Shown: in pieces, positions 1-38,030 of the stretch
Layout: the number at the start of each line of letters is the position of its first letter
Numbering within the stretch: position 1 is the stretch's first letter
From: an uncultured Lachnospiraceae bacterium
Lineage (GTDB): Bacteria > Bacillota > Clostridia > Lachnospirales > Lachnospiraceae
NCBI GenBank assembly: GCA_902790935.1
Contig: CADATP010000016.1
Location: 1-38,030 of the forward strand
Direction: 5' to 3'
DNA length: 38,030 bases
The notes under the pieces: generated by a model
The model's input: the letters and a program-made list of their open reading frames with translations, nothing else
Told to the model about the DNA's origin: nothing
Databases searched by the model: none
Translations under genes and position numbers: made by a program

Positions 1-713
1 TTTAAGTCAGACTTTGTCAGCCTGAAGTAAGGCACTTTGACAAATGCGTAAATGAGGCTGATCAAAGCGGATATAGCCTGAGCTATTACTGTTGCGAGAG
101 CTACACCGAATACTCCCATATCAAACTTTATTACAAGTAAAAGGTCCATTCCTACGTTAAGGAAGCTGGAGATGATAAGGAATATAAGGGGCGTTTTGGA
201 ATCTCCGAGAGCTCTCAGGACGGATGAAACGCCGTTATATATTGCTATAAAGAAAATTCCGCATACGGTTGTGCGAAGATAAACTACTGCATTCTCGAGG
301 ATGGGACCTTCGGGTGTGTTTAGGAAAACAAGGATCGGTCTTGCGAGGAAGAAACCGATGGCGGTAACAACAAGGGCCGAAAATGTGAGAACATAGAAAG
401 AACTCGATATGGTCTCACGTATCTTGTCAGAATCGCCGGCTCCGAAGTATTGAGCTACGATTATTCCGATACCTATCGCCAGGCCGGCGCTTAAGGAAAA
501 GAATAAAAAGCTTAAGGAGCCGCAGCTTCCGGTTGCGGCGAGGGCGTCGGCGTTAATGTATTTTCCGACGATAACGGAGTCCACCATGTTATAGAACTGC
601 TGAAAAAGATTGCCTATAAACAGGGGGAGGGCGAAGATAAGGATATGCTTTACGGGATTACCGACGGTCATATCTGTGGTATTTTTTGTCTTTGTATTTT
701 TTATATCACTCAT
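1..713 (-). CDS. MATE-family multidrug/cation antiporter, N-terminal part (3' end outside window)
   Basis: Reading the minus strand from the ATG at 713 gives 237 open codons that run off the window edge, so the C-terminal half is missing. The start of the protein contains PLFIGNLFQQFYNMVDSVIVGKY, the MATE TM1 pattern, followed by repeated hydrophobic helices and GVSSVLRALGDSKTPL, a conserved MATE loop. MATE proteins export drugs or metabolites in exchange for Na+ or H+ across the cytoplasmic membrane. The ATG is preceded by AGAGGTTTT, a plausible ribosome site. It is transcribed divergently from the GGDEF gene and nothing nearby suggests its substrate. Confidence 0.88.
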   Translation of the reverse strand, partial: MSDIKNTKTKNTTDMTVGNPVKHILIFALPLFIGNLFQQFYNMVDSVIVGKYINADALAATGSCGSLSFLFFSLSAGLAIGIGIIVAQYFGAGDSDKIRETISSSFYVLTFSALVVTAIGFFLARPILVFLNTPEGPILENAVVYLRTTVCGIFFIAIYNGVSSVLRALGDSKTPLIFLIISSFLNVGMDLLLVIKFDMGVFGVALATVIAQAISALISLIYAFVKVPYFRLTKSDL

Positions 714-922
714 AGTAAAACCTCTATAAAAACAATCAATAATATTGCTTATAATGATATATCCCACAATCTGATATAAAAATATATAAATTCAACAGAA
801 AAATATCAAAATAATTCAATTTGCTAAAATCCGCGTCGGAATATAGGTATTATAACCCAGATTTGGGCAAAATAAATATCTAAGGGAAAAAGTTAATAAA
901 ATTTTTGGAATTGATATTTTTA

Positions 923-931
923 TGATATAAT
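923..931 (+). promoter_or_regulatory. Extended -10 promoter candidate for the GGDEF gene
   Basis: TGATATAAT (923-931) is an extended -10 element about 55 bases before the ATG at 985. The -35 region is poor, as is usual for extended -10 promoters. The rest of the 714-984 gap is AT-rich with no other structure that I can support. Confidence 0.4.
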
Positions 932-984
932 TAAAATAACATTTTCTAAACTGTTGCGTGCGTAGGGTTCTTTCGGAGGTTTTG

Positions 985-3312
985 ATGCGAACAAGCAATA
1001 GCAAAAGAAAGTTAATAGGCCTTCTGGTGAGCAGCATTACGGATACATTTTCAATCCAGCTGATCAGAGGTGTTGTGCGTGCCGCTAAGGCTCGCGGGGT
1101 AGATGTTGTAATTTTTCCGGGGAAATATCTTGACAGAGATCTGTCTGACAGAACTGAGATCATGTATGAATATCAGTTCGCCACTCTTTTTTCATATGCG
1201 AACATTCATACCGTTGATGGGCTTATAATCTCGGCCAACAGTATCGGCTGCCATACAAATGACGAAAGGATGAGACAGTTTGTGGATGAGTATTCGGACA
1301 TCCCTTCTGTACTTGTGGCTACGCGTTTTGAAGGCCACACCTGCATTTGTTATGACAATATGAATGCTGTAAGGGAAGGCGTTGACTACCTTATTAAAAG
1401 GGAAGGCTGCAGAAAGATCTGCCAGCTTGCCGGACCGGAGTGCAATACCGATGTTATAGAGCGTCAGCAGGCGTATGTTGAAACTCTTTTATCTAACGGA
1501 CTATCCTTTAGCGAAGAAATGAGCGTAAACGGCGACTTTATGGAGTCGGATGAAACCAAGGCTGCCATGGAACAGCTTATGGACAAAAATCCTGACATGG
1601 ATGCCGTTTTTTGCCACAACGACAATATGGCGATGGTTGCCTATGAGGTCATAAGAAGCCGCGGTCTTGAACCGGGGGTTGATGTTAAGGTGCTCGGATA
1701 TGACAACGTACGAGAGAGCGCTTCTTTTGATCCGCCTCTTGCTACTATAAGCGCCGATCCTATCCTGCTCGGAGAGAAGGCTTTTAACTGTCTTGAAGAG
1801 AAGATGGACGGAAAGCAGTTTGGGGATATTACGCTTTCCGCAAAGCTTATCGGAAGAGAATCTCTCGGTCCTAAGTATGCCGAGGAAAGACGTCATCTTA
1901 TTACGGATGAAATGACCTTAAGAGAGGACTTTGCCGAAGTCTTCTACAGATATATAAATGAAAAGAGCCCCGAGGAAACGGAAGAAGTTTACCAAAAGTT
2001 CGAGGTCCTTATGAGGGCTGTACTTAAATCTCTCGGAAAACAGCTCGATCTTTCAAACACATCTGACGATATTGTCAGAAAGTTTGAAGACCTTATAAAG
2101 TCCGATGCCGTATATTATATGGATACTGAGGCGATGATAAGGTTTATAGACAGACAGGGTACAAGGTCCATCGAGGTCAGAGAATCGGATCCCGAGGGCG
2201 CTATGAGAAGCAGAGCCCTTGTTGCCGAAATCTATAAAAGACTTGTACAGGCGGTCGAAAAGCGTATGAATACCAACGAGTACCGCAAAAAGGAGATTGA
2301 CAGCCAGACCAAGAATTTCGTCAAGGAATCAATGAGCTTCAGACACGGTACTGACCAGAGCTATCAGGTGCTCCTTGAGCATTTACGCTGGGCAGGTGTA
2401 ACCGACGGATGTATTTATACCTTTAAAAATCCCATCATCCATCTCGAGGGCGAGAGGTATACACCTCCGGCCACAAACTATCTGAAGGCTTATTTACTTG
2501 ACAATAAAGTAGCAATACCCCCTACAGGTAAGCAAAAAAGACCCCTTACGGGAGGCCTTATACCGGAGGAACTTTGGGATACTCCGAAACAGATGATCAT
2601 AGCCCCCCTTTTCTTTACCGAGGAATTGTACGGACTGTTTATGTGCAATATGAGCGAGGAGCTTTTCTCGGAAGGAGAGTTCATTATTAATCAGCTCGGA
2701 GCCGCGGCGCGTATGCTCGATATCCTTAGGGAAAACGAGGAAAACCAGCAGCGCCTTGAAGATAACCTGTCCCTTGCAAACGAGATGAATGCGCAGCTCG
2801 ATACTATGTCCAGGTCCGATCCCCTTACCGGTCTTTTAAACAGAAGAGGCTTTATGGACGCGGCAAATGATTTCCTTATAAGGTCTCAAAAGGCAAGGCA
2901 GGCATGTATCGTCGGATATGTCGATATGAATAACCTGAAGGTCGTAAACGACAGGTTTGGCCATGAAGAAGGTGACTTCTCCCTTAAGAGCATTGCGGCT
3001 GTTATGGCGAAGGTGTTAAGCGGAGGTAAATCCGTCGTAGGCCGTATAGGCGGAGACGAGTTTGCTTTTATAACCGTGGGATACACTGCGGAGGCGGACG
3101 AGATCGAAGAGAAGGTTAAGTCGAATTTTATTTTGTTCAATAAATCTACGGACAAGGAGTACAACGTAACTGCTTCGATAGGTATGTATCCTATACGGGG
3201 TGGCGAAGAGATCAGCTTAGAGGATGCTCTTTCCTACGCTGACGAGGCTTTATACGTTGCAAAACAGACAAAAGACAGAAATGTCCTTAAGAACGTCAAC
3301 TCCCAAAACTGA
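985..3312 (+). CDS. Cytoplasmic substrate-binding-domain/GGDEF protein (predicted diguanylate cyclase)
   Basis: I chose the ATG at 985 because GGAGGT lies 4 bases upstream; a GTG at 958 would also be in frame. The 775-residue protein starts directly with a LacI/periplasmic-binding-type fold (about residues 8-305: KLIGLLVSSITDTFSIQLIRG, later GYDNVRESASFDPPLATI). It has no helix-turn-helix and no signal peptide. A middle region (about 310-590, partly GAF-like) leads through a short coiled coil to a GGDEF domain that begins at DPLTGLLNRRGF (612) and carries the intact GGDEF motif at 689-693. The RxxD product-inhibition site expected just before GGDEF is absent (GGKS is there). Such fusions are known in Lachnospiraceae. 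I infer that a cytoplasmic sugar-like ligand controls c-di-GMP synthesis. The gene ends at a hairpin terminator. Confidence 0.85.
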   Translation: MRTSNSKRKLIGLLVSSITDTFSIQLIRGVVRAAKARGVDVVIFPGKYLDRDLSDRTEIMYEYQFATLFSYANIHTVDGLIISANSIGCHTNDERMRQFVDEYSDIPSVLVATRFEGHTCICYDNMNAVREGVDYLIKREGCRKICQLAGPECNTDVIERQQAYVETLLSNGLSFSEEMSVNGDFMESDETKAAMEQLMDKNPDMDAVFCHNDNMAMVAYEVIRSRGLEPGVDVKVLGYDNVRESASFDPPLATISADPILLGEKAFNCLEEKMDGKQFGDITLSAKLIGRESLGPKYAEERRHLITDEMTLREDFAEVFYRYINEKSPEETEEVYQKFEVLMRAVLKSLGKQLDLSNTSDDIVRKFEDLIKSDAVYYMDTEAMIRFIDRQGTRSIEVRESDPEGAMRSRALVAEIYKRLVQAVEKRMNTNEYRKKEIDSQTKNFVKESMSFRHGTDQSYQVLLEHLRWAGVTDGCIYTFKNPIIHLEGERYTPPATNYLKAYLLDNKVAIPPTGKQKRPLTGGLIPEELWDTPKQMIIAPLFFTEELYGLFMCNMSEELFSEGEFIINQLGAAARMLDILRENEENQQRLEDNLSLANEMNAQLDTMSRSDPLTGLLNRRGFMDAANDFLIRSQKARQACIVGYVDMNNLKVVNDRFGHEEGDFSLKSIAAVMAKVLSGGKSVVGRIGGDEFAFITVGYTAEADEIEEKVKSNFILFNKSTDKEYNVTASIGMYPIRGGEEISLEDALSYADEALYVAKQTKDRNVLKNVNSQN

Positions 3313-3338
3313 AAAAATCTTTACATTATATAAATGAA

Positions 3339-3368
3339 AAAATGCTCTGCCGTCAGGCAGAGCATTTT
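3339..3368. terminator. Bidirectional intrinsic terminator
   Basis: A perfect 13-bp stem, AAAATGCTCTGCC (3339-3351) with its complement at 3356-3368 and a 4-base GTCA loop. A-runs precede it and T-runs follow it, so it can stop transcription of both the GGDEF gene and the convergent XRE gene. Confidence 0.9.
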
Positions 3369-3408
3369 GCGTTTAACAATTGCGTTCAATTTTGAAAAGC
3401 GTCCCGGA

Positions 3409-3741
3409 TCAAACAAGTTTATTGTAATAAGCAACAACTTTGTTGAATACCTTTTCGTCACAGCTCTGAAGGGCTTTGACGAGGGTAAAGAGCTCGGGAT
3501 CTTCCTTTTTGGTAATCACGACTCTGTCGGGGGCGGGGGTTTTCTTTGCTCCGGTCAGATATTCGTAAGAAACACCGAACTTTTCAGCGATAAACTGTAT
3601 AATCTGGTAAGAAGGCGTGCGCTCGCCGCGTTCATATCTTCCGTATCCCATAGCGGACATGTTAAGAAGCTTGGCGGCTTCAGCTTTGTTTAAACCGAGC
3701 TTTTTTCTAGATGCTTCGAGTCTTTCAGGCATGAATTCCAT
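3409..3741 (-). CDS. XRE-family helix-turn-helix regulator
   Basis: The 110-residue protein has a typical Cro/C1 HTH at about residues 7-63 (RLEASRKKLGLNKAEAAKLLNMS, then YERGERTPSYQIIQFIAEKFGVSYEYL), followed by a short linker and a helical tail. The minus-strand ATG at 3741 sits 7 bases after AAGGAGG. It is a single-gene unit with its own promoter (3767-3794) and the shared terminator at 3339-3368. The HTH predicts DNA binding; its target is unknown, although the Opp operon starting 380 bases away is transcribed divergently and is an obvious candidate. Confidence 0.85.
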   Translation of the reverse strand: MEFMPERLEASRKKLGLNKAEAAKLLNMSAMGYGRYERGERTPSYQIIQFIAEKFGVSYEYLTGAKKTPAPDRVVITKKEDPELFTLVKALQSCDEKVFNKVVAYYNKLV

Positions 3742-3766
3742 AAGAGTACCTCCTTTATACTATTTA

Positions 3767-3794
3767 ATTATAACTAACAATAAAAAATCTGTAA
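3767..3794 (-). promoter_or_regulatory. Sigma-A promoter for the XRE gene
   Basis: On the minus strand TTACAG (3794-3789), a 16-base spacer and a consensus TATAAT (3772-3767) precede the XRE ribosome site. Confidence 0.55.
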
Positions 3795-3969
3795 CCATTG
3801 GATAGCATAACACAGTTTACATTTTATTTCAAGAGTTTTATAATCAATAACCTGGAAACTGCGTATAATAATGCACGATAAAAAAGGTCAAGAAATACAG
3901 CGTTTTATGCAAGAAAACGATTTTATTCAAGGAAACTGTAATATTTTATAAACAATTTTGGACTGAGAA

Positions 3970-3998
3970 TTGATTTTTTTTATCATACGTGCTAAACT
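3970..3998 (+). promoter_or_regulatory. Sigma-A promoter candidate for the Opp-type operon
   Basis: TTGATT (3970-3975), a 17-base spacer and TAAACT (3993-3998) lie about 120 bases before the SBP gene. The 3795-3969 stretch upstream is AT-rich and I see no gene in it. The long leader (about 4005-4120) contains the palindrome listed at 4031-4040. Confidence 0.45.
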
Positions 3999-4030
3999 AA
4001 TCACGCTTATTTTTTTAAAAGAGTGGATTA

Positions 4031-4040
4031 TTGTATACAA
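4031..4040. promoter_or_regulatory. Palindrome TTGTATACAA, possible operator
   Basis: A perfect 10-bp palindrome in the leader of the Opp-type operon, about 33 bases after the -10 box. This position would suit a repressor site, but palindromes this short also occur by chance. Confidence 0.25.
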
Positions 4041-4120
4041 CAATCCCACCCGCCCTATTTTTGGATCTGATCCGATAAAACTACGGATTTGGATAGAATA
4101 CCTTAAAGGAGGCAAGTTTT

Positions 4121-6406
4121 ATGAAAAAGTGGAACAAAGCACTTGCGTCTGCTCTTGCTCTTACCATGGCAGCATCTATGATGGCCGGCTGTGGAAACAA
4201 GACAGGCCAGCAGCCCGTTGCAGTAGACGGAACTGCAGAAGAACAGACTGTTACCGAACAGCCTGCAGAAACCGAAACTCCTGCTGAAGCAGAGTATTGG
4301 TTTGGTGAGTTTGATGTTATGGCTCTTGAAGGAAAAGAGTATGGCACAGACTACGAGTCGCTTTACGATCATGTAGGAAAGGACATCACTATCGCTGATG
4401 TAACTGAGGATCCCGACACCGGATTTGCTTACATCACAGTAGACGGAGAGCAGAAGCTTCTCGGCCTTGACTTCCTTTCATTTGCAATGGTTTACAACAA
4501 CACTCCCGCCGGAGAGTACGAGACTGAGGATGAAGTATACGCTGCATGGTGGAAATATTACATCACTCGTTGGAATGCACTTCTCCCCGAGATTCCTCTT
4601 TATTCAAATGAGTACTATGATCTTTACAACGCACAGATCGGCCAGGTAAAAGAGAATCCTACAAACCCTTACTGGCAGCCTTGCTATGCACTTATCGACT
4701 GGACTTCTTCCAAGGATGATGCAAGCATCATCATCGGAAACACCACCGAAGCATCCGGACAGTTCCGTTATGCTACTTACGGAAAGTCAAATCCCGGTGC
4801 ATCTGACCACGATATCGAGATCCTTACCAGCGGTTACGAGACCGTAGCCATGAACAAGGAAGGCGGATATGAGTGGAACGATACTGTTGTAGAGTCTCAT
4901 GAAGATGTTGTTAATGAGGATGGAACTAAGACCTTCACCATCACCATCAAGAATGATCTTACCTACTCTGACGGAACTCCTATCACTGCAAAAGATTACC
5001 TTGTGTTCCCTATGGCATTCTACAGCCCTGTTGCTACTCAGGCTTCAGGACGTCAGGTAAACGGACAGACTGTAGTTGGATTTGATGATTACAACGCATA
5101 TACCGGCCCTGATTCAACTGAAGGATCTAAGGTACTTTCAGGTCTCAGACTTATCGATGATTACACATTCTCTGTAACCATTTCTGCAGACTATATTCCT
5201 TATTTCTATGATATTACTTACGCTGCATTCTCACCTGCATATCCTGCAATGTGGCTCGGCGAGGCTGATATCTTAGATGACGGCGAAGGCTGCTACCTTA
5301 CCGACAACTTCTATGAGAAGGACGGAGAGAACTACAAGACTGCAGCTATCATCAATGCTACTGCTACCGATACTTCAGAGGCTGCTTATGCTAAGTATCC
5401 TTACTCAGGACCTTACATGGTTAAGTCTTATGATGCAACCGACAGCTCTGCTGTACTTGTTAAGAACCCTAACTTCAAGGGTAACTATGAGGGAAGCGTT
5501 CCTCAGATCGAAAAGGTTATCTACAAGAAGATCGTATCCGCTACTCAGCTTGAGGACTTCAAGGCAGGCGGACTTGATCTTATCTCCGGTATTACCGGCG
5601 GCGCTGCTACCGACGAAGCACTTGCACTTGCAGATGGTTCCAACGGAGCATATGATTACATCCACTATAGCCGTGCAGGTTATGGTAAGCTTGGATTCCG
5701 TGCAGACTACGGCCCTGCTCAGTTCAGCGAAGTACGTCAGGCTATCGCTTACTGCATGAACCGTGGACAGTTTGCTAAGGACTTCACCGGTGGTTACGGC
5801 GGAGTTGTTGACGGACCTTACTACACCGGATCTTGGATGTATCAGGAAGCTGTTAAGCAGGGCATGGTACTTGATGCTTATGCTACAAGTGCTGACAGCG
5901 CAATCAAGGTTCTCGAGGATGGCGGATGGGTATATGCTGCAGACGGTTCCGAGTACACCGATGGTATCCGTTACAAGAAGATCCCCGGAGATATCATCAC
6001 CGAGGATGACAAGAACTATCAGTCTGTTGACGGTACATACAAGACTACAGAGGTTAACGGTGATTACTACATGCCTCTTGTAATCAACTGGTATGGTACT
6101 GTTGATAACGAGTTCACCGATCTTCTTCAGACCGGATTCAAGGAGAATGAGAACATTCGTACCGCAGGTATGGCTGTATACAACACCACCGGTGATTTCA
6201 GCCCTATGCTCGATGAGCTCTATCAGGCTTCTGTATACGGATACTATTCAGGATCTCCTATGTACTGCGCATTTAACTTTGCAACAAGCTTTAACTCAGC
6301 AGTATATGACTACAGCTACAACCTTACAATCGATCCTTCAATGTACGAAGATTACTCACAGTTCTATCTTAAGGACTTTGCTGATATCTACTGGATCAAC
6401 AAGTAA
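4121..6406 (+). CDS. Oligopeptide-type ABC transporter substrate-binding lipoprotein (SBP family 5), extended
   Basis: A strong AAAGGAGG site precedes the ATG. The signal peptide ends in a lipobox (MMAGC, Cys24), then an acidic, Pro/Thr-rich tether. The canonical family-5 fold starts near residue 202 (IIIGNTTEASG) and includes TFTITIKNDLTYSDGTPITAKDY (271-293). At 761 residues it is much longer than the usual ~540. Residues 57-200 form an N-terminal extension. Part of it (139-195: AAWWKYYITRWNALLPEIPL, then YSNEYYDLYN) resembles the segment normally found at the C-terminal end of this family. The real C-terminus stops soon after IDPSMYEDYSQFYLKDFAD and seems to lack that segment. Codon use is strongly biased (GGA, CTT, AAC, TTC), as in highly expressed genes. 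It captures the ligand outside the membrane for the permeases encoded downstream; peptides are the family default but are not proven. Confidence 0.88.
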   Translation: MKKWNKALASALALTMAASMMAGCGNKTGQQPVAVDGTAEEQTVTEQPAETETPAEAEYWFGEFDVMALEGKEYGTDYESLYDHVGKDITIADVTEDPDTGFAYITVDGEQKLLGLDFLSFAMVYNNTPAGEYETEDEVYAAWWKYYITRWNALLPEIPLYSNEYYDLYNAQIGQVKENPTNPYWQPCYALIDWTSSKDDASIIIGNTTEASGQFRYATYGKSNPGASDHDIEILTSGYETVAMNKEGGYEWNDTVVESHEDVVNEDGTKTFTITIKNDLTYSDGTPITAKDYLVFPMAFYSPVATQASGRQVNGQTVVGFDDYNAYTGPDSTEGSKVLSGLRLIDDYTFSVTISADYIPYFYDITYAAFSPAYPAMWLGEADILDDGEGCYLTDNFYEKDGENYKTAAIINATATDTSEAAYAKYPYSGPYMVKSYDATDSSAVLVKNPNFKGNYEGSVPQIEKVIYKKIVSATQLEDFKAGGLDLISGITGGAATDEALALADGSNGAYDYIHYSRAGYGKLGFRADYGPAQFSEVRQAIAYCMNRGQFAKDFTGGYGGVVDGPYYTGSWMYQEAVKQGMVLDAYATSADSAIKVLEDGGWVYAADGSEYTDGIRYKKIPGDIITEDDKNYQSVDGTYKTTEVNGDYYMPLVINWYGTVDNEFTDLLQTGFKENENIRTAGMAVYNTTGDFSPMLDELYQASVYGYYSGSPMYCAFNFATSFNSAVYDYSYNLTIDPSMYEDYSQFYLKDFADIYWINK

Positions 6407-6451
6407 TTGATGAAGGTCAATAGCATAGTACTAAATTAAATACAATCAGTG

Positions 6452-6486
6452 TCCGGCGGCGTTTCCGCTGCCGGATGCTTTTTGCT
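6452..6486 (+). terminator. Partial terminator/attenuator between SBP and permease genes
   Basis: TCCGGC (6452-6457) pairs with GCCGGA (6470-6475), extended inward by GGCG/CGCT-type pairing, and is followed by CTTTTTG. It lies inside the operon in the 159-base gap. Leaky termination here would give more SBP than permease. Confidence 0.7.
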
Positions 6487-6565
6487 TTCCTTTATAGAGG
6501 GCTAATGGCTTTCTATAAAGAAAAACAAAATTTTCTAATACTAAATCCTAAGGAGTTGTTTTTTC

Positions 6566-7609
6566 ATGGGAAGATATATTGTTAAAAGAATACTTTACAT
6601 TCTGCTTGTTTTTGCAATACTGACATTCCTTCTCTTTTCGCTGTACAGGCTTATGCCCGCCAACAGAGCATACACTGATGCGAAGACGGAGATGCAGGGA
6701 CTTAAAAACAGCATTGCGGCCAGCGAGAGAGATACCAAGTTTGATGAACTGTATCTAAAGTATCAGCGTTTATACGGAACCGATACCGACAATACCGTGA
6801 TCCTGTATCTGAGATGGCTTGGTTTATATCCTTATTACGATGGAAAGCCTAACGGAATATTACAGGGCAACTTTGGACATTCCTATGAATTCAATGCTCC
6901 TGTTGTACAGGTTATCGGACCTCATATTCGAAATTCGATGATAATCGGTTTAGTGTCCGAGCTCTTTATCCTGGCAATAACAATTCCGCTTGGAATTAAA
7001 TGTGCGGTTAAGAGAAATTCGCCTTTCGACAGAGGTATACAGGCTCTGTCGCTGATCGGGTTCTCGACGCCGAGCTTTATCATTTATATTTTGTTTATTC
7101 TGTTCTTCAGCTCCATACTTGGATGGTTCCCTGTTTCGGGAATGAAAACGCCGGGATCTGATTACCACGGACTGAAGCTTGTTGTGGATACACTTTGGCA
7201 CATTGCGCTTCCTGCAATCTGCTTGATCTTCAGCGGTCTTGCTTACAATATCCGTATTACAAGAGCTTCAATGCTCGATGCGTTAAATCTTGACTGCATC
7301 AGAACAGCCAGAGCAAAGGGACTTAGCCAGAAAGCGGTTATTTACTCCCATGCCTGGAGAAACGCCCTTATTCCTCTTGTCTCAGTATTTGTAGGCGGAT
7401 TCTTCGGAATTATCGGCGGTGCTATCTTTATGGAGAGTATGTTCGGATTTAAGGGAATGGGACTTCTTCTCTTTAACTCCACCAAGACAGCTGACTATGA
7501 TCTGATCATGTTTATTCAGGTTATTTTTGTGTTTATCGGACTTGTTGCCAACCTTGTAACAGACCTTTGCTATGGGTTGGTTGACCCCAGAGTTAGAATC
7601 AGTAAGTAA
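6566..7609 (+). CDS. OppB/DppB-type ABC permease
   Basis: A 347-residue integral membrane protein starting MGRYIVKRILYILLVFAIL, the typical first helix of DppB/OppB permeases, with AAGGAG 10 bases upstream. After TM1 there is an extracytoplasmic segment (about 30-118) that includes the family pattern GNFGHSYEFNAPV (101-113). The cytoplasmic coupling loop RTARAKGLSQKAVIYSHAWR (246-265) is the EAA motif that docks the ATPases. The ending VDPRVRISK is standard. It forms half of the transmembrane channel and pairs with the RCC1-bearing permease encoded 12 bases downstream. Its length is normal, unlike its partner. Confidence 0.93.
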   Translation: MGRYIVKRILYILLVFAILTFLLFSLYRLMPANRAYTDAKTEMQGLKNSIAASERDTKFDELYLKYQRLYGTDTDNTVILYLRWLGLYPYYDGKPNGILQGNFGHSYEFNAPVVQVIGPHIRNSMIIGLVSELFILAITIPLGIKCAVKRNSPFDRGIQALSLIGFSTPSFIIYILFILFFSSILGWFPVSGMKTPGSDYHGLKLVVDTLWHIALPAICLIFSGLAYNIRITRASMLDALNLDCIRTARAKGLSQKAVIYSHAWRNALIPLVSVFVGGFFGIIGGAIFMESMFGFKGMGLLLFNSTKTADYDLIMFIQVIFVFIGLVANLVTDLCYGLVDPRVRISK

Positions 7610-7621
7610 GGAGCTAGTTTT

Positions 7622-9598
7622 ATGGAAAAGAAAAATAGAAAATCTGAAAATATTTTTCGCAAGCTGGCTCGCTGGTTTGTACGCTTTTTCATGGGTGTTA
7701 AGTACGAGGAAAAGTGGTTCAAGACAGGATCGGCCGAGTCTGATGCGGAAAACAAGATTCCGGATGATTCGGAATTCATTGTAAGTCCTGCCAAGCAGGC
7801 ATTTAAGGCATATATCGAGAGAAAGTTTGCGGTTGTTGCATTCATAGTAGTAATCCTGATGTTCCTCATAGTATTTATCGTACCGAATTTTATGACTAAA
7901 TACTCTGACTCATATACAGAGGTTACTTTAAAGAATTTGCCTCCTAACCTTTCAATGATGAGTGTCCCTTCTGAACTCAAGAATGACATTAAGTCTATTG
8001 ACAGTTATGGACCTTTCTCGGTTGGTCTTTCCAACGCCGGAAAGGTATATGTATGGGGATGCAAAAAACTTGGCGCATCCGGAATGGATGTTAATATTCC
8101 TGATGAGTATAAGGATATTAAAATGGCAATGGTTGCTGCCGGCGTTGACCATATTATCGCAATCGGCGAAGATGGCAAGATCTATGGCTGGGGAAGCGAT
8201 AGATTCGGTCAGTACGGCAGAAGCCAGAATTCTGTTGATAGTTCTGCTATAGAAGCAATGCCCGAGGAGCTTTATGAAAACGGCATCGATGTTGACCATG
8301 TTAAAAAGCTTACTTGCGGTTATCAGGCTACAGCGATCCTTATGGATGACGGAACAATCTATGTTTGGGGTAACAAGCAGACATATCCCAATATGGACAA
8401 CTTCATCGGAAGAACCGATATAGTCGATGTTGATTTTACCCTTAACTATATCGTCGGAATTGACAGCAAGCAAAATGGCGTATATACCGGTACCCGTGGT
8501 CTTTACGATATGGCAAAGACCAAGATCGGCGGAAAAGCGCAGAAGATGTTTGATTTCCTTGCAGGCAGAAAGATTACTGAAATCAATGCTACTACTTCGA
8601 GTATCTGCTTACTCCTCGATGACGGTACCATCGCTCTTACGGGAGACTTTGTTGCTGACTGCATGGAAGTACCTACTCTTGCGGAAGATGAGTACTATGT
8701 AGACATCAAGGCCGGCAACTACCACTACACGGGACTTACCAATAAAGGAAATGTTTATTCATTCGGCGGAGACCACTATTTCCAGGCTGAGGCTCCTATG
8801 GATCTTAAAAATGCAGCCAAGATCTTTGCGGGTTCATTCCAGAGCTATGCGGTTGACGCTAATGGCGATTATATGGACGCGTGGGGCTTTAGAGGATTCC
8901 CTCTCGGCTCGGATGATGTTGGTGCTAATATTTTAGAGCGTATCATTGTCGGTGGACGTATTACCATGACTGTCGGTGCGGTTGCGGTTATTATAGAGAT
9001 CATTATTGGAGTATCCCTTGGACTTATTTCCGGATACTACGGAGGATGGGTTGATATCCTTATCATGCGTGTGGCTGAGGTGTTCAGCTCGCTGCCCACC
9101 ATCCCTATTATGCTTATCCTCACATCACTCATCGCGCAGATGTCACTTACTACCAACCAGAGGCTGTTTATGATAATGGTGGTACTGGGCGTACTCGGAT
9201 GGCCGGGCTTTGCAAATATCACCCGTGCGCAGATCCTCGTTGCAAGAGAGAGTGAATACGTTACGGCTGCTCAGGCTATGGGCGTAAGAGAAAGCAGAAT
9301 TGCATTTAAGCATATTCTTCCTAACATCATTTCGGTTATCCTTGTAAGCATGACGCTCAGTTTTGCTGCAGCGATGCAGACAGAAACCGGACTTTCATTC
9401 CTTGGATTCGGTGTTAACTATCCTCAGCCCAGCTGGGGTAATATGCTTACCAAGGCCAGCAATGCTACAGCTGCTAAAAACTTCTGGTGGCAATGGGTAT
9501 TTACTTCGGGAATTCTTATTTTCGTCGGAGTATGCATCAACACCATCGGTGATACCATTCGTGATGTCATGGACCCCAAGTCCAGCAGTGACAGGTAA
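7622..9598 (+). CDS. OppC/DppC-type ABC permease with an inserted seven-repeat RCC1-like beta-propeller
   Basis: At 658 residues it is about twice the family length. TM1 is at 69-89. The region after it (about 122-425) holds seven RCC1-like repeats, each ending in a G-x-hydrophobic strand and a WG-type turn: KVYVWG (141-146), KIYGWGSDRFGQYG (186-199), TIYVWGN (245-251), GVYTGTRG (286-293), TIALTGDF (336-343), NVYSFGGDH (377-385) and DYMDAWGFRG (416-425). The last repeat runs directly into PLGSDDVGANILERIIVGGR (427-446), the conserved OppC element normally seen as PLGTDxxGRD. The rest is an ordinary OppC membrane domain with the EAA loop YVTAAQAMGVRESRIAFKHI (546-565). By topology the propeller should be extracytoplasmic. 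RCC1 propellers usually bind proteins, so contact with the SBP, the ligand or the cell wall is possible. One reading frame runs through with no frameshift, and GGAGCT precedes the ATG. Confidence 0.9.
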   Translation: MEKKNRKSENIFRKLARWFVRFFMGVKYEEKWFKTGSAESDAENKIPDDSEFIVSPAKQAFKAYIERKFAVVAFIVVILMFLIVFIVPNFMTKYSDSYTEVTLKNLPPNLSMMSVPSELKNDIKSIDSYGPFSVGLSNAGKVYVWGCKKLGASGMDVNIPDEYKDIKMAMVAAGVDHIIAIGEDGKIYGWGSDRFGQYGRSQNSVDSSAIEAMPEELYENGIDVDHVKKLTCGYQATAILMDDGTIYVWGNKQTYPNMDNFIGRTDIVDVDFTLNYIVGIDSKQNGVYTGTRGLYDMAKTKIGGKAQKMFDFLAGRKITEINATTSSICLLLDDGTIALTGDFVADCMEVPTLAEDEYYVDIKAGNYHYTGLTNKGNVYSFGGDHYFQAEAPMDLKNAAKIFAGSFQSYAVDANGDYMDAWGFRGFPLGSDDVGANILERIIVGGRITMTVGAVAVIIEIIIGVSLGLISGYYGGWVDILIMRVAEVFSSLPTIPIMLILTSLIAQMSLTTNQRLFMIMVVLGVLGWPGFANITRAQILVARESEYVTAAQAMGVRESRIAFKHILPNIISVILVSMTLSFAAAMQTETGLSFLGFGVNYPQPSWGNMLTKASNATAAKNFWWQWVFTSGILIFVGVCINTIGDTIRDVMDPKSSSDR

Positions 9599-9613
9599 GG
9601 CGGAGGTTTAATT

Positions 9614-10627
9614 ATGGCATTACTTGAAGTAAAAAATTTACATACATTTTTCAAAACCAAAAAGGGAATTGTAAAGGCTGTTAACGGAGTTTCATACACC
9701 CTTGAAGCCGGTAAAACGATAGGAATCGTAGGAGAATCCGGATCCGGAAAATCCATCAGTGCTATGAGTATCCTCAGACTGCTCGACAGTAACGGATACA
9801 TCGAAAGTGGTGAGATTATTTTCGACGGCAAGAGCATCGTAAACTTATCTGAGAAAGAAATGTGCCAGATAAGAGGAAATGATATCTCTGTCATTTTCCA
9901 GGAGCCAATGACAAGCTTAAACCCTGTATTCTCCATTGATAAGCAGCTCTCTGAGCCCTTTATCATCCACCAGGGGATGAGTAAGGCTGAAGCTCATAAG
10001 CAGGCACTTAAGATGCTTGAGGATGTGCAGATTCCTAACCCCAACGTTGTAATAAAGCAGTATCCTCATCAGCTTTCAGGTGGTATGCGTCAGCGTGTTA
10101 TGATCGCTATGGCCCTTGCTTGTAAGCCCAAGATCCTTATTGCAGATGAGCCTACTACAGCGCTTGATGTTACTATTCAGGCGCAGATCCTTAAGCTTAT
10201 GAATGAGCTTAAGAAGACTACCAATGCAGCTATCGTGTTCATTACCCATGACCTTGGAGTAATCAATGAGATGGCAGATGATGTTGCTGTTATGTACTGC
10301 GGACAGGTTGTTGAACATGCACCTTCTTCAGTTATTTTCCACAAACAGAAGATGAGTCACCCCTACACAGAGGGACTCATGAATTCGATTCCCAGACTTG
10401 ATGCAGAGAGTGACAGACTTGAGCCTATACCCGGTGTTGTTCCTCATCCTCTTGCGCTTCCTAAGGGATGCAAGTTTGCGCCGAGATGCAAATATTGCAC
10501 AGAGAAGTGCCTGATGGAAGAGCCGCCGCTTGTTCAGGTTGCGGAGAATCAAAAAGTAAGATGCTTCTATCCCGAGAAGGAGGTTAGGAACAGTGCAGAG
10601 CACCAAAAAATTGTTATCAATCACTAA
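9614..10627 (+). CDS. OppD/DppD-type ABC transporter ATPase
   Basis: A 337-residue nucleotide-binding subunit with all key motifs: Walker A GESGSGKS (40-47), Q-loop FQEPMTSLNP (95-104), signature LSGGMRQR (154-161), Walker B ILIADEPTTALD (174-185) and switch His212 (THDLGV). The C-terminal oligopeptide-transporter tail has clustered cysteines (GCKFAPRCKYC, then CFYP). GGAGG lies upstream of the ATG, 15 bases after the permease stop. It pairs with the OppF-type ATPase, whose start codon lies inside this gene. Unlike its partner it has no insertion. Confidence 0.95.
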   Translation: MALLEVKNLHTFFKTKKGIVKAVNGVSYTLEAGKTIGIVGESGSGKSISAMSILRLLDSNGYIESGEIIFDGKSIVNLSEKEMCQIRGNDISVIFQEPMTSLNPVFSIDKQLSEPFIIHQGMSKAEAHKQALKMLEDVQIPNPNVVIKQYPHQLSGGMRQRVMIAMALACKPKILIADEPTTALDVTIQAQILKLMNELKKTTNAAIVFITHDLGVINEMADDVAVMYCGQVVEHAPSSVIFHKQKMSHPYTEGLMNSIPRLDAESDRLEPIPGVVPHPLALPKGCKFAPRCKYCTEKCLMEEPPLVQVAENQKVRCFYPEKEVRNSAEHQKIVINH

Positions 10628-12188
10628 TTTAAAGAAATACTTTCCTGTTGCCAAAACCTCAATTTTCCAGAAGCAGCAGCTTTACGTCAGAGCAAACGAA
10701 GATATTTCTATAGATATTTATGAGGGCGAAACCCTTGGAGTCGTAGGTGAATCCGGTTGCGGTAAGTCTACATTCGGAAGAGTTGTACTTCAGCTATATC
10801 CTCAGACGGCAGGATGTACCTTATACTATGGATCGACACTTGATGAGATTACTCCTTCATATGTTAAGAAAACCATAAGAAGGTCTGAAAAGCTTAAAAA
10901 GCAGTATGATAGAGCCGTTGCAAAGGCACAGAACCTTGAAAAGAAGGTTGAAGAGGCCGGTGGAGAGGACGGAGCTGACTTTTATCTTCTTCAGGATCTT
11001 ACTATTGCGAAATGTGATGTACAGACCAAGGAAAGCAATATTGTTAAAATTCTTGGGGGCTTCTTTGTAAAGAATGACAGCGAAGGAAAGAAGCTTTTAC
11101 TTGAGATATTTGAGGCAAATAAACATCGCAACAGAATCCTCGATAAGAAGAAGACATATGACGTTGAAGTAGAGCATTTCAAGCATGAAGCTAAGATAGG
11201 TGGTTCTACTCCCGCTCTCGAGTCAAAAATCGCTAAGGCCCAGTCCAAGGCTGATTCGTTAGAAGCCGAGATAAAGAAGATCGGTGCTGAAATCGAAGAG
11301 TATCGTAAGAGACTTACGGAAGTTAAGGCAAAGTATGCCGGAGATCCCGAGTTCGAAAAGTATGATGCTATGACTGACAACGGAATTGACCTTGCCAGAT
11401 TAACATATAAAGAAATGAGGAGCCTTCGTAAGGATTTGCAGATCATTTTCCAGGATCCTTACTCAAGTCTTAACCCTCGTTTTACAGTTGGACAGATTAT
11501 CGAAGAAGGCCTCGTTACGCATAAATTCTTCAAGCATGGATCTGCTAAGCTCAGAGAGTATATAGTTGATACTATGAAGAAGTGTGGACTTCAGGAGTAT
11601 ATGCTTCATAGATATCCTCACCAGTTCTCCGGCGGACAGAGACAGCGTATCTGTATAGCTAGAGCTCTTGCTGTACAGCCTAAGTTTGTAGTTTGTGATG
11701 AATGTGTATCTGCACTGGACGTATCTATTCAGTCACAGATCATCAACCTTCTTCAGGAACTTAAGGAAAAGCAGAACTTAACATATATGTTTATTTCCCA
11801 TGACCTTTCTGTCGTTAAATTTATTTCAGACAGAATTATGGTTATGTACCTCGGAAACGTTGTAGAGCTTGCTGATAAGGAAACAATATTTGATGACCCT
11901 CGTCATCCTTATACTGTAGCGCTTCTTTCATCGATCCCTACCACAGACCCCGGATCGGCTGACAAGGAAAAGATCATTCTTGAAGGTAATATTCCCAGCC
12001 CTGTTAATCCTCCTGCAGGATGTAAGTTCTGTACTCGTTGCTATATGGCTACAGAGAAGTGTAAGAGAGTTGCTCCTCCCCTTACTGAGATTGAGCCCGG
12101 ACACTTCTGTGCTTGTCACTATCCCGACAAGAAGATTGACGAGAATAAAAATTTCCTTTTCGACGCTAAGACCACTAAGAGTAAATAA
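10593..12188 (+). CDS. OppF/DppF-type ABC transporter ATPase with a large coiled-coil insertion
   Basis: A GTG start at 10593 is supported by AAGGAGG at 10577-10583 and overlaps the OppD-type gene by 35 bases, which implies translational coupling. Motifs: Walker A GESGCGKST (52-60), Q-loop IIFQDPYSSLNP (284-295), signature FSGGQRQR (345-352), Walker B region KFVVCDECVSALD (364-376) and switch His403 (SHDLSV). In normal OppF proteins Walker A and the Q-loop are separated by about 45 residues; here they are about 225 apart. The inserted region (about 82-265) is rich in Lys, Glu and Ala with heptad-like stretches (KLKKQYDRAVAKAQNLEKKV and SKADSLEAEIKKIGAEIEEY), predicting a helical hairpin arm. 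Just after the Walker B Glu the usual Pro is a Cys (DECVSALD). Total length is 531 against about 330 for the family. The gene should still be an active ATPase, with the arm protruding into the cytoplasm. Confidence 0.92.
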   Translation: MQSTKKLLSITNLKKYFPVAKTSIFQKQQLYVRANEDISIDIYEGETLGVVGESGCGKSTFGRVVLQLYPQTAGCTLYYGSTLDEITPSYVKKTIRRSEKLKKQYDRAVAKAQNLEKKVEEAGGEDGADFYLLQDLTIAKCDVQTKESNIVKILGGFFVKNDSEGKKLLLEIFEANKHRNRILDKKKTYDVEVEHFKHEAKIGGSTPALESKIAKAQSKADSLEAEIKKIGAEIEEYRKRLTEVKAKYAGDPEFEKYDAMTDNGIDLARLTYKEMRSLRKDLQIIFQDPYSSLNPRFTVGQIIEEGLVTHKFFKHGSAKLREYIVDTMKKCGLQEYMLHRYPHQFSGGQRQRICIARALAVQPKFVVCDECVSALDVSIQSQIINLLQELKEKQNLTYMFISHDLSVVKFISDRIMVMYLGNVVELADKETIFDDPRHPYTVALLSSIPTTDPGSADKEKIILEGNIPSPVNPPAGCKFCTRCYMATEKCKRVAPPLTEIEPGHFCACHYPDKKIDENKNFLFDAKTTKSK

Positions 12189-12784
12189 TGTCGCTATTTG
12201 GTAATTTACAAGACCTATACAAAAACAAAGATCATATAAAGTACATAGATGACTATGATACAGAACTTGTAACCGATGAGAAGGGCAAGGTCAGAAAAAA
12301 AGTGACCTATATCGGACCATACATCCCTATCAAGACGGATATAAAGGTCTGCAGAGCTTTGTTTATCCTGATCGATTTTTTATCTCTTGCATCAACTGCG
12401 CTTATCTTATTTGCCTGCGTTATAAGACATACAACAGGGTCCTGGCTGGTAACAATGATGCCGCTGCTTTTGTCTCTGTTCCCGAGCCTGTATCTTTTAT
12501 CGGGCTGCGTACTTTTGCCGATGTCCGGAGCTCCTATGAAGAGAGACAGATATATGCACAGCGTGATCCGGGTATTTAGATCTTCGTCAGGAATCGATAT
12601 ACTCATGGCAGTTGTACTTTTGGCTGAGGTGGCATACAGAGCAATTTTTCGCGACTGGCTCTTCCTTAGAGGAGATATAAGGTTTCTTGTATATGTAGTC
12701 GGAGCAGCGATAATTAACGTTATAATAATCGTGCTGCTTAGACGTGTGGATCTGGACGAAAGAGAAGTAGCCACAAGAGGATAA
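12188..12784 (+). CDS. Small four-helix membrane protein of the Opp-type operon, function unknown
   Basis: Its ATG overlaps the TAA of the preceding ATPase gene by one base (TAATG), so the two are translationally coupled and the gene belongs to the transporter operon. The 198-residue protein has a charged, basic N-terminus (about 1-52) and four likely membrane helices near 56-79, 87-110, 136-154 and 165-184, with a charged tail DLDEREVATRG. I recognise no domain. It may be an accessory subunit, a chaperone for the enlarged permease, or an unrelated passenger. A strong terminator follows. Confidence 0.75.
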   Translation: MSLFGNLQDLYKNKDHIKYIDDYDTELVTDEKGKVRKKVTYIGPYIPIKTDIKVCRALFILIDFLSLASTALILFACVIRHTTGSWLVTMMPLLLSLFPSLYLLSGCVLLPMSGAPMKRDRYMHSVIRVFRSSSGIDILMAVVLLAEVAYRAIFRDWLFLRGDIRFLVYVVGAAIINVIIIVLLRRVDLDEREVATRG

Positions 12785-12813
12785 GCGGTAATATAAATAA
12801 TAATAAAATTATT

Positions 12814-12848
12814 AGAACAGGTGAGGTAACTCTTACCTGTTCTTTTTA
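12814..12848 (+). terminator. Intrinsic terminator of the Opp-type operon
   Basis: AGAACAGGT (12814-12822) pairs perfectly with ACCTGTTCT (12835-12843), extended inward by GAG/CTC-type pairing, followed by TTTTTA. The region from here to 13062 is AT-rich and I see no further gene in it. Confidence 0.9.
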
Positions 12849-13062
12849 TACGATAAAAAATATAGAAGCTCGGGCTGGATGAGCAATTTGAATATTAAAA
12901 CATGAAAGCAGTTGTGCAATATGCACAAACGCCGAGAAGAATTATTACTAATTATAGTCAAAAAGTAAAATAAATGCTAAATAAGGTAAAAGATTTCTAT
13001 TCTAATCACACCGAAAAGAAATTATATTTATTTTAGTAAATAGTGAAAAAGAGGCACTAAGT

Positions 13063-13608
13063 ATGAAGATAAAAAGTATCTTGTTAACTATTTCCTTAAT
13101 GTTTTCCGCTTTACTTATATCCGGATGCGGAAAAAAAGGCGAGAGCTGGGCGTATGATTATGAACCAGAAACAGAGATCCTTGCGCTGTACGAAGACGGG
13201 ACTGCTGAGTTTAAGGGAGAGAAATACACATACACTAAAGACAATACTTTTATTCACCTAAGGAGCGATTCCAAAAACCAGGACATACGGTATGCCAAAG
13301 ATGGTGAGAGTATTGTTATATATGAGAAATCGACATATAAGCAGCCCGGAAAGCAGGAAGACGGACTGGGAGGTATCTGGGTGGCCGACAACGGTTGGAG
13401 CTTCGCCTTCGGAGAGGATGGGAAGTTCAGCGAGGAGAATATCTTTTTCGGACACTACTCTGTAGATGAAAATACCTCCTGCATAAAGCTGATGTACGAC
13501 GATCCGATCCCTGATGTTTATCTGTACTTTGAACTTAACGGCGATGAGCTGACGATCGAGTACCCCTGGCCCCTTGTGGGGACAACAAAGGCATCCCACA
13601 AGGGATGA
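13063..13608 (+). CDS. Small lipoprotein, function unknown
   Basis: The 181-residue protein has a lipoprotein signal (MKIKSILLTISLMFSALLIS, then GC; lipidated Cys22). The mature part is predicted to be beta-rich, with two related blocks: EILALYEDGTAEFKGEKYTY and WSFAFGEDGKFSEENIFFGHY. Each pairs a Gly/Asp turn with a strand, as in small lipocalin-like or DUF5640-type lipoproteins. The ribosome site is weak (AGAGG). It stands alone between the Opp operon terminator and the sugar SBP gene, and nothing ties it to either. Confidence 0.7.
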   Translation: MKIKSILLTISLMFSALLISGCGKKGESWAYDYEPETEILALYEDGTAEFKGEKYTYTKDNTFIHLRSDSKNQDIRYAKDGESIVIYEKSTYKQPGKQEDGLGGIWVADNGWSFAFGEDGKFSEENIFFGHYSVDENTSCIKLMYDDPIPDVYLYFELNGDELTIEYPWPLVGTTKASHKG

Positions 13609-13622
13609 TCAATCTGAAATCT

Positions 13623-13641
13623 AAAAGCTGCTAGCGCTTTT
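13623..13641. promoter_or_regulatory. Possible LacI/CcpA-type operator before the sugar-binding protein gene
   Basis: Inverted arms AAAAGC and GCTTTT surround TGCTAGC (a 19-base site), 48 bases before the SBP start. Size, symmetry and position resemble carbon-catabolite or LacI-family operators, but the match to the cre consensus is incomplete. Confidence 0.35.
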
Positions 13642-13688
13642 ATGGATTTATAGTAACTGTATTTTAAAGACAAAGGAGAGGCTTAATT

Positions 13689-14969
13689 ATGAAAATGAAG
13701 CGTTTACTTGGAGGCGCTTTGGCCGGAATCTTGGCCATCGCGATGGTTGGCTGTGGTAAACCCGCTGCAAATAACGGCGGCGCAGCAAGCGGAGAGAAGA
13801 TTTCTCTGAACATGTGGTGTATCGCAACTGAGAGTGACTCAAACCGTAAGTCCTATGAGAAGGCAATCGCTGATATGCAGGAGAAGTATCCTGATATCAA
13901 CTTCACATGGGAAGCATTTGAGAACCAGTCTTACAAGACAAAGATCAAAGCAGCAGTTTCTGCTAACGAGATGCCTGACATCTTCTTTACATGGTCATGC
14001 GCATTCCTCGGAGATTTCGTTGATGCAGGTAAGGTTTACTGCCTTGATGAAACTTATGAGAAGTATAAGGACGAGCTCCCTGAGAAGATGCTCGCAAACT
14101 CCACCTACGACGGAAAGCACTATGGTGTTCCTCTTACTATGAACATCGTTGGACTCTTCGCAAACATGGAGCTCCTCGGACAGGTAGGATATACTGAGAT
14201 CCCCGGAACCTATGATGAGTTCATCGAGTGCTGCGATAAGCTTAAGGAAGCCGGAATCATTCCTTTCGGATGTGCCGGAAAAGAGACCTGGTGCGTTACC
14301 GAGTACCTTGAGTCTGTAATCGAGAAGAGTGCAGGCGCTGATACCCTTAACTCCATCTTCGCAGGCGAAGCAAGCTGGAACAACAAGGACGTTGCTGATG
14401 CAGTAGATACCTTCCAGGGACTTGTAAACAATGGTTACTTCGATCCTTCAGGAATCGGACTTACCAACGATGAAGTTAAGAACAACTTCATGGCAGGCAA
14501 GTATGCATTCTATATGAATGGAACCTGGAACTGCGCAGACTTTGCAGCAAACGAGGAGTTCTTCCCCAAGGTAAAGGTTGGAGAGTTCCCTGTTATCAAT
14601 GCTGACAAGTCTAAGCTCGGACAGCTTATCGGCGGACCTTCAGATACCCTCGCAGTATCAGCTTCTTCACCAAACGCAGCAGCTGCAGCTGACTACGCTA
14701 TGGAGCTTGGAAAGCTTATCTGCCACTATGGATATCTTGACGGATGCGGACTTCCCGCATGGACTCCTTACGGAGACACCAGCTCTGTAAACGGACTTAC
14801 CCAGTCTGTTGCAAAGATCGTAGCTGATTCCGACACAATGGTACTCTTCGGAGATACCGCTATGAGCGCTGACTCAGCATCTACTTATCTTTCATACGTA
14901 GATCAGGTATATGGATGCCTCCTTGACGGACAGCAGTTCATCGATGGTCTTGCAAATGATATTAAGTAA
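13689..14969 (+). CDS. Sugar ABC transporter substrate-binding lipoprotein (SBP family 1)
   Basis: AAAGGAG precedes the ATG. The signal peptide ends in a lipobox (AMVGC, Cys22). The mature 400-residue protein has the family-1 layout: SLNMWCIATESDSNRKSYEKA at the start, NEMPDIFFTW about 80 residues on, and FMAGKYAFYMNGTWN in the second lobe. It should bind oligosaccharides outside the cell and deliver them to the two permeases downstream. The neighbouring xylanase/esterase makes xylo-oligosaccharides the best guess. Codon bias is strong, as in the other SBP gene, suggesting high expression. A hairpin follows it before the permease genes. Confidence 0.92.
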   Translation: MKMKRLLGGALAGILAIAMVGCGKPAANNGGAASGEKISLNMWCIATESDSNRKSYEKAIADMQEKYPDINFTWEAFENQSYKTKIKAAVSANEMPDIFFTWSCAFLGDFVDAGKVYCLDETYEKYKDELPEKMLANSTYDGKHYGVPLTMNIVGLFANMELLGQVGYTEIPGTYDEFIECCDKLKEAGIIPFGCAGKETWCVTEYLESVIEKSAGADTLNSIFAGEASWNNKDVADAVDTFQGLVNNGYFDPSGIGLTNDEVKNNFMAGKYAFYMNGTWNCADFAANEEFFPKVKVGEFPVINADKSKLGQLIGGPSDTLAVSASSPNAAAAADYAMELGKLICHYGYLDGCGLPAWTPYGDTSSVNGLTQSVAKIVADSDTMVLFGDTAMSADSASTYLSYVDQVYGCLLDGQQFIDGLANDIK

Positions 14970-14999
14970 TTAAACTCATTAATATAAAAACCACCTTTT

Positions 15000-15048
15000 G
15001 GGGTCCTTCCTGAGCTTCCCTCGGGGAAAAGGAGGGGCCCCTCTTCTT
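15000..15048 (+). terminator. Attenuator hairpin between sugar SBP and permease genes
   Basis: GGGGTCCTTCC (15000-15010) pairs with GGAGGGGCCCC (15031-15041), with two G-U pairs, and an inner TTCCC/GGGAA stem sits at the tip. It is followed by TCTTCTT, so termination is probably partial. The effect would be to keep SBP expression above permease expression. Confidence 0.65.
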
Positions 15049-15089
15049 AAATGTTTTGACATAAAAATCCTTTTTGAGAGGCTATTTCT

Positions 15090-15968
15090 ATGAAAAAATT
15101 TAAAAAAGGCTTCGCAATAGTTGTCTTTTTGCTGCCCGGTTTATTTCTCTTTATAAGTATACTGATCGCTCCTATAGCCGTTTCGCTCTACAGGAGCCTT
15201 TACGATTGGAACGGATTTTCAGAAGGAACCTTTATCGGATTTCAAAACTATGTTGAGTTATTCACCAACGGTTCTATCAAATTTATGACATCTCTGAAAA
15301 ACTCTTTAATCCTGGCAGCTTTTTCAGTCTTTGTCCAGTTGCCCTTAGCCCTTTTTCTTGCCCTTTTACTCGGAAGGAAGATCAAGGGAGACAGAGTTTT
15401 TCTTTCGATATATTTTATGCCCGTCCTTATCTCTACGGTTGTAATCGGTCAGCTCTGGCTTAAGATCTATAACCCTGACTACGGCGTATTAAACAGATTC
15501 CTTGATCTTGTTCATCTCGGAAAATTTAAACACGTTTGGGTCGGCGAAGTAGAGACTGCCCTTGGAAGTATCATCGTCCCTACGATCTGGCAGTACGTCG
15601 GTTATCATATGCTTCTTATGTACGCGGGGGTTAAAGGCGTATCAACAGATCTTCGCGAGGCAGCGATGCTTGACGGAGCTTCTAAGTGGCAGGTAGACCG
15701 CTACATTGTAATACCTGTGATCAAACCTATAATCAGGGTCAGCGTTATCTTTGCGGTAACCGGTTCCCTCAAAACATACGACCTCGTTCGAATCCTTACG
15801 GAGGGCGGACCTTACCAGAGTACGGAAGTTCCCAGTACCCTCCTCGAAAATATGCTGTTTTTAAGAAACCGCTATGGAATGGGAAGTACGATTTCGGTTA
15901 TGCTGATAGCGCTTTGCTTCGCTTTTGCAATGCTTATCACCGCAGCATTTAAGGAAAGGGAGTATTGA
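15090..15968 (+). CDS. Sugar ABC transporter permease, MalF/UgpA-like
   Basis: The 292-residue protein starts MKKFKKGFAIVVFLLPGLFLF and has about six membrane helices. The EAA loop is DLREAAMLDGASKWQVDRYIVIPVI, the site that contacts the ATPase. The sequence YDLVRILTEGGPYQSTE is typical of MalF-type sugar permeases. It forms the channel with the MalG-like protein encoded directly downstream. No ATPase gene is present in this locus, so a shared ATPase (MsmK/UgpC type) is expected elsewhere; that point is inference from this class of importers. Confidence 0.93.
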   Translation: MKKFKKGFAIVVFLLPGLFLFISILIAPIAVSLYRSLYDWNGFSEGTFIGFQNYVELFTNGSIKFMTSLKNSLILAAFSVFVQLPLALFLALLLGRKIKGDRVFLSIYFMPVLISTVVIGQLWLKIYNPDYGVLNRFLDLVHLGKFKHVWVGEVETALGSIIVPTIWQYVGYHMLLMYAGVKGVSTDLREAAMLDGASKWQVDRYIVIPVIKPIIRVSVIFAVTGSLKTYDLVRILTEGGPYQSTEVPSTLLENMLFLRNRYGMGSTISVMLIALCFAFAMLITAAFKEREY

Positions 15969-15969
15969 T

Positions 15970-16818
15970 ATGGAAAGTATTACGCAAAAGGGACCAAACC
16001 CCGTCGCAAAGGTTTTTACATACATTTTTCTTGTTTTTTGGGCGCTTGTAAATATTTTTCCGATCTATTTCATGTTTACTTTTTCGCTGAAAAACAACGA
16101 TGAAATCTTCGGAAGCAATGTTATCGGTCTTCCGAAGGAATGGATCTGGTCAAACTATGCATCGGCTATGAAGACCGGAAACATGTGGCTTTATTTCTTA
16201 AACAGTATTATCGTCACCGTAGCGGCTATATTTATATCGACGATGGCGGCGATGATGGCAACATACGCTATTACCCGTATCAGGTGGAAATTAAGTAAGC
16301 TGACCAATGCATTCTTTATGCTTGGACTTACAATTCCTCTTCAGGCGTCCATCGTACCCGTGTATGTTGTCCTTTCTAATATTCACTGGCTTAACAAGTA
16401 TTCGACTCTGATAGTGCCATATGCGGCATTCTCGCTGTCGATGGCAATACTTATCAGCACAGGATTTATGGTGGATATCCCTTCGGCCCTTGATGAGGCG
16501 GCAAAGATTGATGGATGCGGATACTTCGGAACATTCTTCAAGATCATCCTGCCCCTTATGAAGCCCGCGGTATCCACGGTTGGAATCTACTCCTTCCTTC
16601 AGTGCTGGAATGAGTTTATGTTTGCAAATGTATTTATATCCGACTCTTTGCACAGAACCCTGCCGGTTGGTATAAAGGCTCTTTCGGGACAGCATACCAC
16701 AAACTGGGGACCCATCGGAGCGGCGCTTGTAATAGCTACGTTCCCGACTCTCATCGCTTATCTTTTCCTCAGCAGAAAGATTCAGGCAAGCTTTATCGCA
16801 GGCGCGGTAAAAGGCTGA
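15970..16818 (+). CDS. Sugar ABC transporter permease, MalG/UgpE-like
   Basis: The ATG at 15970 follows AGGAAAGGGAG and lies just after the stop of the MalF-like gene. The 282-residue protein has about six helices. It shows the MalG features YFMFTFSLKNNDEIF after TM1, the EAA loop IPSALDEAAKIDGCGYFGTFFKIILPLMKP, and the C-terminal LFLSRKIQASFIAGAVKG, which is diagnostic for this family. It completes the sugar channel. An in-frame TTG at 15925 would overlap the upstream gene and has no good ribosome site. Confidence 0.93.
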   Translation: MESITQKGPNPVAKVFTYIFLVFWALVNIFPIYFMFTFSLKNNDEIFGSNVIGLPKEWIWSNYASAMKTGNMWLYFLNSIIVTVAAIFISTMAAMMATYAITRIRWKLSKLTNAFFMLGLTIPLQASIVPVYVVLSNIHWLNKYSTLIVPYAAFSLSMAILISTGFMVDIPSALDEAAKIDGCGYFGTFFKIILPLMKPAVSTVGIYSFLQCWNEFMFANVFISDSLHRTLPVGIKALSGQHTTNWGPIGAALVIATFPTLIAYLFLSRKIQASFIAGAVKG

Positions 16819-16867
16819 TTGTTTGATATAATTTGAGAAATCAATGTAATTATTTGAGTAGTTATTC

Positions 16868-16918
16868 TCACCCCACAGGAAGTAATATATAAATGGAAAA
16901 GGATTTTCTGTGGGGTGA
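16868..16918 (+). promoter_or_regulatory. Hairpin enclosing the ribosome site and start codon of the sensor kinase gene
   Basis: TCACCCCACAG (16868-16878) is perfectly complementary to CTGTGGGGTGA (16908-16918). The loop holds the ribosome site AAAAGGA (16897-16903) and the GTG start (16915-16917) lies inside the 3' arm. There is no T-run, so this is not a terminator; a translational control element is possible. Confidence 0.45.
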
Positions 16919-18666
16919 AATTGTTATTGAGAAGGATAACTTTTTTCAAAAGAAGATCGAAAGAATCCCTGTCCGGCAGCCTTAAAAAGGTGATTCTCGG
17001 AACCGTCCTTGTGGTTATCGTTTCATTCATAATCTCGACCTATGTGATTACGAGAAACGAACGCAAGGATTTTAGCATGCGTGAATCTGACAATGTTATC
17101 AAGACACTGTCTAATAATATCTCCTCTGACATAGATAAATACAAATCCCTTTCCCGACTTATTATGACTGAGCAAAAAACGATCAAATTTTTGCGAAGCG
17201 AGCCTGACTATATAGATATCGGCATGATTAATGACGCGAGATATGCCATTATGGACATCCTCAATGTTACTGAGGGTGTTGATTCCGTGATGGTACTTCG
17301 GGACGATATGATCATGGTGACGACCAACAGATTTTCCTACAGATACGACTATGAGCTGATGAATTCCGATACCTGGAAGACCAATATCTATGCCGGTCTC
17401 GGAAAGGCTGTAGTTTCCCTTAACAGCTACAGCGTAGCCTCCAAAAATGACGGTACGCCTATGGTAACCATTGGCAGGGCGATATATGATATTGATTCCC
17501 AGCAAAGGACGGGAATCCTGCTTATGAACATCTCGCCCAGGGTATTTGAGAATCTCCTTGTATCCCTCGGATATGACGATATCTGCATAATGGGAACCGA
17601 CGGTACATTTCTCGCGGGAAATAAAGAAATATCCAGATATTACAAATTAAACCAGAATGTTCTGCCTATAAAACATAAAAATGTCAGAAAGGGCGGAAAA
17701 AATATGCTCCTGACTTCCGGAAGGATCGAGGGTCTACCTATCGTTATCCTAAAGCTCTCGCCCTACGGCTCCGCGAGTAGGCCTTCGAGGATGATCATCA
17801 TCCTGCTGCTTTTACTTGTGATATTTATCGGCCTTACGGTTTATATTGCTATGTTTATCAAAAAGAACATCACGGAGCCGGTTATGGAGCTGTCCGCTTC
17901 GATGGATGAAAACAGGCGCTCCGGAGAGCTGCAAAAGATAGACGTAAGCGTCCCCAATACAGAGCTTGATATCTTAGAGAACGATTATAACAGTATGATC
18001 GACCATGTAAACGAACTGATCGATAAGCTGATGGAGAAAGAAAAGAACCTCCAAAAAGCGGAGATGCGAGTTTTACAGGAACAGATAAAGCCCCACTTTC
18101 TCTACAATTCAATAGACACCATTGGTTATATGGCCCTTGATGCCGGAGCTGATAATGTACACGGCGCTTTGGAAACCCTCGGAAGCTTTTATCGCAATTT
18201 CTTAAGTAAGGGCGAAAAAGAGATCCCCCTAAAGAGGGAAGTCTGGATTGTAAAGGATTATCTTGCAATACAAAAGCTCAGATATGGCGATATTTTGGAT
18301 GATGAATACGATATAGCGGAAGAGACAAAGGATCTTATAGTTCCGAAGCTGATCCTGCAGCCCCTTGTGGAAAACTGCATTTACCATGGTATCAGACCAA
18401 AGGGCGAAAAGGGAACGATAAAAGTCTCATCTTATCTCGAGGACGGTAAGCTGCATATTTCGGTAAGGGATACCGGAATCGGTATGAGCGATGAGCAGAT
18501 TGAGAAGATACTTACCTCAAAAAAGAAAGAGGCGGAAGAATTAGACCAGGAGAGCTTCGGACTTTGGGGTACGATTGAGAGAGTCAGATATTACACAGGA
18601 AAAGAAGATATAGTAAGTATTAAGAGTGAAGTCGGAGAGTTTACGGAGATAGAGTTTATTATCTGA
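16915..18666 (+). CDS. Sensor histidine kinase, YesM/LytS-like (HisK-type)
   Basis: The likely start is GTG at 16915. The 583-residue protein has TM1 at 26-45, an extracytoplasmic sensor region to about 285, TM2 at about 293-315, a HAMP-like linker, and the His_kinase domain QEQIKPHFLYNSID with phosphoacceptor His394. The ATP-binding domain shows LVENCIYHGIRPKGEKG (N-box) and DTGIGMS (G1). This architecture matches the YesM class, which pairs with YesN/AraC-type regulators and controls polysaccharide transporters. The partner is encoded 35 bases downstream and the sugar permeases lie upstream, so it probably senses extracellular xylan breakdown products, perhaps through the loaded SBP (inference). 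Confidence 0.9.
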   Translation: MKLLLRRITFFKRRSKESLSGSLKKVILGTVLVVIVSFIISTYVITRNERKDFSMRESDNVIKTLSNNISSDIDKYKSLSRLIMTEQKTIKFLRSEPDYIDIGMINDARYAIMDILNVTEGVDSVMVLRDDMIMVTTNRFSYRYDYELMNSDTWKTNIYAGLGKAVVSLNSYSVASKNDGTPMVTIGRAIYDIDSQQRTGILLMNISPRVFENLLVSLGYDDICIMGTDGTFLAGNKEISRYYKLNQNVLPIKHKNVRKGGKNMLLTSGRIEGLPIVILKLSPYGSASRPSRMIIILLLLLVIFIGLTVYIAMFIKKNITEPVMELSASMDENRRSGELQKIDVSVPNTELDILENDYNSMIDHVNELIDKLMEKEKNLQKAEMRVLQEQIKPHFLYNSIDTIGYMALDAGADNVHGALETLGSFYRNFLSKGEKEIPLKREVWIVKDYLAIQKLRYGDILDDEYDIAEETKDLIVPKLILQPLVENCIYHGIRPKGEKGTIKVSSYLEDGKLHISVRDTGIGMSDEQIEKILTSKKKEAEELDQESFGLWGTIERVRYYTGKEDIVSIKSEVGEFTEIEFII

Positions 18667-18701
18667 GTTTTGCCGGAGGTGCCGGTGAAAGGGGTCCTAA
18701 G

Positions 18702-19454
18702 ATGGATGGTTTATACAGGGTAATGCTAATTGATGATGAAGAATCGGCGAGAAAGCTTATGAAAGCCGCGATTTCCTGGGACAGTCTCGGGATGGAGGTG
18801 GTAGGCGAGGCTGCCAGCGGCATCGAGGCTATCAATGTTATCGACGATATAAAACCGGATATCGCTTTTGTAGATATTTCAATGCCTTTTATGGATGGGA
18901 TCGAGTTTACGAAGATAGCGACGGAAAGATACCCGAATCTTATCATCATTATAATGACCGCTATAGATCAGTTTGAATACGCGAGGAAGTGCGTCAGTCT
19001 CCCCGTGTTTGAATATATGCTAAAACCATTGGTTAGAGGAGAGGTGACAAAGGTTCTCGAAAGGGCAAAGGAGAAACTTGCTGTTACCAAAAACAATTGG
19101 GACGACCAAAATGAGGATGCGGTCCTGGATGCACCGGATGAGGACAATCCAACGGAACTTATCAAAAAGTATGTCAAGGAAAATTTCGCAGACCCCAAGT
19201 TAAACCTCTCCTTTATTGCACAGCACTTTGGCTTCAGCTCGAGTTATCTTTCGAGAAAGTTTAAATCCGACAGCGGAAAGAACTTTGTTGAGTACCTTAC
19301 GGAGGTCCGTATGGAAAAGGCTGTAAAGTATGCTGAAAAGGGCTATAAAATGTACCGGACGGCTGCAGAGGTCGGAATCCCGGATCCCAACTATTTTTCA
19401 AGATGTTTTAAAAAGTACACGGGGAAAAAGTACACTGAATATATGACGCCTTAG
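18702..19454 (+). CDS. Response regulator with AraC-type DNA-binding domain, YesN-like
   Basis: The ATG follows AAAGGGG. The receiver domain (about 5-118) has the acidic pocket DDEE (11-14), phosphoacceptor Asp58 (FVDISMPFMDG) and conserved Lys108 (MLKPL). After a short acidic linker, an AraC/XylS double HTH occupies about 150-248 (LNLSFIAQHFGFSSSYLSRKF, then YRTAAEVGIPDPNYFSRCFKKYTGKKYTEY). At 250 residues it is compact compared with many YesN proteins of about 500, which carry an extra middle region. It should activate the sugar importer and xylanase genes in response to the kinase encoded upstream. Its last codons form part of a repeat that extends into the next promoter region. Confidence 0.92.
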   Translation: MDGLYRVMLIDDEESARKLMKAAISWDSLGMEVVGEAASGIEAINVIDDIKPDIAFVDISMPFMDGIEFTKIATERYPNLIIIIMTAIDQFEYARKCVSLPVFEYMLKPLVRGEVTKVLERAKEKLAVTKNNWDDQNEDAVLDAPDEDNPTELIKKYVKENFADPKLNLSFIAQHFGFSSSYLSRKFKSDSGKNFVEYLTEVRMEKAVKYAEKGYKMYRTAAEVGIPDPNYFSRCFKKYTGKKYTEYMTP

Positions 19455-19517
19455 GGAAAAACATAAAATATATGTGGCCTTGGGAAAAACACAGATTATA
19501 AGACGCCTTAGGGCAAA
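19445..19517 (+). repeat. Three direct repeats before the xylanase/esterase gene
   Basis: GACGCCTTAGGGAAAAA (19445-19461), a variant GTGGCCTTGGGAAAAAC (19474-19490) and GACGCCTTAGGGCAAAA (19502-19517) are spaced about 28 bases apart. The first covers the stop codon of the regulator gene and the third abuts the ribosome site AAAGGAG of the next gene. They may be regulator binding sites or the trace of a small tandem duplication. Confidence 0.6.
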
Positions 19518-19526
19518 AGGAGAACT

Positions 19527-21593
19527 ATGAATTTAAAGACAGCATATGAGTCTTATTTTAAAATGGGCGCCGCAATATCAAGATGGAATCTGCATACAAA
19601 GGCCCACAGAAGTCTTCTTCTTTCGCAGTTTAATTCGTTTACCTGCGAAAACGATATGAAACCTATGTACTATCTGGACAAGGATGCGAACAAGGCAGAT
19701 CCCGAGAAGTACAATCTTTCGCCTGCGCTTACATTCGAGAGCGCAATTCCCTATCTGGATTTTGCAAAGGAAAACGGGATCGCTATGCGAGGACACACTC
19801 TTGTCTGGCATAACCAGACCCCGAAGTGGTTCTTTTGTGAAAACTACAATGAAATGTTCCCTATAGCGGACAGAGAAACTATCCTTGCAAGGCTTGAAAA
19901 TTACATTAAGGGCGTACTTGAATTTGTGCAGACAAATTACCCCGGGATAATCTACGCCTGGGATGTGGTAAATGAGATTGTAGACGAGGGAGATTTCAGA
20001 AAATCAATCTGGTTTAAGAGCGTAGGAAAGGATTTTTTTATTAAGGCTTTCGAATACGCGAGAAAGTATGCCGCTCCGGGAGTGGATCTTTTTTACAATG
20101 ACTACGAGAGTGCTGAGCCCTGGAAGAGGGATTTTATTATAGAGAATGTCTTGAAGCCTTTAAAGGAAAAGGGTCTTGTAGACGGTATGGGCATGCAGTC
20201 CCATCTTTTAATGGACCATCCGGATTTTGAGGATGCGAAGACTGCTCTTGAAATGTACGGAGCTTTGGGCCTTAAGATCAACATCACAGAGCTCGATATG
20301 CACAACGCGGATCCTTCCGATGAATCCATGCATGAGCTTGCTCTTCGGTATAAAAAGTTTTTTGAGATTTTTCTGGAAGCCAAAAAGTCCGGTAAAGCTA
20401 ATATCACCTGCGTAACCTTCTGGAATCTTCTCGATGAAAACAGCTGGCTTACGGGATTTAGAAGAGAGACCAGCTACCCGCTTCTCTTTAAGGGAAAGTG
20501 CGAGGCAAAGGAAGCTTACTACGCTGTACTTGAGGCCGCTGTGCCTAAGGAAGATATTGATAAGTGGGAGCCGAATTATCCGAAGGAAGATTATCTTTTG
20601 AAGGGTATGCCGGAGAGCGATAAAGTGATGTTTAGAAAGAATATCTGGGAGGAGGGCGAGTACGATTATGCCGCTTCCTACGGCTTTACTCCCGGAGTAT
20701 TTGCTTATCTTCACAAGGATTCTGAAGTAAGGGATTGTATGCTCGTTGTTCCCGGGGGCGGATACTGTATGTGCTGTTCCCATGAAGGAGAGCTTCCCGC
20801 TATGGAATTCTTTAATAGGGGAATGAATGTCTTTGTACTTTGCTACACAACGGATATTACAATGAGTGTGCCTCTTAAAAAGCAGCCCCTTGAAGATATC
20901 TCCAGAGCAGTCAGATTTATCAGAAAGTTTGCGGTTGACAGCGATGTAACCATTGGCAAGCTGCTTATCTGCGGATTTTCCGCGGGGGCGCATGTCTGCG
21001 GAAGCCTTGCGGTGCATTTTGATGATATTAAGGATAAAAATCCTGAGTATGGAAAGTATTCAAATCGTCCCGACGGAGTAATCCTTTCCTACCCTGTAAT
21101 AACCACCGGTGAGTTTACCCACAAGGATTCAGTAATGGCGCTTTTGGGAGAGAATCCACCAGCCTCGGAGCTTGAGTACTTTTCACTTGAGAAACAGGTT
21201 AAGGAAAACACCCCGCCCTGCTTTATCTGGCAAACGGAAGAAGACGGGCTGGTACCCGTAGAGAACAGCTACCTCTTTGCTATGGCTCTTCGGGAAAAGA
21301 AGATACCTTTTGCACATTACGTATTTCCTGCCGGATTCCACGGGCTGACCATAGCAAACAGCGAGTATTTCAGAGGCTGGTCCGGGGGAGAGTACTCTAT
21401 GGAACAGACTTACCGCGCAGTATTTTCCGTTAAAGACGGAAAAGGAGTTAATGTATCCGAAAAGCGTAAGGAAGAGCTTATTGAACAGTTCTTCGGCGGA
21501 AACGAACAGCCCGCCGGCGGCATCGATATGAGTCTCAAAGAGGACGTAGGCCTCTGGAGCGACCTCGCCGCCGCCTGGATGAAGAGGCTGTAG
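19527..21593 (+). CDS. Cytoplasmic bifunctional GH10 endo-1,4-beta-xylanase / alpha-beta hydrolase esterase
   Basis: The 688-residue protein has no signal peptide. Residues 1-340 are a GH10 barrel: RGHTLVWHNQTPKWF (88-102), acid/base Glu150 in WDVVNE, nucleophile Glu255 in NITELDMHN, and TFWNLLDENSWLTG near 297-310. After a linker (about 341-370) comes an alpha/beta-hydrolase of the acetylxylan/feruloyl esterase kind: oxyanion-hole motif PGGGYC (409-414), nucleophile Ser485 in CGFSAGAH, Asp573 (EEDGLVPVENS) and His605 (GFHGL). It probably cleaves imported xylo-oligosaccharides and removes acyl groups inside the cell. It ends the two-component/transporter locus. Which ester it hydrolyses cannot be read from the sequence. 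Confidence 0.93.
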   Translation: MNLKTAYESYFKMGAAISRWNLHTKAHRSLLLSQFNSFTCENDMKPMYYLDKDANKADPEKYNLSPALTFESAIPYLDFAKENGIAMRGHTLVWHNQTPKWFFCENYNEMFPIADRETILARLENYIKGVLEFVQTNYPGIIYAWDVVNEIVDEGDFRKSIWFKSVGKDFFIKAFEYARKYAAPGVDLFYNDYESAEPWKRDFIIENVLKPLKEKGLVDGMGMQSHLLMDHPDFEDAKTALEMYGALGLKINITELDMHNADPSDESMHELALRYKKFFEIFLEAKKSGKANITCVTFWNLLDENSWLTGFRRETSYPLLFKGKCEAKEAYYAVLEAAVPKEDIDKWEPNYPKEDYLLKGMPESDKVMFRKNIWEEGEYDYAASYGFTPGVFAYLHKDSEVRDCMLVVPGGGYCMCCSHEGELPAMEFFNRGMNVFVLCYTTDITMSVPLKKQPLEDISRAVRFIRKFAVDSDVTIGKLLICGFSAGAHVCGSLAVHFDDIKDKNPEYGKYSNRPDGVILSYPVITTGEFTHKDSVMALLGENPPASELEYFSLEKQVKENTPPCFIWQTEEDGLVPVENSYLFAMALREKKIPFAHYVFPAGFHGLTIANSEYFRGWSGGEYSMEQTYRAVFSVKDGKGVNVSEKRKEELIEQFFGGNEQPAGGIDMSLKEDVGLWSDLAAAWMKRL

Positions 21594-21618
21594 GTGCCCA
21601 GGCTTTAGCCCACCCCCA

Positions 21619-21697
21619 AATGACACCCGGGGACGGAGGTGGGGGGTCATTTTTTGACCCGGGAAATGACACAGGGGGACGGAGTTGGGGGTTCATT
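21619..21697 (+). repeat. Two direct copies of the 33-bp G-rich repeat
   Basis: Copies at 21619-21651 and 21665-21697, each bounded by AATGACAC and TCATT with a core GGGACGGAG-TGGGGG. They are separated by TTTTTGACCCGGGA. The same dimer, with the second copy truncated, recurs at 25807-25874. They lie just after the xylanase gene and may also act as a weak terminator because T-runs follow each copy. Confidence 0.85.
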
Positions 21698-21703
21698 TTT
21701 CAT

Positions 21704-22195
21704 GCAGGCGGTGGTAATCCGCGATTCCGCATGCTTTCGACTAAGATGGCAAGCATGCGGAGGTAGCGAAAAGCCTGAAACTCATGCCGCCGTGGCTTGC
21801 AGTAGGCATGTGGATAGCAGAAATTCCTTCTTACACATACTTCCGCGGAAGGCAGCCGGCATGCGGATAGCATAAATTCTTCTACCACATGCTTGGGGAT
21901 TTGCGGATCGGCATGCGAATCGGACGAAGATTTCAATCTACATGCTGGTATGGCTATCGGGCGGCGTGCGGAAATAAAGCTTGTGGAGCTCCGCATGCTC
22001 TTGACTGAGGTGGTAAGCATGCGGTTTCCTTATAACTATAGTTCCGCATGCCTTAGACTTGGATGGCAAGCATGCGCCGATAGCGAAAAGCCTGAAACTC
22101 GTGCCGCCGCGGCTTGTAGTAGGCATGCGGATAGCAGAAAACCATTATCTCGCATGCCCAAGAAGCCACGAAAGAGCATGCGAAAGCGATGGTTT
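21704..22195. repeat. Mosaic of GCATGC-centred hairpins (copy 1)
   Basis: About 490 bases with no credible gene, built from short palindromic modules. Clear stems: CCGCATGCTT (21727-21736) with AAGCATGCGG (21751-21760); CCGCATGCT (21991-21999) with AGCATGCGG (22016-22024); CGCATGC (22045-22051) with GCATGCG (22070-22076). One ~120-base module (TAGCGAAAAGCCTGAAACTC, then TGCCGCCG-GGCTTG-AGTAGGCATG) occurs at about 21727-21848 and again at 22045-22170, and a third time at 25385-25505. Confidence 0.8.
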
Positions 22196-22238
22196 AGAAA
22201 GATTTTAGATTTATTCGCCACTACACACTTGATTTTTC

Positions 22239-22267
22239 TTTTAGAGTGCTCTATATTCTTCTAGTGT
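22239..22267 (+). promoter_or_regulatory. Sigma-A promoter for the nuclease-like gene
   Basis: TTGATT (22239-22244), a 17-base spacer and TATATT (22262-22267), 73 bases before the ATG. It lies just outside the hairpin mosaic, so this gene has its own promoter. Confidence 0.55.
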
Positions 22268-22340
22268 CTTAGGATTTTTCACAAGTCAATTCGACTAAGA
22301 GATTCCTTAATAGTTAAAATTATTCAGGTGGGGGAAATAG

Positions 22341-23186
22341 ATGAACAATAAGTCTAATAGTATATCCGGCAGTATAGGTGATCATAAGGCAAGTAATGAT
22401 GTTTGCCGTAAACTTCAGGCGGAATTAAACGAATGCTGTAATATGATCGAAAAAGCAGAAAAAAGAATTGCAAGAAATGCTGAGTATAGAGGGATCAAGG
22501 TATTTTGCCATAAAAGAAAAAATAGTTACCAATACTACCTTCAAAATCCGGACAATAAAAGAAAATATATAAAGAAATCCGAATATGAAACGGTTCAAAA
22601 AGTCCTTCAGCTCGGTTATGATGAAGAAGTATTAAAAGTTTTGCGTGATAAAAAACATATTCTGGAAAGATTTCTTGCGAAGTATAAACCGGATTCATTG
22701 GAAACTATGTATACCGGATTTTCTGATGGACGAAAAGCAATGATCAAGACTATTCGTCCAACCGATGAAGAATTTATCGAGGAGTGGTATAAAGGTTTCA
22801 TTGTAGATGAGAATTCTTATCCGAAGGAGACTTCGTATAGAACTGATAGGGGAGAAAACGTTAGATCAAAGTCGGAGAAGATTATAGCGGATATCCTGTA
22901 TAAATACCGGATTCCTTATGTATACGAGCCAAAGTTCAAGTTAAATAATGGGAAATACTTGTTTCCTGACTTTGCTTTATTAGATTTGAAGGCGAGAAAA
23001 ACAATATATTGGGAGCATTTTGGATTAGCAAGTGATGGGGAGTATGCATCTAAGGCAATGACAAAACTTGGATTATACGAAAATGAGGGGATTTTTGTTG
23101 GCAGAGATTTATTCTTTTCCGTAGAATCGTCCGAGACACCGCTTAATATCAAAGTAATCGAGCGAAAAGTGAGGTCGATTCTGTGA
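22341..23186 (+). CDS. PD-(D/E)XK nuclease-like protein of a mobile or defence type
   Basis: The 281-residue protein follows AGGTGGGGG. The N-terminal half (about 20-115) is helical and basic. The C-terminal half contains RSKSEKIIADILYKYRIPYVYEP (Glu179), LFPDFALLD (Asp210) and TIYWEHFGLASDGEYASKAM (Glu225). This spacing matches PD-(D/E)XK-fold nucleases, with Glu-His in place of the usual Glu-x-Lys. Similar proteins of unknown role occur in integrative elements. A and T use is higher than in the flanking xylanase gene, consistent with acquisition. The catalytic assignment comes from motif reading only. Confidence 0.6.
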   Translation: MNNKSNSISGSIGDHKASNDVCRKLQAELNECCNMIEKAEKRIARNAEYRGIKVFCHKRKNSYQYYLQNPDNKRKYIKKSEYETVQKVLQLGYDEEVLKVLRDKKHILERFLAKYKPDSLETMYTGFSDGRKAMIKTIRPTDEEFIEEWYKGFIVDENSYPKETSYRTDRGENVRSKSEKIIADILYKYRIPYVYEPKFKLNNGKYLFPDFALLDLKARKTIYWEHFGLASDGEYASKAMTKLGLYENEGIFVGRDLFFSVESSETPLNIKVIERKVRSIL

Positions 23187-23241
23187 AATATGGCCGAACC
23201 TATGTTAAATCTCACATGTTTCTGATATAATTGAGCCGTGA

Positions 23242-23370
23242 CTTGATTACAAAGAAGATCAAAATAGTCTGAAAGAACAATCGGTTAAAAAGCAAAGAGT
23301 AATTGATCCTTTTGATCAGTATGAACAAGAAAGAAACGAAGTAGAAAATGACCTGTACTGGAAATTATAG
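23242..23370 (+). pseudogene. Remnant of a coding sequence C-terminus
   Basis: A 42-codon open stretch reads DYKEDQNSLKEQSVKKQRVI, then DPFDQYEQERNEVENDLYWKL and stops. It has no start codon (a TGA lies directly upstream) and no ribosome site. The composition looks like real protein, so it is probably the tail of a decayed mobile-element gene. I do not recognise the family. Confidence 0.3.
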
Positions 23371-23386
23371 AAATGCGAATATTCTA

Positions 23387-23420
23387 GGGGGGGGGGTAGA
23401 GCCTACGAGGTAGGTTTTAT
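23387..23420 (+). terminator. Ten-G tract followed by a hairpin terminator
   Basis: Ten consecutive G residues (23387-23396) are followed by a small stem, CCTAC (23402-23406) with GTAGG (23410-23414), and GTTTTATTT. It could end the nuclease transcript. The surrounding 23187-23546 gap also holds the gene remnant and the long inverted repeat. Confidence 0.45.
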
Positions 23421-23452
23421 TTCTGTACAATTTTATCGAAGGTTATAAATAG

Positions 23453-23519
23453 AGTTTCTCCTGCTATATATATTTATTATTAACATAATAAATATATATA
23501 GCAGGAGAAACTGTTTTTT
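23453..23519. repeat. Perfect 28-bp inverted repeat with a 4-base loop
   Basis: The arm at 23453-23480 (AGTTTCTCCTGCTATATATA, then TTTATTAT) is exactly complementary to 23485-23512, with loop TAAC and then GTTTTTTAT. It lies 35 bases before the first lipoprotein gene. It would fold into a very stable hairpin; a terminator is the simplest reading, but the length and perfection are unusual for one. Confidence 0.9.
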
Positions 23520-23546
23520 ATATAAAAAAGTGTATGGAGGAATAAC

Positions 23547-24503
23547 ATGAAACAAAGAATTGTTGCGATTGTAATCGTATCGGCTGCACTTATCACCGCA
23601 ATTGGCTGTGGGAACGCAGAGCCCGCCCAAGCTGAGGTGGTACAGGAGGCTGAAGTAACAGCCACAGAAGAAATAGAGGAAGAACTTGGAGCTCAGAAAG
23701 AAGTTGGGGAAGCCGAGAAGGCTACAGAGGAAGAGGCAGCAAAGGCCGCTGAGGAAGAAGCGGCTAAGAAGGCTGAAGAGGAACGCATCGCAGCTCTCAG
23801 AGCCGAAATCGACGCCATAGACACGGAAGCACTCGTTGCTGAGATGACCGAGAATGGCAACGAAGATGGTGTGAATGCACTTACCAGCCTGGTAGAGAGT
23901 TACACCGCCGGAGAGACAGACCCCGATGCATTTATGGAAAGCTACAAAGCAATCCTTGCTGACAAGGAGGCTTTTGATGCTGAATATATCAAGGCTGAAG
24001 AGGAAAGAAAGGCCGCCGAGGAGGCAAAGGCAGCAGAGGAAGCAAAGGAAGAGACTCCCGCTGTCACCATCCCCGACTGGTTCGATGCGGCATACTACGC
24101 GGCTAACAACGCAGACGTTGTGGCGGCACTTGGAAGCAGCCCCGAGGCGCTCTACAACCACTACACCGCCTATGGAAAGAGCGAGGGCAGGGCAGCCTAC
24201 GAGGGAGACCCCAATGCAGTGGCAAAGGCTGAGTCCCCCGCACCCGCAGGAGAGCCAGCTCAGACCGAGGGAAGTGTAGCAAGTTCAGACGGATGCCCTT
24301 GGCAGTTATACACACTCTTTGGAGAGGGGCTTGACTCGTATTTCTATGCACCTGCATACTGGACATTATCTGACGAAGATAAGGCGAGGGTAGACGCTTT
24401 ACAGATTGAAATGGAAGCTCGCTACAACAACGCAACCGGTGCTGACTGGACTAAAGCTGGCGACTGGAATGGCGTTATGATTGTAAAGTGGTTCCCCGGC
24501 TGA
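23547..24503 (+). CDS. Lipoprotein with helical stalk and FDAAYY/EGR motif (paralogue 1)
   Basis: GGAGGAATAAC precedes the ATG. The lipobox is ITAIGC (Cys21). Residues about 30-85 are a Glu/Ala/Lys stalk, probably a coiled coil. A conserved block (RIAALRAEIDAIDTEALVAE through about residue 165) leads to WFDAAYYAANNADVVAALGS and HYTAYGKSEGR, a repeat motif found in surface proteins of Lachnospiraceae. A Pro/Ala linker leads to a distinct C-terminal domain (WQLYTLFGEGLDSYFYAPAY to KWFPG). The core (about 23735-24275) is nearly identical to the second paralogue at 29196-30149, while the first ~60 codons and the last ~75 differ. It should be anchored on the outer face of the membrane; its role is unknown. 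Confidence 0.85.
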   Translation: MKQRIVAIVIVSAALITAIGCGNAEPAQAEVVQEAEVTATEEIEEELGAQKEVGEAEKATEEEAAKAAEEEAAKKAEEERIAALRAEIDAIDTEALVAEMTENGNEDGVNALTSLVESYTAGETDPDAFMESYKAILADKEAFDAEYIKAEEERKAAEEAKAAEEAKEETPAVTIPDWFDAAYYAANNADVVAALGSSPEALYNHYTAYGKSEGRAAYEGDPNAVAKAESPAPAGEPAQTEGSVASSDGCPWQLYTLFGEGLDSYFYAPAYWTLSDEDKARVDALQIEMEARYNNATGADWTKAGDWNGVMIVKWFPG

Positions 24504-24608
24504 TAAGTGCCGGTATAGGCAACAGAATCAATGCCGGAAAGCCTGCAAATAGCGGGTTTTGGGAAGCACATCAGAAAGTACTATTTGATTCAAAAGTAAT
24601 ACAAAGCG

Positions 24609-24637
24609 AAAGGGAGGCAATCAAGCCTTCCTTTTTT
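24609..24637 (+). terminator. Intrinsic terminator after lipoprotein 1
   Basis: AAAGGGAGGC (24609-24618) pairs with GCCTTCCTTT (24625-24634), then T-run. The same structure follows paralogue 2. Confidence 0.85.
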
Positions 24638-24704
24638 GCTCAGACCAAAAGTATTTATCTTCACGACAACAAAGCCTAATTTAAGGCTGTCCTTGACGGT
24701 TCAA

Positions 24705-24735
24705 AGCCCCTTTGGAAACAGAGGGGCTGTTTTTA
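24705..24735 (+). terminator. Second terminator after lipoprotein 1
   Basis: AGCCCCT (24705-24711) pairs with AGGGGCT (24722-24728), then GTTTTTA. Conserved at 30286-30315 after the second paralogue, as is most of the sequence between the two hairpins. Confidence 0.8.
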
Positions 24736-24810
24736 TGCAAAAAAATAATTATTTTTTTCATATATTGTAATGACGACAACTAACTCTGCAAGGAAAGAAG
24801 GCAGGTGGAT

Positions 24811-25542
24811 ATGAATATGAATACAAAACTGAAAGCGGCTTTTATATCGTTAGCAATGGCAGTGCTGACCTTCGCAGTTGGTGCCGAGGACGCCTACGCA
24901 TACAGGTGCCAGTACGAGACCTGCGGATGCAAGGCTCAGCACATAAACTGCGCTACAAATAGCTGTTGGTACGACTCCCCGACGAGTTCTTGCTCAGGAC
25001 ACGACTGGGTGGAGTTTGGCGCACTAAATAACCAGACTTGCCCGGTGTGCGGAGCAGCCTGCAGGTCGTGGAGCCAGGACGCCATGGGGAACACCACGCA
25101 TACGGTTGCTTACAAGTGTAAGATATGTGGAAAGGACTTCCCGTATGACACTAACCATGCAGCGCCGGAGGTGTACTACGACCTGACGACGGTGGCGGAC
25201 TCGAGGACAACGATAGGGGGCGCGTCGTCGAAGTTTTACGGGCACATCAGGAAGTACACGTCGCTTGACTCGGTGGAGGTAGCGGTTCCGACTGCGAGGG
25301 GGTGGCATGTGGAAATGAAGCTTGTGGAGCTCCGCATGCTCGAGGAACACAGACAAAGTATGCGAGAAAAGCAAAAAGCCAAAACCGCATGCTTGGGACT
25401 GGGATGGCAAACGTGCGCTGATAGCGAAAAGCCTGAAATTCATGCCGCCGCGGCTTGTAGTAGGCATGCGGATGGCAGAAAACCCTTACACTGCATGCCA
25501 AGGGAGTTGAGAATCGGCGTGCGGATCGGACCAAAACGATAA
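24811..25542 (+). CDS. Secreted Cys-rich protein whose 3' end is replaced by a repeat mosaic
   Basis: A signal peptide (MNMNTKLKAAFISLAMAVLT, then FAVGAEDAYA) is followed by Cys/His-rich sequence: CQYETCGCKAQHINCATNSCW, then CPVCGAAC and KCKICGKDF (zinc-ribbon-like CxxC pairs). Native-looking sequence continues to about residue 163 (VEVAVPTARG, near 25299). From 25300 on the frame runs through the GCATGC hairpin repeat, which is present in other copies in this window, until a stop at 25540. The last ~80 residues are therefore repeat-encoded and the original C-terminus is lost. Either the protein is truncated and fused or the gene is dying. I do not recognise the family. The start could also be the GTG at 24805 or the ATG at 24817. 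Confidence 0.6.
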   Translation: MNMNTKLKAAFISLAMAVLTFAVGAEDAYAYRCQYETCGCKAQHINCATNSCWYDSPTSSCSGHDWVEFGALNNQTCPVCGAACRSWSQDAMGNTTHTVAYKCKICGKDFPYDTNHAAPEVYYDLTTVADSRTTIGGASSKFYGHIRKYTSLDSVEVAVPTARGWHVEMKLVELRMLEEHRQSMREKQKAKTACLGLGWQTCADSEKPEIHAAAACSRHADGRKPLHCMPRELRIGVRIGPKR

Positions 25543-25712
25543 TCCGCATGCCGGTATGGTTGCCGGGCGGCATGTGGAAATGAAGCTTGTGGAGCTCCGC
25601 ATGCTCGAGGAACACAGACAAAGTATGCGAGGAAAGCAGAAAGCCAAAACCGCATGCTCGAGGGGCACCGACAAGGCAAGCAAAGGAAGCAAAGTATTAA
25701 AACCACATGCTC
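25300..25712. repeat. Mosaic of GCATGC-centred hairpins (copy 2)
   Basis: A direct repeat of about 93 bases (25300-25392 and 25565-25657, nearly identical: GGCATGTGGAAATGAAGCTT, then GTGGAGCTCCGCATGCTCGAGG) brackets the module shared with copy 1 (25385-25505) and a second shared module (GTGCGGATCGGA to CCGGTATGG-TGCCGGGCGGC, 25517-25570; compare 21911-21966). It overlaps the 3' part of the Cys-rich gene. No independent gene is credible here. Confidence 0.8.
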
Positions 25713-25720
25713 GATTGGGT

Positions 25721-25874
25721 AATGAACCCCCAACTCCGCCCCCGGGGGTCATTCCGCTTTGGACGGCGGTGCGGCTTATTATGCCAACCGCCTTTTTTGC
25801 CCCAAAAATGACACCCGGGGACGGGGTTGGGGGTTCATTTTTTGACCTAGGAAATGACACAGGGGACGGAGTTG
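25721..25874. repeat. 33-bp G-rich repeat: one inverted, one direct and one truncated copy
   Basis: Inverted copy at 25721-25753, direct copy at 25807-25839, and a truncated direct copy at 25853-25874 (ends after GGAGTTG). The first two face each other across 53 bases and could form a large hairpin. Together with the end of mosaic copy 2 they fill most of the 25543-26017 gap; the rest (25875-26017) is the leader of the peptidase gene. Confidence 0.85.
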
Positions 25875-26017
25875 ATATTAAGATTTGGTTAAAAAGAGTT
25901 GAATGGTGGTAATAGAGAATACAATAATGCTACAATGGTATCGTGATTTGCACCGATATATATAGATGAGGAGTTAAATGTAACTGTTGGGGATATCTCA
26001 GTCAGAGAGTATGAAGA

Positions 26018-26632
26018 ATGAGAAATAAGCAATTAAGAATAAAAAATATAATGACAGGACTGGTAGCAATCATCGCCGTTGTAGGTCTGATCATATTGAG
26101 TCAGATGGTAAAGAATCGCGGTGGAGTGAATATATCCTGTGATTCAGATCATCCGGTAGCTGACAACCTTGTATGTTATCGCCAGGATGATACACAGTGG
26201 AAAGATGAAAAACTTGGGGAATCCAAGTACACCATGAAATCTTCAGGATGCATCACCGCATGTATAGCAAGCGCTATCTCTGTAAGCGAAGAACCAATGA
26301 ATCCCGGTGAACTGGTAAAACTGCTTTCCGATAATAATGTATTTGACGGAGCGGGAAACATGCAATGGGGAAAGGTAGACGAGATTCCGGGATTTCATGC
26401 GGAAGTATTCAGTACTCCCAATCAGAAGGATATTGAGGATTGCTTGGCTGAGGGAAGATATCCGATCGTAAAGATTCACAGGAAGTCCCTGTTTAGTTAT
26501 CATCATTTTATCCTGATCGTCGGAAGCAAGGATGGAGAATATATTTGCATGGATCCGCTTAAAGATTCTCTGACAAAACTCAGCGATTACGGAAACAGGA
26601 TATATTCAGTCAGATGCGTTTGGCATGACTAA
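26018..26632 (+). CDS. Membrane-anchored C39-like cysteine peptidase
   Basis: The 204-residue protein has one N-terminal membrane helix (about 12-29) and a C39_2-type papain-like domain outside: YRQDDTQWKDEKLGESKYTM, then SSGCITACIAS with catalytic Cys78, YHHFILIVGS with His163, and ICMDPLKD with Asp179. These match the Cys-His-Asp order of the family. No ABC exporter or bacteriocin precursor is adjacent, so it is not an obvious lantibiotic-type maturase; a cell-wall or surface-protein processing role is possible. The ribosome site is weak (GAGAG). A better site (GAGGAG) lies upstream, in front of the start-stop pair ATGTAA at 25978-25983. Confidence 0.7.
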   Translation: MRNKQLRIKNIMTGLVAIIAVVGLIILSQMVKNRGGVNISCDSDHPVADNLVCYRQDDTQWKDEKLGESKYTMKSSGCITACIASAISVSEEPMNPGELVKLLSDNNVFDGAGNMQWGKVDEIPGFHAEVFSTPNQKDIEDCLAEGRYPIVKIHRKSLFSYHHFILIVGSKDGEYICMDPLKDSLTKLSDYGNRIYSVRCVWHD

Positions 26633-26701
26633 ATGCATATCAAGTAGATCTCCAACGGACATTTTCTTGATCTCACTGGCAGACCGTTAAAAAGTCTGTA
26701 A

Positions 26702-26782
26702 GGGCGGACTAAGACGCACTACCGCATCATGACCACGAAGCTTTCCGAGATCACTGATGCGAAGAAAGAGGCAAAAGCGTGA
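26702..26782 (+). pseudogene. Short coding remnant
   Basis: Open codons reading TKTHYRIMTTKLSEITDAKK, then EAKA and a stop, with a stop directly upstream and no start or ribosome site. It may be the tail of a lost mobile-element gene. Apart from this and the promoter at 26970, I see nothing in the 26633-27034 gap. Confidence 0.2.
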
Positions 26783-26969
26783 AAGGACATGGATAAATGA
26801 ATGTTAAACGTATCTTACCTATTCACACCTTTTCAGAAGTAAAACTTGCCCAAATGTGACTGAACTGAATTGTTTAATATTCTATGAATTCTTTCAAAAA
26901 AAGAAAAATGCCGCATAAATGGAGAAAACGCACAAATAACGCTAAAAATCTCCAAATATAAAGCAAATA

Positions 26970-26998
26970 TTGACTATAATTGGCAGATGCGATATAAT
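26970..26998 (+). promoter_or_regulatory. Strong sigma-A promoter for the AAA ATPase gene
   Basis: TTGACT (26970-26975), exactly 17 bases, then consensus TATAAT (26993-26998). The start codon at 27035 is about 30 bases after the expected transcription start. This promoter also rules out the longer reading frame beginning at 26987, which would overlap the -10 box. Confidence 0.8.
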
Positions 26999-27034
26999 CT
27001 GTCTTGTGAAAAGCTTTATACAAGGAGACTGCAT

Positions 27035-28453
27035 ATGGCCATTATAGGGCGAAAAGAAGAAATCAGAGAATTAGAAAAGTGTGAAAAATCAAAAAAATCG
27101 GAACTGATATGTGTATATGGCAGAAGGCGTGTTGGGAAAACATATCTTGTTGAACAGACATATGCGGATTATTTTGCGTTTCGTGCAACCGGAGTAGAAA
27201 GCGGCAATACACGCACACAGTTAAAATCTTTTAAGCAGAGGCTTGCAGAAGCTGGAGATAAAGAAAAACGCATTCCGGCAAACTGGTTTGAGGCATTCTC
27301 GAGACTTGAGAAGGTTTTATCTGCGGAGGAAACAAAACGTTCTGTTCATGGAAAGAAAATAGTATTTTTTGATGAATTCCCGTGGTTCGCGACTGCAAGA
27401 TCAGATTTTTTGGAGGCATTTGGAGAGTTTTGGAACAGATGTGGAACGGTTAATAGGGATTACGTATTTATAATATGTGGAAGTGCGACTTCGTGGATCA
27501 TAAAAAATGTTTTAGAAGATTCAGGAAGCCTGTATGACAGAGTTACAAGCCAAATATTCCTGCGCCCGTTTTCACTGAAGGAAACAGAAATGTATATGCA
27601 GGACAGAGAGTTTGGGTGGTCGCGAAGACAAATAGCAGAATGTCAGATGGTATTTGGCGGGTTGCCATATTTTTTTAGTCTGTTGAATCCGGATGAGAGT
27701 CTGAATTGGAATATTGATGCATTGATATTCAAGCCTCATGCTTTACTGCGTCATGAATCAAAGAAACTTCTGGAGGCAACACTAAAAAAATCGGCGGCAT
27801 ATAATACTATAATGGAATGCCTGTCTTCCCATCTTTATGGTATGACAAAAGCAGAGTGCTTTGAAAGTCTGGATATATCTCAAGGAACATTTTCCAGGGC
27901 TGTGGATGACCTAGTGAAATGCGGATATGTGCATGAGAGTGTAGATAATTATTCGAAAGGGCATCCATTAAGACTGCAGCTTGTGGATCCGTTTTTGCTC
28001 TTTCACTATAAATTCCTGACCAATGGCATATCCGAAAAGACAAGATTTGAAGATTTTAAGAGCGACACCGGAAAGTATACGAATTGGCGTGGACATGCTT
28101 TTGAGATACTTTGCATGTATCATATAGATAGCATTAAGAATGCTTTGGGTATATCGGGAGTACAAACTAACGAGTATGCATGGGTCAGCGAAAAAAATGA
28201 GGCTCAGATAGACTTGTGCATAGAAAGGGATGACGGGATAATAAACCTCTGTGAAGAAAAATATACTGATACTGCATTTTCAGTCAGCCCGGAATATGAG
28301 AAAAATTTATTAAAAAAGAGAGATATTTATCGTAAAGAAACTAAAACTGATAAGGCACTTAAAATTGTGGTTATATCAGCTGAAGATATAGCAGGAAAAG
28401 CCAATATGGAATATATTACAAGAGTCCTGACATTAGATGATTTGTTTATATAA
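27035..28453 (+). CDS. AAA ATPase (archaeal-type ATPase_2 with DUF234-like C-terminus)
   Basis: AAGGAGA precedes the ATG at 27035. The 472-residue protein starts AIIGRKEEIRELE and has Walker A VYGRRRVGKT (27-36), Walker B KIVFFDEFPWFA (108-119) and a sensor-like FIICGSATSWI (145-155). A winged-helix part follows (GMTKAECFESLDISQGTFSRAVDDL). The C-terminal region has AQIDL (Asp393) and CEEKY (Glu407/Lys409), the D...ExK pattern of a PD-(D/E)XK-like domain. This family is widespread in bacteria and archaea as single genes of uncertain function, often in variable regions. The composition is AT-rich relative to the housekeeping genes. A stand-alone transcription unit. Confidence 0.82.
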   Translation: MAIIGRKEEIRELEKCEKSKKSELICVYGRRRVGKTYLVEQTYADYFAFRATGVESGNTRTQLKSFKQRLAEAGDKEKRIPANWFEAFSRLEKVLSAEETKRSVHGKKIVFFDEFPWFATARSDFLEAFGEFWNRCGTVNRDYVFIICGSATSWIIKNVLEDSGSLYDRVTSQIFLRPFSLKETEMYMQDREFGWSRRQIAECQMVFGGLPYFFSLLNPDESLNWNIDALIFKPHALLRHESKKLLEATLKKSAAYNTIMECLSSHLYGMTKAECFESLDISQGTFSRAVDDLVKCGYVHESVDNYSKGHPLRLQLVDPFLLFHYKFLTNGISEKTRFEDFKSDTGKYTNWRGHAFEILCMYHIDSIKNALGISGVQTNEYAWVSEKNEAQIDLCIERDDGIINLCEEKYTDTAFSVSPEYEKNLLKKRDIYRKETKTDKALKIVVISAEDIAGKANMEYITRVLTLDDLFI

Positions 28454-28465
28454 GGCAACATTGTT

Positions 28466-28498
28466 AATGACACCCCGGGACGGGGTTGGGGGTCCATT
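28466..28498 (+). repeat. 33-bp G-rich repeat, single copy, plus GCATGCGGATAGCAG fragment
   Basis: A full copy of the AATGACAC...CATT repeat follows the ATPase gene. Just after it, 28503-28517 (GCATGCGGATAGCAG) is a short piece of the hairpin mosaic, so the two repeat families sit together here as they do at 21.7 kb and 25.7 kb. Confidence 0.8.
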
Positions 28499-28531
28499 TT
28501 TGCATGCGGATAGCAGTAAATGAAAACATCA

Positions 28532-28565
28532 AAAAAGGAAAGGATCGCTCCTTTCCTTTTTTTGC
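28532..28565. terminator. Intrinsic terminator after the AAA ATPase gene
   Basis: A perfect 13-bp stem, AAAAAGGAAAGGA (28532-28544) with TCCTTTCCTTTTT (28549-28561), and a 4-base TCGC loop followed by more T. Confidence 0.9.
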
Positions 28566-28588
28566 TGCAATGTTTTATTGCAAATATC

Positions 28589-28693
28589 GCGGAGACGGAG
28601 GGATTCGAACCTATCGTCCGTCTTTAAAACAATGTAAAATACGGCGTTGCAGACATCACCATTTTCTGTTTGTGCTCATTTTGTGCTCACTCA
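28589..28693. mobile_element. tRNA-Ser 3'-end duplicate and integrase-tail-like remnant (old attachment site)
   Basis: 28589-28611 is identical to the 3' end of the tRNA-Ser gene (30630-30652; GCGGAGACGGAGGGATTCGA then ACC). Further right, TGTGCTCA occurs twice (28671-28678 and 28682-28689). On the minus strand this part reads SEHKMSTNRKW and stops, which resembles the C-terminus of a tyrosine recombinase. Together these look like one end of an integrative element inserted in the tRNA gene. The rest of the integrase is absent. Confidence 0.55.
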
Positions 28694-28771
28694 TTTTTCT
28701 CTTTCCCGGCAGGGCACAATAACTTTTGGCTCCAAAAGTGATATTGTGTTATTACTTCCGGGGAAGTAACA

Positions 28772-28969
28772 TTATTCTTTCTTAAACAACTCTGAAATTT
28801 CTACATTCAAGGCTTCACTTAATTTTTCAATGGTATCGAATCTTATGGAGACAGTCTTTCCACTTGCCAGCTTGGATAACGCATGATAATCAATATCTGT
28901 CTTTTTGGCTAACCAATATTTTGTTTTTCCCTTTTCTTCTAACAGTTCATCAATGCGTAATCGTATCAT
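28772..28969 (-). CDS. Small XRE-family regulator
   Basis: A 65-residue protein starting IRLRIDELLEEKGKTKYWLA after the ATG; almost the whole chain is a Cro/C1 HTH (KKTDIDYHALSKLASGKTVS, then TIEKLSEALNVEISELF). I chose the ATG at 28969 because AGGGAT precedes it; a GTG at 28999 is possible but has no ribosome site. Such mini-regulators are common in phages and integrative elements, which fits its place between the tRNA-Ser duplicates. Confidence 0.85.
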   Translation of the reverse strand: MIRLRIDELLEEKGKTKYWLAKKTDIDYHALSKLASGKTVSIRFDTIEKLSEALNVEISELFKKE

Positions 28970-29195
28970 AATATCCCTAAAGCCGAATAGATTATTCACA
29001 ATTGGTTAATATCGAGATAATTATAATCGCTATAGAGCCTCAGAATAACCCATCCGGAGATACTGTATCTGCAGATACGATATTTTTGTTGTAAAGAGCA
29101 TTCAAAGGTGGTAGAATTCCTTTTAATGATGTAGTGTTTTTTGACTTTAGATAATACAAGAAAAAGTAATAAGAAAACCAGGAGGGAAAAGTATT

Positions 29196-30149
29196 ATGAG
29201 AAAGAAAATTGTTTCAATCGCTATCGCATCTGCTATGCTGCTCGCTATGGCTGGTTGCGGAAACAAGGCAGCAGAGGCTCCCGTAGCTGAGGAAGTTGCC
29301 GAAGTAACTGAGGCGGTAGAAGAAGTAGCCGAAGACACTGCTGAAGCTGAAAAGGCGGCAAAGAAGGCAGAGAAAGAGGCAGCAAAGGCTGCTGAGGAAG
29401 AAGCGGCTAAGAAGGCTGAAGAGGAGCGCATCGCAGCTCTCAGAGCCGAAATCGACGCCATAGACACGGAAGCACTCGTTGCTGAAATGACCGAGAATGG
29501 CAACGAAGATGGTGTGAATGCACTTACCAGCCTGGTAGAGAGCTACACCGCCGGAGAGACAGACCCCGATGCTTTTATGGAGAGCTACAAAGCAATCCTT
29601 GCTGACAAGGAGGCTTTTGATGCTGAATATATCAAGGCTGAAGAGGAAAGAAAGGCCGCCGAGGAAGCAAAGGCAGCAGAGGAAGCAAAGAAGGCTGTCA
29701 CCATCCCCGACTGGTTCGATGCGGCATACTACGCAGCCAACAACGCAGACGTTGTGGCAGCGCTTGGAAGCAGCCCCGAGGCTCTCTACAACCACTACAC
29801 CGCCTACGGAAAGAACGAGGGCAGGGCAGCTTACGAGGGAGACCCCAATGCGGTTGCAAAGGCTGAGTCCCCCGCACCTGCAGGAGAGCCCGCTCAGACC
29901 GAGGGAAGTGCAACCACCCAGACCCCCTGGGGAGACCTCTACGTAATCTACGGCGAGGGATGGGACTCGTACTTCTATAGCCCTTTTTATCAAGAAAACC
30001 ACTGGGCAGAGGATGCAATTGAGGCTGCACAACAAGAGCTGATGAGTAGAGTAGTAGATGACTCATACGGACAAGAATGGACTGTAGTGGGGACATGGAA
30101 TGGAATGAAAATTGAAAAATGGACACTCAAAGATCTTGCTCCACTTTAA
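29196..30149 (+). CDS. Lipoprotein with helical stalk and FDAAYY/EGR motif (paralogue 2)
   Basis: GGAGGG precedes the ATG and the lipobox is LAMAGC (Cys21). The layout matches the protein at 23547: acidic/basic helical stalk (here with KAAKKAEKEAAKAAEEEAAK), the block RIAALRAEIDAIDTEALVAE and following, WFDAAYYAANNADVVAALGS, a Pro/Ala linker, and a C-terminal domain (GDLYVIYGEGWDSYFYSPFY to KDLAPL) that is related to but clearly different from paralogue 1. The core is nearly identical at the DNA level apart from a 9-base difference near the end of the stalk. Promoter regions and signal peptides differ. The 3' flank with two terminators is again shared. It lies inside the tRNA-Ser duplicate pair. 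Confidence 0.85.
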   Translation: MRKKIVSIAIASAMLLAMAGCGNKAAEAPVAEEVAEVTEAVEEVAEDTAEAEKAAKKAEKEAAKAAEEEAAKKAEEERIAALRAEIDAIDTEALVAEMTENGNEDGVNALTSLVESYTAGETDPDAFMESYKAILADKEAFDAEYIKAEEERKAAEEAKAAEEAKKAVTIPDWFDAAYYAANNADVVAALGSSPEALYNHYTAYGKNEGRAAYEGDPNAVAKAESPAPAGEPAQTEGSATTQTPWGDLYVIYGEGWDSYFYSPFYQENHWAEDAIEAAQQELMSRVVDDSYGQEWTVVGTWNGMKIEKWTLKDLAPL

Positions 30150-30189
30150 ACAGAGAAAGTACTACGTAAGACCACTGTAATACAAAGCG

Positions 30190-30216
30190 AAAGGGAGGCA
30201 ATAAAGCCTTCCTTTT
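30190..30216 (+). terminator. Intrinsic terminator after lipoprotein 2
   Basis: GGGAGGC (30193-30199) pairs with GCCTTCC (30206-30212), then TTTT; homologous to 24609-24637. Confidence 0.8.
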
Positions 30217-30285
30217 CCGCTTAGACCAAGAGTATTTATCTTCACGACAACAAAGCCTAATGTAAGGCTGTTCTTGACGGTTCAA

Positions 30286-30315
30286 AGCCCCTTTGAAAAC
30301 AGAGGGGCTGTTTTT
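30286..30315 (+). terminator. Second terminator after lipoprotein 2
   Basis: AGCCCCT (30286-30292) pairs with AGGGGCT (30303-30309), then TTTTT; homologous to 24705-24735. Confidence 0.8.
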
Positions 30316-30373
30316 ATGCAAAAAATTAATTATTTTTTTCATATATTCTAATAACGACAACTAACACTGCAAG

Positions 30374-30450
30374 AATGACACCCGGGGACGGGGGTGGGGG
30401 TTCATTCTCGAGTGGAAAATGACCCCCCAACTCCGTCCCGGGGTGTCATT
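30374..30450. repeat. Head-to-head pair of 33-bp G-rich repeats
   Basis: A direct copy (30374-30406) and an inverted copy (30418-30450) are separated by only 11 bases, giving a 77-base element with 33-bp terminal inverted repeats, the layout of a minimal MITE or a large hairpin. It begins exactly where the conserved 3' flank of the two lipoprotein units diverges (after CTGCAAG). This, the terminators at 30190-30315 and TGTGCTCA repeats at 30536-30553 account for the 30150-30630 gap. Confidence 0.85.
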
Positions 30451-30535
30451 CTTGGCCATCTTGAAAAGACAGATGATGATTTTTATGACTATGATAATTC
30501 CGAATATAGCGAAAAATTAAGCGCCATGAACCATT

Positions 30536-30553
30536 TGTGCTCACTTGTGCTCA
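30536..30553. repeat. TGTGCTCA direct pair near tRNA-Ser
   Basis: TGTGCTCA at 30536-30543 and 30546-30553, matching the pair at 28671-28689 beside the other tRNA-Ser 3'-end copy. They may be remnants of integrase-tail or recombinase arm sites. Confidence 0.45.
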
Positions 30554-30583
30554 TTCCTGACGACCAGATTTCAGCATAGAAAA

Positions 30584-30616
30584 AGCGAAAACCTCAGTAA
30601 AACCAAGGCTTTCGCT
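30584..30616 (-). terminator. Terminator of the tRNA-Ser gene
   Basis: On the minus strand AGCGAAA (30616-30610) pairs with TTTCGCT (30590-30584) and AGG/CCT inside; the stem is followed by TTTTCTA. It lies 15 bases beyond the tRNA 3' end. Confidence 0.7.
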
Positions 30617-30630
30617 GTGTAATCAAAGAG

Positions 30631-30716
30631 CGGAGACGGAGGGATTCGAACCCTCGTGCCCCGGAGGGCAAACGCATTTCGAGTGCGCCCCGTTATGACC
30701 GCTTCGATACGTCTCC
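30631..30716 (-). tRNA. tRNA-Ser (anticodon CGA)
   Basis: The minus strand folds as a type II tRNA with a long variable arm. The acceptor stem GGAGACG pairs with CGTCTCC, the anticodon loop CTCGAAA carries CGA, the variable arm is TGCCCTCCGGGGCA, the T-arm is GAGGGTTCGAATCCCTC, and the discriminator is G. The 3' CCA is not encoded. Its 3' end is duplicated at 28589-28611. Confidence 0.93.
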
Positions 30717-30865
30717 ATTTTGTCGATAATTGCTACCGCAATATTCCGGCGGCAAGGGCTGTAAAAAATTTTGACAGCATGTACTACCGCAACAAAAGAT
30801 ATTTTATACAATAAATTGAGATTTGACAAGGATTATTTGCAGGTAACCAAAAGTCTCCAAGATAA

Positions 30866-30894
30866 TTGTGAATAGAGAGCAAATGTGATAAAAT
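30866..30894 (+). promoter_or_regulatory. Sigma-A promoter for the phosphofructokinase gene
   Basis: TTGTGA (30866-30871), 17 bases, TAAAAT (30889-30894), about 64 bases before the ATG. A TTGACA at 30825 has no matching -10 box. Confidence 0.6.
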
Positions 30895-30957
30895 TAACCA
30901 TGTATACGCAGTGGATGAAGTATATAAATTTATATAGGAAAGCAAGGAGGACGTGAT

Positions 30958-32028
30958 ATGAAAAGAATTGGTATGCTTACCAGCGGCGGTGACTGTCAGG
31001 CTCTTAACGCGGCAATGCGCGGTGTTGTAAAGACCTTGGTACACAGCGGCGAAGAAGTTGAAGTGTACGGCTTTCAGGACGGCTATAAGGGACTTATCTA
31101 TTGTAATTTCCAAATGCTCACGGGACATGATTTTTCCGGTATCCTTACAAAGGGCGGAACTATCCTCGGAACCTCACGTACTCCTTTTAAATTGCTGGAC
31201 GAGCCTACTCCCGAGGGACTTGATAAGGTAGCGGAGATGAAGAGAAACTATGCAAAGCTCGCCCTTGACTGCCTTGTAATCCTTGGCGGAAACGGAACTC
31301 ATAAAACAGCAAACAGACTTCGTGAAGAGGGACTGAATATTGTTACGCTTCCCAAGACTATCGACAATGACCTTTGGGGAACGGATATGACCTTCGGATT
31401 CCAGAGCGCGGTTGATATTGCGACCAACGCTATCGACTGCATCCATACAACGGCCTCATCCCATGGACGCGTATTTATCGTAGAAGTTATGGGACATAAA
31501 GTCGGCTGGCTTACTTTAAATGCCGGTATGGCCGGCGGTGCGGATATCATCCTGCTCCCCGAGATTCCTTACGATATTGAAAAGGTTATCGACAAGATCG
31601 AAGAGAGAGACAAAAACGGCAGCAGGTTTACTATTATTGCTGTAGCCGAAGGCGCAATTTCAAAGGCTGACGCCAAACTTTCAAAGAAAGAGTACAAGAA
31701 AAAGCTTGAAAAGCGTAAGGTTTCGGTATCCTACGAGATCGCTGACGAAATCTTCAAGAGAACAGGGCGCGAAGTGCGTGTTACCGTACCCGGACATATG
31801 CAAAGAGGCGGAAGCCCCTGCCCTTACGACAGAGTATTTGCAAGCCGCCTGGGCGCTGAAGCAGGCAAGCTTATCCTTGAAGGAAAGTACGGCTTTATGG
31901 TGGGCTACAAAAACAGAGAGATCGTCAAGGTTGAACTTGCTGACGTTGCGGGCAAGCTTAAATACGTTGATCCCGATGCTTCGATAATCAAAGAGGCAAA
32001 GCTTCTCGGAATCAGCTTCGCGGATTAA
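30958..32028 (+). CDS. pfkA: 6-phosphofructokinase
   Basis: The 356-residue protein follows AAGGAGG. It phosphorylates fructose 6-phosphate in glycolysis. Motifs: nucleotide loop LTSGGDCQALNAAMRG (7-22), GGNGTHKTA (110-118), PKTIDND (132-138) with catalytic Asp136, VEVMGHKVGWL (175-185) and PGHMQRGGSP (278-287). The two residues that discriminate phosphoryl donors are Gly113 (ATP-type) and Lys133 (usually PPi-type), a combination known from some actinobacterial ATP-dependent enzymes. Donor use is thus not settled from sequence, though ATP is favoured. A monocistronic start followed closely by dnaX. Confidence 0.93.
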   Translation: MKRIGMLTSGGDCQALNAAMRGVVKTLVHSGEEVEVYGFQDGYKGLIYCNFQMLTGHDFSGILTKGGTILGTSRTPFKLLDEPTPEGLDKVAEMKRNYAKLALDCLVILGGNGTHKTANRLREEGLNIVTLPKTIDNDLWGTDMTFGFQSAVDIATNAIDCIHTTASSHGRVFIVEVMGHKVGWLTLNAGMAGGADIILLPEIPYDIEKVIDKIEERDKNGSRFTIIAVAEGAISKADAKLSKKEYKKKLEKRKVSVSYEIADEIFKRTGREVRVTVPGHMQRGGSPCPYDRVFASRLGAEAGKLILEGKYGFMVGYKNREIVKVELADVAGKLKYVDPDASIIKEAKLLGISFAD

Positions 32029-32055
32029 TAGAATTGACACAGGCAGGTAAGATAA

Positions 32056-33624
32056 ATGGGTTCCTACACAGCCCTTTACAGAAAATTCCGTCCCGATAAT
32101 TTCGCTGACGTTAAGGGGCAGGAACATATCACAACTACATTAAAGAACCAGTTAAAGGCCGACAGGATCGGCCATGCGTACCTTTTTACCGGAACAAGAG
32201 GAACCGGTAAAACCACGGTAGCTAAAATTTTTGCAAGGGCTGTCAACTGTGAGAATCCCACGGAAAACGGCCCTTGTGGTGAGTGCGCTACATGCAAGGC
32301 GATAGCTGCGGGAACCAGTATGAACGTTATCGAGATCGACGCGGCTTCAAACAACGGCGTCGACAATATCCGTGAGATAATCGACCAGGTTTCCTACAGA
32401 CCTACGGAAGGAAGGTACAAAGTCTACATCATCGACGAGGTGCATATGCTCTCGACGGGCGCCTTCAATGCGATGCTTAAAACTCTTGAAGAGCCTCCGG
32501 AGTACGTGATCTTTATACTTGCGACGACAGAGGTTCATAAGCTCCCGATTACAGTCCTTTCAAGGTGTCAGAGATACGACTTTAGGCGAATATCCATTGA
32601 CACTATCGCGGCAAGACTTAAAGACCTTATGGAACAGGAAAATGTCAAGGTCGAGGACAAGGCAATCCGCTATATTGCAAAGACGGCGGACGGATCTCTC
32701 AGAGACGCCCTCAGTCTCCTCGATCAGTGCATCGCCTTTCACTTAGGTGAAGAGCTTACCTACGACATGGCGCTTGACGTTCTCGGAGCCGTTGATACGG
32801 AAGTTTTCAGCAGACTCCTTAGAAGCTGCATAGACGGAGATGTACATTCAGCGATAGCCCTCTTAGATGAGGTCATCACCCAAGGCAGAGAGCTTACACA
32901 GTTTATCATAGACTTTACCTGGTATCTGCGCAACCTGATGCTTGTGCAGACTTCCGACGGACTTGAAGATGTTGTGGATATGTCCACAGACAATCTTGCA
33001 AGACTTAAAGAAGAAGCACAGCTTGCCAAAAGAGAACAGATCATCCGCTTTATACATATTTTTTCCGACCTTGCAAATCAGATACGCTATGCATCTCAAA
33101 AGAGAGTGCTCGTTGAAATAGCGCTGATCAGACTTTGCAAGCCGGCTATGGACCAGGATAATGCCGCAATACTCGGACGGATCGATGCAGTTGAAAAGCA
33201 GCTTGCTGAGGGAAACTTTGTAATAGCGGCGAATGCTGAAGGAACTCCCAAAGCAATCACAGAGCCCAAGCCCAAACAGGTACTGCCTAAATCGGTACCC
33301 GATGATGTTAAAAAAATCGTTGCAAACTGGAAAAAGGTTATCGGCAATTTTTCAAACGATCTTCCTATAGCTGCGGCGCTTGAAAGAGCAAAGCCGTCAC
33401 TTGACAATAACGGAAATCTTGTTTTAAAATTCGACGCCGGAGACCTTTCCAGCGAGAGACTTATCGCCGAGCCCGGAAGATCAAAGCTCGGACAGTGTCT
33501 TAACGATATAAGCGGAAAAGAAATAGTATTTTCAATCAGTGAAGCTGCTACGAACGAAGAATACGAGAGCGGAACCATTGATCTTAGAGAATTAATAAAA
33601 GCAGAAATAGACGAGGAGGACTGA
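32056..33624 (+). CDS. dnaX: DNA polymerase III subunit gamma/tau
   Basis: The 522-residue clamp-loader ATPase begins MGSYTALYRKFRPDNFADVK, diagnostic for DnaX. Walker A is GTRGTGKT (46-53), the zinc-binding cysteines are C65, C74, C77 and C80, Walker B is IIDEVHML (125-132) and the SRC sensor motif is at 169-171. Domain III follows to about 370, then a variable C-terminal part as in tau. It loads the sliding clamp at the replication fork. It is followed 5 bases later by ybaB and then recR, the conserved Firmicutes order, so all three are probably co-transcribed with or just after pfkA. Confidence 0.95.
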   Translation: MGSYTALYRKFRPDNFADVKGQEHITTTLKNQLKADRIGHAYLFTGTRGTGKTTVAKIFARAVNCENPTENGPCGECATCKAIAAGTSMNVIEIDAASNNGVDNIREIIDQVSYRPTEGRYKVYIIDEVHMLSTGAFNAMLKTLEEPPEYVIFILATTEVHKLPITVLSRCQRYDFRRISIDTIAARLKDLMEQENVKVEDKAIRYIAKTADGSLRDALSLLDQCIAFHLGEELTYDMALDVLGAVDTEVFSRLLRSCIDGDVHSAIALLDEVITQGRELTQFIIDFTWYLRNLMLVQTSDGLEDVVDMSTDNLARLKEEAQLAKREQIIRFIHIFSDLANQIRYASQKRVLVEIALIRLCKPAMDQDNAAILGRIDAVEKQLAEGNFVIAANAEGTPKAITEPKPKQVLPKSVPDDVKKIVANWKKVIGNFSNDLPIAAALERAKPSLDNNGNLVLKFDAGDLSSERLIAEPGRSKLGQCLNDISGKEIVFSISEAATNEEYESGTIDLRELIKAEIDEED

Positions 33625-33628
33625 CAAA

Positions 33629-33964
33629 ATGGCTAAAAGAGGCGGATTTCCCGGCGGAGGAATGCCCGGAAACTATGCAAACCTCATGAAACAGGCACAG
33701 CGCATGCAGCGCCAGATGGAGGAAAGTCAAAAGGAACTTGAGACAAAGGAATTTATCGGAACCGCAGGTGGCGGCGCCGTTGAAGCAAAGGTAAACGGAA
33801 GTAAAGAAATACTTGGGGTAAGGCTTGATCCCGAGATCGTAGATCCCGAAGATATCGAAACTCTTCAGGATTCTATTGTTGCCGCTTTGAATGAGGCAAT
33901 GGCAAAGGCTGACGAAGCCAGCGCTGCGCTTATGGGCAAGATGACCGGAGGGTTATCCTTCTGA
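33629..33964 (+). CDS. ybaB: YbaB/EbfC-family nucleoid-associated protein
   Basis: The 111-residue protein has the Gly-rich start KRGGFPGGGMPGNYANLMKQ and the typical helix QRMQRQMEESQKELETKEF, then a beta-sheet part (GGGAVEAKVNGSKEILGVRL) and a helical end. Family members bind DNA as dimers. GAGGAGG precedes the ATG. It sits between dnaX and recR, and its stop codon overlaps the recR start (TGATG). Confidence 0.95.
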   Translation: MAKRGGFPGGGMPGNYANLMKQAQRMQRQMEESQKELETKEFIGTAGGGAVEAKVNGSKEILGVRLDPEIVDPEDIETLQDSIVAALNEAMAKADEASAALMGKMTGGLSF

Positions 33965-34560
33965 TGGAGCTCTACAGCGGATATATCAATAAACTTGTTG
34001 ATGAACTTGCGGCTCTTCCGGGGATCGGAAATAAATCCGCCCAAAGACTTGCTTTTCATCTTATAGGTATGCCGGCGGACAAGGTAAACAGACTGGCGAA
34101 TGTGATGATGGAGGCGAAGGCCAACGTCAGATATTGCAGCAAGTGCTTTACCCTTACGGATAATGATACCTGCCCGATCTGTGCAAATCAAAGCCGTAAC
34201 CATAGGTTAATCATGGTGGTTGAAAACAGCAGGGATCTTGCAGCATACGAAAAGACCGGAAAGTATGAGGGCGTTTATCATGTGCTGCATGGAGCGATTT
34301 CTCCTATGATAGGGATCGGTCCCGGCGATATAAAGATAAAAGAGCTGGTAGAAAGATGCGCCGAGGACGTGGATGAAGTAATACTTGCTACCAATTCCAG
34401 CCTTGAAGGCGAAACTACAGCTATGTACATCAGCAAGCTTTTAAAACCGATGGGTATCAAGGTGACGAGGATCGCCAGCGGAGTGCCTGTTGGAGGAGAC
34501 CTTGAATACATCGACGAGGTGACATTATCAAGGGCTCTTGACGGAAGAGTTGAGCTTTAA
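33964..34560 (+). CDS. recR: Recombination mediator protein RecR
   Basis: The 198-residue protein has the N-terminal HhH segment (LPGIGNKSAQRLAFHLI, 18-34), a C4 zinc finger (C58, C61, C70, C73) and a Toprim domain (about 81-175: IMVVENSRDLAAYEKTGKYE, later SSLEGETTAMYISKLLKP). With RecF/RecO it loads RecA at gaps. Length and motifs are standard. It overlaps ybaB by one base. Confidence 0.96.
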   Translation: MELYSGYINKLVDELAALPGIGNKSAQRLAFHLIGMPADKVNRLANVMMEAKANVRYCSKCFTLTDNDTCPICANQSRNHRLIMVVENSRDLAAYEKTGKYEGVYHVLHGAISPMIGIGPGDIKIKELVERCAEDVDEVILATNSSLEGETTAMYISKLLKPMGIKVTRIASGVPVGGDLEYIDEVTLSRALDGRVEL

Positions 34561-34614
34561 GTCGGGTAAGGATTTTATCCGGACGTAAATAAACACATAA
34601 ATTTGGAGGGAATT

Positions 34615-35664
34615 ATGGCAGTTACACAGGAAAGCTTTGGAAAAAGCCGTGACGGAAGAGATTTACACTTATACACCATCACAAACAAAAACGGAATGAA
34701 AGCAAAGGTTACAAATCTCGGCGCGATACTCGTTGAACTCTGGGTACCCGACAAGAGCGGAAAGCTTCAGGATATCGTACTCGGATACGAGTCTGCGGAC
34801 AGATATTACAAAAACCCCAGCTTTTTCGGAGCGACGGTCGGACCCAGCGCCAACCGTATCGGAAACGCTTCGTACGAAATCGACGGAATGAATTACGAGC
34901 TTGACGTGAACGATGGCCCCAATAACCTTCACAGCCACTTTGAACTGGGATATCATAAAAGAGTCTGGGATGCGGAGACTACTGACAATAGCGTCACATT
35001 CTCCATCTATGATCCCGCAACCTTAGGATTCCCCGGAAATAAGGATGTTTCGGTTACATACACCGTTACCGATGATAATGAACTCAAGCTTCACTATCAC
35101 GGTACATCGGATCAACCTACGATTCTTAATCTTACGAACCATACATATTTCAATCTTGACGGCCATGATTCGGGAAATATTCTTGACCATGAGATTGAAC
35201 TTAAATGCGCAAATTATACCCCTACGATCCCCGGATCTATCCCTACAGGAGAAATCGCTCCCGTAGCTGGAACCCCTATGGATCTTACTACTCGCAAGAG
35301 AGTTGGGGACGATATTGACAAGGACTTCGAGCAACTTAAACTTGCCGGCGGATATGACCACAACTTCTGTATTGACGGATATGACGGAAAGCTCAGACAG
35401 TGTGCTACCGTTTGGGCCGCAAAGAGCGGAAGGGTTATGAAGGTTTACACAGACCTTCCCGGAGTACAGTTCTACGCCGGAAACTTTATTACACCCGAGG
35501 ATGGAAAGACCGGATACCACTACGAGAAGAGAAGCGGTCTTTGCCTGGAGACACAGTACTATCCCGATACAATTCACCACGATAATTTCCCTTCATGCAT
35601 TTTTGGAGGCGAGGATGAGGATGCGCGCGTATATGATACAGTAACTGTTTACGCGTTTGAGTAA
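34615..35664 (+). CDS. galM: Aldose 1-epimerase (galactose mutarotase)
   Basis: The ATG at 34615 follows GGAGGG; the in-frame TTG at 34603 lies before that site. The 349-residue protein interconverts alpha and beta aldoses. Motifs: GPSANRIGNASYEIDG (76-91), NLHSH (104-108), TNHTYFNL with catalytic His176, GGYDHNF (245-251) and LETQYYPD with catalytic Glu312. No signal peptide, so it is cytoplasmic. It could support sugar uptake from the xylan locus but has no direct link to it. Confidence 0.94.
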   Translation: MAVTQESFGKSRDGRDLHLYTITNKNGMKAKVTNLGAILVELWVPDKSGKLQDIVLGYESADRYYKNPSFFGATVGPSANRIGNASYEIDGMNYELDVNDGPNNLHSHFELGYHKRVWDAETTDNSVTFSIYDPATLGFPGNKDVSVTYTVTDDNELKLHYHGTSDQPTILNLTNHTYFNLDGHDSGNILDHEIELKCANYTPTIPGSIPTGEIAPVAGTPMDLTTRKRVGDDIDKDFEQLKLAGGYDHNFCIDGYDGKLRQCATVWAAKSGRVMKVYTDLPGVQFYAGNFITPEDGKTGYHYEKRSGLCLETQYYPDTIHHDNFPSCIFGGEDEDARVYDTVTVYAFE

Positions 35665-35668
35665 GAAT

Positions 35669-36859
35669 ATGTCTATTTTTAACAGTAAAGACGGCGGATC
35701 CGGTTCGGACCGCGATTACAAGGACAAAATTCGAATATACAGGGTTCAGAATCTGTACAGGGCGCTTTTAATAATTGCTGCAGTCGCGGTTGTGGCAATT
35801 ATCATTCGCCTTCAGTATGTGAATCACGTGTACACTTCCTATACTGTTGTAAGTTCGGTAGAGAGAGCAAAAGCCTCCGATGCATCGGATATGCGCCTTG
35901 GCTCCTCTATACTTACATACAGTAAGGATGGTGCGCATCTTACGGACGCGAGCGGAAATGTACCCTGGAACCAGACCTATGAGATTCAGGACATTACTAT
36001 GGATGCCAAAGGGAGCGTTGTTGGAATAGGCAACTACAACGGCAGGGATATCTATATCCTTGATGAACAGCGCCAGCTTTGCAAGATTTCCACCACAATG
36101 CCCATCAGAAACGTCGTAGTATCCGAAAACGGAAACTCAACAGTTGTTATATACGACACAGATGTCACATACATTGATACTTATGATTCTGCAGGCAATC
36201 TCCTTTACAGCGGACAGGCACATATGTCCGGAAGCGGATATCCGGCGGCTCTTGCTCTTTCCCCGAACGGAAAGATGCTTGCGGTCGCGTACCTTTACGT
36301 TGATGCGGGAACAGTAAAAACGACAGTAGCGTTTTATAATTTCGGACCTGTCGGAGACAACTATAAGGATTATCTTGTCGGGGGACATGACTATACTGAC
36401 ACGATAGTCGCTGAAGTTGGGTTTTTAAGTAACGGATGTGCGTATGCCGTTGCTGATAACAGGCTGATGTTCTATACGGGCGATGAGCAGCCGAGCTTTA
36501 AGACTCAGTATCTTGAGTACGCGGACAAAGAGATCCGCTCCGTATATTCCGGCAACGGACACCTGGGAATAATCGTGGGATCGGATAAAGAAGAATACAA
36601 GTACCGTATGGATGTTTACGATGCTACCGGATCTCTTACGGGCAATTTCTACTTTAGTACAGAGTACGCAGACGTATTTTTTGAGAAAAATGATTTCGTT
36701 ATTTACAATGAAGCCGAGTGCCTTATAAGAACCTACGACGGAAAGACCAAGTTCGAGGGCTCTTTTGACAGCGCGGTTAATGTTATGCTTCCTACGGATA
36801 AAGCGTACAGATATGTTATTGCAAATGACACGGAGATCACAACCATTCAGCTTAATTAG
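35669..36859 (+). CDS. DUF5711-like membrane-anchored beta-propeller protein
   Basis: The ATG at 35669 follows the galM stop by 4 bases; a TTG at 35657 overlapping galM is less likely. The 397-residue protein has a charged N-terminus, one membrane helix (about 30-47) and a large extracytoplasmic part with repeating strand patterns (SILTYSKDGAHLTDASGNVP, then IQDITMDAKGSVVGIGNYNG, VVVSENGNSTVVIYDTD, LALSPNGKMLAVAY). This resembles DUF5711/WD40-like propellers common in Lachnospiraceae. The function is unknown. It is probably translated together with galM and the next gene. Confidence 0.75.
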   Translation: MSIFNSKDGGSGSDRDYKDKIRIYRVQNLYRALLIIAAVAVVAIIIRLQYVNHVYTSYTVVSSVERAKASDASDMRLGSSILTYSKDGAHLTDASGNVPWNQTYEIQDITMDAKGSVVGIGNYNGRDIYILDEQRQLCKISTTMPIRNVVVSENGNSTVVIYDTDVTYIDTYDSAGNLLYSGQAHMSGSGYPAALALSPNGKMLAVAYLYVDAGTVKTTVAFYNFGPVGDNYKDYLVGGHDYTDTIVAEVGFLSNGCAYAVADNRLMFYTGDEQPSFKTQYLEYADKEIRSVYSGNGHLGIIVGSDKEEYKYRMDVYDATGSLTGNFYFSTEYADVFFEKNDFVIYNEAECLIRTYDGKTKFEGSFDSAVNVMLPTDKAYRYVIANDTEITTIQLN

Positions 36860-36867
36860 GAATTTTT

Positions 36868-37890
36868 ATGAAAGAAATCACATTAGGTAAGACAGGAATC
36901 AAAACACCACAGAATGCATTCGGTGCACTGCCCATTCAAAGAATTGATACGGACAGTGCAGTTTCTTTATTGAGAAGAGCGTACGAAGGCGGAATGACAT
37001 TTTTCGATACCGCAAGGGCTTATACCGACTCGGAGATAAAGGTCGGAAAGGCCTTTGAAGGAATGCGGGAAAAGGTTTATATTGCATCGAAGACTCAGGC
37101 TAAGACACCGGAGGATTTTTGGAAGGATTTAGAGACTACCCTTACAAATCTTCGCACGGATTATCTTGATATTTATCAGTTCCACTGCGTGCCTCAGTGT
37201 TATAAGCCCGGAGACGGAACCGGAATGTACGAGGCGATGCTTGAGGCGAAAAAGCAGGGAAAAGTAAGGCATATAGGAATTACTGCGCACAAGATCGGAA
37301 TCGCCGAAGAGATTGTAGAGAGCGACCTGTATGAAACGCTGCAGTTTCCGTTTTGCTATCTCGCAACCGACAGAGATGTCAGACTTGTAAAAGCATGTGA
37401 AAAGGCCGGCATGGGATTTATAGCCATGAAGGGCTTATCGGGCGGACTCCTCACTAATTCGGATGCGTGTATGGCGTTTATGAGTGAGTATAATGTGCTG
37501 CCTATCTGGGGAGTACAAAGGGAAAAAGAGCTGGATGAGTGGCTGTCATTCTTTAAGAGAAATGTAAAGATGACAGATGAGATCAGAGCTTTTATAGAGA
37601 AAGAAAGACTTGAGCTTTTGGGAGATTTTTGCAGAGGATGCGGATATTGCGCGCCCTGCAGCGTAGGAATACAGATAAACCAGTGCGCCAGAATGTCTCA
37701 GCTTATAAGAAGATCTCCTTCTGAAGGTTTCCTCGGGGAGTATTGGCAGCAGGAGATGATGAAGATTGAGAAGTGTACGGGCTGTGGAGCCTGCAAGAAA
37801 CGCTGCCCTTACGAACTGGATATCCCCGTACTTCTTAAGAAGAATCTTGAAGATTATAAGAACATACTTGCCGGAAAGGCGAAGATATAA
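36868..37890 (+). CDS. Aldo/keto reductase with C-terminal 4Fe-4S ferredoxin domain
   Basis: The 340-residue protein has an AKR barrel with the tetrad Asp47, Tyr52 (FFDTARAY), Lys75 (IASKT) and His106 (YQFHC). The C-terminal part has two Cys clusters: CRGCGYCAPC (near 256-265) and CTGCGACKKRCP (near 305-316), predicting iron-sulphur binding. Such AKR-ferredoxin fusions are frequent in anaerobic Firmicutes, where electrons may come from ferredoxin rather than only NAD(P)H. The substrate is unknown. It follows the DUF5711-like gene by 8 bases and ends this run of co-directional genes. Confidence 0.9.
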   Translation: MKEITLGKTGIKTPQNAFGALPIQRIDTDSAVSLLRRAYEGGMTFFDTARAYTDSEIKVGKAFEGMREKVYIASKTQAKTPEDFWKDLETTLTNLRTDYLDIYQFHCVPQCYKPGDGTGMYEAMLEAKKQGKVRHIGITAHKIGIAEEIVESDLYETLQFPFCYLATDRDVRLVKACEKAGMGFIAMKGLSGGLLTNSDACMAFMSEYNVLPIWGVQREKELDEWLSFFKRNVKMTDEIRAFIEKERLELLGDFCRGCGYCAPCSVGIQINQCARMSQLIRRSPSEGFLGEYWQQEMMKIEKCTGCGACKKRCPYELDIPVLLKKNLEDYKNILAGKAKI

Positions 37891-37951
37891 CGTTTTTATC
37901 AGCTATTTTGGCAACAATGAAAAAAACTTGGAAAAAAATTAAAAAAAGATG

Positions 37952-37980
37952 TTGACACAGAATCGATAAGGTGGTATTCT
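37952..37980 (+). promoter_or_regulatory. Strong promoter with UP-like A-tract, probably for an rRNA operon
   Basis: A perfect TTGACA (37952-37957), 17 bases and TATTCT (37975-37980). Upstream 37917-37949 is almost only A and T with phased A-runs, as in UP elements. Downstream GGCACAGCGAAAACGAAATG then ATCCTTGAT resembles rRNA leaders of Clostridia, so the 16S gene is probably just beyond the window. Confidence 0.6.
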
Positions 37981-38030
37981 AACAAAGCTGTCGCCGAGAA
38001 CGGCACAGCGAAAACGAAATGATCCTTGAT

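Follow-up and report, generated by a model that had tools for sequence, protein, structure and literature searches.

Our study revealed an OppC-type permease that carries, between its transmembrane helix TM1 and its permease core, a large domain predicted to fold as a seven-bladed propeller of the RCC1/BLIP-II type. The gene lies in a stretch of 38,030 nucleotides from an uncultured Lachnospiraceae bacterium (hereafter the window). Together with its relatives it forms a conserved group of importers, referred to here as RCC1-OppC, equipped with a propeller of a protein-binding type that is predicted to lie outside the cytoplasm; the solved Opp/Dpp chains that were found are without such a domain. 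Peptide importers supply nutrients to bacteria of the gut and soil and also bring in signalling peptides, and with RCC1-OppC the recruitment of binding proteins by a permease becomes a testable question. The window protein is an OppC/DppC permease of the type I ABC importers, as OppC_N and BPD_transp_1 are found in one chain and genes for a binding protein (SBP), an OppB permease and two ATPases adjoin it, the operon being ordered SBP-OppB-OppC-OppD-OppF. The relevant features are as follows.

4121-6406, + strand: SBP with an SBP_bac_5 domain, 761 aa, apparently circularly permuted (Pfam, HMM of relatives' C-termini)
6566-7609, + strand: OppB permease, 347 aa, the TM1-TM2 region of which corresponds to the DppB scoop (Pfam, NCBIfam)
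7622-9598, + strand: OppC-type permease with the RCC1-like propeller, whole gene, a single uninterrupted ORF of 658 aa
7820-7894, + strand: TM1 and OppC_N, residues ~67-91 (Pfam OppC_N, modelled helix 68-91, hydropathy)
7895-7987, + strand: linker joining TM1 and propeller, residues 92-122 (mean conservation 2.52 bits, against 2.08 for the propeller)
7988-8887, + strand: RCC1/BLIP-II-type propeller, residues 123-422, seven predicted blades of three strands each, at residues 123-146, 168-191, 227-250, 267-288, 318-341, 359-382 and 400-422 (Pfam, AlphaFold2, Foldseek, profile)
8888-8941, + strand: junction FRGFPLGSDDVGANILER, residues 423-440, running from the last blade straight into the permease entry motif (3.15 bits)
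8942-9580, + strand: permease core BPD_transp_1, residues 441-653 (Pfam, NCBIfam, Foldseek)
9614-10627, + strand: OppD ATPase (Pfam, NCBIfam, neighbourhood)
10593-12188, + strand: OppF ATPase, in which an insert at ~10827-11357 separates Walker A from the Q-loop (Pfam, motif spacing); the start at 10593 is the one assigned automatically in the list of ORFs

The preliminary description of this DNA had placed a complete RCC1-like propeller at 7985-8939, and this span corresponds to residues 122-440 as described. Within the protein, Pfam placed OppC_N at residues 55-108 (E 1e-6) and BPD_transp_1 at residues 463-653 (E 1.7e-31). Comparison with RCC1 profiles, as had been proposed, returned two models above their Pfam cut-offs, namely RCC1_2 (E 1.5e-25, 88.7 bits with the cut-off at 22), which matched three stretches (residues 171-197, 227-251 and 360-388), and RCC1 (E 1.4e-7, 32.4 bits against 21.7). 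The WD40_RLD model, or 'RCC1-like domain', matched in two stretches, the best at residues 122-253 (E 2.7e-30), and its 106.4 bits fall below the curated cut-off of 150, which marks the segment as related at a sub-threshold score. The best NCBIfam model, Opp4C, covered residues 426-653 only and scored 264.6 bits, under its curated cut-off of 350, so that the permease is not assignable to the Opp4C equivalog.

An AlphaFold2 model of OppC, built from 72 aligned proteins, reached a pLDDT of 85.8 and a pTM of 0.81, and DSSP assigned 21 strands, or seven times three, to residues 123-422 of the model. When pLDDT was averaged over the 30 ten-residue blocks from residue 121 to 420, 22 blocks scored 91-98 and the other eight, in long loops, 51-83, with the lowest values in blocks 201-210 and 291-300. 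Sequence models by themselves recognize only three repeats, and it is the predicted structure that gives the number seven, its seven blades forming a propeller. This agrees with the seven-bladed fold claimed in the preliminary description, for which a structure prediction of OppC alone had been suggested and which this model returned as three-stranded blades of mostly high pLDDT. The accompanying claim that the propeller is integrated in the permease, rather than appended to it, also stands, since the DYMDAWGFRG of the last blade leads directly to the PLGSDDVG motif and the junction is conserved like the permease itself (3.15 and 3.11 bits, respectively).

Comparison of the model with the PDB using Foldseek assigned the permease half to known transporter chains (8j5s_C, E 1.5e-14, TM 0.73 on target; also 8z1w_B and 8z21_B) and the propeller to BLIP-II, which ranked first by E-value (3qhy_B, E 4.4e-13) and for which a second structure, 3qi0_A, gave a TM of 0.79 on target and an rmsd of 4.1 against the predicted OppC. 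A profile of 16 relatives likewise had BLIP-II as its top match (9t9p_A, E 1.3e-47), and BLIP-II is the nearest solved propeller to the OppC domain, by profile and by model. BLIP-II is itself described as seven blades of three strands (PMC6121496) and belongs to the same RCC1 family with the same blade layout; however, it is a free, secreted beta-lactamase inhibitor, whereas the OppC propeller is embedded in a membrane protein and has other loop residues (Q235, Q407). The further propeller matches were UVR8, RPGR, HERC2 and RCC1, eukaryotic members of the same superfamily that have no membrane part and that gave a TM of 0.38-0.61 on target among the matches listed, lower than BLIP-II. On the transporter side, the window importer shares OppC_N and BPD_transp_1, OppB and two ATPases with DppABCDF and OppBCDF of E. 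coli and OppABCD and DppABCD of M. tuberculosis, but the solved OppC/DppC chains that were matched are 273-302 aa long, leaving no room for a propeller, whereas the window has ~300 propeller residues in OppC and an insert in OppF.

The propeller site is inferred to be extracytoplasmic, by homology and charge. The N-terminus of OppC is basic, with 15 Lys/Arg in residues 1-67, and is followed by one hydrophobic stretch at 60-95; a search of residues 110-425 found no 19-residue Kyte-Doolittle mean above 1.25. The TM1-TM2 regions of E. coli DppBCDF, that of DppC included, are described as periplasmic, and the corresponding region of DppB forms a scoop that enters the cleft of the SBP (PMC12136057). 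Taken with the Lys/Arg-rich N-terminus, the single TM1 and the lack of a hydrophobic stretch across 110-425, homology to DppC suggests that the propeller faces outwards, which is consistent with the location predicted earlier for residues 122-425.

RCC1-OppC was not confined to the window. A chimera, frameshift or assembly artefact was ruled out by the open ORF and by the same layout in independent genomes, and a one-off in the window genome by recurrence at family, phylum and species-wide level. Among 59 genomes compared, comprising the window's own and those of relatives, full-length RCC1-OppC was present in four of the window's genus (G000, G014, G023 and G024) and in one of another genus (G033), alongside many related importers without any such domain. 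Counting the window's own genome each time, RCC1-OppC was found in 4 of 31 genomes of the genus and in 16 of 397 genomes, representing 16 of 334 genera, of the family sample; in the phylum sample, the whole profile was matched in 14 of 398 genomes, rising to 21 of 398 at E up to 1e-30, where the extra seven match the profile partly and in other ORFs. A scan of one genome per species over 84,980 species yielded 415 stretches, 324 of which were relatives of the query, a figure that is not a fusion count because it may include ordinary OppC matching at the permease end only. The best 80 of these 324 were the loci analysed here, and their record names include Lachnospiraceae, Roseburia, Oscillospiraceae, Tissierellia, Christensenella, Solobacterium, Spirochaetales (three MAGs) and others, with isolate-like records from Hungatella effluvii, Catonella morbi, Acetivibrio ethanolgignens and Gemmiger sp. 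An120.

An alignment and Pfam scan set of 72 proteins was formed from the window and 71 of the 80 loci (leaving out L091, L098, L100, L119, L134, L137, L144, L148 and L153). RCC1_2, WD40_RLD and BPD_transp_1 were all matched in each of the 72 (Pfam, E up to 1e-3) and OppC_N in 70, and the co-occurrence of RCC1_2 and BPD_transp_1 throughout argues that the fusion is not due to chance. The protein described earlier is thus no isolated oddity, and the proposed search for other OppC proteins with both domains revealed a family spread over the Clostridia and present in Spirochaetales MAGs. A tree of the permease half (83 rows, including every second of the 80 loci, that is 40, the window and 18 further loci, with one identical row dropped and L024 absent as it had no motif) placed the 58 RCC1 rows on one side of a branch with support of 100/98 (100 % of 200 bootstrap trees), which would fit a single origin of RCC1-OppC; long branches were flagged in this tree. 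Word searches of open-access papers gave no description of the RCC1-OppC fusion, and none of the titles listed by looser searches pointed to it; domain-architecture databases may well list it. The main text of one survey of repetitive propellers that includes the RCC1/BLIPII group contains neither 'transporter' nor 'permease' (PMC9218822). Each part is known, and it is the combination of RCC1 and OppC that was not found described in the literature searched.

The operon context is equally recurrent. With operons cut by contig ends included in the counts, RCC1-OppC in the best 80 loci was adjoined by OppB in 80, SBP in 73, OppD in 75 and OppF in 70. Six of the seven loci without an SBP have a contig end no more than 1.4 kb upstream of OppC, and in the other (L105) an SBP was not found in 8.7 kb of upstream sequence. 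Three of the five loci counted as lacking OppD are on contigs that end right after OppC and the other two (L081 and L127) show OppD in their gene maps, while in the ten without OppF at most 0.9 kb remains downstream of OppC. By eye, the C-termini of the window's OppD (9614-10627) and OppF (10593-12188) display cysteines in an arrangement resembling the 4Fe-4S motif that DppD/DppF possess, and the OppD cysteine spacing of 0, 6, 13, 31 is that given for DppD Cys284/290/297/315 (PMC12136057).

A second type of insert was found at the same site. Twelve OppC proteins, designated class 2 (L010-L016 and L018-L022), have an insertion of ~200-400 residues that separates TM1 from the GTD motif; within the window's genus, such a protein is found in 11 of 31 genomes (L011-L016, L018-L022), and L010 belongs to another family. 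Class-2 OppC resembles RCC1-OppC in having a large insert between TM1 and GTD and differs in that its insert is unrelated and its permease half groups separately, the 12 class-2 rows falling on one side of a branch with weaker support (90/58). In Pfam searches of four of the 12 proteins, nothing reached its cut-off over the insert (best Profilin, E 0.0038; CBM_X2, E 0.07-0.09), and a profile of seven class-2 sequences had no similarity to RCC1 (hhalign probability 0.4 %). The idea that class-2 inserts are divergent propellers is therefore unsupported at profile level, the test being a weak one at a Neff of ~2. None of the 31 genus genomes showed both OppC types, which is not significant (~0.15 by chance with four and 11 genomes). 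The presence of a second, unrelated insert makes the OppC TM1-TM2 loop look like a repeated site for added domains, a place to which evolution adds modules. Gene maps L070-L076, which contain class-2 OppC, show an OppD of ~400 aa with an N-terminal extension.

Conservation within the propeller is concentrated on one set of loops. The domain as a whole averages 2.08 bits. The best-conserved loop type in blades 2 (3.04 bits), 3 (3.70), 6 (3.14) and 7 (3.18) is the strand 1-2 loop, which has an intermediate value in blade 1 (2.15) and low values in blades 4 (1.56) and 5 (1.86); the next hairpin scores 2.10-2.47 throughout and the inter-blade loops 1.17-1.94. In or just after the strand 1-2 loops, H177, Q235 and Y409 are found in all 72 proteins, H368 in 71 and Q407 in 65, and N408 in 68, the window protein having Ser at that position. 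The G and H of this loop are ordinary RCC1 features, so its conservation is partly structural, and it is the Gln, Asn and Tyr that set RCC1-OppC apart. The interface residues of BLIP-II include Tyr73, Trp152, Phe230, Glu268 and Trp269 (PMC10817188), all five of which map, with an offset of 39 derived here, to the strand 1-2 loop of a blade, and others listed in that source map to the loop after WG. Because BLIP-II grips its targets through the same loop position, the conserved RCC1-OppC loops would by position lie on the face that BLIP-II uses to grip proteins, and protein binding is accordingly the role we infer for the propeller, with the SBP and/or OppB as its putative partner.

The propeller might instead capture cargo directly, binding peptide, cell-wall material or an extracellular protein and concentrating it without the SBP. 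BLIP-II is a secreted binder, the RCC1/BLIPII group is mostly bacterial in one survey (PMC9218822), and the aromatic, Gln and Asn residues conserved in the strand 1-2 loops could serve such a function. However, these residues are kept across phyla while the propeller diverges about as fast as the SBP (mean distances of 1.09 and 1.06, respectively, over 67 distinct operons), a pattern that a fixed internal partner fits better, and we consider direct capture improbable.

Our tentative preference, which we would place slightly below an even chance, is that the propeller acts as a docking module at the mouth of the translocation pathway. OppC supplies one of the two permease subunits of this peptide-class type I ABC importer, and its TM1-TM2 loop, extracytoplasmic by homology, would present a closed seven-bladed propeller as a rigid protein-docking module beside the mouth. 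Its conserved loop face would engage the SBP and/or the scoop loop of OppB, so that a loaded SBP could be kept in register over the mouth and delivery favoured, in a manner functionally like the P2 region of the maltose permease MalF. P2 belongs to another transporter subfamily than the propeller, sits in another loop and has another fold. As is predicted for the propeller, it is a large extracytoplasmic region in a permease subunit: in E. coli MalF it spans residues 91-271, is periplasmic and in part contacts the binding protein MalE (PMC3150292), and in simulations it moves as a rigid body around MalE (PMC8134467). The earlier assertion of a new layout was for this reason too strong, as MalF-P2 is already a large periplasmic permease region in contact with a binding protein (PMC3150292). 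The docking reading draws on BLIP-II as the nearest propeller, on the conserved loops, on OppB (80/80) and SBP (73/80) as neighbours, on the scoop formed by the corresponding region of DppB, on the MalF-P2 precedent and on covariation with OppB. Against it stand a weak signal between propeller and SBP, the lack of conserved loops in blades 4 and 5, and the many related importers that are free of any such domain.

Covariation between the components was estimated from protein distance matrices of the 67 distinct operons, with each pair corrected for the other four components and compared to 500 permutations. Partial correlations of 0.433 for propeller-OppB, 0.300 for propeller-OppF and 0.233 for propeller-permease were obtained, none of them equalled in any of the 500 permutations, as was also the case for SBP-OppB (0.350), a pair expected to be in contact. 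The propeller-SBP value was 0.092, and 38 of the 500 permutations were as high. This test favours OppB, OppF and the permease as partners over the SBP, speaks against the SBP as the only partner and is the main evidence against SBP tethering. When OppB and the propeller were split, the partial correlations became small and unstable, with the sign for propeller-SBP changing between subsets once the propeller was divided in two, and a value of -0.437 for OppB-OppF indicates that the distance-matrix test is crude.

The same figures bear on a structural alternative, in which the propeller is a lid whose conserved face packs on the outer side of OppB/OppC, stabilizing the heterodimer or forming an antechamber, with contact to the SBP incidental. 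Such packing would account for propeller-OppB and propeller-permease correlations that exceed the one with the SBP, and a junction conserved like the permease implies a fixed orientation. The correlations are, however, as crude as the OppB-OppF value suggests and are inflated by shared ancestry, and the unrelated insert at the same site in class-2 permeases argues that no particular fold is needed for assembly. A purely structural lid is on balance unlikely, and docking at the translocation mouth is retained as the preferred reading.

OppF is also enlarged in most of these operons. The distance from Walker A to the Q-loop is 183-255 residues in 55 of the 65 complete OppF proteins of RCC1-OppC operons and 53-57 in the other ten, which are of ordinary length (336-341 aa), so that the propeller and the OppF insert are separable. 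By eye, the OppF insert is coiled-coil-like. With the insert of the window's OppF as query, 7 of 397 family genomes were matched, each of them one of the 16 that carry RCC1-OppC; further genomes of this set have a long OppF as well, too diverged for this query. DppC is described as pairing with DppF in E. coli (PMC12136057), which suggests that the OppC/OppF half of the importer carries both additions. Such an arrangement could constitute a signal module, a transmembrane 'transceptor' in which the propeller outside and the OppF insert inside report the state of the cargo or envelope. The frequency of the insert, its restriction to genomes with RCC1-OppC in the family search, the DppC-DppF pairing and the propeller-OppF correlation are compatible with this, but the ten operons with OppF of ordinary length indicate that one insert occurs without the other, and we judge a signalling role to have only a small probability.

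The SBP of the window's clade appears from its sequence to be circularly permuted, with the old C-terminus now placed before the first strand. An HMM built from the C-terminal 110 residues of the SBPs of 68 relatives (63 distinct sequences) matched the window SBP in reversed order, with model positions 49-105 at residues 134-193 (i-E 1.1e-15) and positions 1-34 weakly at residues 719-752 (i-E 0.6); the same order was observed in L052, L053, L056 and L057, and no match was listed for any of 200 shuffled copies. The bodies of the relatives' SBPs align to residues 200-748, so that residues 134-193 (4520-4699) correspond to the relatives' C-terminus, and the window SBP stops at the point at which this segment starts in the relatives. 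An assembly error is not the cause, as the permutation is common to five genomes. The structural model of the SBP (pLDDT 71.7) is silent on the permutation, since its permuted N-terminal part had no aligned rows (pLDDT ~25-65). A circularly permuted binding protein of a different SBP class, TpMglB-2 of Treponema, has been reported (PMC4990184). It is quite unlikely, though conceivable, that the OppC propeller outside and the long helical OppF insert inside work as one transmembrane unit for docking and signalling, latching the SBP, permuted in the window's clade, and gating the use of ATP, as a new sub-architecture widespread in Clostridia and present in Spirochaetes.

Two further regions of the window were annotated. 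The gene upstream of the operon (958-3312) encodes a LacI-type periplasmic-binding-like domain together with a GGDEF domain, with no DNA-binding domain in Pfam at E up to 1e-3, and a homologue is located upstream in L052 as well. Downstream, 19527-21593 encodes a GH10 glycosyl hydrolase domain and a BD-FAE domain in one protein. Neighbouring genes encode a sensor kinase (16915) and another ABC importer, with its SBP_bac_1 protein at 13689 and its permease at 15090, and the region is perhaps one for xylan use beside the peptide importer.
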